NCBI RefSeq assembly: GCF_001542625.1
Contig: NZ_CP016279.1
Coordinates: 7,254,001-7,318,000, forward strand
Direction of reading: 5' to 3'
DNA length: 64,000 nt
Source of the DNA: Streptomyces griseochromogenes
GTDB taxonomy: Bacteria; Actinomycetota; Actinomycetes; Streptomycetales; Streptomycetaceae
Shown here: positions 1 to 64,000 of the stretch, in pieces
How the letters are laid out: each line of letters opens with the position of its first letter
Numbering within the stretch: position 1 is the first letter of the stretch
Made by a program: the position numbers and the translations under genes
The notes under the pieces: model-generated
The model's input: the letters and a program-made list of their open reading frames with translations, nothing else
The model's database searches: none
Told to the model about the DNA's origin: nothing

Positions 1-981
1 GTCGCGGACGCCGTGGAGCGGGTGGGTCTCGGCCCGGACGCCTTCGTGGTCGAGGTCGCGAGCAACGACGGGTACCTGCTGAAGCACGTGGTGGACCGCG
101 GGATCCGCTGCCTCGGCATCGAGCCCTCGGTGAACGTCGGCGCCGCGGCGCGGGACGCGGGTGTACCCACGCTCACGGAGTTCCTGGACCCGGCCACCGG
201 CGCCGCCGTCCGCGCCGAGCACGGCCCGGCGGACCTGGTCGTGGCCAACAACGTGTACGCGCACATCCCCGACGTGGTCGGGTTCACCCAGGGGCTGCGC
301 GCCCTGGTCGCCGACGACGGCTGGGTCTCCATCGAGGTGCAGCACCTGCTGACCCTGATCGAGGAGAACCAGTACGACACGATCTACCACGAGCACTTCC
401 AGTACTACACGGTCGCCTCCGCGACCCGGGCGCTGGCGAGCGGCGGACTCGCGCTCGTGGACGTCGAGCTGCTGCCCACGCACGGCGGCTCCATCCGGCT
501 GTGGGCCCGGCCGGCCGAGGTGGCCGGCGGGCCGACGCAGCAGGTGGCCGACGTGCTGGACCGGGAGAAGGCCGCCGGGCTGCAGGAGCTGTCCGGGTAC
601 ACCGAGTTCTCCGCCCGGGTGGCCAAGGTGCGCCGGGACCTCCTGCGGTTCCTCATCGACGCGGCCGAGCGCGGCGAGACGGTCGTCGGCTACGGCGCCC
701 CGGGCAAGGGCAACACCCTGCTCAACCACTGCGGCATCCGGCCCGACCTGCTCCCGTACACGGTCGACCGCAACCCCTACAAGCACGGCAGGTTCACCCC
801 GGGCACCCGCATCCCGATCCTGTCGCCCGAGCAGATAGCCGCCGACAGACCGGACTACGTCCTCGTCCTCCCGTGGAACCTGCGGGCCGAGCTGGTCGAG
901 CAGTTGTCCTTCGTGCACGACTGGGGCGGCCGACTGGTCTTTCCCATCCCGGAACTGAGCATTGCCGAGGTCACGTCATGA
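1..981 (+). CDS. NDP-sugar C-methyltransferase, 5' end outside window
   Basis: This is a class I SAM-dependent methyltransferase of the sugar C-methyltransferase group (TylC3-like), which puts a methyl branch on a keto-sugar nucleotide. The frame is open from base 1, so the gene starts upstream and the first visible GTG at 13 is internal. The visible part starts at the SAM-binding loop (EVASNDGYLL). It continues through the conserved EHFQYYT segment and ends with the C-terminal domain typical of the family (GYGAPGKGNTLLNHCGI). The N-terminal zinc-binding domain, with its cysteine pairs, is expected in the missing part. The stop overlaps the next gene by four bases (ATGA), so the two are probably translationally coupled. 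The family call is firm; the exact sugar substrate is inferred from the neighbouring sugar genes. Confidence 0.85.
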   Translation, partial: VADAVERVGLGPDAFVVEVASNDGYLLKHVVDRGIRCLGIEPSVNVGAAARDAGVPTLTEFLDPATGAAVRAEHGPADLVVANNVYAHIPDVVGFTQGLRALVADDGWVSIEVQHLLTLIEENQYDTIYHEHFQYYTVASATRALASGGLALVDVELLPTHGGSIRLWARPAEVAGGPTQQVADVLDREKAAGLQELSGYTEFSARVAKVRRDLLRFLIDAAERGETVVGYGAPGKGNTLLNHCGIRPDLLPYTVDRNPYKHGRFTPGTRIPILSPEQIAADRPDYVLVLPWNLRAELVEQLSFVHDWGGRLVFPIPELSIAEVTS

Positions 982-1784
982 AGGTCGTTCTGTTCTGCGG
1001 CGGTTACGGGATGCGGATGCGCAACGGAGCCGCCGACGACGTGCCCAAGCCGATGGCGATGGTCGGCCCGCGGCCGCTGATCTGGCACGTCATGCGCTAC
1101 TACGCGCACTTCGGGCACACGGAGTTCATCCTGTGCCTCGGGTACGGGGCGCACCACATCAAGGACTTCTTCCTCAACTACGAGGAGACGACGTCCAACG
1201 ACTTCGTGCTGCGGGGCGGCCGGACCGAGCTGCTGTCCACCGACATCTCGGACTGGACGATCACGTTCGCGCAGACCGGCATCGAGTCACCGATCGGGGA
1301 GCGGTTGCGCCGGGTGCGGCACCACCTGGACGGCGACGAGATGTTCCTCGCCAACTACGCCGACGTGCTCACCGACGCCCCGCTGCCGGAGATGATCGAC
1401 CGGTTCGCCCGGCGCGACGCCGGTGCGTCGATGATGGTGGTGCCGCCGCAGTCGTCGTTCCACTGCGTGGAGTTGGGCGAGGACGGCCTGGTGGGCGGCA
1501 TCACCGCGGTGAGCGAGCTGCCGCTGTGGGAGAACGGCGGCTACTTCGTGCTCCGCCAGGAGGTCTTCGACCACATCCCGGAGAACGGGGACCTGGTCGC
1601 CGACGGATGCGCCCAACTGGCCAAGCGCGGCCGGTTGGTGGCGCACCAGCACCGCGGCTTCTGGAAGCCGACCGACACCGTGAAGGAGCGGGCCGCGCTC
1701 GACGCCGCCTACGCCCGGGGCGACCGCCCGTGGGCCGTGTGGGAACGGGACGGTGCGGGAGCGGGCGCCGGAGCGAGAGCGTGA
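978..1784 (+). CDS. rfbF: Glucose-1-phosphate cytidylyltransferase (RfbF-like)
   Basis: This nucleotidyltransferase joins a sugar-1-phosphate to CTP or another NTP, giving the activated sugar used by the rest of the operon. The 268-residue length is normal for RfbF. The N-terminal nucleotide-binding loop reads FCGGYGMRMRN, and the family segment KPMAMVGPRPLIWHVM follows. The middle contains LANYADVLTD, and the C-terminal part has GFWKPTDTVKE, a typical RfbF ending. The start is the ATG inside the ATGA overlap with the methyltransferase. Its next door partner in CDP-sugar pathways, a CDP-glucose 4,6-dehydratase, is not in the window and may lie upstream. The substrate base (C rather than T or U) is inferred from family similarity only. 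Confidence 0.85.
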   Translation: MKVVLFCGGYGMRMRNGAADDVPKPMAMVGPRPLIWHVMRYYAHFGHTEFILCLGYGAHHIKDFFLNYEETTSNDFVLRGGRTELLSTDISDWTITFAQTGIESPIGERLRRVRHHLDGDEMFLANYADVLTDAPLPEMIDRFARRDAGASMMVVPPQSSFHCVELGEDGLVGGITAVSELPLWENGGYFVLRQEVFDHIPENGDLVADGCAQLAKRGRLVAHQHRGFWKPTDTVKERAALDAAYARGDRPWAVWERDGAGAGAGARA

Positions 1785-2428
1785 TCCGGCTCGGGGCCGG
1801 GCGCCTGGACCGGCTCGTCGCGGTGGGCGCGCACTGCGACGACATCGCCATCGGCGCCGGCGGGACGCTGCTGACGCTGTGCCTCGCGCGGCCGGGTATC
1901 CGCGTCGACGCGCTGGTGCTCTCCGGCGGCGGCACCGAGCGGGAGCAGGAGGAACAAGCCGCGCTCGCCGCCTTCTGCCCGGGCGCCGACCTGCGGCTGA
2001 CGGTGCACAAGCTGCCGGACGGCCGGCTGCCCGCGCACTGGGAAGAGGCCAAGGCCGCGGTCGAGGAACTGCGCGCGGGGGCAGAGCCGGATCTCGTACT
2101 GGCCCCGCGCACCGATGACGCGCACCAGGATCACCGCGGCCTGGCGAAACTGATACCCACCGCGTTCCGCGACCACCTCGTGCTCGGCTACGAGATCGTC
2201 AAGTGGGACGGCGACCTCGGCCGTCCGGCGGCGTACCAGCCGCTCCCGCCGGAGATCGCGGAACAGAAGGTGCGGCTGCTGCAGGAGCACTACCCCTCGC
2301 AGCGGCACCGGCCCTGGTACGACCGGGAGGCCTTCCTCGGGCTGGCCCGGATCCGTGGCATCGAATGCCACGAGCGTTACGCCGAGGCGTTCGCCGTCAC
2401 CAAACTCACTCTCGACCTGGGGGAATGA
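1781..2428 (+). CDS. PIG-L family deacetylase
   Basis: This is a 215-residue zinc-dependent N-deacetylase of the PIG-L/LmbE family, which removes acetyl groups from amino sugars or other small N-acyl molecules. The N-terminal metal motif is AHCDDIAIGAGG, and a second metal-binding block is APRTDDAHQDHRGL. The length is typical. The GTG start overlaps the upstream stop by four bases. Placed between a cytidylyltransferase and an epimerase, it probably acts on a sugar of this operon, but the substrate cannot be read from the sequence. Confidence 0.8.
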   Translation: MIRLGAGRLDRLVAVGAHCDDIAIGAGGTLLTLCLARPGIRVDALVLSGGGTEREQEEQAALAAFCPGADLRLTVHKLPDGRLPAHWEEAKAAVEELRAGAEPDLVLAPRTDDAHQDHRGLAKLIPTAFRDHLVLGYEIVKWDGDLGRPAAYQPLPPEIAEQKVRLLQEHYPSQRHRPWYDREAFLGLARIRGIECHERYAEAFAVTKLTLDLGE

Positions 2429-2431
2429 ACC

Positions 2432-3466
2432 TTGCGCATACTGCTGACCGGACACCAGGGCTACCTGGGCACGGTGATGGCCCCGGTCCTCGCGGCTGCC
2501 GGGCACGAGGTCGTCGGTCTTGACGCCGGCCTGTTCGCCGACTGCGTTCTGGGCCCGTCGCCCGCGGACCCGTCCGGGCATCGGGTGGACCTGCGCGACG
2601 TCACGGCCGAACACGTGGCCGGGGTGGACGCCGTGATCCACCTGGCCGCGCTGTCCAACGACCCGCTGGGATCGCTGGCGCCGGAGCTCACCTACGACAT
2701 CAACCACCACGCGTCCGTGCGGCTTGCCCGGCTGGCCCGCGACGCCGGAGTGCGGCGCTTCCTGTACGCGTCGACCTGCTCGGTCTACGGCGCCGCCGGC
2801 GGCGACGACTCGGCGAACCTGGTGACCGAGGACGCCCCGCTGCGTCCGGTGACGCCGTACGCGGAGTCCAAGGTGCGGGTGGAGGACGACCTGCACACGC
2901 TGTCCGACGCCGACTTCAGCCCGGTGTTCATGCGTAACGCCACCGCCTTCGGCCACTCACCCCGGCTGCGCGCCGACATCGTGCTGAACAACCTGGTGGG
3001 CCACGCACTCCTGTCCGGCGAGGTCCTTGTGCTCTCCGACGGCACCCCCTGGCGCCCGCTGGTGCACGCCGCCGACATCGCACGGGCCTTCGCGGCCGCG
3101 CTGGTCGCGCCGCGGGAAGCGGTGCACGACCGGGCGTTCAACATCGGCAGCGAGGTCAACAACGTCACGGTCGCCGAGATCGCCGAGCAGGTCGCCGAGG
3201 CGGTGTCCGGAGCGAAGGTGGTGATCACCGGCGAGACCGGTGCCGATCCGCGGTCGTACCGGGTGGACTTCTCCCGGTTCCGCACGGCGATACCCGGCTT
3301 CGACTGCGAGTGGACGGTGAAGCAGGGCGCGCTCGAACTCGCCGACGCCTACCGGAAACACGGGCTGACCCGGGAGGACTTCGAGCAGCGCTTCACCCGC
3401 CTTGCCGTGCTGCGCGCGGCGTCCGAGGCCGGCGCCGTCGACGACACCCTGCGGTGGCGCCGGTGA
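2432..3466 (+). CDS. NAD-dependent epimerase/dehydratase (extended SDR)
   Basis: This is an extended short-chain dehydrogenase of 344 residues that acts on nucleotide sugars. The Rossmann loop is near the N terminus (TGHQGYLGT), the acidic residue that selects NAD follows (VVGLD), and the catalytic region contains YASTCSVYG with a later YAESK (YxxxK). The segment RNATAFGHSPRLR is typical of the substrate-binding part. It starts at TTG, three bases after the previous stop; no other start gives the complete glycine-rich loop. It could be an epimerase, a dehydratase or a reductase of the activated sugar; the sequence does not separate these. Confidence 0.85.
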   Translation: MRILLTGHQGYLGTVMAPVLAAAGHEVVGLDAGLFADCVLGPSPADPSGHRVDLRDVTAEHVAGVDAVIHLAALSNDPLGSLAPELTYDINHHASVRLARLARDAGVRRFLYASTCSVYGAAGGDDSANLVTEDAPLRPVTPYAESKVRVEDDLHTLSDADFSPVFMRNATAFGHSPRLRADIVLNNLVGHALLSGEVLVLSDGTPWRPLVHAADIARAFAAALVAPREAVHDRAFNIGSEVNNVTVAEIAEQVAEAVSGAKVVITGETGADPRSYRVDFSRFRTAIPGFDCEWTVKQGALELADAYRKHGLTREDFEQRFTRLAVLRAASEAGAVDDTLRWRR

Positions 3467-4737
3467 CCGAGGCCGGCGAAGAGATGTACGCGCTGGTGGA
3501 GCGGCTGTACCCGCTGTGCCGGAGCATCACCGGCGACGGTGTGCGCGCGACCCTGGAGATCGTCGGCGAGTACGTCCCGCTGCAGGTGCACGAGGTGCCG
3601 ACCGGGACGCGGGTGCTCGACTGGACGGTGCCGCAGGAGTGGAACATCCGGGACGCGTACATCGCCGACAGCGCCGGCAACCGGGTCGTCGACTTCGCCG
3701 CGTCCAGCCTGCACGTGCTCGGCTACAGCGTGCCGGTGTCGGCGACCATGCCACTGGCCGAGCTGCGTGGACACCTGCACACCCTGCCGGACCACCCGGC
3801 CTGGGTGCCGTACCGCACCAGCTACTACAAGCCGGAATGGGGGTTCTGCCTGGCCCAGGAGACCTTGGACGCGCTGCCGGACGGCGAGTACGAGGTGTGC
3901 GTCGACTCCGCACTCACCGATGGCCACCTCACCTACGCCGAGCACGTGGTCCCCGGGCAGGTCTCCGACGAGGTGATCGTCTCCTGCCACGTCTGCCACC
4001 CGTCGCTGGCCAACGACAACCTGGCCGGCGTCGCGGTGGCGACGTTCCTGGCGCGGGCGCTGGCGGAGCAGTCGCCGTACTACACCTACCGGTTCCTGTT
4101 CGCGCCCGGCACCATCGGGGCGATCACCTGGCTGGCCCGCAACGCGGAGCGGGTGGAGCGGGTCAAGCACGGGCTGGTGCTGGCCTGCGCCGGCGACTCG
4201 GGCCGGCTGACCTACAAGCGGAGCAGGCGCGGCGACGCGGAGATCGACCGGGTGATGCGGCACGTGCTTCTCGCATCCGACCGCCCGCACCAGGTCGTCG
4301 AGTTCACTCCGTACGGCTACGACGAGCGGCAGTTCTGCTCGCCCGGGTTCGATCTCGGCGTGGGCTCGCTCAGCCGGACCCCGTACGCCGGCTACCCCGA
4401 ATACCACACCTCGGCGGACAACCTGGACTTCGTCTCTCCACAGGCGATGGCGGACACGCTCGCCGTCTGTCGCGAGGCGTTCGCCGTCCTCGACCGCAAC
4501 CGGCGGTACGTCAACCTCAGCCCCTACGGCGAGCCACAGCTGGGCCGGCGCGGGCTGTACGACTCGCTCGGCGGCCGCAGCGACGCGAAGCAGGCCCAGA
4601 TGGCCATGCTCTGGGTGCTCAGCCTCTCCGACGGCGAGCACAGTCTGCTCGACGTCGCCGAGCGGTCCGGGCTGCCGTTCGACACCGTCGCCGCCGCGGC
4701 CGGCGCCCTGCACGGCGCGGGGCTGATCAAGGCATGA
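3463..4737 (+). CDS. DUF4910 zinc-peptidase-like protein with C-terminal winged helix
   Basis: This 424-residue protein belongs to the DUF4910 group, which has an aminopeptidase-like (M28-type) fold. Metal ligands are likely among His176 and His179 (the block SCHVCHPSLANDNLAG) and in EYHTSADN near residue 305. The last 80 or so residues look like the small winged-helix domain that usually ends this family. It starts at GTG in a GTGA overlap. Members turn up in surface-polysaccharide and sugar-modification operons, but I know of no settled reaction. Here it sits between sugar-nucleotide enzymes and a flippase, so a role in processing an N-acyl or peptide-like sugar substituent is possible but unproven. 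Confidence 0.75.
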   Translation: MTEAGEEMYALVERLYPLCRSITGDGVRATLEIVGEYVPLQVHEVPTGTRVLDWTVPQEWNIRDAYIADSAGNRVVDFAASSLHVLGYSVPVSATMPLAELRGHLHTLPDHPAWVPYRTSYYKPEWGFCLAQETLDALPDGEYEVCVDSALTDGHLTYAEHVVPGQVSDEVIVSCHVCHPSLANDNLAGVAVATFLARALAEQSPYYTYRFLFAPGTIGAITWLARNAERVERVKHGLVLACAGDSGRLTYKRSRRGDAEIDRVMRHVLLASDRPHQVVEFTPYGYDERQFCSPGFDLGVGSLSRTPYAGYPEYHTSADNLDFVSPQAMADTLAVCREAFAVLDRNRRYVNLSPYGEPQLGRRGLYDSLGGRSDAKQAQMAMLWVLSLSDGEHSLLDVAERSGLPFDTVAAAAGALHGAGLIKA

Positions 4738-6041
4738 CGCCGATGACCACCGAGGGAGAGAATCCGCAGACAACGGCGCCACCGGCCGGATCCGCCCGCC
4801 GGGCCCTCGTCGGCCGGCTGTCATGGGGACTGGCCGACCAGGCGGCCTCCAGCATCAGCAACTTCGCGGTGGGGATCTACGTGGCACGCTCGCTGGGGGT
4901 GACCGCGTTCGGCGTGTTCAGCCTCGCCTGGGTGACTTACGGCGTGGTGCTCAACGTCTCCCGCGGGCTGGCCACCGATCCGCTCGTGGTGCGCTTCAGC
5001 GGCGTGCCGGACGCGTCCTGGCGCGGGGCGGTGGCCCGGTCGTCGGGCACCGCGCTCGTCGTCGGTACCGCCAGCGGTGCGGCGTGTCTGGTGGCCGGCC
5101 TCTCTCTCGGCGGCCGCGTGGGGCCCGCGTTCGCCTGCCTCGGCGTCCTGCTGCCGGGGCTGCTGCTGCAGGACGCCTGGCGGTACTCGTTCTTCGCCGC
5201 GGGCACCGGGCAGAAGGCGTTCGTCAACGACCTCGTGTGGGGCGTCGCGCTCGTCCCGGCCATGGTCGTGGCGGCCCGCGTGGGCAGCGTGGCCGCTTTC
5301 GTGCTCGCCTGGGGCGCGTCCGCCGCGGTGGCCGCTGCGTACGGCTGCCTCCAGTCCGGCATCCGGCCCCGGACGACCCGGGCACGCGGGTGGCTTCGCG
5401 AACAGCGCGACCTCGGCTACCGGTACCTGGTCGAGAACGTCAGCCTCAGCGGCGCGAGCCAGCTGCGGGCGTACGGGCTCGGCGCGATCGTCGGGGTCGG
5501 CGCGGTGGGTGCGGTCCGGGGCGCCGAGCTCCTGCTCGGCCCGTTCCTCGCCGTGCTCATGGGTCTTTCGCTGGTCACCGTCGCGGAGGCGGCACGGGTG
5601 CTGCGGCAGGCCCCGCAGCGGCTCGGGAAGTTCTGCCTCCTCCTCGGCGGCGGGCAGGCCGCCGCCGCGCTGCTCTGGGGCGGGGCGCTGCTGCTGATGC
5701 CGGACCGGCTCGGCGAGCTCGTGCTCGGCGACGTCTGGCACTCCGCCTCACAGCTCATCGTGCCGGTCACCCTCGGCGTCGCGGGCGCCGGCCTCGGCAC
5801 CGGCGCGGCGGCCGGGCTGCGCGCGCTCGCCGCGGCCAGGCGCAGCCTGCGCTGCCAGCTGTTCGCCTCCGCCTGCTATGTCAGCGGCGGGCTCGGCGGG
5901 GCGACCGTGGCCGGCACGGTCGGCTCGGCCTGGGGCGTCGCCGTCGCGACCGGCTGCAGCTCGGCTGTGTGGTGGCTGCAGCTGCGGTCCGCCCTGGGCG
6001 AGCGCCACCACCACCCCATCCCCGAAGTGAGGACCGCATGA
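4734..6041 (+). CDS. Polysaccharide flippase-like membrane protein (MOP superfamily)
   Basis: This 435-residue integral membrane protein has about twelve hydrophobic segments, starting near SWGLADQAASSISNFAVGIY, an N-terminal pattern common in Wzx/MATE-type (MOP) exporters. Such proteins flip lipid-linked sugar units across the cytoplasmic membrane. It begins at ATG in an ATGA overlap; a second ATG three codons later is also possible. The position, between sugar-nucleotide enzymes and a glycosyltransferase, fits export of an oligosaccharide made by this operon. The transported molecule is inferred. Confidence 0.75.
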   Translation: MTPMTTEGENPQTTAPPAGSARRALVGRLSWGLADQAASSISNFAVGIYVARSLGVTAFGVFSLAWVTYGVVLNVSRGLATDPLVVRFSGVPDASWRGAVARSSGTALVVGTASGAACLVAGLSLGGRVGPAFACLGVLLPGLLLQDAWRYSFFAAGTGQKAFVNDLVWGVALVPAMVVAARVGSVAAFVLAWGASAAVAAAYGCLQSGIRPRTTRARGWLREQRDLGYRYLVENVSLSGASQLRAYGLGAIVGVGAVGAVRGAELLLGPFLAVLMGLSLVTVAEAARVLRQAPQRLGKFCLLLGGGQAAAALLWGGALLLMPDRLGELVLGDVWHSASQLIVPVTLGVAGAGLGTGAAAGLRALAAARRSLRCQLFASACYVSGGLGGATVAGTVGSAWGVAVATGCSSAVWWLQLRSALGERHHHPIPEVRTA

Positions 6042-6985
6042 CCGCCCAACCCAGGCTGAGCATCGGCCTGCCCGTGTACAACGGCGAGGAGTACCTCGCC
6101 GAGTCGCTCGACGCCCTGCTCGGCCAGACCTACGAGGACTTCGAGCTGGTCGTCTCCGACAACGCCTCGACCGACGGGACCCAGGACATCTGCCGCGAGT
6201 ACGCCGCGCGGGACGCGCGCATCCGGTACCTCCGGCTGCCCCGGAACATCGGCGCCACGCCGAACCACAACCGTGTGTTCGCCGAGTGCCGCGGCGAGCT
6301 GTTCAAGTGGGCCTCGCACGACGACCTCTACGCCCGCGACCTGCTACGGCGCTGCGTCCAGGCGCTGGACGAGCGGCCGGACGTGATCCTCGCACACGCC
6401 GACCAGGCGGTCATCGACGGCGACGGCCAGGTGAAGGTCCCGTACGAGTACACGCTCGCCACCGACTCACCGCACCCGCCGGAGCGCTTCCGCAGCATGC
6501 TGTTCGAGCCAGGCGGTGACGACTTCTACGGGGTGGTCCGGGCCGACGCGCTGCGCCGGGTGAAGCCGATGGACAGCTACCACCACGCGGACCGCACGTT
6601 CGTCGCCGAGATCGCCCTGCACGGGCGCTTCCACCAGGTGCCGGAACTCCTGTACTTCCGCCGCGATCACCCCGCCCGCGCCGAGCGGGCGAACCCGAGC
6701 AAGCGCTCCCGGTGCGTCAACCTGGACCCGCGCCGGGCGGGCCCGCTGCACCCGACGCCCCGGCTGCTCGCCGAGTACGTCTGGGGCTTCGCCTCGGCGA
6801 TCCGGCGGGCCCCGTTGTCCGCGGCCGACCGGCGCGCGTGCTACCGCCACCTGGCCGCATGGATGACCAGCCGGGTCCGGCCGGGCGCCGGTGAGCGGGT
6901 CGAGGACCGCGCCCCGGTCGACCCGGCCAAGCAGACCGTCTCCGTCGACGCCCTCGTCGCCGGGCGTGAGGGGAGGCGGCCATGA
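6038..6985 (+). CDS. Family 2 glycosyltransferase
   Basis: This is a cytoplasmic inverting GT-A glycosyltransferase of 315 residues. The N terminus has the classic LSIGLPVYNGEEYLAESL, then VVSDNASTDGT, a nucleotide-binding segment, and the metal-binding acidic pair in WASHDDLY. It has no membrane segment. It starts in an ATGA overlap with the flippase gene and its stop overlaps the pyruvyl transferase gene, so it is co-translated with them. The likely role is adding one sugar to the lipid-linked glycan built by the operon; donor and acceptor are unknown. Confidence 0.85.
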   Translation: MTAQPRLSIGLPVYNGEEYLAESLDALLGQTYEDFELVVSDNASTDGTQDICREYAARDARIRYLRLPRNIGATPNHNRVFAECRGELFKWASHDDLYARDLLRRCVQALDERPDVILAHADQAVIDGDGQVKVPYEYTLATDSPHPPERFRSMLFEPGGDDFYGVVRADALRRVKPMDSYHHADRTFVAEIALHGRFHQVPELLYFRRDHPARAERANPSKRSRCVNLDPRRAGPLHPTPRLLAEYVWGFASAIRRAPLSAADRRACYRHLAAWMTSRVRPGAGERVEDRAPVDPAKQTVSVDALVAGREGRRP

Positions 6986-8220
6986 CGTCAGCGGACGAAA
7001 CTCCGGTGCGCGTCGGGGTGTTCGGCCTGCTCGGCTCCGGCAACCTCGGCAACGACGGGTCGCTCGAGGCCGTCCTCGGGTACCTCCGCGCCGAGCACCC
7101 GGAGGCGGCCGTGGACGCGCTGTGCGGCGGACCCGAAGCCGTGACGACCCGGTTCGGGATCCCCGCCACGCGGCTGCACTGGAACCGCGCGGAGTACCGG
7201 ACCGCGTCACGTGCGGGCGCGATCGCGGCGAAGGGTCTGGGCAAACTCGTCGACGTCTTCCGCACCGCCGCCTGGGTGCGCCGGCACGACGTGGTGATCG
7301 TGCCGGGCATGGGCGTCCTGGAGGCCACGCTGCCGCTGCGGCCGTGGGGCTTCCCGTACTCGCTGTTCCTGCTCTGCGCGAGTGGCCGGCTGCTTCGCAC
7401 GCGGGTCGCGCTGGTCAGCGTCGGTGCCGCCGAGATCGGCAACCGGCCGACCCGGGCCCTGGTGCGCTGGTCGGCGCGGCTGGCCGCGTACCGCTCGTAC
7501 CGGGACGCCCAGTCCCGCGACGCGATGCGGGCGATGGGCGTGGACACCGCGCGCGACGAGGTCTACCCCGACCTCGCGTTCGCCCTGCCGACGCCGCCGG
7601 CGAGCGCGCCCTCGGGCTCGCCGGGCCCGGTCTGCGTCGGCGTCATGGACTTCCACGGCGGCAACGACGACCGCGCCCGGGCCGAGGAGATATACCGGCG
7701 CTACCTCGACGGGACGACCCGGTTCGTCCGCGCGCTGGTCGAGGAGGGCAGGCCGGTCCGGCTGCTCACCGGCGACACGTGCGATGCGTCGGTGGTCGCC
7801 GCCATCCTCGACGCGGTCGACTCGCCGCTGGTCACCGCTGCCGAACCGTCCGCGCTGGCCGACCTGATGAAGGAGATGGCGGCTGCCGACACCGTGGTGG
7901 CGATCCGCTACCACAACCTGATCTGCGCGCTGAAGACCGGCACACCGGTGCTCGCCCTCAGCTATGCGGCGAAGAGCGACGCGCTCATGGCGCAGATGGG
8001 GCTCGGCGCGTACTGCCACCCGGCGCGCGAGGTCGACGCCGACCGGCTGCTCGAGCAGTTCCGGGCGCTGGAGAAGCGATCGGCCGAGCTGCGGCAGACC
8101 CTCACCGAGCGGAACCTGGCCGCCGCCCGGCGTCTGGAGCACCAGTTCAACGCCTTGACCGCGACCCTGTTCCCGGGGACCGATCACGCCCAGGCCCGCG
8201 CCCGGCAGGAGGCTCCATGA
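6982..8220 (+). CDS. Polysaccharide pyruvyl transferase family protein
   Basis: This 412-residue protein of the polysaccharide pyruvyl transferase family (CsaB/WcaK-like) typically moves a pyruvate ketal from phosphoenolpyruvate onto a sugar. The N terminus contains the family signature GSGNLGNDGSLEAVL, and the C-terminal half has VVAIRYHNLICALKTGTPV, the His-containing nucleotide-binding-like block seen in this family. Its start overlaps the GT2 stop (ATGA). The presence of a pyruvylated sugar suggests a cell-surface polymer, but some members of this family act on small molecules instead. Confidence 0.8.
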   Translation: MTSADETPVRVGVFGLLGSGNLGNDGSLEAVLGYLRAEHPEAAVDALCGGPEAVTTRFGIPATRLHWNRAEYRTASRAGAIAAKGLGKLVDVFRTAAWVRRHDVVIVPGMGVLEATLPLRPWGFPYSLFLLCASGRLLRTRVALVSVGAAEIGNRPTRALVRWSARLAAYRSYRDAQSRDAMRAMGVDTARDEVYPDLAFALPTPPASAPSGSPGPVCVGVMDFHGGNDDRARAEEIYRRYLDGTTRFVRALVEEGRPVRLLTGDTCDASVVAAILDAVDSPLVTAAEPSALADLMKEMAAADTVVAIRYHNLICALKTGTPVLALSYAAKSDALMAQMGLGAYCHPAREVDADRLLEQFRALEKRSAELRQTLTERNLAAARRLEHQFNALTATLFPGTDHAQARARQEAP

Positions 8221-8768
8221 AAGCGACCGAAGTCCCGGAGATCGCCGGTGCGTACCTGTTCGAGCCGACGCCGTACGCCGACGAGCGCGGCTTCTTCTGC
8301 CGCACCTTCGACGCCGACGTGGTCCGCTCGGTGGGCCTCGACCCGGACGCCTTCGTCCAGGACAGCGTGTCCCGCTCGGTCCGGGGCGTGCTGCGTGGCC
8401 TGCACCTGCGCTCGGGCGCCGGCGAGGCCAAGCTGGTGCGGTGCTCGTACGGGAGGATCTTCGACGCCGTCGTGGACCTGCGGACGGACTCGCCGACCTA
8501 CCGCAACCGGGCCTTCTTCGAGCTGTCCGGCGAGACGCAGGCGACCCTGTACATCCCGGCGGGGTGCGCGCACGGCTTCCAGGCACTGACCGAAACCGCT
8601 GACACCTCGTACCGGATCGACCGTCCGCACGATCCGGCCGAGGACGTGACGATCGCCTTCGACGACCCGGAGCTCGCCATTCCCTGGCCGCTGCCGGCCA
8701 CATCGATGTCCCAGCGGGACCGGGAGGCGCCGAGCCTCGCCGAGGTCCTGAAGCAAAAGGAGAGGTGA
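8217..8768 (+). CDS. dTDP-4-dehydrorhamnose 3,5-epimerase-like enzyme (RfbC family)
   Basis: This 183-residue cupin of the RmlC/RfbC family epimerises a 4-keto nucleotide sugar at C3 and/or C5. Recognisable blocks are DERGFFCRTFD near the N terminus, the catalytic-His segment RGVLRGLHLR around residues 56-65, and YIPAGCAHGFQAL near residue 115. The length is normal. The ATG lies in an ATGA overlap with the pyruvyl transferase gene. With an NDP-sugar epimerase and a C-methyltransferase in the operon, a 3-C or 5-C branched deoxysugar is a reasonable inference. Confidence 0.88.
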   Translation: MKATEVPEIAGAYLFEPTPYADERGFFCRTFDADVVRSVGLDPDAFVQDSVSRSVRGVLRGLHLRSGAGEAKLVRCSYGRIFDAVVDLRTDSPTYRNRAFFELSGETQATLYIPAGCAHGFQALTETADTSYRIDRPHDPAEDVTIAFDDPELAIPWPLPATSMSQRDREAPSLAEVLKQKER

Positions 8769-8775
8769 AGTCGGC

Positions 8776-10101
8776 GTGGACACCGAAGAGTTCCTGCTGC
8801 CCCGGTCGCGGCTGGCGAACGAGCGGCTGCACGCCCTGATCCCCGGGGGCGCGCACACCTACGCCAAGGGCGACGACCAGTACCCCGAGAACCTGGCCCC
8901 GGTCATCAGCCACGGCCGCGGTGCCCACGTGTGGGACATCGACGGCAACCGCTACGTCGAGTACGGCTCCGGCCTGCGGTCGGTCAGCCTCGGCCACGCC
9001 CACCCACGCGTGATCGAGGCGGTGCGGCGCGAACTCGACCGCGGCAGCAACTTCGTCCGGCCGTCCGTCGTGGAGGTCGAGGCCGCGGAACGCTTCCTGG
9101 CCACGGTGCCGACCGCCGAGATGGTGAAGTTCGCGAAGAACGGCTCCGACGCCACCACCGCCGCGGTGCGCCTCGCCCGCGCCGCCACCGGGCGCCAGCG
9201 GGTGGCCATCTGCGCCGACCATCCGTTCTTCTCCGTCGACGACTGGTTCATCGGCAGCACACCGATGTCCGCCGGTGTTCCGGCGGCGACCAACGAGCTC
9301 ACCGTGGCGTTCCCATACGGGGATCTGGCCGCCACGGAAGAGCTGCTCACCCGGCACCAGGACGAGGTCGCCTGCCTGATTCTCGAACCCGCCACCCACA
9401 CCGAGCCGCCGCCCGGGTACCTCGCCGGCGTGCGCGAGCTGGCCGACCGGCACGGCTGCGTACTGATCTTCGATGAGATGATCACCGGTTTCCGCTGGTC
9501 CGAGGCGGGCGCCCAGGGCCTGTACGGCGTCGTCCCCGACCTCTCCACGTTCGGCAAGGCGCTGGGCAACGGATTCGCCGTCTCCGCGCTGGCCGGGCGC
9601 CGCGACCTGATGGAGCGGGGCGGGCTGCGTCACTCCGGCGACCGGGTGTTCCTGCTGTCCACCACGCACGGTGCGGAAACGCACTCGCTGGCCGCCGCGA
9701 TGGCCGTGCAGACCATCTACGCCGAAGAGGGCGTCACCGCGCGGCTGCACACCCTCGGCGAGCGGTTGGCCGCCGGTGTCCGCGACGTCGCGGCCGACAT
9801 GGGCGTCGGCGACCACATCGTCGTCCGGGGCCGGGCCAGCAACCTGGTCTTCGCCACCCTCGACGAGAACGGGCAGCCGTCGCAGCAGTACCGCACCCTG
9901 TTCCTGCGCCGACTCCTCGCGGGCGGGGTGCTGGCCCCGTCGTTCGTGGTGAGCAGCGCGCTCGGCGACGCCGACATCGATCACACCGTCGACGTGGTGG
10001 CCCAGGCATGTGCGGTGTACCGGAAGGCACTGGACGCCGCCGACCCCACCCCCTGGCTGGCCGGACGACCGGTGAAGCCCGTATTCCGACGCTTGGCGTG
10101 A
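8776..10101 (+). CDS. Class III PLP aminotransferase / glutamate-1-semialdehyde aminomutase-like enzyme
   Basis: This 441-residue fold-type I PLP enzyme resembles HemL (glutamate-1-semialdehyde 2,1-aminomutase). The cofactor Lys261 is in STFGKALGNGF, the PLP-binding Asp in IFDEMITGFRWS, and the N-terminal part has IPGGAHTYAKG as in HemL relatives. A housekeeping hemL would sit with haem genes; here it ends a sugar operon, so it more likely installs an amino group on a sugar or on an acyl substituent. It starts at GTG seven bases after the RfbC stop. It is the last gene of the operon and faces the convergent PAP2 gene twelve bases away. Confidence 0.82.
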   Translation: MDTEEFLLPRSRLANERLHALIPGGAHTYAKGDDQYPENLAPVISHGRGAHVWDIDGNRYVEYGSGLRSVSLGHAHPRVIEAVRRELDRGSNFVRPSVVEVEAAERFLATVPTAEMVKFAKNGSDATTAAVRLARAATGRQRVAICADHPFFSVDDWFIGSTPMSAGVPAATNELTVAFPYGDLAATEELLTRHQDEVACLILEPATHTEPPPGYLAGVRELADRHGCVLIFDEMITGFRWSEAGAQGLYGVVPDLSTFGKALGNGFAVSALAGRRDLMERGGLRHSGDRVFLLSTTHGAETHSLAAAMAVQTIYAEEGVTARLHTLGERLAAGVRDVAADMGVGDHIVVRGRASNLVFATLDENGQPSQQYRTLFLRRLLAGGVLAPSFVVSSALGDADIDHTVDVVAQACAVYRKALDAADPTPWLAGRPVKPVFRRLA

Positions 10102-10113
10102 CGTGACGTGACG

Positions 10114-10797
10114 TCAGCGACGCTCCCGCCGACCGGTGTCGGCCATCCGATCGACCAGCCGGTCAGCCATCCGGTCGACCAGCCACGCGGTCGCCGGTAT
10201 CACCGCCAGCGCGGTGCACCAGCCGCCGAGGACGTCGGTCGGGTAGTGCGCGCCCAGGGCGACCTGTGCCCAGCCCATGGCGGCGCCGGCAACCAGTGCC
10301 GCGGCGAGCACGAGTGATGTTCCGGCCGTCCTGCCGAGGCCGAGCCGGCCGGTCGCCGGCAGCGCCACCACGAGGGCGAGCGCGGTGAAGAAGGCGGTGT
10401 GCCCGCTCGGATAGGACAGGTTGCCGTCGCCGTGGATGGTGCGTCCCACCAGATGCTTGAGCAGCGTCGCCGTCCCCACGGCCATGGCGGCGCCGGCAAC
10501 GACGAGCACCGCCGCGCGAGGACGCCGAAGCAACAGGCAGCCCGTCACGGCAGCCACGACCAGCATCGCCGCTCCGGCGGGCTCCCCCAGGAAGTCCATG
10601 GCCAGAGCGACGTGCCGCCACGGCGGCCGCACACCGTCCACCGCCGGCTGGATCCACGCGTCCACCATGCCGGGCCGGCTGCGGCCGGCGTACAGGATCC
10701 CGAGCACGACGACCATCAGCGTGGCGAGGGCCGCGATCAGCCCGAGCCACGCGCGCAGCGATGAGGGCAGCACCGCGGGCGCCCGCCGGCCGGTCAC
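10114..10797 (-). CDS. PAP2-family membrane phosphatase
   Basis: This is a 227-residue integral membrane lipid phosphatase of the PAP2 superfamily, which acts on lipid phosphates such as undecaprenyl diphosphate or phosphatidic acid. The three-part active site is visible: K-x6-R in LKHLVGRTIHGD, the catalytic His in SYPSGHTAFF, and the third block in ALGAHYPTDVLGG with the His-x3-Asp. About six hydrophobic segments surround them. The frame is open up to 10929, but the GTG at 10797 gives a normal N terminus; the upstream part is polar and unlike the family. Next to a glycan operon it could recycle the lipid carrier, but the genes are convergent, so this is weak. Confidence 0.82.
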   Translation of the reverse strand: MTGRRAPAVLPSSLRAWLGLIAALATLMVVVLGILYAGRSRPGMVDAWIQPAVDGVRPPWRHVALAMDFLGEPAGAAMLVVAAVTGCLLLRRPRAAVLVVAGAAMAVGTATLLKHLVGRTIHGDGNLSYPSGHTAFFTALALVVALPATGRLGLGRTAGTSLVLAAALVAGAAMGWAQVALGAHYPTDVLGGWCTALAVIPATAWLVDRMADRLVDRMADTGRRERR

Positions 10798-11109
10798 ACG
10801 CCCACCGCGCCCGGTCGTCCTGCGGCAGTCTGCCCTGATCGGTAGATGGTGTTCCGAATCTTGACTCCTTGAGACAGGGTGAGGGTGCGGCCCTTCATCC
10901 GACCGGTGGTCAGCCGTGAATCCCAACAACGCGGTCGCGGCAAACCGCCGTCGGACAGTCCGCGTGTCGACACTCTGGCACAGTGGCCGCTGTCCTGGCT
11001 TCAGGGTGCCGGTGCGTCGTCCTTCTCCCTGAGGGAGGCCGACAGCGCGCGGGCCTCGTGTTCGGTCATCCGGAGGTGTCGTACGGCACGGCGTTGACCC
11101 AACGCTGAG

Positions 11110-11438
11110 TCAGCCGGGCGATCCGCTCGTCCACTGCATGCCCATCTGCGCGGCGAACACCGCCAGTTGCTCCAGGACCACCAGCTTGTCGCCGCTCTGC
11201 GAGGCGGACATGGTGAACCCTCCGGCCGGCTTGTCCTTCCACGCCTGTGTCGTGAACGGCGTGAACGCCGCCTCCATGAACGCCTTGAACACCGCCGACA
11301 CGCTGCCCATCAGCGTCGGGCAGCCGAGGACGATAGCATCCAAGCGCCCGGCACCAGCCGCGCCCCGTCGGCGAGGTGCTCGGCCAGGACCCGGGTGTGC
11401 CCGTGCACCGAGTGGTAGACGACCGTCACCGTGGCCAT
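11110..11438 (-). pseudogene. Decayed flavodoxin-like (WrbA-type) NAD(P)H oxidoreductase
   Basis: The start is intact (MATVTVVYHSVHGHTRVLA, an FMN phosphate-binding loop) and runs from 11438. After GARLVPGA the frame breaks. Family sequence resumes in another frame as DAIVLGCPTLMGSVSAVFK and continues through KPAGGFTMSASQSGDK. About 25-30 codons between the halves are missing, and the end stops early after GMQWTSG. The family needs all of these parts to bind FMN, so this is a broken gene. A LysR remnant lies divergent beside it, the usual layout for such oxidoreductases. Confidence 0.65.
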
Positions 11439-11586
11439 CGGCGCATCGTGCTCACGGTCAACATCATTGACCGTCATGGGCTCTTCACTGCTTCCGGTCG
11501 TGGGGAAATCCCTGCCTGCCCAGCCATCACAACCTGCTTGCGGCACCGGGGGCAGCCCACCGTCAACGACGAGGGCGCTGTCCACC

Positions 11587-11913
11587 GAGAGGTTCATGGC
11601 GCTCGTACCCGCGGCCCACCCCCTCGCCGGGCACGCCGAGCTGAGCGCGTCCGAACTGTCCACCACCGGCCTGCTCACCTGGCCCCACCAGATCAACAGC
11701 GGTCTCTGCGACCGTCTCCTGTCCGCCTTCCACATCGGCGGAGCCGACCTGCGCATCATCCCCCTCACCGGCCCTTCGACCACCGCCGACCAGGTCGTCC
11801 TCACCCCCACCGAGCCGTCGGACATCGCCGCGGCACTGCGCGACCTGCTGCTGCACGCCTCGGCGGAGTCGCCCTCCACCGATCACAGTCGCCGACCGCA
11901 AAGACTTCGATGA
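11587..11913 (+). pseudogene. Remnant of a LysR-type regulator (effector-domain end)
   Basis: This stretch reads like the C-terminal half of a LysR effector-binding domain: ALVPAAHPLAGHAELSASEL, then LLTWPHQINSGLCD and PSDIAAALRDLLLHA near the end. No helix-turn-helix and no N-terminal half are present upstream; that space holds only short non-matching frames. It probably regulated the adjacent flavodoxin-like gene, now also broken. Identification rests on the pattern of the motif region only. Confidence 0.5.
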
Positions 11914-12003
11914 TCCGCGATGAGGCCCTGAAGCAGCTCAGCCACATCGCGCGCGAGTAGGTACGTCGGGTCGGACCGGCTCATCCAGGCAGGGCAGGGC
12001 TGG

Positions 12004-13446
12004 TCACGCTGATCGCCGGGTTCGAGAGGCGACGCACTGTGCGGCGGATTCGGGGTGGAAGCGGCCGTCGATGCCTATCGGCGGCGGTGATGCGACCGCG
12101 GTGAGCGGGGTGCTCTCTTGGGTGGTGCGGGAGCGTGTGGTGATCACGGCCGAGAGGCCGACGGCGGCCACTGCGGAGATCGCGCCGCCGAGGATGAGAC
12201 TGAAACGGGCGCCGAGGGAGTCGGAGACCAGGCCGACCAAGGGGGCGCCGACCGGGGTGCCGCCGAGCAGGACGAGGAGGTAGACGGAGAGGATGCGGCC
12301 GCGCATGCTCGGGTCGGCGTTCAGCTGGGTCATGGCGTTGGCGGTGGTCATCACGGTCACGGAGGCGAGCCCGGTGGGCAGGAGTATGAGCAGAAAGGTG
12401 CCGTAGCCGGGCATGAGGCCGGCCAGGGCCTCCAGGGTTCCGAAGACAACGGTGGCGGTGACCAGGCGACGGGCGGTGGGAGGCCTTCGTCTTCCGGCTC
12501 CCCTGAGCGCGCCGATGAGGCTGCCGACGGCGTACGCGGCGGACAGGTAACCGTAGGCGGCGGAGCCTGAGTTGAAGACGGTTATGGCGATCAGGGAGAT
12601 GGTGACCTGGAAGTTGAAACCGAAGGTGCCGACGAAAGCGATGACTGTGATCGGCAGCAGCAGCTCGGGGGTGCCACGGATGACTCGGAACGCGTCCGAC
12701 AAGCGGATGTTTCCGCGGTTCTTCTCCTTGGGCGCGTGGAGTTCGTCCTCACGGATCACGATCAGTCCGTAGAGGACGGCGAGGTACGACGCCGCGTTGA
12801 TCAGGAAGACCGGTCCGGTATCCGCGGCGGCGACCGCCAGGCCGGCCGCGGCCGGACCGATCGCGCGGGCGACATTGAACTGGGCGGAGTTCAAGCTGAC
12901 GGCGTTGGCCAGGCGCTGGCTGCCGACGAGTTCGGACACGAAGGCATTGCGGGCCGGGTTGTCCAGCGCCGTGGCCGTGCCCAGCAGGAAGGCCAGCACG
13001 TACACGGCCCACAGGCTCACCGCGCCGGTCACCGTCAGGACGCCGAGAACCAGCGACTGCACTCCCATGGCGGACTGCGTGACGATCAGCAGGCGGCGTT
13101 TGGTGAAGCGGTCGGCGAAGACGCCTCCGGAGAGACCGAAGAGTGTCTGCGGCAGGAACTGCAGGGCGGTGAGGACGCCGACGGCGCTGCCGCTGTTGCC
13201 GGTGAGGTGGAGGACCAGCAGGTCCTGGGCGGCGCGTTGCATCCAGGTGCCGGTGTTGGAGACGAGCTGCCCGATCAGATAACGGCGGAAGTCGCGGGCC
13301 CTGAGCGTGGCGAGCGCTTCGCTCGGGGCCCGTCGCTTTCCGCCCCTGCGAACCCTGCGGTGCCGGCCGCCCACGTCGAGGGCGGCGAGTCGGGCGCGGA
13401 GGGTCTTCGTGCTCTCGCTGCTGCGGACACGGCGGTGCATGCTCAT
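12004..13446 (-). CDS. MFS exporter of the NIS-siderophore operon
   Basis: This 480-residue major facilitator has about twelve hydrophobic segments and the EntS/MFS_3 style of N terminus (FRRYLIGQLVSNTGTWMQR). GGVFADRFTKRRLL marks the loop between helices 2 and 3, and RARDFRRYL precedes the first helix. It is the last gene of a four-gene minus-strand operon and starts six bases after the stop of the PLP decarboxylase gene. MFS exporters of this type release siderophores such as enterobactin, staphyloferrins and vibrioferrin, so siderophore export is the likely role. An N-terminal polar stretch of about 45 residues is longer than usual. Confidence 0.83.
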   Translation of the reverse strand: MSMHRRVRSSESTKTLRARLAALDVGGRHRRVRRGGKRRAPSEALATLRARDFRRYLIGQLVSNTGTWMQRAAQDLLVLHLTGNSGSAVGVLTALQFLPQTLFGLSGGVFADRFTKRRLLIVTQSAMGVQSLVLGVLTVTGAVSLWAVYVLAFLLGTATALDNPARNAFVSELVGSQRLANAVSLNSAQFNVARAIGPAAAGLAVAAADTGPVFLINAASYLAVLYGLIVIREDELHAPKEKNRGNIRLSDAFRVIRGTPELLLPITVIAFVGTFGFNFQVTISLIAITVFNSGSAAYGYLSAAYAVGSLIGALRGAGRRRPPTARRLVTATVVFGTLEALAGLMPGYGTFLLILLPTGLASVTVMTTANAMTQLNADPSMRGRILSVYLLVLLGGTPVGAPLVGLVSDSLGARFSLILGGAISAVAAVGLSAVITTRSRTTQESTPLTAVASPPPIGIDGRFHPESAAQCVASRTRRSA

Positions 13447-13452
13447 GACCTT

Positions 13453-14649
13453 CTACGACTGGGGTCCGGCGGGGACGGGGGCGTGGTCGAGGTGGTGGAA
13501 CCGCGGTGCGGGGTGCATCAGGAACGCGTGGTGGGAGATGTTCCAGGCGTAGGCCCCGGCCAGGCCGAAGGCGATCTTGTCGCCGACGCGCAGCCGTTCT
13601 GCCTGCACGCCACGCGCGAGGACGTCCTTGGGCGTGCACAACTGGCCGACCAGAGTGACGGGTTCGTCCTGCGCTCGGGGGCGCTTCCAGGGCCGGTCCC
13701 AGGTGTCGACGGGGATGATGGCGAACGGCTGATCGTGCTGTTTGGCGGCCGGCGTGCGCAGGTGATGCGTACCGCCGCGCAGGACGGCGAAGGCGCGGCC
13801 GGCGCTGCGCTTGATGTCGAGGACCTCGGTGACGTACCAGCCGCAGTACACGGTCACCGAGCGGCCCGGTTCGATGCGCAGCGTCAGCTGCGGGTGTCCC
13901 TCCAGCAGGCGGTGCAGGCCGGCGCCGAAGGCCGCCCAGTCGAAGCGCCGGTCGGGGCATCCGTAGTCGACCCCCATGCCACCGCCCAGATTCACCTCGC
14001 TCAGCTCCACGCCCTTCTGGTCCGCCCATTCACTCGCCCAGGTCAGGACCCGTCCGGCGAGGTCGAGTTGAGCGGTGGCATCGAGGCCGCTGGCAAGGTG
14101 GACGTGGATGCCGCGCAGGCGGATGCGGGGGTCGTCGGCGATGAGGGCGAGGCAGCGGTCGAGGTGGGCGGGGTCCAGGCCGAAGGGGCTGGGCCGGCCG
14201 CCCATGGCGAGAGCCACCGGGCCGAGGGCGATCGGGAGGTTGACCCGGAGCAGGACGGCCACGGTGCGCTCGCCGGGCATGCCGGTGAGCAGGTGGAGTT
14301 CTTGTTCGCTCTCGATGTGCAGGCGGTCCACTCCGGCCTGGAGGGCCTGTTCGAGTTCGGCGGGTGTCTTGCCGGGACCGCCGAAGGCGATCGGCGCGCC
14401 GGGGCAGGTGGCCTGGATGTGGTGCAGTTCGCCGCCGGAGGCGACCTCGAAGCCGTCGACGTGGTCGCGCAGGACCTCCAGGAGCCGGGGGTCGGAGTTG
14501 GCCTTGGCGGCGTAGAAGAGCTGGACGCCCTCGGGGAGGGCGGCGTGGATGGCTGCTGCGTGCTCACGCAGGTCGTGGAGGTCGTAGACGTAGGCGGGGA
14601 GGTCTTCCGCGTCCAGTTCGGTGACGTGCTGGAGGAGTTGCTGCCTCAC
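13453..14649 (-). CDS. PLP fold-III decarboxylase (LysA/SbnH/PvsE-like)
   Basis: This 398-residue enzyme belongs to the diaminopimelate/ornithine decarboxylase group IV (fold type III). Lys49 in LFYAAKANSDPR should carry PLP. Further blocks are FEVASGGEL, NLGGGMGVDYG (phosphate binding) and RIEPGRSVTVYCGWYV. The start is GTG in a GTGA overlap with the NIS synthetase gene. Related enzymes in staphyloferrin B (SbnH) and vibrioferrin (PvsE) operons decarboxylate an amino acid or a citryl-diamino acid intermediate. A housekeeping LysA role is unlikely in this operon. Confidence 0.83.
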   Translation of the reverse strand: MRQQLLQHVTELDAEDLPAYVYDLHDLREHAAAIHAALPEGVQLFYAAKANSDPRLLEVLRDHVDGFEVASGGELHHIQATCPGAPIAFGGPGKTPAELEQALQAGVDRLHIESEQELHLLTGMPGERTVAVLLRVNLPIALGPVALAMGGRPSPFGLDPAHLDRCLALIADDPRIRLRGIHVHLASGLDATAQLDLAGRVLTWASEWADQKGVELSEVNLGGGMGVDYGCPDRRFDWAAFGAGLHRLLEGHPQLTLRIEPGRSVTVYCGWYVTEVLDIKRSAGRAFAVLRGGTHHLRTPAAKQHDQPFAIIPVDTWDRPWKRPRAQDEPVTLVGQLCTPKDVLARGVQAERLRVGDKIAFGLAGAYAWNISHHAFLMHPAPRFHHLDHAPVPAGPQS

Positions 14650-16340
14650 CGGGTCACCTCGCGGGGGAAGCCCTCGCCCAGCGGGCTGGGCAGGGGAACG
14701 TAGTCGGCGTGCCGGTCGGCCTGCCGGGACCAGCGCAGCAGCAGGTTGGCCTTGGCGGGCAGCGGGACGCCCGAGAGCAGGGCGCGCACTCGGGGCGGCT
14801 CGCCCGCGCCGCGGGAGTAGGCGTCGAGGTGGTCGCGGACCAGGCCCCACAGGGCGGGTTCCAGGGCGGGGTCGGTGTCGGCGAGGGCGGCGAGGACTTC
14901 GGCAGCGTGGTTGACCAGGAGGCAGTAGGCCACCCGGTTCCAGCCGCGTTCGGCGTCGTACGTCATCGGGGTGCGCACGTCTTCGGGCAGGGCGGCGAGG
15001 AACGGGCGGTGGTGTTCGGGGACGAGCTTGGTGCCCTCCAGGTCGCGGAAGATCATCTGGGCGGGTGTGCCGTCGGCGCGGACCCCGACGACCACGTTCT
15101 GAAGATGGGGTTCGAGGACGATGCCGTGCTCGAAGTAGGCGGTCAGGACGGGCGGCAGCAGCAGGCCGAGGTAGGCGTCCCACCAGGCGAGCGCATCGCC
15201 GTCACCGCGCGCCAGCAGACGGGAGACCTGGGCCGGGCTGGTGGGGTGCTCGTCGGCGATCGCGGCGGCGAGCAGCGGGGCCACGCCCGGACGCAGGTGT
15301 TCGCGCAGGCCGGTACGGACGATGACGCCGAAGCCCTCCAGAAGGGAGAGGTCGTCGTCGAGGGCGAGGGTGCGGTATCCGGGCTCGGCGAGCAACGAGC
15401 TTCCGGGATGCGCCTGTCCGATGTCGGCGAAGACGGGGCGGAGGAGCTGGTTGAGGGTGACGGCGCCGGAAAGCTCGTAGGCGGCGTTCTTGCGGACGCA
15501 GTTGGTCAGGCGGACGTTGAGGCTGAACTTCAGGAATGTGTCGGCTTCCGTCTGGTAGAGGGTCCGCACGGAGGCCGTGGGGGCGAAGTCCGGGCCCCTG
15601 ACGCCCGTGTCGACGATCGAGCCCGCGGCCATGGCCCCGCGCAGGGCGGGATGGTCGCCGAGCAGCCGGTACTGCCACGGGTGCACCGGCAGGGTCACGA
15701 AATCCTTTCGCCCCTGCGGATGGAGGGCGTCGAGCCTGCTCAGGTCACCTTCCTCGCGCACCAGATGCCGGTGGACGGCGAGATGGCGCAGAGGGAACCG
15801 GGTACCTGTCTCCGGGCCGTAGTCCACCCAGTCCCGCGGGTCGCCGGTGCGCGACTTGGGTGAGGGGTGGAAGCGGTGACCGAAGACCAGGGACTGCTCG
15901 GACTCCAGATACGGGTCCTCCGGCAGGACCGCCGTGGCGCGCTGCTCCAGCACGGTACGGATGGTGTTCCGGCTGTCGGTGACCTGGGCCAGGAACTCGT
16001 CGTTGGCCACGCCGGTACGCAGCTCCAGCTCGTCCTGGATGTATCCGGCGAGTTCTCGCCAGCCGATCGGAGACCAGTTCCCGCCGTCGTACCGCTTGAT
16101 CGGGCCGTCGAAGCGATGGGCGCCGATCAGGGAGATACGGCGCAGGGGGACGCGGAGCAGTACGTCGCGGCGAGGCAGCCACAGCAGCAGCTGGTCATGG
16201 TCGACGGTGACCTGGCGCTCCGGCGCGGAGACCTCGCGGATCAGGCAGTTGAGCAGGGTGTGTGCGGTGACGGCGTCGGCGACCTCGCCGGGACGGTCGG
16301 TGGTGGCGAGGACGGCGCCGGTGGTGCTGGGGACGGTCAT
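14646..16340 (-). CDS. IucA/IucC-family NIS siderophore synthetase
   Basis: This 564-residue NRPS-independent siderophore synthetase condenses a carboxylic acid (usually citrate) with an amine or alcohol using ATP. Family marks are LPVHPWQYRLL in the ATP-binding half, KFSLNVRLTNCVRKNA in the middle, and LEPHLQNVVVG followed by QMIFRDLEGTKL in the C-terminal FhuF-like part. The frame is open to 16448, but the ATG at 16340 has a GGAG eight bases upstream and gives the normal N terminus. It follows the other synthetase by 68 bases and overlaps the decarboxylase by four. It is a different type from the second synthetase, so the two probably do successive condensations. Confidence 0.9.
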   Translation of the reverse strand: MTVPSTTGAVLATTDRPGEVADAVTAHTLLNCLIREVSAPERQVTVDHDQLLLWLPRRDVLLRVPLRRISLIGAHRFDGPIKRYDGGNWSPIGWRELAGYIQDELELRTGVANDEFLAQVTDSRNTIRTVLEQRATAVLPEDPYLESEQSLVFGHRFHPSPKSRTGDPRDWVDYGPETGTRFPLRHLAVHRHLVREEGDLSRLDALHPQGRKDFVTLPVHPWQYRLLGDHPALRGAMAAGSIVDTGVRGPDFAPTASVRTLYQTEADTFLKFSLNVRLTNCVRKNAAYELSGAVTLNQLLRPVFADIGQAHPGSSLLAEPGYRTLALDDDLSLLEGFGVIVRTGLREHLRPGVAPLLAAAIADEHPTSPAQVSRLLARGDGDALAWWDAYLGLLLPPVLTAYFEHGIVLEPHLQNVVVGVRADGTPAQMIFRDLEGTKLVPEHHRPFLAALPEDVRTPMTYDAERGWNRVAYCLLVNHAAEVLAALADTDPALEPALWGLVRDHLDAYSRGAGEPPRVRALLSGVPLPAKANLLLRWSRQADRHADYVPLPSPLGEGFPREVTR

Positions 16341-16408
16341 ACGGAAGGACTCCAGTCGGTGCGAGGAGATGTGCCGGCAGGCCGGGCCCGGCAGCCGGAA
16401 GAGGACGG

Positions 16409-17995
16409 TCAGCGGTGGCGGGCCAGAGGGTTGGGGACCGGAGCCCACTGGGCGACGCCGGACTCTTCGGCCAGGCGCATCGCGATGGTCGCCTTCAGCG
16501 GCAGCGTGTCGGCGAAGAACACCTCGCGGTCACCCGCCGCGTCGGGAAGGTCGGCGTAGACGCGGCGGCCGACGGCGGCCACCGCCGCCCAGAGCTCCTC
16601 GGGGTCGGCACCGTGTGTGCGCGACAGCACGGCGACCAGTTCGCTGAAGACGCCACTGAGCAGGCCGCCGAACAGCTTGGTGTGCAGCGCCGTCTCGTCG
16701 TTCCCGGCACGGGTGCCGGCCAGCGGTGGCAGCGAGAAGCCGTGGAGGGCGAGCCGGTCCGGGTGGATGCGCACGCCGTCCAGGTCGCGGTAGAGCACCC
16801 GCACCGGACGTCCGTCGCGCAGCGCGACGAGCGTGTTCTGGCCGTGGGCCTCCAGAGCCACACCCATGGACAACAGCGTCAGCGCGGGCGGCAGCACGAG
16901 TCCGGCGAATTCCGCCAGCCAGGTGACCGGGTCGCCGCTCACCGTGCGGGACCTCGTGGCGTGGACGGCGGTGAGCGGTACGGCGATCTCTCCGGAGCCG
17001 AGGTGTCGTTCGCTCGACTCACGGATCATCGCCGCCAGGCTCGCCGAGGGCGTGCCGTTCACGCGGATGGCACCGCCGGCGATTTCACGCAGGATGCGCA
17101 GGCTCTCGCCGTGGCCGGCCTTGTCGACGGCGGCGGTGACCAGCTCGGACAGTGGGGCTCCGTCAGCCACCTCGGCCGGGGAGATGGTGCGCCGGTAGTT
17201 GGTGACCTGTACGTCCAGCGCCGTCTTGATGTGGCACCCGGGCAGGGCGTCGAGGGGGGACACGGTGCGCATCGACAGCAGCGGGCGGGCCGCGATCGTA
17301 CGGTCTGCCACCGCCAGGTCGGGGTGGTGCGCGAGGACGTGGTCGCGCTGCCAGGGGTGGACCGGCATCAGGACGGTGTCGCCGTCGCACAGCTCTTGCG
17401 GCCAGTCACCGGTGGCCTGCCAGCGATCGGCCGGAACGGCGACGAGCCCCAGCTCGACGACGGAGTGGTGCTCGGGCGCGTAAGCGAGCACCTCGGCGAC
17501 GGACAGTCCGGTGCGGGTACGGCAGCAGGGGTGCTGCGGGTGACCGTCGACCACGGCCTGTTCGGCGTCGGCCGAGTCCCGCACCTCCTGCGGCACGGGG
17601 TTCGCCGCGCGGGCCAGGGCCAGGTTGGCGACGCTGTTGTCGAGCTCGGCGGCCAGACGTGATGCGGTCTCCGTGTCGGCTCCGAGGACGGCAAGGAGCC
17701 GGGTCGGCTCGGCGATCGGGCCGGCGGGGCCCTGCACGGTGAAGTCGGCGGGGATCGGGGCGAATCGTTCGGCCACGGAGGCAGAGCCCGCAAGCCGCCC
17801 ACCGCCCGTGAGGCGGACGACGAGGGTGCCGGCGTCGTGGTCGCGGTCGGCGATACCCGGAAGGGGTTCGCGGGCGCATGCGCCCCAGAGCCGACCGAGC
17901 ACCGTGGCACGCGCACCGGGGAGCGCGGCCATGAAGGGCTCGACCAGATCGGGTCGTACGTGGCGCAGTTCGTCGATCGTGCTGCTGTACGGCAT
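16409..17995 (-). CDS. Second IucA/IucC-family NIS siderophore synthetase
   Basis: This 528-residue synthetase is the first gene of the siderophore operon. It shows MPVHPWQRDHVL, QVTNYRRTISPAE in the middle, and LEAHGQNTLVA followed by VRVLYRDLDGVRI at the C terminus, the same block order as its neighbour but with low identity. The ATG at 17995 is preceded by a purine-rich GGGACGGTGAC. Transcription diverges from the response-regulator gene at 18497. The two synthetases, a PLP decarboxylase and an exporter match the gene set of citrate-based siderophores such as the staphyloferrins and vibrioferrin; the product here is unknown. Confidence 0.9.
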   Translation of the reverse strand: MPYSSTIDELRHVRPDLVEPFMAALPGARATVLGRLWGACAREPLPGIADRDHDAGTLVVRLTGGGRLAGSASVAERFAPIPADFTVQGPAGPIAEPTRLLAVLGADTETASRLAAELDNSVANLALARAANPVPQEVRDSADAEQAVVDGHPQHPCCRTRTGLSVAEVLAYAPEHHSVVELGLVAVPADRWQATGDWPQELCDGDTVLMPVHPWQRDHVLAHHPDLAVADRTIAARPLLSMRTVSPLDALPGCHIKTALDVQVTNYRRTISPAEVADGAPLSELVTAAVDKAGHGESLRILREIAGGAIRVNGTPSASLAAMIRESSERHLGSGEIAVPLTAVHATRSRTVSGDPVTWLAEFAGLVLPPALTLLSMGVALEAHGQNTLVALRDGRPVRVLYRDLDGVRIHPDRLALHGFSLPPLAGTRAGNDETALHTKLFGGLLSGVFSELVAVLSRTHGADPEELWAAVAAVGRRVYADLPDAAGDREVFFADTLPLKATIAMRLAEESGVAQWAPVPNPLARHR

Positions 17996-18102
17996 GTGTC
18001 ACCGTCCCGTGGCATAGGCAAGCGGGGGGGGGAAGGCTGCGAAGGCGAAGAGAAAGCGCTAATGCGAGCGCCGTCCGCGATCAGCCGCCGTCGACGTTAC
18101 GG

Positions 18103-18121
18103 GATCGTTAGTTAACCGATC
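18103..18121. promoter_or_regulatory. Imperfect 19-base dyad, possible iron-box operator
   Basis: Arms GATCG and CGATC flank an AT-rich core GTTAGTTAAC, about 110 bases upstream of the first siderophore gene. It has the 19-base length and a GTTAG core like the DmdR/IdeR iron boxes of Streptomyces, but the outer bases do not match the usual consensus. I treat it as a weak candidate for iron repression. Confidence 0.25.
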
Positions 18122-18346
18122 GCCAGAGAAAAGGAAGGCCGGCATCAGAATCGATCCAGCATTCTGTCCGCTCCGCCGCTCCGAAAAATGGAACTGTCGT
18201 CGGACAATTGACTGCATGTCCCGTGCGAACGGGCTCGGCAAGTGCAGCGACCGGGCCGGCTGCCGCTGGTACGGCAAGCGAATGCTGGATGACGAGAGCC
18301 TGCGCAGCACCTTCTTGACGGACTGCTTGCCTGACGCTGTCATTTC

Positions 18347-18379
18347 GCTGACGTTGCGCTGTCTCGGCCCCCGTAGGGT
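18347..18379 (+). promoter_or_regulatory. Candidate promoter of response regulator 1
   Basis: The element has GCTGACGTTGCGCTG followed by CGTAGGGT. A close relative of it lies upstream of the paralogous regulator at 20829-20862 (ACTGACATTGCGCTG then CCTACAGT). TTGCGC and TAGGGT could act as -35 and -10 boxes with 14 bases between, shorter than usual. The match between the two paralogous loci is the main support. Confidence 0.4.
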
Positions 18380-18496
18380 CAGTGGCAGGCGGGCGGCAGT
18401 AAAGGAAGACGATTGTTCACTTTCGTCGAAGGTAATCCGCGCGACATTCAGCCGTTTTCCCGGCGCAGGGCACCACCGGTTTGTGAGTCTGTCGAC

Positions 18497-19255
18497 ATGC
18501 GTGTCTTACTGATCGAGGACGACAACCGGGTCGCCGGCCCGCTGATGGAGGGCTTGAGCCGTTTCGGGTTCACCGTCGAGCACGCCCGTACGGGTGCTGC
18601 CGGACTCGCCGCGGGGGAAGCGGAGATGGTGCTGTTGGATCTGGGGTTGCCCGACATGGACGGCATCGATGTCTGCCGGACGCTCCGACTGCGCTCCCAG
18701 GTGCCCATCATCATGATCAGCGCGAGAAACGACGAGGTAGACCGCGTTCTCGGGTTGGAGCTGGGGGCCGACGACTACCTGTCCAAACCGTTCGGAGTCC
18801 GGGAACTGGTCGCACGGATCCGGGCCGTCTTCCGTCGTGCCGGACCCGCTGCGGCCGAGCCGGCCTCGGCCATGCCCGTTCCGGGAGTCGACCGGCCCGG
18901 CCCGGTGGCCCACCCGCAGCAGATCGGCCCGCTGGTCATCGACCGGCGGGGCCGCCAGGTCCACCTGCACCAGACCCCCGTCGGCCTCGCCCCCAAGGAG
19001 TTCGACCTGCTCGCCTACCTCGCCGACGACCCCGGCGCCGTCCGCACACGACAGCAGATCCTGGACGCCGTGTGGGAACCGAACTACTTCGGCCCCACCA
19101 AGACCCTGGACGTCCATGTCGCCGCCCTGCGTCGCAAACTCGGTGATCCCGCCTGGATCGACAACATCCGCAGCGTGGGATTCCGGCTCACGCCACCCGC
19201 CGACGCCGCACCCACCAGGCACGGGGAAGAGAGCACCGAAGGCGGTGACCGGTGA
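18497..19255 (+). CDS. OmpR-type response regulator 1
   Basis: This 252-residue protein has an N-terminal receiver domain (VLLIEDDN at the start, phospho-acceptor Asp48 in LLDLGLPDMDG, switch Lys in DYLSKPFGVREL) and a C-terminal winged-helix DNA-binding domain (LAPKEFDLLAYLA, then LDVHVAALRRKLG). The frame is open upstream, but the ATG at 18497 is the normal family start. The stop overlaps the kinase start (GTGA), so the two form a classic two-component pair. It is transcribed away from the siderophore operon, which may make it a regulator of that operon, though no data here show it. A 30-residue proline-rich linker joins the domains. Confidence 0.92.
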   Translation: MRVLLIEDDNRVAGPLMEGLSRFGFTVEHARTGAAGLAAGEAEMVLLDLGLPDMDGIDVCRTLRLRSQVPIIMISARNDEVDRVLGLELGADDYLSKPFGVRELVARIRAVFRRAGPAAAEPASAMPVPGVDRPGPVAHPQQIGPLVIDRRGRQVHLHQTPVGLAPKEFDLLAYLADDPGAVRTRQQILDAVWEPNYFGPTKTLDVHVAALRRKLGDPAWIDNIRSVGFRLTPPADAAPTRHGEESTEGGDR

Positions 19256-20742
19256 CCCGCCGCCTGCTGCTCAGCTATCTCAGCCTCACCCTGCTGGTGC
19301 TGCTGTGCCTGGAAGTGCCGTTCGGTTACGTCTATGCCCGCGGGGAGATGTCCCGGTTCACCGGCAACGGGCAGCAGGCCGCGGGCATGCTCGCGGAGGT
19401 GCTGGAGGAGAAGGTCGAACGGCGGGTCGCCGCCGACGTCCCCGAAGTGGTGGCGAGCTTTGCCCGGCGCACCGGCAGCCATGTCATCGTCGTGGACGAC
19501 AAAGGAAGACTGCTCACCGACTCACGCAACGACATGGCCACCGGTACGGACCTGTCCGCGCAACCGGACATCGCAACCGCTCTGGCCAACGGGTCCAGGT
19601 CCAGAACCCGTCAGGACCCGGCCCTGGGTGAAGACGTCTTCCTCGCCACCGTGCCGGGCGCCTCGGGCAGCACGGTCCGCTGCGTCGTACGGGCGTCCTT
19701 TCCCCTCACCGCGGTGACGTCCAAGGTTCATGACGCCTGGTTGGCATTGGCAGCCGTGGGACTCGGGGTGCTGGCGGCCGTCGCGCTGATAGCTCTCGCG
19801 CTGGCTCGCTGGATCACCGGCCCGGTGCGGGCGCTGGAACACGCCACGACGCAGCTCGCCGACGGCACCCTGAAGGACCTGCCCGCCACCGACCTCGGGC
19901 CCCCCGAGTTGCGGCGCCTGGCCTCCAGCTTCGTCCGCACCGCGACTCGGCTGCAGCACCTGCTGAAAGCCCAGCACGCCTTCGCGTCGGAAGCGTCCCA
20001 CCAGCTGAAGACCCCGCTGACCGCACTGCGACTGCGGCTGGAGAACTTCGAGCCCTACCTCGATCCACGGGCACAGCCCAGCCTCGACGAGGCGGTCGGC
20101 GAGGTGGAGCGGCTCAGCCGCATGGTGCACGGTCTGCTCGCCCTGGCCCGGCTGGAGAACGCGGCGACCACCGCGGAGGCCACCGACCTCGACTCCTTCG
20201 TCGCCGACCGCGCCGCCGTGTGGACCGCCTTCGCCGGCGAACACTACGTGGACATCGTCGTCGCAGGGCCGAGGATCGGCCGGGTGTGGACCATCCCCGG
20301 CGCCCTGGACCAGATCATCGACAACCTGCTCTCCAACGCGCTGCGGGTCTCACCGCCCGACACCACGATCACCTTGGCCACAGCCTGGGCGAGCGGCGTG
20401 CCCGGAACCGTGGAACTGCACGTGATCGACCAGGGCCCGGGCATGACGGAGGACCAGCGGCGACGCGCCTTCGACCGCTTCTGGCGGGCGAACGACGCCG
20501 ACCACGAAGGCACCGGCCTCGGCCTGCCCATCGTGCGGCAGCTGGCCCGTGCCTCGGGCGGCGAGGTGACCTTGCGAGCCGCACCCGGCGGGGGACTCGA
20601 TGCCGTGGTCCGCCTCAGGACCGCCGACACGCACCGCGCCGCCCATCCCCGACGTCCCCGGCCGACGATGCGAGCAAGGCAGGGCGCGGTGCCGCCCGTC
20701 CCGACCGAGCGCCCGTATGCCGTGTCCGACTGGCAGCAGTGA
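19252..20742 (+). CDS. Membrane sensor histidine kinase
   Basis: This 496-residue kinase has an N-terminal membrane segment (LSYLSLTLLVLLCLEVPFG), an extracytoplasmic sensor of about 130 residues, and a second membrane segment near residue 170. These are followed by a HAMP domain, the phospho-acceptor His250 in SEASHQLKTPLTALR, and an ATPase domain with DNLLSNALRVSP (N box), DQGPGMTEDQRRRAFDRF and GTGLGLPIVRQLA. The GTG start overlaps the regulator stop by four bases. The partner is the regulator immediately upstream. The sensed signal is unknown. Confidence 0.92.
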   Translation: MTRRLLLSYLSLTLLVLLCLEVPFGYVYARGEMSRFTGNGQQAAGMLAEVLEEKVERRVAADVPEVVASFARRTGSHVIVVDDKGRLLTDSRNDMATGTDLSAQPDIATALANGSRSRTRQDPALGEDVFLATVPGASGSTVRCVVRASFPLTAVTSKVHDAWLALAAVGLGVLAAVALIALALARWITGPVRALEHATTQLADGTLKDLPATDLGPPELRRLASSFVRTATRLQHLLKAQHAFASEASHQLKTPLTALRLRLENFEPYLDPRAQPSLDEAVGEVERLSRMVHGLLALARLENAATTAEATDLDSFVADRAAVWTAFAGEHYVDIVVAGPRIGRVWTIPGALDQIIDNLLSNALRVSPPDTTITLATAWASGVPGTVELHVIDQGPGMTEDQRRRAFDRFWRANDADHEGTGLGLPIVRQLARASGGEVTLRAAPGGGLDAVVRLRTADTHRAAHPRRPRPTMRARQGAVPPVPTERPYAVSDWQQ

Positions 20743-20828
20743 GACAGCATCCCGACGGCGATCGCGAGTGTCCGGGCAACACGGTGCTGCGAGACGTTGG
20801 CTGATTCTTGGCCGCCCGCTACCCGTTC

Positions 20829-20862
20829 ACTGACATTGCGCTGCAGTACCTCCTCCTACAGT
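20829..20862 (+). promoter_or_regulatory. Candidate promoter of response regulator 2
   Basis: It shares ACTGACATTGCGCTG and a -10-like TACAGT with the element upstream of response regulator 1. The rest of the 20743-21145 gap shows no gene. If it is used, the leader to the regulator start at 21146 would be about 280 bases, unless an upstream ATG at 20891 begins a longer protein. Confidence 0.35.
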
Positions 20863-21145
20863 CCTTGGCGTTCCCGGCCCTTCCCCACCCATGTCGAAGT
20901 ATTGGCCACCCGCTCATACGGCATCGGAGGGCTTCTGGCCCCGAGCTGCCCTTCTCACCCGTAGGGTCGTCCCCACAGTGCAACACTCAGTCGCCCGAGC
21001 AGCACCGTTCCCACCCACGCACGCCGCGACGCCGGCGGCGGACACAACCCCGACGATCACGGACACAGCGATGCCGACGAATAGCGATCCCTCGTACACC
21101 GCAGGGGCCGAACGGGTCGTCCCGGCCGAGCCACCCGCGGAAACC

Positions 21146-21880
21146 ATGCGGCTCCTGCTCGTCGAAGACGACGACCGGATCGCCGGCCCCGTCATGGAAG
21201 GGCTGAACCGCTACGGCTTCGCCGTCGACCACGTCAAATCCGGGACCTCCGCTCTGTCGGCCTCCACCGCCGACCTCATCCTTCTGGACCTCGGACTGCC
21301 CGACATGGACGGCATCGATGTCTGCCGGGCCCTGCGCGCCCGCTCCGCCGTCCCCATCATCATGATCACCGCACGAAGTGAGGAGACCGACCGCGTCGTC
21401 GGCCTGGAGGTCGGAGCGGACGACTACCTCTCCAAGCCTTTCGGGGTACGCGAGTTGGTCGCCAGGATCCGAGCCGTCACCCGTCGCACCCACCCCGAGA
21501 GACACGTCCCGCTGCGCACCGCCGCGGCAGCCGGACTTCCCTTGCAGCGCACGCAACTTCCGGAGGAGCGCGGCGTCCAGAGCCTCGGCCCGCTGACCAT
21601 CAACCGGCGCACCAGGGGCGTCACCATCGACGGCCGCCCGCTCACCCTCACTCCGAAGGAATTCGATCTCCTCGCCCAACTGGCCAGCGATCCCGGCGCC
21701 GTGCACTCCCGCCAGCAGATCCTCGACACGGTGTGGGACCCCAACTACTTCGGCCCCACCCGCACACTCGACGTGCACGTGTCGGCACTGCGCCGCAAGC
21801 TGGGCGACCCGGCCTGGATCGCCACCGTCCGCGGCATCGGCTTCCGGCTCGCCGTCCCCGACGACAGCCCGCGCACCTGA
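21146..21880 (+). CDS. OmpR-type response regulator 2 (paralogue)
   Basis: This is a 244-residue receiver plus winged-helix protein, strikingly similar to regulator 1: VEDDDRIAGPVMEGL, Asp48 in LLDLGLPDMDGID, SKPFGVRELVARIRAV, LTPKEFDLLAQLA and LDVHVSALRRKLG. The frame runs up to an ATG at 20891, which would add 85 low-complexity residues; 21146 gives the standard start and is chosen here. No full kinase gene follows: about eight bases later comes a stub that reads like the first membrane helix of a sensor kinase. The likely origin is tandem duplication of the upstream pair, with loss of the second kinase. It may be an orphan regulator or be phosphorylated by the neighbouring kinase. Confidence 0.9.
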   Translation: MRLLLVEDDDRIAGPVMEGLNRYGFAVDHVKSGTSALSASTADLILLDLGLPDMDGIDVCRALRARSAVPIIMITARSEETDRVVGLEVGADDYLSKPFGVRELVARIRAVTRRTHPERHVPLRTAAAAGLPLQRTQLPEERGVQSLGPLTINRRTRGVTIDGRPLTLTPKEFDLLAQLASDPGAVHSRQQILDTVWDPNYFGPTRTLDVHVSALRRKLGDPAWIATVRGIGFRLAVPDDSPRT

Positions 21881-21886
21881 GAGGCG

Positions 21887-22020
21887 GTGACGTCACCCGG
21901 GCCAGGGGATCAGCCGTCCTCGGCGCGGTCACCGTCCTCGCGTTCGCGATCCCCCTGGTGCGGCGGCTCGCCCGGGAATACGGCTCCGTTTCCGGGCCGT
22001 TGAATGCGCCGGCCCGGTCT
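21887..22020 (+). pseudogene. Histidine-kinase stub after response regulator 2
   Basis: A GTG at 21887 sits eight bases after the regulator stop, close to where the intact pair places its kinase start. After a one-base slip the reading is RARGSAVLGAVTVLAFAIPL, a basic N terminus plus hydrophobic helix like the kinase at 19252. Everything after that helix is missing and a quinone reductase gene follows. The call is based on position and a short similarity. Confidence 0.4.
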
Positions 22021-22086
22021 GTGTGCGTCCGACCGGGTCGTGGCGGTCCAGGGCTTGTCCGAGCGAGGAAGTGTGGTGGTACCGCG

Positions 22087-23004
22087 ATGAAGGCGGTGCG
22101 GTTCGACGCGTACGGCGGGATCGATGTGCTGCGGGTCGAGGAGGTGGAGCGGCCGGTGCCCGGTCCCGGGCAGGTGTTGGTCGAGGTCCGCGCGGCCGGG
22201 ATCCAGCCGGGCGAGGCGCATATCCGGACGGGTGCGCTGCACGAACGCTGGCCGGCGACGTTCCCCTCCGGGCAGGGCTCCGACCTGGCCGGCGTCGTGG
22301 TGGAGGTGGGCCCGCGGGTGCGCGGCTTCGCGGTGGGCGACGAGGTCATCGGCTTCACCCACCGCAGAGCGAGCCATGCGGAGTTCGTCGTGGTCGACGA
22401 CGTGAATGTGGTATCCCGTCCGGAAGGGCTGTCCTGGGACGTGGCCGGGTCGTTGTACGTGGCCGGCACGACCGCATACGCCACCGTGTTCGCGGTGGAT
22501 CCCGGACCGGCCGACACGGTCGTGGTGTCCGGTGCGGCGGGTGGCGTCGGGTCGCTCGCCGTACAACTCGCGCGGCGGCGTGGCGCCACGGTGATCGGGC
22601 TGGCGAGCGAGCGCAACCACGCCTGGCTGAAGGAGCGGGGTGTCGTCCCGGTCGAGTACGGGGAGGGCGTGGCCGAGCGGATCCGGCAGGCTTCCGGCGG
22701 GAACGTCGACGCGTTCATCGACACGTTCGGCGACGGCTACGTGGAGCTGGCGGTGGAGTTGGGCGTGCGGCCCGAGCGGATCAACACGATCAGCGATTGG
22801 CAGGCCGCGGCCAAGGTCGGTGCGCGGACCTACGGAGAAGGCGCGGCGGCGTGCGCGGTCGTGCTCGGCGAGCTCGCCCGGCTCGCCGCGCGCGGGGAGC
22901 TGGAGGTGCCGATCGCCCGCGCCTACCCGCTGGAGCAGGTGCGGGAGGCGTTCCGCGAGCTGGAACGGCGGCACACCCACGGCAAGATCGTGCTCCGGCC
23001 GTAG
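22087..23004 (+). CDS. NADPH:quinone oxidoreductase-like medium-chain dehydrogenase
   Basis: This 305-residue zinc-independent MDR enzyme (quinone oxidoreductase type) shows MKAVRFDAYGG at the start and GPGQVLVEVRAAGIQPGE in the catalytic domain. The NADPH loop is SGAAGGVGSLAVQLARRRG, and the final HTHGKIVLRP is typical. No zinc-binding cysteine cluster is present, as expected for this subgroup. It starts at ATG 22087 with a weak GGTGGT site upstream. It is likely soluble and reduces quinones or enones; nothing nearby gives a substrate. Confidence 0.88.
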   Translation: MKAVRFDAYGGIDVLRVEEVERPVPGPGQVLVEVRAAGIQPGEAHIRTGALHERWPATFPSGQGSDLAGVVVEVGPRVRGFAVGDEVIGFTHRRASHAEFVVVDDVNVVSRPEGLSWDVAGSLYVAGTTAYATVFAVDPGPADTVVVSGAAGGVGSLAVQLARRRGATVIGLASERNHAWLKERGVVPVEYGEGVAERIRQASGGNVDAFIDTFGDGYVELAVELGVRPERINTISDWQAAAKVGARTYGEGAAACAVVLGELARLAARGELEVPIARAYPLEQVREAFRELERRHTHGKIVLRP

Positions 23005-23314
23005 TTCCGGCGGCCCGAGGCGACCGTCGAGCCCCCCCGCACCATCAACGCGGTGTCCCCATTGTCAGCCAGATGACTACAGCCGCGACGCGGGCCGCCG
23101 CACTGCGCCATCTGCACCGGGCGTTCGTGTGCTGCACACGCGCAGTCAAGGACATCCCGCACACGAACGCGCCGAGCGGAATCGTCGCGTACCGGCACGA
23201 TGGCCTCGCACGCGTCGCACAGGTGTCTGTCGCAGTTGGCCTGGATCCGGCCGTGGTCGTCTTCGAGCGATCGTCAGGCGGGGAGCGACCCCGTGGGCAA
23301 GCCGATCATGGCGA
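23005..23314. other. Intergenic, no gene recognised
   Basis: Short open frames exist on both strands, but none has a ribosome site, a family signature or a convincing length. The flanking genes converge here. No strong inverted repeat was seen. Confidence 0.5.
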
Positions 23315-24751
23315 TCAGGGTGAGGCGGGCGGTGTTCGCAGGTCTTCAGCGGTCTGGGGCTGAGTGTTTCGGTGGCGTGGGCTCGGCCGGTGGGGCGGGC
23401 GGTGGACATGCCGGCCGGCCAGGGTCCGGTGCCGTGGTCGGGGAGCGCCCGTGGCGGTGGCAGGACACAGTCGGCATTCCAGGGTCCGTTGCTGGTGTGC
23501 CGGTTCGCTCGCGTGATGGTGCGGGGCGGGGTGGTCCGTCGACAGACCGGCGGTGAAGCGGGGCCAGGCGAGCAGGACGATGGGGTAGATGGCGTAGCCG
23601 ACGCGGGTGGCCGGGGAGAGCGCTATCGCCAGGGTCAGGCCCAGGGCCAGTCGGTCGGCGGCGGCAATGGTGCTGTGTGGCGGGCGGACCAGCAGCGATA
23701 CCGCTACGCCCAGGGCGCTCAGCGCGATGAGCGCCAGCGTGACGGCCTTGCCGTCGGGAACCAGCGAAACGATCAGGTGCCCGAGCAAGGGGCTCTGAGC
23801 GGAGGACGCCGTGGGACCGAGACCCAGCGGATAGAGAACGACGTTCCGGTAGAACGCACCGGTGTCCACCAGGGCCACGGGCAGGATGGTGAGCAGGGCG
23901 GCTCCCATGGACGCTGCCGCGCACTTGACCGCGGCACGCCTTCCGCCGCACACCACGAGCACGGCGACGATCACCGGGATGGCCGGCCAGGCGGTCCACT
24001 TCAGGGCGGCCGCCGCCCCCACAGCCAGGCCCGCGCGTCCGGCATGCCCCCGGTGCGTGAACGCCAGGGCCAGACAGATCAATCCGATGACCGGCGGGTC
24101 CACGCCACCGATGGTGAGCGGCAGCGCGACGACGGGGCAGGCGATCAGCCACAGGGCGCCCGTCCGCCCGGTGGCGCCGTGCGCGGTGCCGTCCGGACCG
24201 GTACCGATGTCCAGGCCCCTGGTCAAGACCCGCACGGCGCCGGCTACGGCTGCGAGGAAGCCGACAAGGAACCACAAGCGCGCGCTGGTGAACGGGGTGT
24301 CGCCGAACACCATGTGCGGTATCCCGAAGAGCGCCATACCGGGAAGGTAGGGATTGAAGTCCCGTACGGCATGCGGAGTGGGGTTGTACGGGCTTCCGGA
24401 GGAGAACAGCAGCCCGGCCGCCCGTTCCACGACGCCGACCTCCATCTGCGCCCTGCCGATCACCGTCAGATACAGCAGCGGCAGGGCAGCCGCGCCGATG
24501 ACCGCGATCACGGCGGGGGTACGGGCCCACGGCGTGGACGACCTCGCTGCGACCAGGGCGGCGCAGGCGTACCCCGCTGCGGCGAACAGGCCCCACGCAT
24601 GCTGCGATGTGCCGGCCGAAGAGAGCAGCCCCACCACGAGCGCCGACATCGCGCACACCACCAGTACGGGCCAGTCCCAACGTCGCCTGCCGCGAGAGGA
24701 CTTGCCTGCGGAACAAGCCTCCGGCTCCTGTTTTCGAACAGCTTGTGACAT
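23315..24751 (-). CDS. Polytopic membrane glycosyltransferase (GT87-like)
   Basis: This 478-residue protein has about ten hydrophobic segments in its first 400 residues and a long polar His/Pro/Arg-rich tail. The loop FSSGSPYNPTP followed by RDFNPYLPGMALFG resembles actinobacterial GT87/mannosyltransferase-like membrane proteins, which use polyprenyl-phosphate sugars. The start ATG at 24751 follows a short AT-rich leader. The last 75 residues have a very basic composition and may be an artefact of a lost stop, so the functional protein may end earlier. The donor and acceptor are unknown. Confidence 0.65.
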   Translation of the reverse strand: MSQAVRKQEPEACSAGKSSRGRRRWDWPVLVVCAMSALVVGLLSSAGTSQHAWGLFAAAGYACAALVAARSSTPWARTPAVIAVIGAAALPLLYLTVIGRAQMEVGVVERAAGLLFSSGSPYNPTPHAVRDFNPYLPGMALFGIPHMVFGDTPFTSARLWFLVGFLAAVAGAVRVLTRGLDIGTGPDGTAHGATGRTGALWLIACPVVALPLTIGGVDPPVIGLICLALAFTHRGHAGRAGLAVGAAAALKWTAWPAIPVIVAVLVVCGGRRAAVKCAAASMGAALLTILPVALVDTGAFYRNVVLYPLGLGPTASSAQSPLLGHLIVSLVPDGKAVTLALIALSALGVAVSLLVRPPHSTIAAADRLALGLTLAIALSPATRVGYAIYPIVLLAWPRFTAGLSTDHPAPHHHASEPAHQQRTLECRLCPATATGAPRPRHRTLAGRHVHRPPHRPSPRHRNTQPQTAEDLRTPPASP

Positions 24752-25261
24752 CAGATATCAACCCCTCGAAGAGGACATGAGGATCGTTAACGGGACTGCG
24801 GCGAGGCAGGGCCGCCCGGCGTCGGGGACGTCCCGGGGCGCCGGCCTTCGGCGGCCCGGCCGGTGACGGCGATGCGCGGTCCGGTGCGGTGCGGGCCTCC
24901 GACCGCACGCACGGCTCCTGCTGTGGTGCTTCGGGATCGTCGTCGTTCAAGTCCGCGAACCCGTCGCCGCGTTCGAGGCCGACGAACCCGAGTACGTGTC
25001 GGCGCGCCGGGTGCTCCGTGAGGCGGCGACGATGAGGTCGCCGCTGGTGTCCGCCGGGATCGAGCCGTCGTCCCCGCGGCGTCGGCCGCAGGGCCGCGCA
25101 TGCCGTGCGGGATCCCGAAGTGCTCCGTGCCGCTGCACACGAGCCGCGGGGATGTGTGATCGCGGGGTCGGGTGGCGGGAGACGGGCCGTTCGCCGCCGG
25201 TCGGAGACCTCGTGCCGGCCGCCGGTTCGCCGGGGCGGCTACCGACGGCGAGGACCGGCGG
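24752..25261. other. Intergenic region, no gene recognised
   Basis: Several short frames cross this 510-base gap (for example a minus-strand frame of about 117 codons from 25140). They are very arginine- and proline-rich, lack recognisable domains and look like chance frames in GC-rich DNA. It may hold decayed coding sequence. Confidence 0.45.
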
Positions 25262-26290
25262 TCATGTGGACGTCTTCACGCGGGGCGGGCTCCCGCCGGT
25301 ACGGCGCTTCAGAATGCGGAACGCGGCGAGGGCCAGCAGGGCGACGATGACGAGGGCGAGGCCGGTCCCGGTGAGCTGGAGTGGCCAGTAGTGGGAGAGG
25401 GGGTGGTAGTCCTGGTAGTAGCTGACGGCGTCGAGCTTGTCGTACGCGGCGCGGCACGGCGCCCAGGTGCTGCTGCCGCAGTGGGGGTTGGGCAGCCGGG
25501 CGCCTGTGGAGGTGAGGACGCCCTCGTCGACCGTCACCCCTCGGCCCGCCGGGACGGAGAGCGTCAGGCTGCTGACACTGGTCACGCTGGGCCACAGGTG
25601 GGGCAGTGCCAGGTGGATGATGCCGAACACGCCCGCTGTGGCGACGACGGAGGTGATGAGGGCGGGCAGGGAGCGGCACCAGACGAGGCCGGCCAGGGCG
25701 CCGACGGCGAGGCCTGCCAGGGCCAGGGCGACGGTGACGGGTGCGCCCGCGTAGAAGGTCGGGGGGTCGTACCAGACCTTGGCGGTGTCGATGCGGCCCT
25801 GCCCGGCGGACAGGGCGAGGTGATGCAGCCCGACCAGCAGACCGGTGCCGGTGGCGACGAGGGCGGCCGGGGCGGCGAGCCTGGCGGCGAGCCAGCGGGC
25901 CGGGGACACCGACTGGGTCCAGGTCAGTTGGGCGGTGCCCGTCTCCAACTCCCTGCTGGTCAGGGTGGCGCCGGCCCACGCGGCGACGAGGAAGGGGACG
26001 GCGAGGACAGCGATCGTGGCGTACTGATAGACGTCCTTGTAGCGCAGGATCGCGGGCTGGTCGTAGTCGCACTTCGCCGCCATGCCGCAGGCGTCGTAGT
26101 GCTGCCATGCCGCCGCGGCGGCGTCGGTGAGCGGGCCCCACAACCACAGCAGCGCGGCCGAGAGCACGATGACCAGCCCTGCCCAGACGCACAGCGCCGG
26201 GCGGTGCAGCCGCAGCAGCCACCGGGTCTGGCGGGGCGCGGCGAAAGGACGCCGAGTGGCCGCGGGGACGGTGGAGGCAGGGGCGGTCAT
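25262..26290 (-). CDS. ABC transporter permease
   Basis: This 342-residue membrane protein has about six hydrophobic segments and a large extracytoplasmic loop between segments 5 and 6 that contains two Cys (NPHCGSSTWAPCRAAYDK). TLTSRELETGTAQLTWTQSV is the cytoplasmic coupling segment common in ABC-2-type permeases paired with YtrA regulators. It is the last gene of a GntR-ATPase-permease operon; its start overlaps the ATPase stop by four bases. It probably exports a drug or lipid-like compound in response to cell-envelope stress, by analogy with Ytr systems. Confidence 0.85.
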   Translation of the reverse strand: MTAPASTVPAATRRPFAAPRQTRWLLRLHRPALCVWAGLVIVLSAALLWLWGPLTDAAAAAWQHYDACGMAAKCDYDQPAILRYKDVYQYATIAVLAVPFLVAAWAGATLTSRELETGTAQLTWTQSVSPARWLAARLAAPAALVATGTGLLVGLHHLALSAGQGRIDTAKVWYDPPTFYAGAPVTVALALAGLAVGALAGLVWCRSLPALITSVVATAGVFGIIHLALPHLWPSVTSVSSLTLSVPAGRGVTVDEGVLTSTGARLPNPHCGSSTWAPCRAAYDKLDAVSYYQDYHPLSHYWPLQLTGTGLALVIVALLALAAFRILKRRTGGSPPRVKTST

Positions 26291-27213
26291 GCGGTCGTCT
26301 CCTGGGACATGGCGGGGGCGGGTATGGGGTCGAGGGTCAGTGGCGGCGCTGCCGGGCTGCGCAGATGGGCGAGAACCAGTTCCTCCAGGGACGGCTCTCT
26401 GGTCTGCCAGTCGCCGGGCAGGGGGCCCGCGGGGCGGATGAGGGCGGTGAGCTGGCGGCCGGTCGTACGGGACTCCACCACGGTGTTCGGGTCCAGGTCG
26501 CGGAGGGCGCCGGTGGTGGTCTCACGTGCGGGGCGGGTGATCCGGGTGTGGGCGGCCAGCAGGCCGTCGATGTCACCCGCCAGGCGGACACGGCCGTCGC
26601 CGATCAGCAGCAGGTGGTCGCAGGAGTCCTCCAGCTCCGCGATCACGTGCGAGGACATCACGATCGTGGTGCCGTACTGGGCGGCTGTGGCCATGAGGGT
26701 GCCCATCAGCTCGTGCCGGGCCAGCGGGTCGAGGGCGGCCATCGGCTCGTCCAGCAGCAGCAGTTCGGGCCGCTTGGCCAGGGCGAGGGCGAGCGCCACG
26801 CGGGTGCGCTGGCCGCCGGAGAGCGAGCGGATCCGGGCTCCGTGGTCCAGGTCTCCGCCGGCCACGACCCGCTCCGCGGTGGCCGCGTCCCAGCGGCCGG
26901 GATTGAGGTCCGCGCCCATGCGGAGCGTCTCGGCGACGGTGAGCTGCGGATACAGCGGCTTGTCCTGAGCAACGTAACCGATGCTCGGCCGGGCGTGGGC
27001 CGGGTGCCCGCCGAGCACCGTGATCGAGCCCTCGCTGGGGGCGATCAGCCCCGCCGCCAGGGCGAGCAGCGTCGACTTGCCCGCACCGTTGGGACCCACG
27101 AGCGCGCAGACGCGTCCGGCGGGCAGCCGGAACGCGCAGTCACGCAGCGCCCAACCACCGCGCCGCCGGAACAACTTGCCCAGCCCGGCCGCCTCGATGG
27201 CAGTCCTCGTCAT
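26287..27213 (-). CDS. ABC transporter ATP-binding protein
   Basis: This 308-residue ATPase has Walker A in VGPNGAGKSTLL, the signature RSLSGGQRTRVALALALA, Walker B with LLLLDEPMAALDP, and the switch His in VMSSHVIAELED. About 90 residues follow the nucleotide-binding domain, as in many ABC-2 export ATPases. The frame is open to 27318, but the ATG at 27213 overlaps the GntR stop (ATGA) and gives a normal N terminus. It energises the permease at 25262. Confidence 0.92.
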   Translation of the reverse strand: MTRTAIEAAGLGKLFRRRGGWALRDCAFRLPAGRVCALVGPNGAGKSTLLALAAGLIAPSEGSITVLGGHPAHARPSIGYVAQDKPLYPQLTVAETLRMGADLNPGRWDAATAERVVAGGDLDHGARIRSLSGGQRTRVALALALAKRPELLLLDEPMAALDPLARHELMGTLMATAAQYGTTIVMSSHVIAELEDSCDHLLLIGDGRVRLAGDIDGLLAAHTRITRPARETTTGALRDLDPNTVVESRTTGRQLTALIRPAGPLPGDWQTREPSLEELVLAHLRSPAAPPLTLDPIPAPAMSQETTA

Positions 27214-27605
27214 CCCTGTTCCCTTCCAGTGGGCTCGAAGTGCTCGTCCAGCACGAGAGCGAAGAGCGCCGCCACGTCGTCCCGCTCCAGGCCGGCCGCC
27301 CGGGCTCGCATCGCCCACTCGGCGAGTTCGGCTCTCAGCGGAGAGTCGCCGGGTGCGGCGCCGAGGGACTTGCGCACGAATGTGCCGAGCCCCCGGCGCG
27401 CCTCCACCAACCCCTCCCGCTCCAGCTCCCGGTACGCCTTGAGCACCGTGTTCGGGTTGACCGCCGTGGCCTCCACGACCTCTCGGGCCGCGGGAAGCTT
27501 GTCACCCGGCTCCAACAGCCCCAGGCGCAGAGCCTGCTTGGTCTGCTGGACGATCTGTACGTAGGTGGCAACCCCGCTGCGCCGGTCGATTCGATACTCG
27601 ATCAT
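27210..27605 (-). CDS. YtrA-subfamily GntR regulator
   Basis: This 131-residue repressor has an N-terminal winged helix (YVQIVQQTKQALRLGLLEPG, then VNPNTVLKAYRELEREGLVE) and the short C-terminal tail typical of the YtrA group, which almost always controls an adjacent ABC operon. The start at 27605 avoids an unlikely 33-residue N-terminal extension. A perfect palindrome lies 12 bases upstream. The usual mode is autorepression of the whole operon, relieved by an unknown ligand or antibiotic. Confidence 0.9.
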   Translation of the reverse strand: MIEYRIDRRSGVATYVQIVQQTKQALRLGLLEPGDKLPAAREVVEATAVNPNTVLKAYRELEREGLVEARRGLGTFVRKSLGAAPGDSPLRAELAEWAMRARAAGLERDDVAALFALVLDEHFEPTGREQG

Positions 27606-27616
27606 CCCGGCCAACG

Positions 27617-27644
27617 CCCTTTCACTAATTAAGTAGTGAAAGGG
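27617..27644 (-). promoter_or_regulatory. Palindromic operator of the GntR/ABC operon
   Basis: Two perfect 11-base inverted arms (CCCTTTCACTA and TAGTGAAAGGG) flank a 6-base AT-rich core, 12 to 39 bases upstream of the GntR start. It is the type of site YtrA regulators bind. The AT-rich core probably overlaps the promoter, so binding would block transcription. Confidence 0.75.
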
Positions 27645-27699
27645 TGGACCGAAGCAGGTGCAGCTGTCAAGGAGGAGCGCTGACCGCGGGGCTCCTGAT

Positions 27700-28092
27700 G
27701 GCATGTCCGCCGACGGCCGTCAGCGTGCCCGCAGGGGTGCTGCGCGCCCGACTTGCTGGTGTCGTCCTGCCAGGAGTGCCGCCCCGGCGGCATGCGACTT
27801 CGCCGCGCGGGCCCTCCCTCGACGGATCCCTCACATGGCCATGTACGGCGCGCCCGTCGGCGGCAGTTGGGGCGGACTCTTCTCGGACCTGGTCCGCGTA
27901 CCGTACGCGGACGCCATGCTCGTGCCTCTGCCGGCCGGTCTGGACCCCGTCGCGATGGCCTCGGCCGGCGACAACTGGTCCCTGTCCTGGCGTCTGGTGG
28001 CCCCGCATCTCAAGGCCAGGCCGGGGGCCCGCGTCCTCGTCGTCGCCCGCGGCAGCATCGGCCTGTACGGCTGTGCGTCACCGGGCAGTTGA
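27700..28092 (+). pseudogene. Decayed zinc-type alcohol dehydrogenase
   Basis: From 27838 one frame reads like the middle of a medium-chain alcohol dehydrogenase: GGSWGGLFSDLVRVPYAD, LPAGLDPVAMASAGDNW and PGARVLVVARGSIGLYG, the start of the cofactor-binding fold. Upstream, a cysteine-rich stretch in another frame (LVSSCQECRP) looks like the structural-zinc loop, so a frameshift separates the two. The stop after ASPGS ends the protein before most of the cofactor domain. No intact start or end remains. Confidence 0.55.
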
Positions 28093-28457
28093 CCGGGCGA
28101 CGACGACGTGCCCGCGCGGCGATCCCGGCCGTGGACCACCCTTCGGTGGCCCGGGTCACCGCGGACGGGTTCTTCGTCGCACCCGAACCCGACCGGGCCC
28201 GCGCCCTGTTCCCCGGCGCACAGGCCGGACATCGGCCGGCCTGCCCCCCTGGGCATCCCGTCGGTCACTCCGCAGAAGGGGGTCCGGCTCTCCGTAGGCA
28301 TGGGCCGTGCCGTGCGCAGTGTTCGCCACAGCAATGACCGTGGACCGTTGCCGCCGGAACGGCGGGCGCCATTGACTGCGCTCAGGCGATCGCGGGAGGA
28401 CATTCACGCCCGCGCATTCTGCGCCTGCAACCGACAGGACCGGAAGGTAAGTTCACA
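28093..28457. other. Intergenic region upstream of the secreted phospholipase gene
   Basis: No gene was recognised here. The last part carries a good ribosome site, GGAAGG at 28441, for the GTG start at 28458. Promoter boxes could not be picked with confidence. Confidence 0.45.
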
Positions 28458-29294
28458 GTGGGAAAACACTGCAAGCCGTCGAACACGCAGATACCTCGAC
28501 GGGTGGGCATGGGCGTCGTCACGGCGGCCCTCGGAGTCACCGGCCTGGGCTTTGCCGGCACCACCGCGTATGCGGACAGCAAGCCCTTCAACCCCGACAA
28601 GTTCAGGGAGCTGGTGAACGAGCCTCTGGACACATTCGCAGCGCAGCAGAACCAGCACGACGCCAACGACTCCGCGCCGGACGCGGACGGCATGCGGTGG
28701 GACCGCGACGGCTGCTCCGTCCCTGACTCGGTCGCTTCGGCCGCCGCCGCTGCCGGCCAGTCCCTGAAGGGCACGGCCGCGGACGCCGCCTGCAACCGGC
28801 ACGATGCCGCCTACCGCACCCTTCAGAGCGCAGGCAAGTGGAATCCGAACAGCCATGCCGATGCCGACAGGCGTTTCGCCGCTGATCTCCACGACCTCCA
28901 GCAGGCCGGCAGGATCTCGGAATTGCAGGAGACGTCCCTGGCGCTCGGCGCCGGTCTCGGCTCAAAGCTTCCGAGCGGGGCGAACGGGCTCCCCGCATAC
29001 GACGAGAGCACGGACAGCCCTTACGCACAGACCGGTCAGAGCAGCAGCCGCACCAAGCGGAGCCTGGACGACGTCACCTCTCCCGAGGAGACGGACGACG
29101 GTTCTCTCCAGGGAGCGGGAGGACCGGACCCGGACTCCCAAGAGGCCCAGGAGGCCCAGGAGGCCCAGGATTCCGCGACCGGCCAGGAGCAGGACCTGTC
29201 GGGTGACGACTCCTTCGCGCAATCGAACGACGTGACCTTCCCGGCGGGGGACGACGGGGCATCGCAGCTCTGGGGCGGAATCGAAGAGCGCTGA
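28458..29294 (+). CDS. Secreted phospholipase A2-like protein with acidic repeat tail
   Basis: This 278-residue exported protein has a signal peptide (positive MGKHCKPSNTQIPRR, hydrophobic GVVTAALGVTGLGFAG, likely cleavage after TAYA near residue 39). Residues 80-150 match the prokaryotic phospholipase A2 core: Cys86 in WDRDGCSVP, then Cys112-x2-His115-Asp116 in AACNRHDAAYR, and an Asp-rich helix around 135-145. The second half is unlike the known small enzyme from Streptomyces violaceoruber: about 95 residues rich in Asp, Glu, Gln and Ser with tandem QEA units (from repeated CAGGAGGCC, 29141-29170). It starts at GTG 28458 with GGAAGG about ten bases upstream. The likely action is on phospholipids outside the cell; the tail may bind calcium or a surface. 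Confidence 0.72.
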   Translation: MGKHCKPSNTQIPRRVGMGVVTAALGVTGLGFAGTTAYADSKPFNPDKFRELVNEPLDTFAAQQNQHDANDSAPDADGMRWDRDGCSVPDSVASAAAAAGQSLKGTAADAACNRHDAAYRTLQSAGKWNPNSHADADRRFAADLHDLQQAGRISELQETSLALGAGLGSKLPSGANGLPAYDESTDSPYAQTGQSSSRTKRSLDDVTSPEETDDGSLQGAGGPDPDSQEAQEAQEAQDSATGQEQDLSGDDSFAQSNDVTFPAGDDGASQLWGGIEER

Positions 29295-29313
29295 CTCTGC
29301 ACCACCCCTACGG

Positions 29314-29355
29314 GAACGGCGGTCCGGAGGCCCTACGGCCTCCGGACCGCCGTTC
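29314..29355. terminator. Strong bidirectional terminator hairpin
   Basis: This is a perfect 19-base inverted repeat: GAACGGCGGTCCGGAGGCC pairs with its exact complement across a 4-base CTAC loop. It lies 20 bases after the phospholipase-like gene and 34 bases before the end of the convergent LAL gene. With no long T-run it may act mainly by its GC-rich stem, as is common in Streptomyces. Confidence 0.8.
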
Positions 29356-29388
29356 CTCGGTTTCAGTCCCGGCCTGGTCGCCCAGTGG

Positions 29389-32229
29389 TCACGCCTCCGC
29401 GCCGGGCAAGGACGGACGGCTGCGCAGCGAGGGCGGGGCGGGGAGGCTGAGCTGTGTGACGTGGCTGGTGGTCAGTGCCGTACTCAGTTCGGCTCTGCCC
29501 TCGATGGCGAGCTTGCGGTAGGCGTGGGTGAGGTGGAACTCGACGGTCCGTCGGCTGACGAACAAGGCGGAGGCGATCGCCTGGTTGTCCATGCCGGTGG
29601 CGGCGAGGGAGGCGATGCGGTGTTCGCGTTCGGTGAGCGCGCTCACTCCGGACTGACGTCTGCGGCGAGGGCGGGCACCCGTCACCAGCAGGGCGCGGTA
29701 GGCGCGTTCGGACAAGGGGGTGGCGCCCGATGCGTCGGCGAGGTCGAGTGCCTCGCGCAGGGCCTGCCGTGCCTCCCCGGGCCGGCCGGTCGTGTGGAGT
29801 GCCTCGCCGAGGTCGGTGAGCGTGTGGGCGAGGGCCCGCCGGGCGGGTGTGCCCTGGAGGAGGGAGGCGGCCTCCGACAGGGAGGTGACGGCGTCGACGC
29901 CGGTCCGCAGACGCCCGAGGATCCGCAGACTGGTGGCGATCGTGTGGGGGGCGCCCCAGCGACGTGCCCGTACGAGTTCCTCGTCGGCCAGGTCCATGGC
30001 GGTGCCGTGGTTGCCGAGGTCCTGGTGGACGAGGGCGGCGTGGGAGCGCCAGGGGACGATGGCGGGGTTGTCGTATCCGCGGTCCTGCATCAGCCGTGCA
30101 CAGGCTTCGAGTTCGTCCAGGGCGGCGTGATGGTTGCCCTGGGCGTGGTGGTTGCGGGCGCGTGCGGCGTGCAGGGTCGCCCAGCTCCAGTGGCAGCCGG
30201 CAGGGCTCTGGTAGGAGATGCGACAGGCGTGCTCCGCTTCCTCGCCGGCGCCGAGGTCGAGCAGGGCATGGATGACCTGGGCGGTGGCGTAGGGCTGGTA
30301 GCGCTGCCCCGGGGGCGCCAGGGCGAGGGCCTGGCGGCCGAGTGACAGGGCGGACGCTATGTCTCCCATACGGTGGGAGATCTTGGCCCGCATGGCCATG
30401 AAGAGCGACCGCAGCGGGACGGGCTGGCGGTGCAGGCCGTCGCCGACCAGTTGGTCGCAGCAGCGGGCGGCGTCGGTGAGGCGGCCCGCGTGCAGCAGCG
30501 TGGCCGTTGCGAACGCGGTCGTGAGAGCGGGTTCCTCGGTCGGCCCGGAGCGGGCGAGAGCCCGGTACGCGAGATCGGCGGCGGTGTGGGCGCACTGTCC
30601 GGTCAGCGTGGCCTTCAGGGCGAGTGCGGCCAGCAGCAGACGCTGCCCGGGGCTCGCTCCGGCCGGATCGCCTGCGATGTTGCCGCGGGCGATCCAGGCG
30701 TCGGCCACGTGCGGAGTCTCCTCCATGAGGACCAGGATGCCCTGGGCCCACAGCCGGTACAGCGTCTCGCGGTCGTCCTCGCCGATCTGGCCGGCGAGCT
30801 CGTCCAGCAGGGCCACGGCCGCTTCGGCACGGCCGGTGCGGACCAGCGCCCCGGCCAGGTGCGGCACAAGGGTCGCCCGGATGCGGACGTCCTCCTCACC
30901 TTCCAGGACGGTACGCAGATGGGACGCGGCCGAGTGTGGGTCGAGGTGCACCTCGGCGATGCCGAGCCGGGCCAGCAGCGCGGGACGGTCGGTGTCCTCG
31001 GGCGGCTCCGCCAGGGCCCGGCGCAGATACGCGCCGACGGCGGGCAGATCGGAGCGCTCGTCGGCGACGCGGGCCGCCTCGCACAGTACCGTCACCCGCC
31101 ACGCCTGCCCCTCGGGCGCGGTGAGCAGCAGCATGTCCGCGATCTCGGGGGTGGCGGCACCGAGGTCCCGCAGCGTCTCGGCCGCCCGGGAACGCACCGC
31201 GTCGAGCGTGTGCTCACCGGCCAGCGCGGTGAGAACCTGCGCGAGGGCGGCCGAGCGCGGTCGCCAGGGCGGGCCCGCGCAGACGAGTCCGGCATCCTCC
31301 AGGGCGGTGACGGCCTGTTCCGCGGCCGGCATGGCGATCCCGGCCGTCCGTGCCAGCAGCGGCAGGCCGGTCACCCGGCCGAGGGCGGTGACGGCCGTGG
31401 CCGTGGCGGTCACCGCGGGTCCGTGGCGGTTCAGCAGCAGGGGCAGGGCGCGCAGCAGGGCGCGGGAGCAGATGTCGGCCGCTTGTTCCCGCGTGATCTG
31501 TGGCGGCGGGGTGCCGGTGCGGGCGACGGCATCGACCACGGCGTCGAGCAGCCCCGGGTTGCCACCGGTGGCGGCATGGCACACCGCCGCGCTGTCCGCC
31601 TCCAGGGCCTCGCCCAGCCTGCCGGCCAGGTGGTGGGCGGTGCCCTGCTCGGAGAGGGGCCGGGGGCGCAGGCGGGGGAATTCCGGGCAGGCCGCCAGCG
31701 CGGTTTCGAGTGCCGCGCACGCGGCTCCGGAGGCGGTACGGGTGGCCACGGCCAGTCCGATCGGGACACCGTCCAGACGACGAGCCAGGTAGGCCAGCCA
31801 CTGCTGGGAGAGGTCGTCGGCGTGGTGGGCGTCGTCGACCAGCAGGACGACGGGTGCTTGCCGGGACAATCGCAGGAGCAGCAGATACAGATCGTGGAAC
31901 CGCTCGACGGGCAGGACCTGGTCATCGTGTCCCTCGGGGAGCGGGGCCTGGCCGGGGACCGGCAGACCGAGGTCCTTGTCGCTCAGCCGGGCATCGAGCA
32001 GCTGCCGGACGGTTCCCCACGGCGCGCACGCCTCTTGCGGACAGCACCGCGCCCTCAGCACCTGGGCCTTCCCCGGTCGGGCACGCGTGGCGGCTTCGGC
32101 CAGCAGGGCACTCTTTCCGGCGCCCGCCGGTGCGTCGATCAGCGCAGCCGTACCGTTTCCCGCAAGGACCTGGCCGAGGAGGACATCCAGCGACTGCAGC
32201 TCGGTGGCGCGCTCCACGAGAGGCGTCAT
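29389..32229 (-). CDS. Large LuxR-family (LAL) transcriptional regulator 1
   Basis: This 946-residue regulator has an N-terminal AAA-type ATPase with Walker A at residues 33-40 (DAPAGAGKSALL) and Walker B in VVLLVDDAHHADD. A long helical, TPR-like middle follows, and the C-terminal LuxR helix-turn-helix lies at about residues 865-925 (LTEREHRIASLAATGM, then ALFVSRRTVEFHL). It starts at ATG 32229. The class usually activates secondary-metabolite or catabolic genes on binding ATP and an effector. A SorC-type regulator precedes it by 142 bases on the same strand, so both could belong to one regulatory cluster. The target genes are unknown. Confidence 0.9.
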   Translation of the reverse strand: MTPLVERATELQSLDVLLGQVLAGNGTAALIDAPAGAGKSALLAEAATRARPGKAQVLRARCCPQEACAPWGTVRQLLDARLSDKDLGLPVPGQAPLPEGHDDQVLPVERFHDLYLLLLRLSRQAPVVLLVDDAHHADDLSQQWLAYLARRLDGVPIGLAVATRTASGAACAALETALAACPEFPRLRPRPLSEQGTAHHLAGRLGEALEADSAAVCHAATGGNPGLLDAVVDAVARTGTPPPQITREQAADICSRALLRALPLLLNRHGPAVTATATAVTALGRVTGLPLLARTAGIAMPAAEQAVTALEDAGLVCAGPPWRPRSAALAQVLTALAGEHTLDAVRSRAAETLRDLGAATPEIADMLLLTAPEGQAWRVTVLCEAARVADERSDLPAVGAYLRRALAEPPEDTDRPALLARLGIAEVHLDPHSAASHLRTVLEGEEDVRIRATLVPHLAGALVRTGRAEAAVALLDELAGQIGEDDRETLYRLWAQGILVLMEETPHVADAWIARGNIAGDPAGASPGQRLLLAALALKATLTGQCAHTAADLAYRALARSGPTEEPALTTAFATATLLHAGRLTDAARCCDQLVGDGLHRQPVPLRSLFMAMRAKISHRMGDIASALSLGRQALALAPPGQRYQPYATAQVIHALLDLGAGEEAEHACRISYQSPAGCHWSWATLHAARARNHHAQGNHHAALDELEACARLMQDRGYDNPAIVPWRSHAALVHQDLGNHGTAMDLADEELVRARRWGAPHTIATSLRILGRLRTGVDAVTSLSEAASLLQGTPARRALAHTLTDLGEALHTTGRPGEARQALREALDLADASGATPLSERAYRALLVTGARPRRRRQSGVSALTEREHRIASLAATGMDNQAIASALFVSRRTVEFHLTHAYRKLAIEGRAELSTALTTSHVTQLSLPAPPSLRSRPSLPGAEA

Positions 32230-32371
32230 GGGCCCTCCGTACGTCGTCGGGGCGGAACTTGTCCACCAGGAGCCGGCGTTCTCGACCGCTCGCGGTGCGT
32301 CCTGGCTTCGGCCGCCCCGAAGTCATACGACGGTGGCGCCGCGGTGGTGATCATCTGGGCCGGCTCGCGCG

Positions 32372-33355
32372 TCATCGCAGCAGGTGATCGGCCACGGCCG
32401 TGTTGGTGACGATGCCGTTGAACAGGCCGGTCTTCAGCGCCGCCGAGGTGGCGGCGGCCCGCTCGGCGCCGTCGGCGAGCAGGATCACGTCGGGCACGCG
32501 ACGCAGTTCCTCGAAGTCGATGGCGATGATCCGCTCGGTGAGTTCCGGGGCGACCGTATTCCCGTCGGCGTCCAACAGCTGGCCCACGACTTCGGCGCAT
32601 GCTCCTTTGCGCCGGTACCTCTCGCGCTCGGTCCGGCTGAGTGCGTCGTAGACCGTGGACAGTCCCGGCCCCCAGGCGCCGACGGTGACGATGGCTTTGG
32701 TGACGTGCTGGAACTGGCTGACCGCTTCGGCGATGCCCGGCTGCCGGCGCAGCATCTGGGCCGTCGCGCCGTCGGGAAGCAGCAGCGGCGCGTAGACCGG
32801 ATATGCGGGTCCTCGCGCGATGGAGGCGGCTCGGCGTACGGCTTCCACGACGTTGGCGTCCGCGGGCCGCAGGGGGGTCACCCCGCACAGTTGCACCACC
32901 GTGCACCGGGCCAGTGCGGTCAGTTCGGGACCGAGCGCCTCGATCTCGGGGCCCCAGACGAGTCCGAGGACGTCGTTGTCCGTGACGATCTCGGTGAGCA
33001 GTCCCGCGGCGACCGCGCCGAGACGGCGGGTGACCAGCGCCGCGCTGCTCGTGTCCTGCTCCGCCGAGGTGAAGACGACGCTGTGGCGGAGGTTGTACCG
33101 GGTGCGCAGGGCGTCGGAACGTTCGGCGTCCAGGTCGGCGGGCAGCCTGACCTCGAGTCGGATCAGGCCGTTGTGCAGGGCGGCCTCCAGCATTCGGGCC
33201 ACTTTGAAGCGGCTGACGCCGAACTCCTCCGCGATCTCGACCTTCGACCTGCCCTCGAGGTAGAACTGCCGGGCCATGGCGGCGGTTTGGACCAACTCCT
33301 CCGGGCCCGTGTGGTGCGGCGGCCTGCCGACCCGCGACCTGTTCTGCGCGCTCAT
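32372..33355 (-). CDS. SorC/DeoR-family sugar-responsive regulator
   Basis: This 327-residue protein has an N-terminal helix-turn-helix (RQFYLEGRSKVEIAEEFGVSRFKVARML) and a C-terminal SorC-type sugar-phosphate-binding domain (LGLVWGPEIEALGPEL, GVTPLRPADANVVEAV, VTVGAWGPGLSTVYD). The frame extends to 33400, but the ATG at 33355 has AGGTG nine bases upstream and removes an unlikely N-terminal piece. SorC proteins bind a phosphorylated sugar and control its catabolic genes. No sugar-uptake genes are adjacent, so the ligand and targets are unknown. Confidence 0.85.
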   Translation of the reverse strand: MSAQNRSRVGRPPHHTGPEELVQTAAMARQFYLEGRSKVEIAEEFGVSRFKVARMLEAALHNGLIRLEVRLPADLDAERSDALRTRYNLRHSVVFTSAEQDTSSAALVTRRLGAVAAGLLTEIVTDNDVLGLVWGPEIEALGPELTALARCTVVQLCGVTPLRPADANVVEAVRRAASIARGPAYPVYAPLLLPDGATAQMLRRQPGIAEAVSQFQHVTKAIVTVGAWGPGLSTVYDALSRTERERYRRKGACAEVVGQLLDADGNTVAPELTERIIAIDFEELRRVPDVILLADGAERAAATSAALKTGLFNGIVTNTAVADHLLR

Positions 33356-33421
33356 ACCCTCCACCACCTGCTGTCCGAAACCGTTCACCGAACCCGTCAT
33401 TCGCCACCGTTCATCGACAGA

Positions 33422-33922
33422 TCAGCCGGGGACCGGGACGGCTGACCGCGGCAGACATGCCCGGACCCACTTGCCGCCTCCGGGTGCCCACCCTGCTGTC
33501 CAGGACCCGGCGAGCGCGGCGACGATCGCAAGCCCGCGCCCGCAGTCGTCGTCATGCCCTGCCGAGCGCCGGACGGGCAGATCCGGCGACTGGTCATGCA
33601 CTTCGGCGTGGAGTACGCCGGGCCGGAGTCCCAGCTTGAGGGTGATCGGCGACTCCGCTCCGCACTCGTCCGGATGCGTGGCGTGTCGGCGCGGGGCGCG
33701 TGGCGACTGGGCGGCACCGTGGCAGACGGCGTTCGTGACCAGTTCGCAGACGACCAGGACGGCCGCTTCGATGAGTTCCTCTGCCGCACCCCAGCGGTGC
33801 AGAGACTTCCTGGTGAAGGCTCGCGCCTGCCCGGGAGCGGTCAGAACAGCCTGCAATTCGATGGAGGCGGAGGCGACTTCGGCGTCGGCGCTCGGAACGT
33901 CGCGTTCGGCTACAGCGTTCAT
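33422..33922 (-). CDS. HATPase anti-sigma-like regulator 1
   Basis: This 166-residue GHKL-type ATPase of the Streptomyces serine-kinase/anti-sigma group shows the N box in VVCELVTNAVCHG, a G1-like EVHDQSPDLP and a G2-like CGRGLAIVAALAGSW. The frame runs up to 34093, but the ATG at 33922 has GGAAG six bases upstream and gives the usual family N terminus. Such proteins typically bind or phosphorylate anti-anti-sigma partners, or act without a partner in signalling. A paralogue is at 41845. Confidence 0.82.
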   Translation of the reverse strand: MNAVAERDVPSADAEVASASIELQAVLTAPGQARAFTRKSLHRWGAAEELIEAAVLVVCELVTNAVCHGAAQSPRAPRRHATHPDECGAESPITLKLGLRPGVLHAEVHDQSPDLPVRRSAGHDDDCGRGLAIVAALAGSWTAGWAPGGGKWVRACLPRSAVPVPG

Positions 33923-34952
33923 GGCGTCTTCCGATCCTTCAGAAGATTCTGGATGGCCCCTGTGGGCTGCCGTGACCTCACCGCGGGGTCTGGCTGGTGC
34001 TGCAGCGCGAAGGCCGAGAGCCATAGACGCCGGCCGTGGACCTGGATAGGTCGGCTCTGCAGGTTTCTGCTCGATTGAGCTAATAGACCTCATACGTTTC
34101 AGGTATCTCCATTAAAGGCCGCTACAGGCCGAAGTCAATGGGACGGCCGGGATATTCTTCAAAGAGGAGCGAATAGTGCTCATACGAGCACAATCCCTGG
34201 GTCCGGGCGGCGATCCCCTCCCCAGAAGCGGCGCTGCGGACTGAGGCGCGAGCGCGCCGGAGCGCCTGTTCCGCAGGTTTTCTCGACCGGCTCCGCAGGA
34301 CTTTCCAAGGCGCGGCGTGACGTCACCGCAGGGAAATGGTGAACCCGTTTCCGGCGGTGCAGGCTTGTTCCTTCACTTCTCTCCTGGCCGGTTCGCCCTC
34401 ACCGCTGCTCCCGCCGACGATGGGGACTGCGGCGTTCTCGAGGGCTGCAGCCCGAAGCCGCCGACCGCCTGCGAAGGGTTGTCGGCACCGGCGGTGACCG
34501 ACGCGTGGTCCGTAGGCATTGGCGCCGCCCTCCGTACCTGTTTCCACGAGGGGTTCCAGAGACGGCCGCAGCAGTAACGGCAAGACATTGCGGGCCCGGC
34601 GGAGAACGTCATTGACTTCGATCGGCGCCGATCCGGCGGGTTTCCCCACGCGGAGGCCCTGAACCCGGCGATCAACCACCGGTGATCCATCGGGCGGCGT
34701 TTCCGGACCGCCCGACCGACAGAACGGATATCCCCCATGCGGCCCCCTGTTGCCCGATTCCGTGATTCACGCACGTGCACACCACGACCAGTTGAGAGCC
34801 CGAACGCGTCCATGGCGGAACCCGGCCTGCCGTGTCTGCCGAGCCCACACGCCCGCACAGACCTCCCCATGCACGGCCCGCGCCCCTCGGCACACGTCCA
34901 CCACTCCCGGCGTCGCGCATGCCAGGGACAGCGGACGGGCAGGTGACGAGAG
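33923..34952. other. Kilobase gap without a confident gene
   Basis: The only long frame is on the minus strand (34323-34679). Its start (NDVLRRARNVLPLLLRPSLE) is faintly like the region before the ATPase domain of sensor kinases, but the nucleotide-binding motifs never follow. The first part (34094-34320) is less GC-rich and includes a likely promoter zone for the minus-strand ATPase gene. No repeats or RNA genes were seen. Confidence 0.45.
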
Positions 34953-36302
34953 ATGCCCCGGCGTCACCAGGCCGACGTGCCCGAGCCGAAGGGCACCGAG
35001 TCAGCCCATTCTTGGGCCGATCTGCCCGATGCGGCACTCATCGCGAGACTGCGCACCCCCGCCACGTCACCACCGGATGACCAGGGGCCAGGCAACCCCG
35101 GGGCCCGTAGGAAGCGGATCGCGGCAGCCGCGGCCGAACTGCGCAGACGCCGCCTTCCCGCCCTGCTCGACTACGCCGCCCTCTTCGCGGTCGAAGCATC
35201 CGTACGGGCTCTGGCGCTGGAGGCGCTCCAGCGCGCGGTGCTCGACATACGCACCGCGCCGGACACCGAGCCGCCGCCGCCCCACCACCCGCTCCTCCTC
35301 GTCGAGGACACCGCCAGGCTGTGGGCCGACAGCACACGCCGAGGGGAACTCTCCGCCGAATTCCTCGCGTGGGTGGACCGCACGACGCACGCCTTCCCCG
35401 GCCTGCCGTCCGACCAGCCGTCCTCCGTGGACGCCGGTCTCGTCTCCTGGGCCTACCAGCAACTGCCCCACCAGACCCAGGCCACCGTGTGGCACACCGT
35501 CGTGCAGCGGGACGACGCCCTCACGGCCGGCCTGTCCCTCGGCGTGCACCCCGACAGGGTGCCCCACCTCCGACGCAGCGCCCTCGAAGATCTCCGCCAG
35601 GCCTATGTGCGCCTTCACGCCGAACGGTCCGACAACGGGCACTGCCACTACTTCAGCTCCCTCCTGGAAGCCGCGACCCGCCGCATCGGCGCATACCCGA
35701 ATGATGACCTCGACCGGCACATGGCCGTCTGCCACGGCTGTTCCCGCGCGCATTCCGACCTGACCGGCGTGAACGCGCGGCCGGGCGCGGTACTGGCGGC
35801 GGCTCTCCTGCCCTGGGGTGGTGCCGCCTTCGCGGCCGCCAGACGGCGACGCGCCGGCAAGGCTCGATCGGTCGCCGATTCCGAACGGATGCGGGGCACC
35901 GCCGGCCACGCCCTGCCGCGTGCGGAAAAGGCGCCGGACCTGTCATGGCTGCGGCACGCCGCCCGTAAGAGCCCCGCGGTGAGTGTCACAGCGGCCGCGG
36001 GCATCCTCGTGGCGGCCGCCGCCGCCCTCCAACTGCACGTCAGCGGCCACAACACGGGTGCTGCCGGTCCTGTGCCCGGCAGCCCCGCCCGCACCGCTCC
36101 CCACCCGACCGCCACCCCGCCTCCCTCCCCCGGCGCGGCACCCGGCACGGCGGAGGGGACCAAGCCCGGCTCTCGGTCTTCGGCCGGCGAAGAGCATGCC
36201 GCGGCAAAGCGCCGAGTACGCGGTCATACCCCGGTCCGTAGTCACGCCCCTGTGGTGGAAACCTTCGGCGTCCCGCCCTCCTGCAACAGCGAGCAGAAAT
36301 AG
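34953..36302 (+). CDS. Membrane-anchored protein with sigma-like and zinc-finger anti-sigma segments
   Basis: This 449-residue protein has an unusual layout. The first 240 residues are helical and end in LGVHPDRVPHLRRSALEDLRQAYVRLHAER, which resembles region 4 of ECF sigma factors. Next is a His-x3-Cys-x2-Cys finger (HMAVCHGCSRAHSDL), the mark of zinc-binding anti-sigma factors. A single membrane helix follows near residue 345 (VTAAAGILVAAAAAL). The outside part is Pro/Thr/Ser/Ala-rich with a basic C terminus. It starts at ATG 34953. The arrangement of a sigma-like domain fused to an anti-sigma finger and an anchor suggests envelope signalling, but whether it binds DNA or RNA polymerase is not shown. 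Confidence 0.6.
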   Translation: MPRRHQADVPEPKGTESAHSWADLPDAALIARLRTPATSPPDDQGPGNPGARRKRIAAAAAELRRRRLPALLDYAALFAVEASVRALALEALQRAVLDIRTAPDTEPPPPHHPLLLVEDTARLWADSTRRGELSAEFLAWVDRTTHAFPGLPSDQPSSVDAGLVSWAYQQLPHQTQATVWHTVVQRDDALTAGLSLGVHPDRVPHLRRSALEDLRQAYVRLHAERSDNGHCHYFSSLLEAATRRIGAYPNDDLDRHMAVCHGCSRAHSDLTGVNARPGAVLAAALLPWGGAAFAAARRRRAGKARSVADSERMRGTAGHALPRAEKAPDLSWLRHAARKSPAVSVTAAAGILVAAAAALQLHVSGHNTGAAGPVPGSPARTAPHPTATPPPSPGAAPGTAEGTKPGSRSSAGEEHAAAKRRVRGHTPVRSHAPVVETFGVPPSCNSEQK

Positions 36303-36389
36303 CTCCATTCGGCCGGGACCACGTCATCGCGCCGCCCAGTCGTCATTCAGGGCCACGTCTGCTGTCACTCATGGAGGAACCGCAACACC

Positions 36390-36653
36390 ATGTCGAAGCA
36401 CCGCAAGCCGGTGGCTGAGCGCCATGCCGGCCGGCAACTCGGTGTCCGGGAACTCCGTACACGGCCGCCGGCTCACGGGCGGTGGCGGCAGCCGGGCACT
36501 CGGGGAGCTCATCAGCGGGACTGGGAAGCTCCTCGCGCAGGGGGCAGTCGAGTTCGCGCGGCGGGTCGGCCTTGCGCCCAGCCCGGTCCGGACCTCGAAG
36601 GGCCCGGCGACTGCGGCGGGGCGGGCGCCGACCCGATGGATCGGAGCACCTGA
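36390..36653 (+). CDS. Small hypothetical protein, doubtful
   Basis: This 87-codon frame starts MSKHRKPVAERHAG. It has a strong GGAGGAA ribosome site ten bases before its ATG and ends two bases before the CPBP gene start. The sequence is rich in Arg, Gly and Pro with no family resemblance, membrane segment or signal. The good ribosome site supports translation of something from this ATG; a frameshift that destroyed an original exported small protein is an alternative. Confidence 0.3.
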   Translation: MSKHRKPVAERHAGRQLGVRELRTRPPAHGRWRQPGTRGAHQRDWEAPRAGGSRVRAAGRPCAQPGPDLEGPGDCGGAGADPMDRST

Positions 36654-36654
36654 C

Positions 36655-37563
36655 GTGCGACGTCGAGAACATGCGGGGAACGGATCCGCCGCCTCCGCTC
36701 CTCACGCCGGTCACTCGCGGCACCACCGGGCGCCACGCGACGGCGGCGGTTCCGTACGGCCCGGACGCGGGCGGGTCCTCCCCTTCTACCTCGTCCTGTT
36801 CACCGCCGACGCGTTGCTCGGCCGGCTGGCGTGGATCGTCACCCGGCCGATCACGCAGGGGTCCGAGTATCCGTTGTGGAGCCTGCGCGGTGCGGTGGCG
36901 TCGGCACTGGGCGACGCGTTCCTGTTCGGCGGGCTGCTGGCGCTGGTGACATGGCGGGTGGTCCATGTCGAGCACCGGCGATTCGCCGATCTCGGCCTGG
37001 CTTCGCCGGGATGGGGGCGTGAGCTCGCCCGGGGCTACGCACTGGGGCTGGCCTGGGCCGTCGCAGCGCTGTTCATCGCGGTCGCCGCGGGATGGGCCGC
37101 CGTCAGCGGGGGCGTCCGGCAGTCCGCGCTCGTCGCCTTCACCCCCTTGTGGATGGTCGTGAGCGTGTTCCAGGCGGGTGTGGAGGAAGTGATTTTCCGG
37201 GGCTGGATGCTCTCGCTGCTGGTCCGACGCCGGGGACCGTGCAAAGCGGTGTTGATCCAGGCTCTGCTGTTCGGCTGTCTGCATCTGCTGGTGGACGCGA
37301 ATACCGCTCTGGCGGTACTGCACGGCCTGGTCTTCGGAGTCTTTGCCGGACTCCATGCGCAGTACCGCCGTGGAATCTGGGGGGTCATCGGCATCCATGG
37401 TGCCTATAACTTCGCGGCCATTCCCATCATCGCGGTGAGCGGCGGCGGCCGGTACGGCCCGGCAGGCTGGCATTACGCCGCCGTCGCACTGACCGGAGTC
37501 GGTGCGTCGGTGGCGTACATCCTGTTCAAAAGGTCCGCCGGCCATGTGCGGTTTCCCCGTTGA
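36655..37563 (+). CDS. CPBP-family intramembrane metalloprotease
   Basis: This 302-residue protein of the CPBP/Abi (CAAX-protease-like) family has eight or so hydrophobic segments. The catalytic blocks are GVEEVIFRGWMLSL (Glu-Glu-x3-Arg), LFGCLHLL with a His, and GIHGAYNFA with the second His. The GTG at 36655 has GGAG about ten bases upstream; the first 45 residues are polar and basic. Bacterial members are linked to bacteriocin self-immunity or membrane-protein processing. Its substrate is unknown. Confidence 0.82.
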   Translation: MRRREHAGNGSAASAPHAGHSRHHRAPRDGGGSVRPGRGRVLPFYLVLFTADALLGRLAWIVTRPITQGSEYPLWSLRGAVASALGDAFLFGGLLALVTWRVVHVEHRRFADLGLASPGWGRELARGYALGLAWAVAALFIAVAAGWAAVSGGVRQSALVAFTPLWMVVSVFQAGVEEVIFRGWMLSLLVRRRGPCKAVLIQALLFGCLHLLVDANTALAVLHGLVFGVFAGLHAQYRRGIWGVIGIHGAYNFAAIPIIAVSGGGRYGPAGWHYAAVALTGVGASVAYILFKRSAGHVRFPR

Positions 37564-37676
37564 CGGCCACGGCCCCGTGCACGGAGACTCACCCGCCCTG
37601 GCAACCGGCTCGGCTCCGCCGCGTCCGCACCGCCCGCCCCGAATGCTTCACCATCTGCCCCACCCAGGCGTGAGCC

Positions 37677-38030
37677 CTACTGACGCCGCGGGCCAAGGAC
37701 ACAGAACTCGTTACCTTCGGGGTCCGCCAATACGACCCACGATTGATCACCCTGGCCGATGTCGACACGCTGTGCGCCGTGAGCCACCAGACGAGCCACC
37801 TCGGCGTCCTGGTCATCAGGCCTGAAGTCGAGATGCAGTCGGCTCTTGGCCTTCTTGCTCTCATCAAGCCGGATGAAGTCCAACCCCGGCAGGCGATCCG
37901 GCTCCGGGCGGATCTCGAACTCCTCGTCGGAGGAGTGGACCACAACCCAGCCAAGAGCCTCGGCCCACCACTGCCCCAAGGCCACCGGATCTGCCGAGTG
38001 AACGATTACCTGTTCCCATTCCAAGGTCAT
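37677..38030 (-). CDS. VOC-family glyoxalase-like protein
   Basis: This is a 117-residue single-domain protein of the vicinal oxygen chelate superfamily. It has an opening VIVHSADPVALGQWWAEALGW, a mid-segment SRLHLDFRPDDQDAEVARLV and an end DPEGNEFCVLGPRR that is typical of glyoxalase/bleomycin-resistance-like proteins. It is probably cytoplasmic and may bind a metal or small ligand. The reaction is unknown; similar genes are common in Streptomyces. Confidence 0.85.
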   Translation of the reverse strand: MTLEWEQVIVHSADPVALGQWWAEALGWVVVHSSDEEFEIRPEPDRLPGLDFIRLDESKKAKSRLHLDFRPDDQDAEVARLVAHGAQRVDIGQGDQSWVVLADPEGNEFCVLGPRRQ

Positions 38031-38114
38031 CCGCCGAGCCTAGACCGGCCAGGGCTGCGAAGAACAGGCACTCAGGCCTCCCTCATCGGGCTGAACCCGA
38101 GCGCCATTCCGGTC

Positions 38115-39296
38115 TCAGCCTGTCACGAGGGTCAGGCCCCACTTGCCCAGCGCCTCGTTCACCGGCTGGAACATGGTGTACGGGGAGCCTGTCTGACCGC
38201 AGTGGACCACACCGCCGCCCGAGTGCAGACCGACGGCCTTCCACTTCGAGCCCGTCCACGTCACGTAGGCGCCGCCCGAGTCGCCTCCGTCGGAACAGGC
38301 ATTGGTGTAGGACAGGCCGTCGACGACGACGTTGCCGTAGTTGACGCTCTGGTCGACGCTGGTGATCGTGCCGCAGCGCCAGCCGGTGGTCTGCCCGGAC
38401 CGGCAGACGGTCTGGCCGGCCATTCCCTCGGCGGAACCGGTGACGGTGGCCGCTCCGTACTGGTAGGCGGAGACCTGTGAAGTGAGAGACCAGGCGCTCG
38501 ACTCCACCGTCACGAGGCCGAAGTCTCCTTCGCTGGAGTCCACGCTCCGGCTGCCGCCTTTGTTGGAGGTGCCGACCCAGCTGCCGTCCGAGCCGTACGC
38601 ACCCTGGTCCACGTCGTTGGTGCAGTGTCCGGCCGTGAGAAAGCCCTTCTCGCCCGACGGGCCCGTGACCGCGAACCCGATCGAGCAGGGGCTCTCGTTG
38701 TACGGCGACCACGTCTCGCCGCCTCTGATGGCACCCCCTTGCTGCTGAGGGACGTCATCCGTGCGTTCGATCCGCACGATGCCCTTGGGCAGGCCCTTCA
38801 GCGAGGGTGCGCTCGCGGTACGGGCCAGCTCGACGACCACCCTGTTGTGCTGTGCGTCCACGCCCCACCTGTGCACCCCGGACCTGCCGGTACCGATACG
38901 GCTGCTCACGGTCCGGTAGGCGGCCGCCAGTTCGGCGGCGCCGTGTTTCACCCGTCGGGTCCGGGCACCGAGCCGGCGCGCCCGCTTCTCGGTCGCGGAG
39001 TCGGTGACGGCCACGACCAGGTGGCCGGTGCCGGTGTCGATCCAGGAGCCGGCGATTCTGCCGCCGAGCTCGGCACGCACGGCTTTCGAGGTCCGGACGG
39101 CCGTGGCCTCGTCCGAGAACCGGGTGCGCGCGGCTTCGGCGCTGATGCCGAGGTCCCGCTGCATGGCACGGAGCATCGGATTCGGAGGCGTCGGCGGCGG
39201 TGCGGCCTGGGCGGGTGCGGACAGGACGCATGATGCGGCCACAAGCAGCGACGTCATCGCCGCATATCGCGCGCTGTGCGAGAGGCTGGTTTTCAT
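38115..39296 (-). CDS. Exported S1-family serine protease (alpha-lytic type)
   Basis: This 393-residue preproprotease has a signal peptide (MKTSLSHSARYAAMTSLLVAA, cleavage after AQA), a pro-region of about 160 residues that folds the enzyme, and a mature catalytic domain beginning near AIRGGETWSPYN. The catalytic triad is visible in FLTAGHC (His), SSEGDFGLV (Asp) and SDGGDSGGAYV (Ser). It ends KWGLTLVTG. It resembles the S. griseus proteases and alpha-lytic protease. The start has GGAAGGG upstream. Its 5' region shares a conserved element with the S8 protease remnant at 45791, so the two were probably co-regulated. Confidence 0.93.
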   Translation of the reverse strand: MKTSLSHSARYAAMTSLLVAASCVLSAPAQAAPPPTPPNPMLRAMQRDLGISAEAARTRFSDEATAVRTSKAVRAELGGRIAGSWIDTGTGHLVVAVTDSATEKRARRLGARTRRVKHGAAELAAAYRTVSSRIGTGRSGVHRWGVDAQHNRVVVELARTASAPSLKGLPKGIVRIERTDDVPQQQGGAIRGGETWSPYNESPCSIGFAVTGPSGEKGFLTAGHCTNDVDQGAYGSDGSWVGTSNKGGSRSVDSSEGDFGLVTVESSAWSLTSQVSAYQYGAATVTGSAEGMAGQTVCRSGQTTGWRCGTITSVDQSVNYGNVVVDGLSYTNACSDGGDSGGAYVTWTGSKWKAVGLHSGGGVVHCGQTGSPYTMFQPVNEALGKWGLTLVTG

Positions 39297-39490
39297 GACT
39301 CGACCCTTCCGGTGAGAGTGAACGGGCGGCTGTCTCTGTCTCGCTCGGTACGTGCTGCCGCCAAGGGGACCGGAGACGTTCGGCCGGAGGCCGACGGCCT
39401 CTCGGGAACGCTGGTGGAGAGGCCGGTGCCGCCTGCCGGGACGATCGCCCGCCACCCGGTGCGGTCCGGTCTCCGCCGTTTCCGACGGAC

Positions 39491-39697
39491 GGGGGATGGC
39501 CGTGACCGCACCGGGTGGGTGTGTCCCGCCCAGGCCACGGAACACACACGCGCCGCGCCCCAGGTGTCAGGGCCGCGCTCCATGGGGTGCCGCGCGGTCC
39601 CGGATACGACAGCACGTCCGGCGTTGTCATGAACTTAGGCTCGACGCACGGCGTTACCTATCCGTGGCGGCCAACCACGGGTACGTAGATAACTGCG
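39491..39697 (-). promoter_or_regulatory. Shared protease control element, copy A (upstream of the S1 protease)
   Basis: Read towards the S1 gene, it contains TACGTACCCGTG, N9, CACGGATAGGTAAC, a CGTGCG, CCTAAGTTC and GACGTGCTGT. Close to the gene is an exact 34-base block (39491-39524). The dyad CCGTG-N9-CACGG lies at 39662-39680. Copy B is at 45442-45666. The rest of 39297-40075 shows no gene. Confidence 0.65.
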
Positions 39698-40075
39698 AAG
39701 ACTACGGATGGAGCAGTCCGCGGGGCATCGGTGTGTCACCCGGGACGGGCGCGGTCCGTCGCCCTCGCTCGTGATCGGACGGGCTGGTGGCGCCGGGCCC
39801 TGCGGAACGCGCCACATGTTTCCGTACCCCGGCGGTTTCTTACGTGTAGGTGATCCGGGGACCGCATATTGCCCGCAGGCACGCCGTCGGCCAGAGTGAT
39901 CGCGCCCTGAGGCATCGCTCCACCCGGCCGCGTCGGGAGCTCACAGCCGCGGCTCGCCGCCTGCTTGCTGCCGACAGGCCGGATCGTTCCGTGCCCATCC
40001 CACGGTGTGGCGCTGCCGGTACCTCTCAGCGACGCGCTCTGCCGCACCCCGCCCCTCGCACCGATGGAGATCACC

Positions 40076-40627
40076 ATGATTGGCACCCCCGTCGACATCG
40101 GCAGGCTCACCGGCGTCTGGCGGATCGACCCCGCCCATTCCGAGGTCAGCTTCACCGTGCGCCACCTCATGGTCCGGGTGCGAGGTGGCTTCACACGGTT
40201 CTCCGGGACCATCACGGTGGAGGACGAACCCGACCGCTCGGGCGTCCGGGCACAGGTCGACACCGCATCGGTCGACACCCGCAACGCCCGACGGGACGAA
40301 CAGGTGCGTGGAGCCGACTTCCTCGACAGCGAAAGCCACCCGACGGCGTCCTTCGAGTCCGCCCGGGTCAGCAGGAAGGACGGCCGGTACGTCGTCGAGG
40401 GGCAGCTGACGATCCGGGGGGAGATGCGTACGGTCGCCTTCGACCTGTTCCTGCTCGGCGTGGACACGGACGCGTCGGGTGGCACGCGCGCGGGATTCAG
40501 GGCCTACTCCCGGATCAGCCGCTCCCAGTTCGGGGTGACGGGCAATGTGCCTCTGCCAGGAGGACGTGTGCTGATCGGCGACACCGTCACGCTGGAAGTG
40601 GAGATCGAGGCGCTCAAGGAGCGCTGA
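40076..40627 (+). CDS. YceI-family lipid-binding-like protein
   Basis: This 183-residue protein of the YceI family forms a lipocalin-like barrel and binds polyprenoid-type molecules. Motifs are GVWRIDPAHSEVSFTVRHLMV near the start, GADFLDSESHPTASFES in the centre and SRSQFGVTGNVPLP near the end. The ATG at 40076 is preceded by GGAG with a six-base gap; an upstream ATG at 40064 would add four residues. There is no signal peptide, so it is probably cytoplasmic, as in many Streptomyces copies. Confidence 0.88.
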   Translation: MIGTPVDIGRLTGVWRIDPAHSEVSFTVRHLMVRVRGGFTRFSGTITVEDEPDRSGVRAQVDTASVDTRNARRDEQVRGADFLDSESHPTASFESARVSRKDGRYVVEGQLTIRGEMRTVAFDLFLLGVDTDASGGTRAGFRAYSRISRSQFGVTGNVPLPGGRVLIGDTVTLEVEIEALKER

Positions 40628-41844
40628 CACCGCGACGATGAGGCCGGCTCGGAGTGCGGCGGCCCGCCAAGTGGCGGACTCGCTTCGTCCTGCCGGGTGA
40701 GTGCGTCGTGCGGGCCCGTCGGCTCGCGGCGCTCCTGGCCGTTGATGCGGGGCGCGCGGGATCGAGGAGTGCCGGTGGGCCTCGCGGCGTAGTCGGTTGA
40801 TCCCGCCGAGCTTTGCGCTCGTCAGGTGTTTGCCGGATGTGTGGTCCGCCGGCCCGGGAGTTCCGGTGGGGGCAGGACGTGCTGCGCCGGCGGGCCGTCC
40901 TGGTCCCTGGGCGGCGCGGACGCGGGTCCCGTGGGCGGTTGCGCCCCGTCGTGTCCCTCGCATCCGGTCAGCCGGAGCATGCCCACGCCCACACCGGCCG
41001 GAAAGCCACCGAGCGCGGCGGCGGCTCCGGAGCGGCGCGGCACGAGCGCGGGCTTCTTCCTGCCGTGCCGCCCCGGGTTCCTGGTCCACCTTGTTCCTCG
41101 GTGATGCCGTGGGACTTCGGCCGCCGCTGCCGGGGGTGCATCCGAAGGCGCGGCTGGAACATGGGCCTGAACGAGTTCCAGCAGCCTTGCCATGAAAGGC
41201 GGTTCGCCCAGCGGCACGGGGATCGCGGCCTTCGCCCGCAGGTACTGCTCGCCGGTCCACCATCCCAACAGCCGTAGACGCGGACGCGGTCGGCGATGTG
41301 TGCGTCCGACGCTGCCTCGGGCGGCGGGAAACGCTCGAAGGCCATGGTCAGCTGCCCGTCATCGCCCCAGGGCCACCGCGATCCCGCCGCGACCCGGTCC
41401 CGGAAGTCCGGCGTCGGGGTCTCGGGTTCCCGCTGCCGGCTCGCGACGGCGGTCGGTCGGACGATAGAGCTGCCGAAAGCCTGAGAGCAGTCGCATCACG
41501 GAGCCTTCGAGAGCTGCCCGCCACGCCTTCATTCCGATGGCGAGTACGTCGTGATATTCCGTGCCGCGGAATGCCGCACGACAGTCGACGCACTCGCGCC
41601 GGTGGCGGCGTTGCGCAGCAGGCTGTGGCCCGGCTTCGGCTCGAACGACAGGGTTTCCGACAACTGGGTCTCGCCCCCGGCGCACGTCTGGTCGACGACG
41701 GTCGCGCCTGCCCGTTCGAGACACTGTGTTCGGAGTCCGGCGTTGCGTCGGACGAGGGAACCCCGCCCTGCCCGTTCGACCGCACCGGCAGGCCGAGGAG
41801 ACTCGGTGAGGTCGGCGTCGGTGGCCGATGTGTCCGGGCACGGG
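40628..41844. other. Decayed or non-coding stretch of 1.2 kb
   Basis: No complete gene was found here. A frameshifted remnant (40822-41345) is listed separately. The other frames are arginine- and proline-rich and look like chance frames. The stretch has lost the regular codon pattern of its neighbours. Confidence 0.5.
40822..41345 (-). pseudogene. Frameshifted remnant of an unknown actinobacterial protein
   Basis: From 41345 the frame reads MAFERFPPPEAASDAHIADR and then RVRVYG; at about 41270 it slips. The logical continuation, WWTGEQYLRAKAAIPVPLGE and FMARLLELVQAHV, is in the next frame. The junction shows an apparent insertion of about seven bases. I do not recognise the family. Confidence 0.35.
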
Positions 41845-42330
41845 TCACTGGTGGGCTCCGTGCTCCCGGACGGAGATACGGGCCACGGCCTTGGTACCCG
41901 CGGCGGACGCGTGGAGTGTGAACCTGCTGGTGCAGGCTCTGACCAGGTCCAGTCCGCGTCCGGACTCGGCGCCCGCGTCCTCCGTCACGCTGCGGTCGGC
42001 GTCACGTACCAGCCATCGGCCGGAGTCGGCGATCTCGACGGTCACGGCGACGCCGTCGAACAGGATCAGTCCTGTGACGTCCGAACCTCCGCTGTGCAGC
42101 ACGGCGTTGGTCACCAGTTCGCTGACGACGAGAGCCACAGTGGCACTCGCGTCCTCCGGAACGGCCCAGTGCTGTGCCGTACGGCCCGCGAAGCGACGCT
42201 GTTCCGGTACGGCCGCGGCCACCGCGCCGGTGACGCACATCGCCCGGAACCGCGGCGGTCCCGGCGGCGCTGCCGGGTGTGGCCGCCGGCGGTCGGCTGT
42301 GAGGGCGGGAAAGCCGTCCGTGATGGCCAT
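41845..42330 (-). CDS. HATPase anti-sigma-like regulator 2
   Basis: This 161-residue GHKL ATPase of the Streptomyces anti-sigma-like group shows the N box ALVVSELVTNAVLHSGG, a G1-like VEIADSGRWLV and a G2-like ESGRGLDLVRACT. The ATG at 42330 has AGGAG eight bases upstream. It is a paralogue of the gene at 33422, with the same length and block order. It sits divergent from LAL regulator 2. The partner protein is unknown. Confidence 0.83.
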   Translation of the reverse strand: MAITDGFPALTADRRRPHPAAPPGPPRFRAMCVTGAVAAAVPEQRRFAGRTAQHWAVPEDASATVALVVSELVTNAVLHSGGSDVTGLILFDGVAVTVEIADSGRWLVRDADRSVTEDAGAESGRGLDLVRACTSRFTLHASAAGTKAVARISVREHGAHQ

Positions 42331-42582
42331 GCCGATTTCTCCTGGGGTCGCTGACGGGCTGTGCGAGGCATCGCTTTCGACCGTGCCGCCGTCGTAGTGC
42401 CGCGACAAGCAGGGCAACCGACTTACGGATACGCAATAACGCTGAGTACGCACAATGTCACCCCGTCCTCTGGTTCGATGAGACGCGGACGGTGCGCGAT
42501 TGCGTCGGCGATATGAACCGGACGCAGTCGGGGCACTGTTCTGGAAGGTGTGCACGAACGCGGGGGACGGGACGGGACCGTG

Positions 42583-45426
42583 ATGCGTGAACGCGAGTGG
42601 GAAACGGCGATACGCGAGCCACTGGCGTCGGCCGCGACGGACACGACGGTGCTGGTGCTCGTCGACGGAGCGGCGGGGACGGGTAAGACCCGCTTTGTGA
42701 GGTGGCTTCTCGCACTCCCGGAACTCGCCGGGCCGCCTCGCCTGAAAGTGACGTTCAGGCCTTCGGGTGCCGTTGTCCGTAAGGAGTTCACGCGCCCGCG
42801 AGGAACTTCGTCGGCGGCAGAGAGGAGCGGGGCTCCGCGTCGCCCCTCGGGCATCCGGACCACCGTCCTCGCGGAGTCGGGGACGGCTCAGTCCCCCGTC
42901 TCCTCGCTGAGCGAGCTGACCGCCTCGTTCGGCAGGGACGTTCCGATGCTGCTGGTGGCCGAGGACGTGCAGCGTGCGGGCGAGCAGGACGCGCGCGCTC
43001 TGCGGACCTTCCTGGAGCGCCCTCCGGCGGGATTGCGTGCCGTGCTGACCTACCGTCCCGAGGAGTTGGCGAGCCCCGGGCTGGTGCTGGGTGCCCCCGT
43101 GGCTTACCCCGCCGAGATGAACCTCCTGCGACTGCGGCTCGGGCCGCTCGACGAGGCCACGGTCCACGAGATGGCGGTGAAGGCACTGGGCGAGGACCGC
43201 TGTTCGGCCCGGTTCCTCACCCGGCTCTACGAGCGTTCGGGCGGCATCGCCCAGGCGGTGGCCGACCTCCTGACCGAATTGAAGACCGCCGGACCCCTTC
43301 CAGGCGCCAGACCCACGATGGTCGGCCGGGACCGGCTCACCGCCCGGCATGTGGACGAGGCCGCGGTACCGGTCCGGCTCACCGAGCTGGTCGTCGGCCG
43401 GATGGCGGCGCTGGACGAGGAGACACGACGCCTGGCGTGGGCGGCGGCCGTACTGGACGAGGCCGCCACGGAGGACGAGTTGTCATCGGTGGCGGACCTG
43501 TCGGTGGACAGCGGCCGCTCCGCGCTGACGGCCGCGCTGTGCGAGGCGGTGCTGCACGAACTGGGTCTCGGTCAGTACGGGTTCCGGATGCCGATGGAGG
43601 CCGCGGCCGTGTACCAGCTGCTGGCCGGCCCGGTACGACGGGAGCTGCACGGTCGCGCGGCCGCGGTCCTGGAGGCCCGGCGCCCCACGCCGTGGGCGCG
43701 GCTGGCCCGCCACCAGCTCGCCTCCGGCCGGACGAACGACTGGCTGGGGAGCGTGGAGAAAGCCGCGTGTGAGGCTGTGGAGGCCGGGGATCACGAGTCG
43801 GCGATCGCGTTGCTGGAGGACACGCTCGCCAACCCGTTGGTCGCTCATCCGAACCGGGCTCGGCTTGCTCTGATGCTCGCCCGCAGCGCGTACAGCGCAC
43901 TGCGCTCCGACCAGACGGTTCAGGTGCTGCGCAGACTCGTCGAGGACCCCGAGCTGCCCGCTGCCGTGCGCGGCGAGATCCGCCTCGACCTCGGGCTGCT
44001 CCTCGGCAACCACCTGGGGCAGGCGGCCGAAGGACGCGCCGACCTCATGAAATCCGTCGAGGAGTTACGCGGCCACGCGAGGCTGGCGGCCCGGGCCATG
44101 GCGGCCTTGGCGCTGCCCTATTGGCCCGATGGTCCCCTCGCCGACAATCTCTCCTGGCTGACGCGGGCCGAGACGACCGCGGTGGAGAGCGGGGACGCGG
44201 TGGTCCGGGCCGCCGTCGCGGCGAACCAGGTGACCGTACTGCTCAGCGTGGGCGACGCGGAGGGGTGGCGGCAGTTGGAGCGGCTCCCCCGGGAACACGT
44301 CGACCCGGAGGTTCTCCAGCATGTGGCGCGCGGTGTGTGCAACGCCGTCGACGCGGCCACCTGGCTGGGCGAGTACACACGAGCGCGCGCGTTGCTCGTC
44401 GAGGGCCCGAGGCTGGCTCTGCGCAGTGGCTCCGTGTACCAGGAGCAGATGGTGCGGGGTACCGAACTGCACCTGGACATGGTGACCGGCCGCTGGGCGG
44501 GCCTCGCCTCCCGGGCCCGCGCCTATGTGGCAGAGGTCGGCGACACGCCCTTCGCCGCGGGCGACGCCATGCTGGTACTGGGCGTCCTCGCCATGGCGAA
44601 GGGGGACTGGGCCCAGGCCGGCACCTGGCTCTCGGCCGCCGTCGGCTCGTCCGAGGCGAGCGGCCCCGTACCGTTGACGGCGGCGGCCGCGGGCGGCCGG
44701 ATCAGGCTCGCCCTCGCCCGCGAGGACCTGGGGGCCGCGGCCCGGGAGGCGTCCGACGGATGGGCCGCGCTGCGCGCCAAAGGCGTCTGGGTATGGGCGG
44801 CCGAACTGGCGCCATGGGCTGTCGAAGCGACGATCCGGGCCGGAGAGCCTGCCACCGCGCGAGAGCTGGTGGTCGAGTTCGCGGCCGGTATCGAGGAGCG
44901 ACAGGCGCCCACGGCCACCGCGGCACTCGTGCGGTGCCACGCACTGCTGGCCGAGGCGGATGGTGCATTCCCGGAAGCAGCTGAGCACTTCCGGCATGCC
45001 CGTACCCGCTACCAGTCGCTTCCCCGGCCCTACGACGCGGCTCTCATGGCCGAGGCCGCCGGACGATGCGCTCTCGCAGGCAGCCCCGAGACCGCTGCGG
45101 GCGTGTCGGAACTGGCCGATGCGGCCCAGGAGTTGGAAGCGCTCGCCGCCACCTGGGACCTGGCCAGGGTACGTGCGCAACTGCGGGCTCACCCCGGCGC
45201 CGAACGACCTGCCAGGGGCCGTCCCCGATACGACGAGCGGCTGTCACCGCGCGAGCAGGAGGTCGCGGAGCTCGCAGGTGCCGGCCTGAGCAACCGCGAG
45301 ATCGCGGCCACACTGCACCTGTCCCCGCGGACGGTGGAACAGCATGTCGCCCGCGCTCTGCGGAAGTTGGGCGTGCCCTCGCGCAATGACCTGACGCTGA
45401 AGGACCGCGACACATCCGGGCGATGA
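42583..45426 (+). CDS. Large LuxR-family (LAL) transcriptional regulator 2
   Basis: This 947-residue regulator has Walker A near residue 35 (VDGAAGTGKTRFV), a short and degenerate Walker B (MLLVAEDVQRAG), a long helical middle with repeated short helices, and a C-terminal LuxR helix-turn-helix around residues 885-945 (LSPREQEVAELAGAGL, then LHLSPRTVEQHVARAL). The frame also has a GTG at 42550 that would add eleven residues; both are possible. It ends 15 bases before copy B of the protease control element, which makes it a candidate regulator of those proteases. The weak Walker B suggests altered ATP hydrolysis. Confidence 0.88.
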   Translation: MREREWETAIREPLASAATDTTVLVLVDGAAGTGKTRFVRWLLALPELAGPPRLKVTFRPSGAVVRKEFTRPRGTSSAAERSGAPRRPSGIRTTVLAESGTAQSPVSSLSELTASFGRDVPMLLVAEDVQRAGEQDARALRTFLERPPAGLRAVLTYRPEELASPGLVLGAPVAYPAEMNLLRLRLGPLDEATVHEMAVKALGEDRCSARFLTRLYERSGGIAQAVADLLTELKTAGPLPGARPTMVGRDRLTARHVDEAAVPVRLTELVVGRMAALDEETRRLAWAAAVLDEAATEDELSSVADLSVDSGRSALTAALCEAVLHELGLGQYGFRMPMEAAAVYQLLAGPVRRELHGRAAAVLEARRPTPWARLARHQLASGRTNDWLGSVEKAACEAVEAGDHESAIALLEDTLANPLVAHPNRARLALMLARSAYSALRSDQTVQVLRRLVEDPELPAAVRGEIRLDLGLLLGNHLGQAAEGRADLMKSVEELRGHARLAARAMAALALPYWPDGPLADNLSWLTRAETTAVESGDAVVRAAVAANQVTVLLSVGDAEGWRQLERLPREHVDPEVLQHVARGVCNAVDAATWLGEYTRARALLVEGPRLALRSGSVYQEQMVRGTELHLDMVTGRWAGLASRARAYVAEVGDTPFAAGDAMLVLGVLAMAKGDWAQAGTWLSAAVGSSEASGPVPLTAAAAGGRIRLALAREDLGAAAREASDGWAALRAKGVWVWAAELAPWAVEATIRAGEPATARELVVEFAAGIEERQAPTATAALVRCHALLAEADGAFPEAAEHFRHARTRYQSLPRPYDAALMAEAAGRCALAGSPETAAGVSELADAAQELEALAATWDLARVRAQLRAHPGAERPARGRPRYDERLSPREQEVAELAGAGLSNREIAATLHLSPRTVEQHVARALRKLGVPSRNDLTLKDRDTSGR

Positions 45427-45441
45427 AAACACGGTGGTCCC

Positions 45442-45666
45442 CGCAGTTGAGTACGTACCCGTGATCCGACGTCACGGATAGGTAACCCCCGTGCGCCAGG
45501 CCTAAGTTCGAAGCACGGCCGAGCGTGCTGTTGTCCCGGGGCCGTGCGGCGCCAGAAGGGGAAACAGGCGCCGTACGGCCGCGGCACGCGGGCGCGGCTC
45601 GTGTGCTCACCCTCTCGCGGCGCAGGGCGGGAACACACCCACCCGGTGCGGTCACGGCCATCCCCC
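45442..45666 (+). promoter_or_regulatory. Shared protease control element, copy B (upstream of the S8 remnant)
   Basis: It contains TACGTACCCGTG, N9, CACGGATAGGTAAC, CGTGCG, CCTAAGTTC and GAGCGTGCTGT, in the same order and nearly the same spacing as copy A. The dyad CCGTG-N9-CACGG is at 45459-45477, and the 34-base block (45633-45666) is identical to the copy A block. It is oriented towards the S8 remnant at 45791. Confidence 0.65.
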
Positions 45667-45790
45667 ATGTCCGCCGGCAACGGCGCGGGCCCGACCGCTC
45701 CGGGCGGCCAGGAGTCGTCCCAGGCCGGACCTCACCGTCACCCGCCCCGGCTTCGGCATGCCCGATTCCGGTCCGCTCGAAAGGCAGACG

Positions 45791-46030
45791 GTGAACACAC
45801 ACCGCAAAACCCGACGCGGGCAGGCCTCCGGCGTGATCGTCGGATACAAGTCGAGGGCGCAGGAGGCACGTTCGGCGAAAGCGGCACACCAGAGCATCAG
45901 CGGCGCGGCCGCGAAGTCCGGCGAGAAACTGTCGTACGAACGCCGTCTGAGCAATGGCGCGGCTCTGGTGAGCCTGGGCGGAGTACAGCCCGCCACGGAG
46001 ATCGACGGAGGCTCCGACAACGCGGCTGCC
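45791..46030 (+). pseudogene. N-terminal remnant of an S8 (subtilisin-type) protease
   Basis: It starts VNTHRKTRRG and passes directly to the propeptide segment SGVIVGYKSRAQEARSAKAA, then GEKLSYERRLSNGAALVSLGG, which is typical of Streptomyces subtilases. The hydrophobic core of the signal peptide and the entire catalytic domain are absent. The frame continues into unrelated sequence overlapping the end of the convergent exporter gene. The start keeps its control element (copy B), so it was once an exported protease gene. Confidence 0.6.
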
Positions 46031-46089
46031 TCGGCGCTCAGGTGCTCAGGTACTCAGGTGCGGTCGACGGACCCGGAGCGCACCACTGA

Positions 46090-47766
46090 TCAGTTGTCGG
46101 GTTCGACGAGGGAGGGGCGGGCGGGAGCCGTCTCCTCGGCTGTGGCCGGAGCCTTCGTGGTGCCGCCGCCGGGCAGGAACGCGCCGACCGCGGCGGCGCC
46201 CAGCAGCGTCACACCGGCCGCCACCAACGAGGTGACGCGTACCGCGGAGACGAAGGCGTCGATCGCGTGGGAGGCCAGGGGCAGACCACGGGGGCCGAGG
46301 CCCGCGGCGACGGTGAGGGCGCCGGTGATGGACTGCTCGGCGGCCGGGCGGAGGGCAGGGGGCAACGCGGCCAGGTGAGGGTGGACGCCGTCGCGGTAGC
46401 GGGCGGACAGCACCGAGCCGAGGACCGCGACGCCCAGGGCGCCTCCCACCTGGCGCAACGCGTTGATCAAGGCTGCTCCGGTGCCCGCGGTCCGCTCGGG
46501 CATGGCGGACATCGCGACGGCGGTCCCGGCGGGCATCACATAGCCCATGGCGCTGCCCATGAGGAAGAAGAGGAGTTCGATCTGCCACAGCGGCGATCGC
46601 TGGTCCAGCACGCTGACGCCGAGGAAGGTGACGGCGGTGAGCCCAAGGCCGGCGGTGCACACCGCCCGCGCACCGAAGCGGCGGGCCAGCACGGTGCTGT
46701 GCGGTGAGCAGGCGAGTTGGGCGACGGCGAGCGGGAGCAGGCAGCAACCGGCCTGGAGAGGCGAGTACCCGCGAACGCTCTGCAGATAGAAGACGAGGTA
46801 GAAGGATGAGCCGAGCAGACCGAAGAAGATCACGGCGATCGCGCCGACCGCCCCGGTGAACCGGGCGTCGCGGAAGCAGCCCAGGTCCATGGCGGGGTGC
46901 GGGGTGCGCCGTTCCCACCGGACGAAGCCCGCCATCAGGACCAGGCCGGCCAGGACGTTCCCCCAGACCGGCGCGGCACTCCAACGGGCGAGTTCGCCGC
47001 CCTTGATGATGCCGAACACGAGCAGGCCGAGGCCAGCGACGCAGAGGAGCACGCCGAGCGGGTCGAGACGGCCGGGCGCCGGGTCGGCGGACTCCGGTAC
47101 GACTCCGGCGATGGCCACCGTGCCGAGCAGCACGATGGGGAGGTTGATCAGGAAGATCGAGCCCCACCAGAAGTGCTCCAGCAGCAGTCCGCCGGTGACC
47201 GGACCGATCGCCACCGCGAGTCCCGCCGAGGCGGCCCACAGGCCGATCGCCTTCGGGCGTTCTTCGGGCCGGAACACCTGGGTGATGATCGCCAGGGTGG
47301 CCGGGACCACCAGCGCCGCCCCGATGCCCATGCCGGCGCGCCCGGCGATCAGTTCGGCGGTGCTGTGCGCGTAGGCGGAGGCCGCGGAGAAGAGGCCGAA
47401 GACGAACAGACCGGCCAGCAGCGTCCGCTTCCGGCCGAACCTGTCCGCGACGAGACCGGCCGTGATCAACATGGTGGCGAAGACCAGCGTGTAGGAGTCG
47501 ACCGCCCATTGGAGAGAGCTGGGTGAGGCACCGAGTCCGTCGGGCGCCGGCAGAGCGAGCACCCGCAGCGCCACGCTGATGATGGAGGTGTCGAGGACGA
47601 CCAGGACCAGGCTGACGACCAGCGAGGCGAGGATCCACCAGCGGCGCGGATCGGAGCCGGTCTCGCGCGCTTGCGGCGGCAGGGATTCTCGCTCGTCTTC
47701 CGGCACGGGGGCTCCGCATCTCGATTGAAGGACTTTCGCTTTCGCCGGACGCGTCGCCCCGGGCAT
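46090..47766 (-). CDS. DHA2-family MFS drug/metabolite exporter
   Basis: This 558-residue protein has about fourteen membrane segments in the EmrB/QacA pattern. It shows SLVVSLVLVVLDTSIISVAL in helix 1, GLVADRFGRKRTLLAGL as the loop signature and GPVTGGLLLEHFWWGSIFLI in helix 5. The start at 47766 has an acidic, charged N-terminal segment of about 40 residues. It is transcribed divergently from the biosynthetic operon that begins at 48017 and so is the likely self-resistance or export gene for that pathway. Confidence 0.88.
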   Translation of the reverse strand: MPGATRPAKAKVLQSRCGAPVPEDERESLPPQARETGSDPRRWWILASLVVSLVLVVLDTSIISVALRVLALPAPDGLGASPSSLQWAVDSYTLVFATMLITAGLVADRFGRKRTLLAGLFVFGLFSAASAYAHSTAELIAGRAGMGIGAALVVPATLAIITQVFRPEERPKAIGLWAASAGLAVAIGPVTGGLLLEHFWWGSIFLINLPIVLLGTVAIAGVVPESADPAPGRLDPLGVLLCVAGLGLLVFGIIKGGELARWSAAPVWGNVLAGLVLMAGFVRWERRTPHPAMDLGCFRDARFTGAVGAIAVIFFGLLGSSFYLVFYLQSVRGYSPLQAGCCLLPLAVAQLACSPHSTVLARRFGARAVCTAGLGLTAVTFLGVSVLDQRSPLWQIELLFFLMGSAMGYVMPAGTAVAMSAMPERTAGTGAALINALRQVGGALGVAVLGSVLSARYRDGVHPHLAALPPALRPAAEQSITGALTVAAGLGPRGLPLASHAIDAFVSAVRVTSLVAAGVTLLGAAAVGAFLPGGGTTKAPATAEETAPARPSLVEPDN

Positions 47767-48016
47767 GGCCCGAACGTGCGCCGCGATCAGGCTACTTTCA
47801 CCGAGGAGTTCCGCAGAGCGCCAGTTCCACTATCGAGTGATCGGGAAAGCGCCACACTATACGGTCGGTCGATACTGACAATCCATTCGTCGTATTAGCC
47901 GATCATGGCATGGCTAATTTTGTTCATTTGACATTGCATTGTCGACGTTGGAAGCATTCGCGTGCCGTCGCCACCACACCGTTGCGCCCGGCACCCGCGC
48001 CGATCGGAGGCCGACC
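47767..48016. other. Divergent promoter region of exporter and biosynthetic operon
   Basis: This 250-base stretch is the most AT-rich in the area. It should carry both promoters. A loose dyad TATACGGTCGGTCGATA near 47857-47873 could be a regulator site, but the arms are only three bases. No regulator gene lies in the visible part of the cluster. Confidence 0.4.
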
Positions 48017-48511
48017 CTGAATCACCCGCCCATTGCAGAGAATTCGCAGGCAGGGCCGTCACTGGAGGACATCCGCAGGGCCGTCGACGACATGGTGCCG
48101 TTCCAGAGACTCGTCGGCACCGAACTCGTGGAACTCACCGCCGAACGCGCCGTGGCCCGCCTGCCGGAAACACCCGAGACCCTCAACCATGTCGGAACTC
48201 AGCACGCTGCCGCGCTTTTCCTGGTCGCCGAGTCCGCTGCCGGAGCCGCTCTCGCCGGCGCTCTGCGCGAACGCGTGCTCGAAACGGTCTTCGTGCTCCG
48301 CGATTCCCGGATCGAATACCATCGCAAAGCCCTCGGCCGGATCCAGGCAGTGGCCGTGATCCCGGACGGCGAAGTGCCCGTCGGATTCGCCGAGTTTCCG
48401 AACGGCGAGCGATTCGAGGCGCTGGTGAGATCCGAGCTGTACGACGGCGAAGGGCAGCGCGTGGCCGAGGCCGCGTTCCGCTACCACTGCCGTATCCGCG
48501 CCACCCACTGA
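48017..48511 (+). CDS. HotDog thioesterase-like protein (DUF4442/YiiD-C type)
   Basis: This protein of about 164 residues has a HotDog fold. It shows FQRLVGTELVELTAERAVAR, the active-region helix LNHVGTQHAAALFLVAESAAG, and a C-terminal strand region ending EAAFRYHCRIRATH. The frame reaches TTG at 47939, but the only start with a proper ribosome site is a CTG at 48017 (GGAGG six bases before it); ATG 48092 would remove family sequence. It opens the biosynthetic operon and could release or trim an acyl chain from CoA or a carrier protein. Its substrate is unknown. Confidence 0.65.
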   Translation: MNHPPIAENSQAGPSLEDIRRAVDDMVPFQRLVGTELVELTAERAVARLPETPETLNHVGTQHAAALFLVAESAAGAALAGALRERVLETVFVLRDSRIEYHRKALGRIQAVAVIPDGEVPVGFAEFPNGERFEALVRSELYDGEGQRVAEAAFRYHCRIRATH

Positions 48512-48546
48512 GCAAGCGCCCCGAAGCGAAAGGAACAGCCCCTCCC

Positions 48547-49911
48547 GTGACTGCCCTGGAGAGGTACGACCTCCCGGTCTCGGCGATCCCGAAGCGCTGG
48601 TACAACGTGCTCCCCGATCTGCCGCGCGGCCTCGACGACTACCTGCACCCGGTGACCCGGGAACCGGTCGGCCAGGAGTTCATGGAACGGCTGCTGCCCA
48701 AGGCACTGGTCGCTCAGGAGACCTCGACGGACCGGTGGATCGCCATCCCCGAGGAGGTCCGCGCCGCCTACCGGCTCTGGCGTCCGACGCCGTTGTACCG
48801 GGCCACCGCGCTGGAACGGCACCTGGACACCCCGGCGGAGATCTACTTCAAGTACGAGGGGTCGAGCCCCTCCGGCTCGCACAAGCTCAACTCCGCGCTG
48901 GCGCAGGCGTACTACGCCGGTCTGGAAGGCGTCGACCGGCTGGTCACGGACACCGGGGCCGGCCAATGGGGCAGCGCGCTCTCCATGGCCTGCAGCCTGT
49001 TCGGGATCAAGGCGCTGGTCTACATGGTCCGGGCGAGTTTCCAGAGCAAGCCCTACCGGCGGCATCTGATGGAGACCTTCGGCCAGCAGGTGCTGCCGAG
49101 TCCCGGGCCGCACACCGACTTCGGTCGCGCGCTGCTGGCCGACACGCCCGATCACCCCGGCTCCGAGGCCACCGCCGTGAGCGAGGCGCTGGAGACCGTG
49201 CGCCTCAACGCGGGCGACCGGTTCTCGATGGGCGCCTTCGCCAATCACGTGCTGCTGCATCAGACGGTGATCGGACTGGAGACCCGCGAGCAGCTTGAGG
49301 AGATCGGCAAGCAGCCCGACTTCCTGGTCGCGTCGGTGGGCTGCGGCAGCAACCTGGGCGGCTTCGTGTTCCCGTTCGTCGGCGACAAGCTCGCGGGGGC
49401 GCAGATCGGCATCCTGGCCGCCGAGCCGGCCGCCTGCCCGACGCTGACCGCGGGCGAGTACCGCTACGACTTCGCGGACGCCGGCGGCCTGGGCCCGATG
49501 ACACGGACGTACACGCTGGGGCACGAGTTCGTGCCGCCGCCGATCCACTCAGGCGGCCTGCGCTACCACGGCGCCGCGCCGCTCGTCGGGCTCGCGCGCC
49601 ACGAGGGTCTGCTGGATGCCCGCGCGTACGCCCAGAAGGAGGTCTTCGAGGCGGGCACGCTCTTCGCCCGGCTGCACGGGCTGCTGCCCGCCCCGGAGAC
49701 CGCGCACACCGTCCGGGCCACGATCGAGCTGGCCGAGGAGTGCCGCCGGCAGCGGCGCCGGGCCGTGATCGTCTTCTGCTACAGCGGGCACGGGCTGCTC
49801 GATCTGGGCGCCTACGGCTCGTTCAACGCGGGCGAGATGGCGGACACGGAGCCGTACGAGTGCACGCTCGCGGCGGGCGATCCGGCGCTCGCAGGGCTGA
49901 CCGGCCGGTGA
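48547..49911 (+). CDS. TrpB2-like PLP enzyme
   Basis: This 454-residue fold-type II PLP enzyme is of the TrpB2 group (tryptophan synthase beta-like). Lys113 in SSPSGSHKLNSALAQAY should hold PLP. TDTGAGQWGSALSMAC matches the substrate and aminoacrylate site, and CGSNLGGF the phosphate-binding glycine-rich loop. It ends with CYSGHGLLDLGAYGSF. The housekeeping enzyme would be next to trpA; here it sits in a biosynthetic operon, so I infer a dedicated beta-substitution or amino-acid-forming reaction, possibly from serine. It starts at GTG 48547 with AGGA upstream. Confidence 0.85.
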   Translation: MTALERYDLPVSAIPKRWYNVLPDLPRGLDDYLHPVTREPVGQEFMERLLPKALVAQETSTDRWIAIPEEVRAAYRLWRPTPLYRATALERHLDTPAEIYFKYEGSSPSGSHKLNSALAQAYYAGLEGVDRLVTDTGAGQWGSALSMACSLFGIKALVYMVRASFQSKPYRRHLMETFGQQVLPSPGPHTDFGRALLADTPDHPGSEATAVSEALETVRLNAGDRFSMGAFANHVLLHQTVIGLETREQLEEIGKQPDFLVASVGCGSNLGGFVFPFVGDKLAGAQIGILAAEPAACPTLTAGEYRYDFADAGGLGPMTRTYTLGHEFVPPPIHSGGLRYHGAAPLVGLARHEGLLDARAYAQKEVFEAGTLFARLHGLLPAPETAHTVRATIELAEECRRQRRRAVIVFCYSGHGLLDLGAYGSFNAGEMADTEPYECTLAAGDPALAGLTGR

Positions 49912-51509
49912 GCGCCATGTACTCCTGCCGGCAGTACATCGGCGGCCAGGACCGCTCCGGCACAGGCTGGACCTACTGTCTGGACGCCCGCGCCTTCCTG
50001 GCCGACCCGCGCGCCTCGTTCACCCTCAAGCGCAGGCTGGAGCTGACGGGCGGTGACAGCCCCGAGGGCGACACCACCGGGATCGTCGGCCGGGTCGCGC
50101 TCAGCAGCCCGCAGGACGTGACCGACGCACTGCAGGCGGCACGCGCGGCCCGCCGCGAGTGGGCCCGCACCGACCTGGACACCCGGATGGAGCTCGGCCC
50201 GCGCCTGCACGCGGCCCTGACCGCCCGGTACGACGACCTGCTCGGCATCCTGATCTCCGAAGGCCACCCGCGCCGACTGGCCGAGTGGGAGATCGCCGGC
50301 ATGCTGATGGGCAGCAGCGCCGAGACGGTGGCGTTCTACCGCAGCCAGCTGGAGCAGCGGTTCGACGGTCCCGGCCACTCCTTGGCGCTGCTGCGCAAGC
50401 CCGACGGGGTGGTCTGCCTCAACCCGCCGCAGAACGCGGCGGCCGCCAACTCCTTCCTGGGCACCGCCGCGCTCGGTGCCGGCAACACGCTGGTGGTCAA
50501 GGCACCGCGGACCGCACCGCTGGGCGTCGCCTTCATCTACCGGGAGCTGGTCGCACCGGTCCTGGACGAGCTGGGCGCACCGCCGGGAACCGTCAACCTG
50601 GTCTCCGGCGCGACCCGGCCGATGCTTCGCCAGTGGCTGACCAGCCCGTACGTCGACGACATCATGTTCTTCGGCGACAGCGACGTCGGCCTGGAGTTCG
50701 GCGAGAAGTGCGTCGCCCACGGCAAGAAGCCGGTGCTCGAACTGTCCGGCAACGACTGCCTGGTGGTGTGGAACGACGCCGATCCGGACGGCGCCGTGGA
50801 GGCCCTGCTGGAGTGCTTCTACGGCTCCGGGCAGATCTGCATGGTGCCCAAGTGCGCGATCGTCCACCCGGACATCGCCGATCGGCTGCTCGCCGGGCTG
50901 ACCGCCCGGTGCCGCGCGCTGCGGCCCGGATACCCCGACGACCCGGAGGTGCTGCTGAGCCCGGTGCTGAAGATCGACCGGTTCCACGAGGTGCTGGCCG
51001 ACGCGGAGCGGCACGGCTGCCAGGTCCTCTGCGGCGGCGAGCGACTGGACGTCGACGGACGCCCCTCCCTGACCGGGACGTTCCTCGAACCCACGGTGGT
51101 ACGGGTGGACGGGCTGCGTGATGCGCGCCGGGTCCGGGCCGTGCGCGAGGAGACCTTCTTCCCGCTGCTCGCCGTGGTGGTCCCCGACGAGCGGGACGAG
51201 GGCGAACTGCTGGACTCTGTCGTCGAGTTTGTCAACGAGAACGAGTACGGGCTGCGCAATTCCCTCTGGTCCGCCGACGACAAGGTGATCGACACGTTCA
51301 GCCGCGAGGTCGTCAACGCCGGACTGCTGAAGGTCAACGACTCGCACATCGGGTTCGTCCCCTACCTCGGCACGCACGGCGGCACCGGCCGCACCGGCGG
51401 CCCGTTCGGGGAACTCAACTACCCGATCCTGCGCACCTCCCGTCTGCAGGGCGTGGCCGTGGCCAAGCGCACGCCGGACACGGCCCAGGGAGCGCCGTGC
51501 GGGGGCTGA
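49908..51509 (+). CDS. Aldehyde dehydrogenase 1
   Basis: This NAD(P)-dependent aldehyde dehydrogenase of about 533 residues has catalytic Cys311 in FYGSGQICMVPKC and general base Glu278 in PVLELSGNDCLV. The cofactor segment LGAGNTLVVKAPRTAPLG and the closing segment GGTGRTGGPFGELNYP are also present. The first 60 residues are an unusual extension. The start is GTG 49908 (overlapping the previous stop) or ATG 49917. It oxidises an aldehyde to an acid, or possibly forms a thioester, in the pathway; the substrate is unknown. Confidence 0.85.
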   Translation: MSAMYSCRQYIGGQDRSGTGWTYCLDARAFLADPRASFTLKRRLELTGGDSPEGDTTGIVGRVALSSPQDVTDALQAARAARREWARTDLDTRMELGPRLHAALTARYDDLLGILISEGHPRRLAEWEIAGMLMGSSAETVAFYRSQLEQRFDGPGHSLALLRKPDGVVCLNPPQNAAAANSFLGTAALGAGNTLVVKAPRTAPLGVAFIYRELVAPVLDELGAPPGTVNLVSGATRPMLRQWLTSPYVDDIMFFGDSDVGLEFGEKCVAHGKKPVLELSGNDCLVVWNDADPDGAVEALLECFYGSGQICMVPKCAIVHPDIADRLLAGLTARCRALRPGYPDDPEVLLSPVLKIDRFHEVLADAERHGCQVLCGGERLDVDGRPSLTGTFLEPTVVRVDGLRDARRVRAVREETFFPLLAVVVPDERDEGELLDSVVEFVNENEYGLRNSLWSADDKVIDTFSREVVNAGLLKVNDSHIGFVPYLGTHGGTGRTGGPFGELNYPILRTSRLQGVAVAKRTPDTAQGAPCGG

Positions 51510-52309
51510 GCACACGGGTCCGCGGCCGCCGGGTCCTGGTCACCGGCGCGTCCGGCGCGATCGGCCGCCAGGTGGCGATCCTGCTCGGCGCGGCCGGTGC
51601 CGAACTGTCCCTGCTCGGACGCGACCGCCGGGCGCTGGACGAGACCGCGCGGCTCGTACCGAGCGGCGCTCCGGTCCGCGTCTTCCCGGTGGACCTCACC
51701 GCGGCCGACGAACTCACCTTCCTCACCGAGGAGTTGGCCAAGCAGGGCGGAGTCGACATCCTGGTCAACAACGCGGGCCGGTCGATCCGGCGCGGCGCCG
51801 CCCTGGCGGTCGACCGGCCGCACGACTACCGCCGGACCATGGCCGTCAACTACTTCGGCGCGGTCGATCTGACGCTACGACTGCTCCCCGGGATGCGCGA
51901 GCGCGGGGGCGGCCACATCGTCAACGTCGCCACGATCGGGCTGCAGCTCGGCATGGCACGGTTCACCGCCTACAACCCGTCGAAGGCGGCGATCGAGGCG
52001 TTCGGGCAGTCGCTGGCTCCCGAACTCAGGCGCGAGAGGATCGCGGTGAGCACGGTCCACCTGCCGCTGGTCCGTACCCGGATGAGCGCCCCCACCACGG
52101 CGTTCGCCAAGCTGCCCGCGCTCACCCCGGAGCAGGCGGCCCGGATGGTCTGCACGGCTCTGGTGACCCGCAGGCCCCGCGTCTCCACACCGCTCGGCAC
52201 GCTGGGCGAGCTGCTCGGTGTGGCGGCGCCCCGGCTGCGGCTGGCGTTCGCCGCCCTGGAGTACCGCTGTCTGCCCGAGTCCCCCGGCGCCCTGGGAGCG
52301 GACCGATGA
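51497..52309 (+). CDS. Short-chain dehydrogenase/reductase
   Basis: This 270-residue classical SDR has the cofactor loop VTGASGAIGRQ at residues 15-25, ILVNNAGRSIRRG as the structural NNAG segment, and catalytic Tyr159 and Lys163 in AYNPSKAAIEAF. The usual serine in the active site is replaced by Thr in NVATIG. The GTG start lies 13 bases inside the end of the aldehyde dehydrogenase gene. It resembles the reductases that pair with acyl-CoA ligases in acyl-to-aldehyde steps. Confidence 0.87.
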   Translation: MRGLSTRVRGRRVLVTGASGAIGRQVAILLGAAGAELSLLGRDRRALDETARLVPSGAPVRVFPVDLTAADELTFLTEELAKQGGVDILVNNAGRSIRRGAALAVDRPHDYRRTMAVNYFGAVDLTLRLLPGMRERGGGHIVNVATIGLQLGMARFTAYNPSKAAIEAFGQSLAPELRRERIAVSTVHLPLVRTRMSAPTTAFAKLPALTPEQAARMVCTALVTRRPRVSTPLGTLGELLGVAAPRLRLAFAALEYRCLPESPGALGADR

Positions 52310-54072
52310 CGGCGCCCACGGCCGCCGGTGTCCCTGCCGGGCACCTCGCGCGGGCGCTGGACGCCCCGACCGTGGTCGACGCGTTCGAGCTGACGGCCGA
52401 CGTCTGCGCCGAGCTGCCGGCCCTGCGCACGACGGGCGGCGAGGTCCACACCTGGGCGCAGTACCGGGCCGCCGCCCGCGGCTGCGCCGCCGGCCTTGCC
52501 CGCCTCGGTCTGCGGGCCGGCGACACGATCGGCCTGCTGCTCGGCAACCGGCCGGAGTTCCACGTCCTGGACGCGGCCGCCATGACCCTCGGGGTGACCA
52601 CCTGCTCGTTCCACCTCACCTCCTGCGACGAGGAGTTGCGCCGTCTCGTGGCCGACTCCCGGGCCGCTGTACTGGTCTGCGCGGAGACCGAGCGCGGCCG
52701 CGCCGAACGGCTGCTCGGTGAGTGCCCGGGGCTGCGGGAGCTGGTCCTGGTGGGCGAGACCGACGGGCTCGCCGCGCTGCTCGACCCGGGAGCGGCGATG
52801 CCACGGCGGCACCGGCCACGTCCGCAGGATCCGCTGACCGTGGTCTACACCTCGGGAACCAGCGGTCCGCCCAAGGGAGTCGAGCTCAGCCACGCGGCGG
52901 TCCGGGCGGCCGGTCATGCCTTTCTGGCGCGGGTGCCCCTGCCGGCCGGCGCGCGGCTGGTCTCGTATCTGCCGATGGCGCACATCGCCGAGCGCTGCGC
53001 CTCGCACTACCTGCCGATGGTCCTGGGCGCCGACGTCACCTGCTGCGAGGCACCCGATCGGCTCTTCGAGGTGATGCCCCGGGTCCGGCCTCACTGGCTG
53101 TTCTCCGTACCCCGGATCTGGGAGAAGCTGCACGTCCGGCTGCTCACCGAACTCGACCGGGCACCGGCGGAGTTCCGGTACGGCGCGCTGCGGGCGCTGG
53201 AGCTCGGTGAGGCACTGAGCGCGGGCAAGCACGGTGTGACGGACGAGTACCGGCGCCTGGAGCAGTCCCATCTCGCGCCGGTGCGGGCACTGCTCGGGCT
53301 GGACGCGGCCCGCTTCGTCCACGTCGGCGCGGCCCCCGTGCGCGAGGAGACGATGCGCTTCCTGTGTGCGCTCGGCCTGCCGATGGGCGAGATCTGGGGC
53401 ATGACCGAACTGTGCGCTGCGGCCTGCGTGACCGTACCGGGCGCGCACCGCCCCGGCTGGATCGGCCCGCCGCTGCCGGAGGTGGAGGTGCGCACCGCGT
53501 CCGACGGTGAGGTGCTGGTCCGCGGCCGTACCGTGATGGCCGGCTACCGGGGGCGACCGCGGGAGACCGCGGCCGCGTTCGGCCCGCAGGGCTGGCTGCG
53601 CACCGGTGACCTCGGCGAGCTGGACGCCGACGGATCACTGCGGATCACCGGCCGCAAGAAGGACCTGATCGTCACCGGCTACGGCAAGAATCTCGCACCG
53701 GCCCGGATCGAGGCACGGGTCGCGGCGGAGGAACCGCTGATCGACCAGATCTGCGTCATCGGCGACGGGCGCCCGTACCTCGTCGCACTGGTCACGCTGA
53801 GCACCATGGGCGAGGGGAATGCGGCAGACCGCGTCGAGCGGGTCCGCACGGGCCTGGCACGCGCGAACCGCCGACTGTCGCGGCCGGAACGGGTCCTGCG
53901 GTTCGCCGTGGTGGACGAGGACTGGACGCCGCCCTCCGGACTGGTGACCCCGACGCTGAAGCCACGGCGCCGGCAGATTCTGGCCCGGTACCGCGACCTG
54001 GTCGACGACCTGTACGCGGGCGGCGGCCTGACTCCGCGGGAGGACGGCGACGGGGGCTCCGATGAGGACTGA
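52306..54072 (+). CDS. Long-chain acyl-CoA/ACP synthetase (AMP-forming)
   Basis: This 588-residue adenylate-forming enzyme has the P-loop VYTSGTSGPPKGVELSH (Tyr181 onwards), the FadD15-type EIWGMTELCAAAC, and the C-terminal GWLRTGDLGELDADGSLRITGRKKD with the final GYGKNLAP. It joins a fatty or other carboxylic acid to CoA or a carrier protein. The four-base overlap with the SDR suggests that the two act in sequence. The long linker and hydrophobic pocket fit a long-chain substrate, but this is an inference. Confidence 0.87.
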   Translation: MTAPTAAGVPAGHLARALDAPTVVDAFELTADVCAELPALRTTGGEVHTWAQYRAAARGCAAGLARLGLRAGDTIGLLLGNRPEFHVLDAAAMTLGVTTCSFHLTSCDEELRRLVADSRAAVLVCAETERGRAERLLGECPGLRELVLVGETDGLAALLDPGAAMPRRHRPRPQDPLTVVYTSGTSGPPKGVELSHAAVRAAGHAFLARVPLPAGARLVSYLPMAHIAERCASHYLPMVLGADVTCCEAPDRLFEVMPRVRPHWLFSVPRIWEKLHVRLLTELDRAPAEFRYGALRALELGEALSAGKHGVTDEYRRLEQSHLAPVRALLGLDAARFVHVGAAPVREETMRFLCALGLPMGEIWGMTELCAAACVTVPGAHRPGWIGPPLPEVEVRTASDGEVLVRGRTVMAGYRGRPRETAAAFGPQGWLRTGDLGELDADGSLRITGRKKDLIVTGYGKNLAPARIEARVAAEEPLIDQICVIGDGRPYLVALVTLSTMGEGNAADRVERVRTGLARANRRLSRPERVLRFAVVDEDWTPPSGLVTPTLKPRRRQILARYRDLVDDLYAGGGLTPREDGDGGSDED

Positions 54073-54075
54073 CCG

Positions 54076-55632
54076 ATGACACCGTCGACGAGCCGGGCGC
54101 CGCTGGTCCGGACAACCGCCCGTCTCGCCGCGCAGCTGTCCGGCGGCGGACCGGAACTCCGCCCGCGGGCGCCGTTCACACTGGACGTGATCGCCCGTCT
54201 GCCGGGCGCCACGGCCGAGGACGTGGCCCGCGCCTTCGAACGGGCCCGCGCGGCCCAGCCCGACTGGGCCGCCAGGCCGGCCCCCCACCGCGCCCGGATC
54301 GCCGGCCGGCTGCACGGACTGCTGCTCGGCCGGCGGCACGAGGCCCTCGACCTGCTCCAGTGGGAGACCGGCAAGGCGCGGGTGCACGCCTTCGACGAGG
54401 TGATCGACGCCGCCGGTGTGTGCCGCTACTACGCCCGCCGGGCCCCCGGGCTGCTGGCCCCGCGCCGCCGGGCCGGGGTGCTGCCACCGCTGACGTCGGT
54501 CCGCGAGCTGCGCCATCCCAAGGGCGTGGTCGCCGTGATCACTCCGTGGAACTACCCGCTCAGCCTGACCGTGACCGACGTCGTCCCGGCGCTGCTGGCG
54601 GGCAACGCCGTCGTCCAGAAGGCCGATACCCAGACCGCCTGCACCACGCTGTGGGCGCGCGAGCAGTGTGTGCGGGCGGGGCTGCCCGCCGAGCTGTGGC
54701 AGATCGTGGTCGGCGAACCCGCCGAACTGGGCCCCGCGCTGCTGGCCGGGGCCGACCATCTGGCCTTCACCGGTTCCACCGCGGCGGGCCGGGAGCTGGG
54801 CGGTCTGGCGGGCGAGCGGCTGATCGGCTGCATGCTGGAGCTGGGCGGCAAGAACCCGCTGCTGGTGCTGGCGGACGCCGACCTCGACCGGGCGGCGGCC
54901 GGTGCCGTGCGGGCGTGCTTCTCCAGTGCCGGGCAGCTGTGCATGTCGGCGGAGCGGATCCTGGTGGACCAGCGGGTGCACGACCGCTTCGTGGCACGCT
55001 TCCTCCGCCGGGTCGCCGCCCTGCGGCTGTCCGCCGGTTTCGACTTCGGTGGCGACCTCGGCTCGCTCACCTCGCACCGCCAGCTCGACCGGGTGCGCAC
55101 TCATGTCACGGACGCGCTGGCCAAGGGTGCCCGGCTGCTGTGCGGCGGGCGCGAACGCCCGGACATCGGCCCGCTGTTCTACGCACCGACCGTGCTGGCC
55201 GGGGTGACCCCGGAGATGACCCTGTACCGGGAGGAGACCTTCGGCCCGGTGGTCCGCGTAGGCGCCTTCCGGGACGAGGAGGAAGCCGTGGCGCTCGCCA
55301 ACGACAGCCCGTACGGCCTGAACGCCTCGGTGTGGAGCCGCAGCCCGGCCCGGGCGCGAGCACTCGGCACGCGACTGCGGGTCGGCGCCGTCAACATCAA
55401 CGAGGGTTTCCGGGCGGCCTATGTCTCGTACGACGCGCCCAGCGGCGGCCGGCAGGAGTCCGGCATCGGTCATCGGCACGGGGCCACGGGCCTGCTGCAG
55501 TACACCGACTGTCAGGTGCTGGCCCGGACGCGGGCGAACTTCTTCGACCCGCGGCCGGGGACCGGCGCCGAGCGCCACACCGAACTGCTGACCACACTGG
55601 CCAGGACGATGACGAGGCTGGGCCTGGGATGA
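54076..55632 (+). CDS. Aldehyde dehydrogenase 2 (succinic-semialdehyde-like)
   Basis: This 518-residue enzyme has catalytic Cys289 in SAGQLCMSAERI, base Glu255 in MLELGGKNPLL, and the conserved HPKGVVAVITPWNYPLS. It belongs to a different subgroup from aldehyde dehydrogenase 1, closer to semialdehyde dehydrogenases. It starts four bases after the ligase stop and its stop overlaps the NRPS start. Two distinct aldehyde dehydrogenases in one operon imply two aldehydes on the route, or an aldehyde cycle between acid and alcohol states. Confidence 0.86.
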   Translation: MTPSTSRAPLVRTTARLAAQLSGGGPELRPRAPFTLDVIARLPGATAEDVARAFERARAAQPDWAARPAPHRARIAGRLHGLLLGRRHEALDLLQWETGKARVHAFDEVIDAAGVCRYYARRAPGLLAPRRRAGVLPPLTSVRELRHPKGVVAVITPWNYPLSLTVTDVVPALLAGNAVVQKADTQTACTTLWAREQCVRAGLPAELWQIVVGEPAELGPALLAGADHLAFTGSTAAGRELGGLAGERLIGCMLELGGKNPLLVLADADLDRAAAGAVRACFSSAGQLCMSAERILVDQRVHDRFVARFLRRVAALRLSAGFDFGGDLGSLTSHRQLDRVRTHVTDALAKGARLLCGGRERPDIGPLFYAPTVLAGVTPEMTLYREETFGPVVRVGAFRDEEEAVALANDSPYGLNASVWSRSPARARALGTRLRVGAVNINEGFRAAYVSYDAPSGGRQESGIGHRHGATGLLQYTDCQVLARTRANFFDPRPGTGAERHTELLTTLARTMTRLGLG

Positions 55633-58600
55633 CCGACGTCAGGAACGCGCCCCTGCCGCCCCCGACGCGCTTCGGCTGCGTGCTGGTCGGCGAGAGTGCC
55701 ATGGTGACCGCCTGCGCAGAGGTGCTCCTGGAGCGCGGCCACCGGGTGCGCGGCGTGGTGTCGCCCGATCCCGAGATCCGGACCTGGGCGGAGCGGGCCG
55801 GGCTGGCCGCCACCGGATTCGGCCCGGATCTGGTGGCGTGGCTGGCGGCGGAGCCGTTCGACCACCTGTTCAGCGTCGTCAACCTGCGGCTGCTGCCTCC
55901 CGAGGTGCTCGAACTGCCGCGGGGACTGGCGGTCAACTTCCACGACGGTCCGCTCCCCCGCCACGCGGGCCGGTACGCCACCGCCTGGGCGATCCTGGCG
56001 GGCGAGCGCATGCACGGCGTCAGCTGGCACCTGATGACGGACCAGCCCGACCGGGGAGATGTGCTGGTCGGCCGCGAGGTGCCCGTCGAAGCGGCCGAAA
56101 CGAGCGGCACGCTCAACCTGAAGTGCCTGGCGGCGGGGATCGACGCGTTCGGGGAACTGGTCCACGCGCTGGAGCGGGGCACCGTCCGCCGCCGCGCGCA
56201 GGATCCGGCCGGGCGCGGCTACCACGGCCGGTTCGACCGGCCGCCCGGCGCGGGATTCCTACGCTGGGACAGGCCGGCCGAGCAGCTGGCCGCGGCGGTG
56301 CGCGCGGCCGACTTCGGGCCGCACGCCAATGCCTTCGGCACCGCGAAGGCGCTGCTGGGCGGCGAGCCGGTGGTGGTGCGGGAGTTGACGCCGCTGCCGG
56401 AGCCGGCGCGGGGCGTGTGCGGCACGGTCCTGGCGGTCGGCTCGGACGCCGGTTCCGAGGAACGAAGGGACATGGAGCCCGAAGGAACGGTCACGGTCGT
56501 CGCGGACGGGCGGCCGGTGCGGCTGTCCGGTCTGCGCACGGTGCGTGGCGAGCCGCTGACCGCGGCCGAGTTGACGGCCCGCGGAGTGCGGCCCGGCAGC
56601 CGCCTCGCGTCCCCCGGCGCAGTGCTGCTGGCGGCCGCCGGGCGTGCCGAGGCGGCCGGCCTGCGCGCCGAGCCGTTCTGGCTCCGTCGGCTCGCGGGCC
56701 TGACCCCGGCCGACCTGCCGTTTCGCGCGCCGGGCCGCCCTGTGACCGCCACCGTGGTGCCGGTACCGGCCCGGCTGCCCGGTGCCGAGGGCGAGGAGGA
56801 GCGACGCACGTGGCTGCTGACCGCGTTGCTCGCGTTCCTGGTCCGGCTCGGTGCGGCACCCGGCACCGACGTGCGGTTGCGCCTGCCGGGTCCGGGCACC
56901 GGCCACCCCGCGGTCGACGCGCTGTACGCCGACTGGATCCCGCTGCGGCTGCCGGAGCTCGGCACCCGGAGCCAGACCGAGCTGCACGCCGAGACGGCCG
57001 GCCTTCTCCGGGCGGCACGGGAGCGCGGCCCCTTTCCGCACGACCTGTGGACCCGCTGCCCGAAACTGCGTGATCGGCCCTGCCGACTGCCGATCGCTCT
57101 GGAGCTCGCCGACGACGGACCGATGGAGCTCCCGCTCGGCAGCGCCCTGCTCATCAGGGTGGGGAAGGACCGTTGCGAGTGGCTGGGTGCCGAGGGGCCG
57201 CTCGCCGGATACGCGGCCGCGTTCCTGAACGAGCTCACCGTGGTACCGCGGCCCGCGGAACTCCCGCTGGGCACCGAGGAGGTCCGGCGGACGGTGGCCC
57301 GCTGGAACGAGACGGCGACCGGCATCCCGCAGGACGCCGGTGTACACCGCCTGATCGCCCGGCAGGCCCGGCTGCGGGCCGATGCCCCGGCCGTGGTCTG
57401 TGGCCGACAGGTGCTCACCTACGGTGACTTGGACCGGCGGTCGAGCGAGCTGGCCGGTCGGCTGCGCTCGCGCGGCGCGGGTCCGGGGCGGCGGGTCGGG
57501 GTGTATCTCGGGCGTACGCCCGAACTCGTCGTGGCGCTGCTCGCGGTGCTGAAGTCCGGCGCCGCGTACGTGCCGCTGGACCCGTTGTATCCGCCTGCCC
57601 GCATCGCCGGGATGATCGAGGACGCGGCGCCGGCCCTGCTCGTCACCGGCCCCGGTCCGGCACCCGGCCTGCCGCTGACGGGAGTCGAGCTGGTGACGCC
57701 GCAGCCGCTCCCGCCCGCCTACGACGAGGACGGCATCGGTGTGCCGGGCGACAGCGACGCCTACGTCATCTACACCTCCGGTTCCACCGGTCGGCCCAAG
57801 GGCGTACGGATCACTCACCGCTCGCTCACCAACCTGGTCCGCGCGATGGCCGCGAACCCCGGCTTCACCTCGCGGGACCGGCTGCTGGCGGTCACCACGG
57901 TCTGCTTCGACATCGCGGCCCTGGAGCTGTTCGTTCCGCTGGCCACCGGCGGACAGGTCGAACTGGCCCCGGCCGAGGTCGCGGCGGACGGCTTCCAGCT
58001 GCGCGAGCTGCTCGAACGCAGCCGCCCGACCGTCCTGCAGGCCACCCCGGCCACCTGGCGGATGCTGCTGGAGGCGGGCTGGTCCGGGCAGCCGCTGCGG
58101 ATGCTCTGCGGCGGCGAGGCGCTGCCCGCCGACCTCGCCGAGGAGCTGCTCCGCCGAGGTGACGGACTCTGGAACCTGTACGGACCCACCGAGACCACGA
58201 TCTGGTCCTCCGTCACACGGGTGCGACCCGGTGAACGGCCGCTGCTCGGGCCGCCGATCGCCAACACCAGGTTCCATGTGCTGGACGCCGCACAGCGGCC
58301 GTTGCCCCCGGGCGTGCCGGGCGAGCTGTACATCGGCGGTGCCGGCGTCGCGGCCGGCTACCACGACCGGCCGGAGCTGACGGCGGAGCGTTTCGTTCAG
58401 GTGCCGCACGTGCCGTACCGGCTCTACCGCACCGGCGACCTGGTGCGGCAGCTGACGGACGGCCGCCTCGAATACCTCGGCCGCGCCGACGAACAGCTCA
58501 AGCTGCACGGCTACCGCATCGAGCCGGCCGAGATCGAGGCAGCGCTGCGCGATCACCCCGCCGTGTGCGAGGCGGTGGCCGTGCTGCGCGAGGAACGGCT

Positions 58601-59147
58601 GGTGGCCTACCTGGTGCCGCGTGGTACTCCGGCCCCGGCCGCAGTGTTGCGGGCCCACCTGGCAGCCGCCGGGCTGCCCGACTACCTGATCCCGTCGGCC
58701 TTCGTACCACTGGACCGGATTCCGCGTACCGCCAACGGAAAGACCGACCGTGCGGCGCTGCCGGCACCGCCCGCGCCGGAGATCGCCGCGCCCCTCGACG
58801 CCGACCGCACCGAGCGGGTGATCGCCGAGATCTGGCAGCAGGTGCTGGGGCTCGACCGGGTCGGGCTCGACGACAACTTCTTCGAAGTGGGCGGCACCTC
58901 GTTGCTGCTCATGCGCGTCATGGCCCGCCTGCGGACTCGGGCGCTGCTCCCGCTGAGCCGCGTGGAGATGTTCTCCCACCCGACGGTCCGTTCGCTGGCC
59001 AGACGTCTGGCCCTCCCCGCGGCACCACGGCCCACACCCGATGTGCCACGTCCGGCCCCCGGCGTACCACGGCAGTCGGCCGACGCGGCACGTCCGGTGG
59101 CCACGCGCGCCGGGCTCGGCGAGCTGCGTCGGCGCCGCGGTCGCTGA
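55629..59147 (+). CDS. Formyltransferase - vestigial condensation - adenylation - PCP NRPS
   Basis: This 1172-residue NRPS loading module runs as follows. (1) A formyltransferase domain at about residues 1-300 has Asn103 and His105 in VNFHDGPLP and Asp141 in QPDRGDVL, the formyl-transfer site. (2) A segment of about 200 residues (roughly 370-570) looks like the C-terminal half of a condensation domain without the HHxxxDG active site. (3) The adenylation domain has YTSGSTGRPKG near 715, NLYGPTETT, and Lys1038 in ANGKTDR; its ten-residue pocket reads D-I-L-Q-L-G-L-I-W-K, the pattern I associate with glycine. (4) The carrier protein has the phosphopantetheine site at Ser1091 (GGTSLL). It probably makes N-formylglycyl-PCP as a starter, as in formylglycine-primed oxazole polyketides. 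Substrate identity is an inference from the pocket. Confidence 0.87.
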   Translation: MTDVRNAPLPPPTRFGCVLVGESAMVTACAEVLLERGHRVRGVVSPDPEIRTWAERAGLAATGFGPDLVAWLAAEPFDHLFSVVNLRLLPPEVLELPRGLAVNFHDGPLPRHAGRYATAWAILAGERMHGVSWHLMTDQPDRGDVLVGREVPVEAAETSGTLNLKCLAAGIDAFGELVHALERGTVRRRAQDPAGRGYHGRFDRPPGAGFLRWDRPAEQLAAAVRAADFGPHANAFGTAKALLGGEPVVVRELTPLPEPARGVCGTVLAVGSDAGSEERRDMEPEGTVTVVADGRPVRLSGLRTVRGEPLTAAELTARGVRPGSRLASPGAVLLAAAGRAEAAGLRAEPFWLRRLAGLTPADLPFRAPGRPVTATVVPVPARLPGAEGEEERRTWLLTALLAFLVRLGAAPGTDVRLRLPGPGTGHPAVDALYADWIPLRLPELGTRSQTELHAETAGLLRAARERGPFPHDLWTRCPKLRDRPCRLPIALELADDGPMELPLGSALLIRVGKDRCEWLGAEGPLAGYAAAFLNELTVVPRPAELPLGTEEVRRTVARWNETATGIPQDAGVHRLIARQARLRADAPAVVCGRQVLTYGDLDRRSSELAGRLRSRGAGPGRRVGVYLGRTPELVVALLAVLKSGAAYVPLDPLYPPARIAGMIEDAAPALLVTGPGPAPGLPLTGVELVTPQPLPPAYDEDGIGVPGDSDAYVIYTSGSTGRPKGVRITHRSLTNLVRAMAANPGFTSRDRLLAVTTVCFDIAALELFVPLATGGQVELAPAEVAADGFQLRELLERSRPTVLQATPATWRMLLEAGWSGQPLRMLCGGEALPADLAEELLRRGDGLWNLYGPTETTIWSSVTRVRPGERPLLGPPIANTRFHVLDAAQRPLPPGVPGELYIGGAGVAAGYHDRPELTAERFVQVPHVPYRLYRTGDLVRQLTDGRLEYLGRADEQLKLHGYRIEPAEIEAALRDHPAVCEAVAVLREERLVAYLVPRGTPAPAAVLRAHLAAAGLPDYLIPSAFVPLDRIPRTANGKTDRAALPAPPAPEIAAPLDADRTERVIAEIWQQVLGLDRVGLDDNFFEVGGTSLLLMRVMARLRTRALLPLSRVEMFSHPTVRSLARRLALPAAPRPTPDVPRPAPGVPRQSADAARPVATRAGLGELRRRRGR

Positions 59148-59216
59148 CCGGCTCCAGACAGACCGGCCGCTCGTGGTGCCACGGCTCCGCGAGCGGCCCA
59201 TGAAAGGACTTCCCCC

Positions 59217-60364
59217 ATGGCCCTGTGCACCATCTGCGCGTTGAAGGACAGCCACCCCGGCGTGACGCTCGGGGACGACGGCGTGTGCAGTCTGTGCCGG
59301 CTCGATGCCGCCGGTGATCTCCTGGCCAACTTCGCCTACACGAACCGGGTGTTCGAGGAGTTCGCCCGCAGCGGTCCGAATCCGCACGGCGACTACGACT
59401 GCCTGTTCATGTACAGCGGCGGCAAGGACAGCACCTTTCTGCTGGACAAGTTCGTCAACGAGGACGGCAGACGCGTGCTCTCCTACACCTTCGACGTGCC
59501 GTTCGAGAGCACGCACGCCGCGGAGAACATCCGGCTGGCCCGGGAGCGGATTCCGGCGACGTTCGTCATCGACTCGGACGACGACGGCATCAAGACGGTG
59601 CTCCGGGAGGTCCTCAACCGGCCGGCCGCGAAGCCCGGCACGTACCTGGACGAGAAGCTGCCGTGCGTCTCCTGCCGCAGCTTCTTCGTGATCCGGGCGA
59701 TCCGCCACGCCTTCCGGCACCGGATCCCGTACATCGTGCTGTGCGCGGATCCGCAGCAGATCCTGACCATGGAGTCCGATGTGCGCGAGGTGGTGCGCGG
59801 CTTCTACCGGGCCTTCGGTGAACGGCTGCTCTCCGACGAGTTCCGCGCCGACCTGGAGACGCTGCTCTTCGCCGAGGACGACGAACTGCCGCGGATCGTC
59901 TTCCCGTTCGTGGCGAACCGCTACGCGTACGACCCGGAGCGGATGGTCGCCGAACTCACGGCGAAGGGGCTGTACGCCTCATCGCCGCTGGAGACGCACT
60001 GCACGCTCTTCCCGCTGCTCAACTACTACTCGTACCTGAACTGGGACTGCATGTTCTACAAGCTCAACGCGGCCAGCCACCGGCGTTCGGTGCGGCGCAA
60101 CGAGAACCACGAGCGCTCGACGTTCAGCATCGCCTTCCCTCGGGCCGCGGACCTGCCGGGGATCGAGGAGCGGCTGAAACGCGTGGTCCTGGACCTCGCC
60201 GCCGGGCGCGGCGACGAGGCCGAGCAAAAGCGTGAACTCAAGGGAATCTTCGGCGAGTTGGGGGCGAGCGCCGAGGCCGCCCGGTTTCTCGCGGGGGGCT
60301 TCCTCGGTATGCGCGCGACAGCGGCCGAACTCGGTGTCGAGCTGCGGACCGCCGAGGCGGCGGC

Positions 60365-60368
<4 letters not shown>
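59217..60368 (+). CDS. PP-loop ATPase of the AANH superfamily with cysteine pairs
   Basis: This 383-residue protein has a PP-loop in FMYSGGKDSTFLLDKF and an N-terminal CTICALK...GVCSLC pair of cysteine doublets, with another pair in KLPCVSCRSFF. The order resembles WbpG-type sugar amidotransferases and the thiolation or thioamide enzymes of the alpha-hydrolase superfamily. Such enzymes adenylate a carbonyl and replace its oxygen with nitrogen or sulfur. It lies between the NRPS and the PKS and its stop overlaps the PKS start, so it probably acts on the carrier-bound chain. It has no amidotransferase (HisH-like) partner in view. The chemistry (thioamide, amidine, or a ring from either) is not decided by the sequence. 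Confidence 0.82.
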
Positions 60369-62917
<2,549 letters not shown>

Positions 62918-63020
62918 GCGCGGGTGCCCGGGGACGACGGGCGTCATGGCGATGCGGCCGGGCCACGACGCTCCGGCCCCCGACCGACCGCCGCCTACGG
63001 CAACCACGCGAAGGAGAACG

Positions 63021-64000
63021 ATGACGCAGGTCCTGATCACCGGCGCGGGCGCCGTCTGCTGCCTCGGCACCGGTGTGCCCGCCATCTGGCAGGCCCTGCG
63101 TGCCGCACCGGCCGGCCGCCCACAGCGGGCCCCCGACCCCGGCGCCCGGATGCACCTGCCCCTGATCCACCTGGCCCCGATCGAGCCCGGCCCCGAGGGG
63201 CGTGCCACCCGGTTCGCCCTCGCCGCGGTGCGCGAGGCCGTCGCCGACGCCGGGCTGACGGCCGAGCAGTTGGCGAGTGCCTCGGTCGTCGTCGGCACCG
63301 GTGGCGGCGACGCCGACCGCTGGGAGCGCCCGCTGAATCCCCGTCGGCCGTACGCGCCCGCCTTCACCGTGGCCTCGACCGTCGCACACGCGATCGGCGC
63401 GCACGGTGCCGCGACCAGCGTCAGCAACGCCTGTGCGGCCGGGGGCTTCAGCCTCGGCATGGCGGCGGACCTGATTCGTGCGGGCGAGGCCGAGCTGGTG
63501 ATCGCCGGCGGCGCCGAGGCGTACAGCAGGGTGGCGCTCGGCTGCTTCAACCGCCTGGGCGCCGTCGACCCGGACGCCTGCAGGCCTTTCCACCGTGACC
63601 GGGCCGGTACGGTCTTCGGCGAGGGCGCGGCCGTACTGGTCCTGGAGTCGGCCGACCACGCCCGGCGGCGCGGCGCCGGGCGCCGCTACGCCACGCTGGC
63701 CGGCTCCGGCTGGAGCTGCGACGCGCATCACCTCACCGCACCCGCACCCGACGGCACGCAGATCCAGCGGGCGATGACCGAGGCGCTCGACGAGGCCGGT
63801 GTGCCGGCCTCGTCGGTGGGCTGTGTCGTGCCGCACGGCACCGGCACGCCGCAGGGCGACCTGGTGGAGAGCCAGGCGCTCGGCGCGGTCTTCGGCGACC
63901 GGCTGGCCCGGCTGCCCGTCTACAGCCTCAAGGCGCTGATCGGCCATACGGCCGGCGCCGCGGGTGCTCTCGGCGCACTCGCCGCCGCCCTCATCCTCGA
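63021..64000 (+). CDS. Free-standing ketosynthase, 3' end outside window
   Basis: This FabF-like stand-alone ketosynthase is cut by the right edge after 326 codons. Intact catalytic residues are Cys138 in VSNACAAGGF and His272 in VPHGTGTPQGD; the second His is in LIGHTAGAAG. The N terminus MTQVLITGAGAVCCLGTG is typical. The ATG has AAGGAG six bases upstream and lies 103 bases after the PKS stop. The cluster continues beyond the window. A condensing enzyme on a discrete carrier protein fits a type II-like or iterative step. Confidence 0.88.
   Translation, partial: MTQVLITGAGAVCCLGTGVPAIWQALRAAPAGRPQRAPDPGARMHLPLIHLAPIEPGPEGRATRFALAAVREAVADAGLTAEQLASASVVVGTGGGDADRWERPLNPRRPYAPAFTVASTVAHAIGAHGAATSVSNACAAGGFSLGMAADLIRAGEAELVIAGGAEAYSRVALGCFNRLGAVDPDACRPFHRDRAGTVFGEGAAVLVLESADHARRRGAGRRYATLAGSGWSCDAHHLTAPAPDGTQIQRAMTEALDEAGVPASSVGCVVPHGTGTPQGDLVESQALGAVFGDRLARLPVYSLKALIGHTAGAAGALGALAAALIL

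What the first reader, a model, noticed from the sequence alone, without database searches (positions are those of the whole stretch)
47767..64000. Unfamiliar NRPS/PKS hybrid cluster running off the right edge
Seen: HotDog protein, TrpB2-like enzyme, two aldehyde dehydrogenases, SDR, acyl ligase, formyltransferase-containing NRPS, PP-loop ATPase, KS-dead AT-ACP and a free KS, mostly with overlapping starts. Known: formylglycine starters occur in oxazole polyketides, and PP-loop enzymes make thioamides or amidines. Inferred: a small formylated, possibly sulfur- or nitrogen-substituted lipid-like product. I do not recognise this gene set as any described family.
Basis: partly seen in the sequence, partly recalled or inferred. 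Interest (0 to 1): 0.9.

Follow-up and report, generated by a model that had tools for sequence, protein, structure and literature searches.

The report
Oxazole-starter type II polyketide cluster
A Streptomyces gene cluster appears to build an oxazole ring from formylated glycine, as oxazolomycin-type pathways do, but passes it to small separate chain-extending enzymes and to an altered tryptophan-synthase-like enzyme, so it probably makes an unknown small oxazole compound.

Summary
The genes are real, intact and in one operon. The right flank, read from the same genome, adds the rest of the free KS, a KS-beta and an ACP, ending at 65469 in extended coordinates. The triad F-A-PCP NRPS, OzmP, KS-(dead AT)-ACP is the formylglycine-to-5-oxazole starter cassette of oxazolomycin, conglobatin and phthoxazolin; a thioamide or amidine is unlikely. 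New is what the cassette is joined to: a type II KS/KS-beta/ACP set in place of modular PKS, and a block TrpB2-ALDH-SDR-ligase-ALDH with HotDog and MFS. The whole set is syntenic in S. cellostaticus, S. cinnamoneus and S. caatingaensis; the flanking genes tested are not. The TrpB2-like enzyme belongs to a subfamily with Asp for the catalytic Glu, apparently linked to its ALDH on many other contigs (equal contig lengths; read directly in one, without oxazole genes). I read this as a new variant of a known kind, making a small oxazole-headed acyl product, perhaps with an amino-acid-derived end. The product is not known.

The parts
46090..47766 (-). MFS exporter, divergent; left end of the conserved block
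   Evidence: Pfam MFS_1 8.1e-50; syntenic at 71-91% in S. cellostaticus, S. caatingaensis, S. cinnamoneus
47939..48511 (+). HotDog protein (DUF4442, thioesterase-like); true start uncertain, homologues align from about residue 21-27
   Evidence: PF14539 3e-19; 57-77% in the three relatives; closest solved chain by sequence 1yoc, a hypothetical protein
48547..49911 (+). TrpB2-like PLP enzyme, Asp in place of the catalytic Glu, GCGSN in place of GGGSN
   Evidence: PRK12391 626.8 bits (cutoff 366) and TIGR01415 576.3 (cutoff 518.85); alignment with three solved TrpB chains; residues
49908..51509 (+). ALDH1, aldehyde dehydrogenase paired with the TrpB2-like gene
   Evidence: PF00171 6e-63; Cys and Glu present; adjacent to TrpB2-Asp in one genome outside this cluster, further linkage from equal contig lengths
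51497..52309 (+). SDR; nearest model the C-terminal part of PRK07201-type SDR proteins (below its cutoff)
   Evidence: YxxxK present in 4 of 4, window included
52306..54072 (+). Acyl-CoA/acyl ligase, FadD11-like (below that model's cutoff)
   Evidence: PF00501 1.5e-58; NF038343 393.3 bits, cutoff 950
54076..55632 (+). ALDH2, succinic semialdehyde dehydrogenase-like
   Evidence: PRK09407 711.6 bits, cutoff 521
55629..59147 (+). NRPS loading protein: formyltransferase - stretch without a Pfam hit - A (glycine-type residues) - PCP; OzmO/CongA/PtxE type
   Evidence: Pfam; LgrA alignment (weak, 18.2 bits, over the F domain); motifs shared with other OzmP clusters
59217..60368 (+). OzmP, PP-loop ATPase, proposed oxazole cyclodehydratase
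   Evidence: up to 95% to proteins named OzmP; SGGKDS invariant in 18 of 18 aligned; fold
60365..62917 (+). KS - inactive AT remnant - ACP; OzmQ/CongB/PtxC type
63021..64000 (+). KS-alpha, type II, active Cys (part inside the window; it ends at 64187 in extended coordinates; the longest frame starts at 62946). Beyond the window follow KS-beta (64184-65182, no active Cys, chain-length-factor-like) and ACP (65179-65469), the right end of the conserved block
   Evidence: KS-alpha. KS-beta: PF00109 4.5e-14, 6kxd_B tied for best solved match at 40.2 bits, LTSPRTAG in place of the Cys motif. ACP: PF00550 5.6e-12, DSL motif. Flank read from L009

Best explanation
A biosynthetic cluster for a small 5-substituted oxazole. 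Step 1 (domains shown): the NRPS loads glycine and formylates it on its PCP. Step 2 (inferred from ozm/cong/ptx): the KS of the 60365 protein joins it to a malonyl unit; malonate must come from an AT elsewhere, because the AT remnant is dead. Step 3 (inferred): OzmP uses ATP to activate an amide or keto oxygen and closes the ring, giving oxazol-5-yl-acetyl on a carrier protein. Step 4 (inferred): KS-alpha/KS-beta with the free ACP adds one or a few more C2 units, in place of the modular PKS of known oxazole pathways; reduction would need the SDR or fatty acid synthase enzymes. Step 5 (weakest): the HotDog protein releases the acid, the ligase re-activates it, and the TrpB2-like enzyme with ALDH1, the SDR and ALDH2 adds or remakes an amino-acid-derived end. 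The TrpB2-like enzyme forms an aminoacrylate on PLP as its relatives do, but with a nucleophile other than indole. The MFS protein exports the product. Confidence in steps 1-3 about 0.88, step 4 about 0.6, step 5 about 0.3.
For: OzmP identity and invariant SGGKDS; conserved order with oxazolomycin and conglobatin (passages of PMC4504003) and phthoxazolin (passages of PMC5764310). F-domain Asn/His/Asp align with LgrA; A-domain residues match the NRPSs of the 14 other OzmP loci that cover them, but for Leu/Met at one position. KS catalytic residues present, and no GHSxG in the AT remnant, in the window and in all 15 OzmQ-type proteins compared. The block MFS to ACP is syntenic in three named relatives, while none of 6 left and 5 right flanking genes tested is found there. 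G022 keeps NRPS-OzmP-PKS-KS'-KSbeta'-KSalpha-KSbeta-ACP and has no TrpB2, ALDH1 or SDR match in the whole genome at the cut-offs used, so the KS/KS-beta set goes with the oxazole cassette. KS-alpha and KS-beta are closest to type II/FabF-like KS and a KS/CLF pair. In the OzmP tree the marked block carriers fall in one supported 9-row group (100/98), two of whose rows have unknown context. TrpB2-Asp subfamily.
Against: No FabA-like dehydratase or AT is among the operon's genes and the one SDR is of another kind, so a reduced chain needs outside enzymes. S. cellostaticus, the nearest relative (OzmP 94-95%), has the KS-AT-ACP gene split between frames in its draft assembly: the gene may be dispensable or the assembly wrong. 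KS-alpha/KS-beta could act without elongating. OzmP's reaction is proposed but not shown in the passages I read. Nothing ties the TrpB2 block chemically to the oxazole; only synteny does. The block label needs two changes on the OzmP tree, not one. The product was not observed.
Confidence: 0.68

Rival explanations
1. The KS-alpha/KS-beta pair does not lengthen the chain iteratively but does one condensation plus cyclisation, or an acyl transfer, as AmcF-AmcG does in cispentacin.
For: KS-alpha scores 219.5 bits to the AmcF model, below its cutoff of 325; AmcF-AmcG does a single C2 elongation and a cyclisation (abstract and passages of PMC10698177); the AT and FabA-like dehydratases of a related type II cluster are missing.
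Against: KS-beta still matches ketoacyl-synt (4.5e-14) and a CLF, whereas AmcG is described as lacking functional motifs; the six related loci read by KS-alpha identity look like type II clusters with several KS genes, ACPs and SDRs.
Confidence: 0.25
2. One reading: the PP-loop enzyme puts sulfur or nitrogen into the product (thioamide, amidine).
For: The predicted fold resembles amidotransferase, nitrile synthetase (ArtA), YcfA and sulfur transferases; weak WbuX hit, 65.6 bits against a cutoff of 203.2.
Against: It is OzmP in sequence and in gene order. I saw no glutaminase or sulfur-carrier gene among the cluster proteins scanned.
Confidence: 0.05
3. Two neighbouring clusters: the TrpB2-ALDH2 half is a separate pathway that sits beside an oxazole pathway.
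For: TrpB2-Asp and ALDH1 occur together without the cassette in G896, probably a Frankia, and G022 has the cassette without the block.
Against: One tight operon with a 4-bp overlap across the border ALDH2/NRPS, and the same order in four genomes while the tested flanks differ.
Confidence: 0.1
4. It is the cluster of an already known oxazole metabolite whose paper is not in the open library.
For: Most subscription-journal papers are missing from the library, and several carriers are named collection strains.
Against: Searches for OzmP or oxazole with type II, chain length factor, tryptophan synthase or formyltransferase terms listed no such cluster (one search showed 15 of 499).
Confidence: 0.2

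Closest known systems
Oxazolomycin (ozm), conglobatin (cong) and phthoxazolin (ptx) clusters
   Same: F-A-PCP NRPS, OzmP and KS-(dead AT)-ACP side by side; glycine-type A domain; ATP-binding SGGKDS protein
   Different: No modular type I PKS follows; instead a free KS/KS-beta/ACP set and a TrpB2-ALDH-SDR-ligase-ALDH block
Highly reducing type II PKS clusters (KS/CLF of 6kxd, from ishigamide biosynthesis as recalled; polyene and cinnamoyl kind)
   Same: KS-alpha 54-57%, KS-beta 42-48%, ACP 46-53% by tblastn to six same-genus loci
   Different: No FabA-like dehydratases or AT; SDR of another kind; starter is an oxazole cassette
Cispentacin AmcF-AmcG
   Same: Type II KS with a non-catalytic partner in a small cluster with an ACP
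   Different: Below the AmcF model cutoff; KS-beta keeps KS homology; starter chemistry differs
TrpB2 tryptophan synthase
   Same: Above the curated cutoffs of two TrpB-like families; PLP lysine motif GSHKLN kept
   Different: Catalytic Glu is Asp, GGGSN is GCGSN; next to an ALDH; the genome has a separate TrpB (31% identical)

Membership tests
OzmP (oxazole cyclodehydratase candidate) | High full-length identity to named OzmP proteins | tested here: met
   Up to 95%, full length
OzmP (oxazole cyclodehydratase candidate) | SGGKDS ATP-binding motif | tested here: met
   Invariant in 18 of 18 aligned
OzmP (oxazole cyclodehydratase candidate) | ATP-dependent ring closure | not testable with these tools
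   Biochemistry needed; the conglobatin paper proposes it
5-oxazole polyketide clusters (ozm/cong/ptx) | F-A-PCP NRPS loading protein | tested here: met
   Domains, F-domain residues against LgrA, PCP Ser motif
5-oxazole polyketide clusters (ozm/cong/ptx) | Glycine specificity of the A domain | tested here: inconclusive
   Specificity residues as in 14 other OzmP loci; the reading as glycine is recalled, with PtxE's published prediction as support; not assayed
5-oxazole polyketide clusters (ozm/cong/ptx) | NRPS, OzmP and KS/ACP genes adjacent in this order | tested here: met
5-oxazole polyketide clusters (ozm/cong/ptx) | Modular type I PKS assembly line in the cluster | tested here: not met
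   Apart from the NRPS no frame called between 30000 and 102000 (extended) is longer than 958 aa, and that one is a LuxR-type regulator
Highly reducing type II PKS | KS plus non-catalytic KS-beta plus free ACP | tested here: met
Highly reducing type II PKS | FabA-like dehydratases and reductase in the cluster | tested here: not met
   No FabA-like hit among the operon proteins scanned, two in L157; the operon's one SDR is 27-30% identical to SDRs of the related loci, so its role as KR is open
TrpB2 tryptophan synthase | Curated family score | tested here: met
   626.8 bits against 366; 576.3 against 518.85
TrpB2 tryptophan synthase | Catalytic Glu that positions indole (E104 in plTrpB; E109 in Salmonella, recalled) | tested here: not met
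   Asp here and in 119 of the 120 nearest listed homologues, the window's own copy included
N-acetyl sugar amidotransferase (WbuX) | Curated family score | tested here: not met
   65.6 bits against 203.2
Cispentacin AmcF | Curated family score | tested here: not met
   219.5 bits against 325

The most novel reading that the evidence does not exclude
The TrpB2-Asp subfamily is an unrecognised PLP enzyme that makes a carbon-carbon bond between an aminoacrylate and a non-indole carbon nucleophile, with ALDH1 as its dedicated partner. In this cluster it was recruited to turn an oxazolyl-acyl chain, started by OzmP and lengthened by a type II KS/KS-beta pair, into a new oxazole-bearing amino acid.
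Probability: 0.2. Interest if true: 0.78.

Novelty: new variant of a known kind. Interest (0 to 1): 0.56.

Why it matters
OzmP's reaction was proposed in 2015, and the order of ring closure and elongation was left open in the passages of the two papers I read. In those described clusters the cassette feeds modular synthases. Here the same cassette sits in a compact cluster of small proteins, so the reaction could be rebuilt in vitro from a few proteins. It also points to a TrpB2-Asp/ALDH gene pair of unknown chemistry, with named hosts among actinobacteria, and predicts a small oxazole metabolite from named collection strains such as S. cinnamoneus JCM 4633 and S. cellostaticus DSM 40189.

Full report
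Location and completeness. The window is bases 7254001-7318000 of a single-contig 10.76 Mb genome. I read the right flank. The operon that starts at the HotDog gene continues past the window with the end of the free KS, a KS-beta and an ACP, and stops at 65469 in extended coordinates; the next gene called is a secreted trypsin-like protein. All twelve genes from HotDog to ACP are open without internal stops, seven of eleven junctions overlap, and none has a TTA codon.

What the core is. The PP-loop protein has no Pfam hit at the thresholds used and only a weak NCBIfam hit. In the 5.8-billion-protein search its best match is 95% identical, and many of the 120 listed carry the name OzmP. Two papers were seen as passages only. 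[quoted passage not shown] The phthoxazolin paper says the same for ptxE and ptxD and predicts a glycine-specific A domain. The window has the same triad. The F domain keeps the Asn, His and Asp that align with LgrA, in a weak match of 18.2 bits (Pfam Formyl_trans_N 9.8e-16). The A-domain specificity residues (DILQLGLIWK by my own mapping, recalled) match those of the 14 other loci that cover them, apart from Leu/Met at one position. In the window and the 15 other loci compared, the KS catalytic residues are present and the AT remnant has no GHSxG. So a formylglycine-derived 5-oxazole is the best-supported first product. The predicted fold of OzmP (mean pLDDT 80.7) is a PP-loop ATPase closest to N-acetyl sugar amidotransferase; this fits amide-oxygen activation but does not show it.

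What is new. In the described clusters the cassette leads into modular PKS. Here the next genes are a KS with active Cys, a KS-beta without it, and an ACP. The best solved matches of KS-alpha are 9s5h_B and 6kxd_A, then FabF-type enzymes; 6kxd_B ties for best with KS-beta, and calls 6KXD a KS-CLF complex. KS-alpha matched 38 of 392 same-genus genomes at E <= 1e-75; only the own genome, G018 and G022 exceed 62% identity. Six of the others, read in detail, look like type II clusters with several KS genes, ACP and SDR hits. In one of them (L157) eight proteins were scanned by Pfam, giving an AT, two FabA-like dehydratases and an SDR. The AT and FabA-like genes have no counterpart among the window's operon proteins.

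Distribution. I compared 26 loci, L012-L036 and L083: 12 and 14 of those 79. Of the 13 scan loci L024-L036, three (S. cellostaticus, S. cinnamoneus, S. caatingaensis) carry TrpB2, ALDH1, SDR, ligase, ALDH2, KS-alpha, KS-beta and ACP. Longer stretches show HotDog and MFS too, and none of the 11 flanking genes tested. S. cinnamoneus and S. caatingaensis have extra KS genes between the 60365-type gene and KS-alpha. G018 and S. cinnamoneus appear to be the same genome. OzmP itself matched 12 of 246 same-genus genomes, 8 strongly (own included) and 4 at E 1e-13 to 1e-17. In the OzmP tree the seven rows marked as block carriers sit in one 9-row group (100/98) with P0005 and P0010, whose context I did not read; the label needs two changes. 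Four of the seven were read directly (window, S. cellostaticus, S. caatingaensis, S. cinnamoneus). NPDC053079, NPDC053048 and S. griseocarneus were marked because OzmP and ALDH1 of the same strain lie on contigs of equal length. The sister pair is P0007 and G022 (80/87), and G022 has KS/KS-beta but no TrpB2 block. This suggests cassette first, then type II set, then TrpB2 block.

The TrpB2-like enzyme. It passes two TrpB-like family cutoffs and aligns along most of its length with three solved TrpB chains (399-432 bits), but has Asp where these have the Glu that, in passages on another TrpB (PMC11917138), stabilises the indole nitrogen. All three relatives share the Asp; of 18 other same-genus TrpB2-like proteins, 11 have Glu and 7 Gly. 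Of the 120 nearest listed homologues in the protein database, the own copy included, 119 have Asp, 1 Ala, and all 120 GCGSN. Named hosts include Solirubrobacteraceae, Thermoleophilaceae, Frankia, Amycolatopsis. Twenty-three contig lengths (one of them S. cellostaticus) are shared between this list and the ALDH1 list, against 0-1 for shifted lengths. In the one case outside the cluster that I could read (G896, a 53,827-base contig, the length of the Frankia contig), TrpB2-Asp (70%) and ALDH1 (57%) follow each other directly, with FAD enzymes and an AMP-ligase further on; the 27.8 kb read, part of it masked, gave no hit to OzmP, the NRPS or the KS genes. So a TrpB2-Asp/ALDH pair exists apart from this cluster and was probably recruited. 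The genome has its own separate TrpB.

Verdict. Steps 1-3 of the mechanism rest on close homology, step 4 on gene content, step 5 mostly on inference. No described cluster with this content turned up in the open library, which lacks most subscription papers.

Noticed in passing
G000:C1 about 5201469-5213094 and 5470381-5482000 (loci L153, L154): At least 11.6 kb holding an ALDH1 paralogue occurs twice in this genome, inverted, about 265 kb apart, 99.9% identical with no mismatches and 7 gaps; the match runs to the end of one fetched stretch. A recent inverted duplication or an assembly effect.
   Followed up: partly
L024:11149-13459 (S. cellostaticus): The KS-AT-ACP gene is split between two frames within the AT remnant in the draft assembly, so the ACP is out of frame with the KS; decay or sequencing error.
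   Followed up: partly
L025:13716 to about 15940, L026:13691 to about 15630, G022 contig C113 about 18.3-20.7 kb: Relatives carry an extra KS, followed by a KS-beta-like frame, missing from the window; by eye the KS-beta-like frame has Cys in S. caatingaensis but Ser in G022 at the active-site position (the S. cinnamoneus frame was seen only as open).
   Followed up: partly
L172, L177-L182: Seven same-genus TrpB2-like proteins have Gly at the catalytic Glu position and GAGSN, another possible repurposed group.
   Followed up: no
L157-L162: Type II polyene-like clusters with several KS/KS-beta genes and small uncharacterised proteins between them; the one small protein of this kind scanned (L157:13219-13662) had no Pfam hit.
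   Followed up: no
G896:C49 from about 35500 to the contig end (L209, L210): TrpB2-Asp/ALDH pair with FAD monooxygenase-like, FMO, AMP-ligase, amine oxidase, DUF3050 and MMPL genes nearby: possibly another uncharacterised pathway.
   Followed up: partly
L148: An ALDH1 relative (55%) beside NRPS and KS genes, with an aminotransferase-like and an acyl-CoA dehydrogenase-like protein (functions read by eye); L149 and L150 show similar NRPS/KS/ALDH hits.
   Followed up: no
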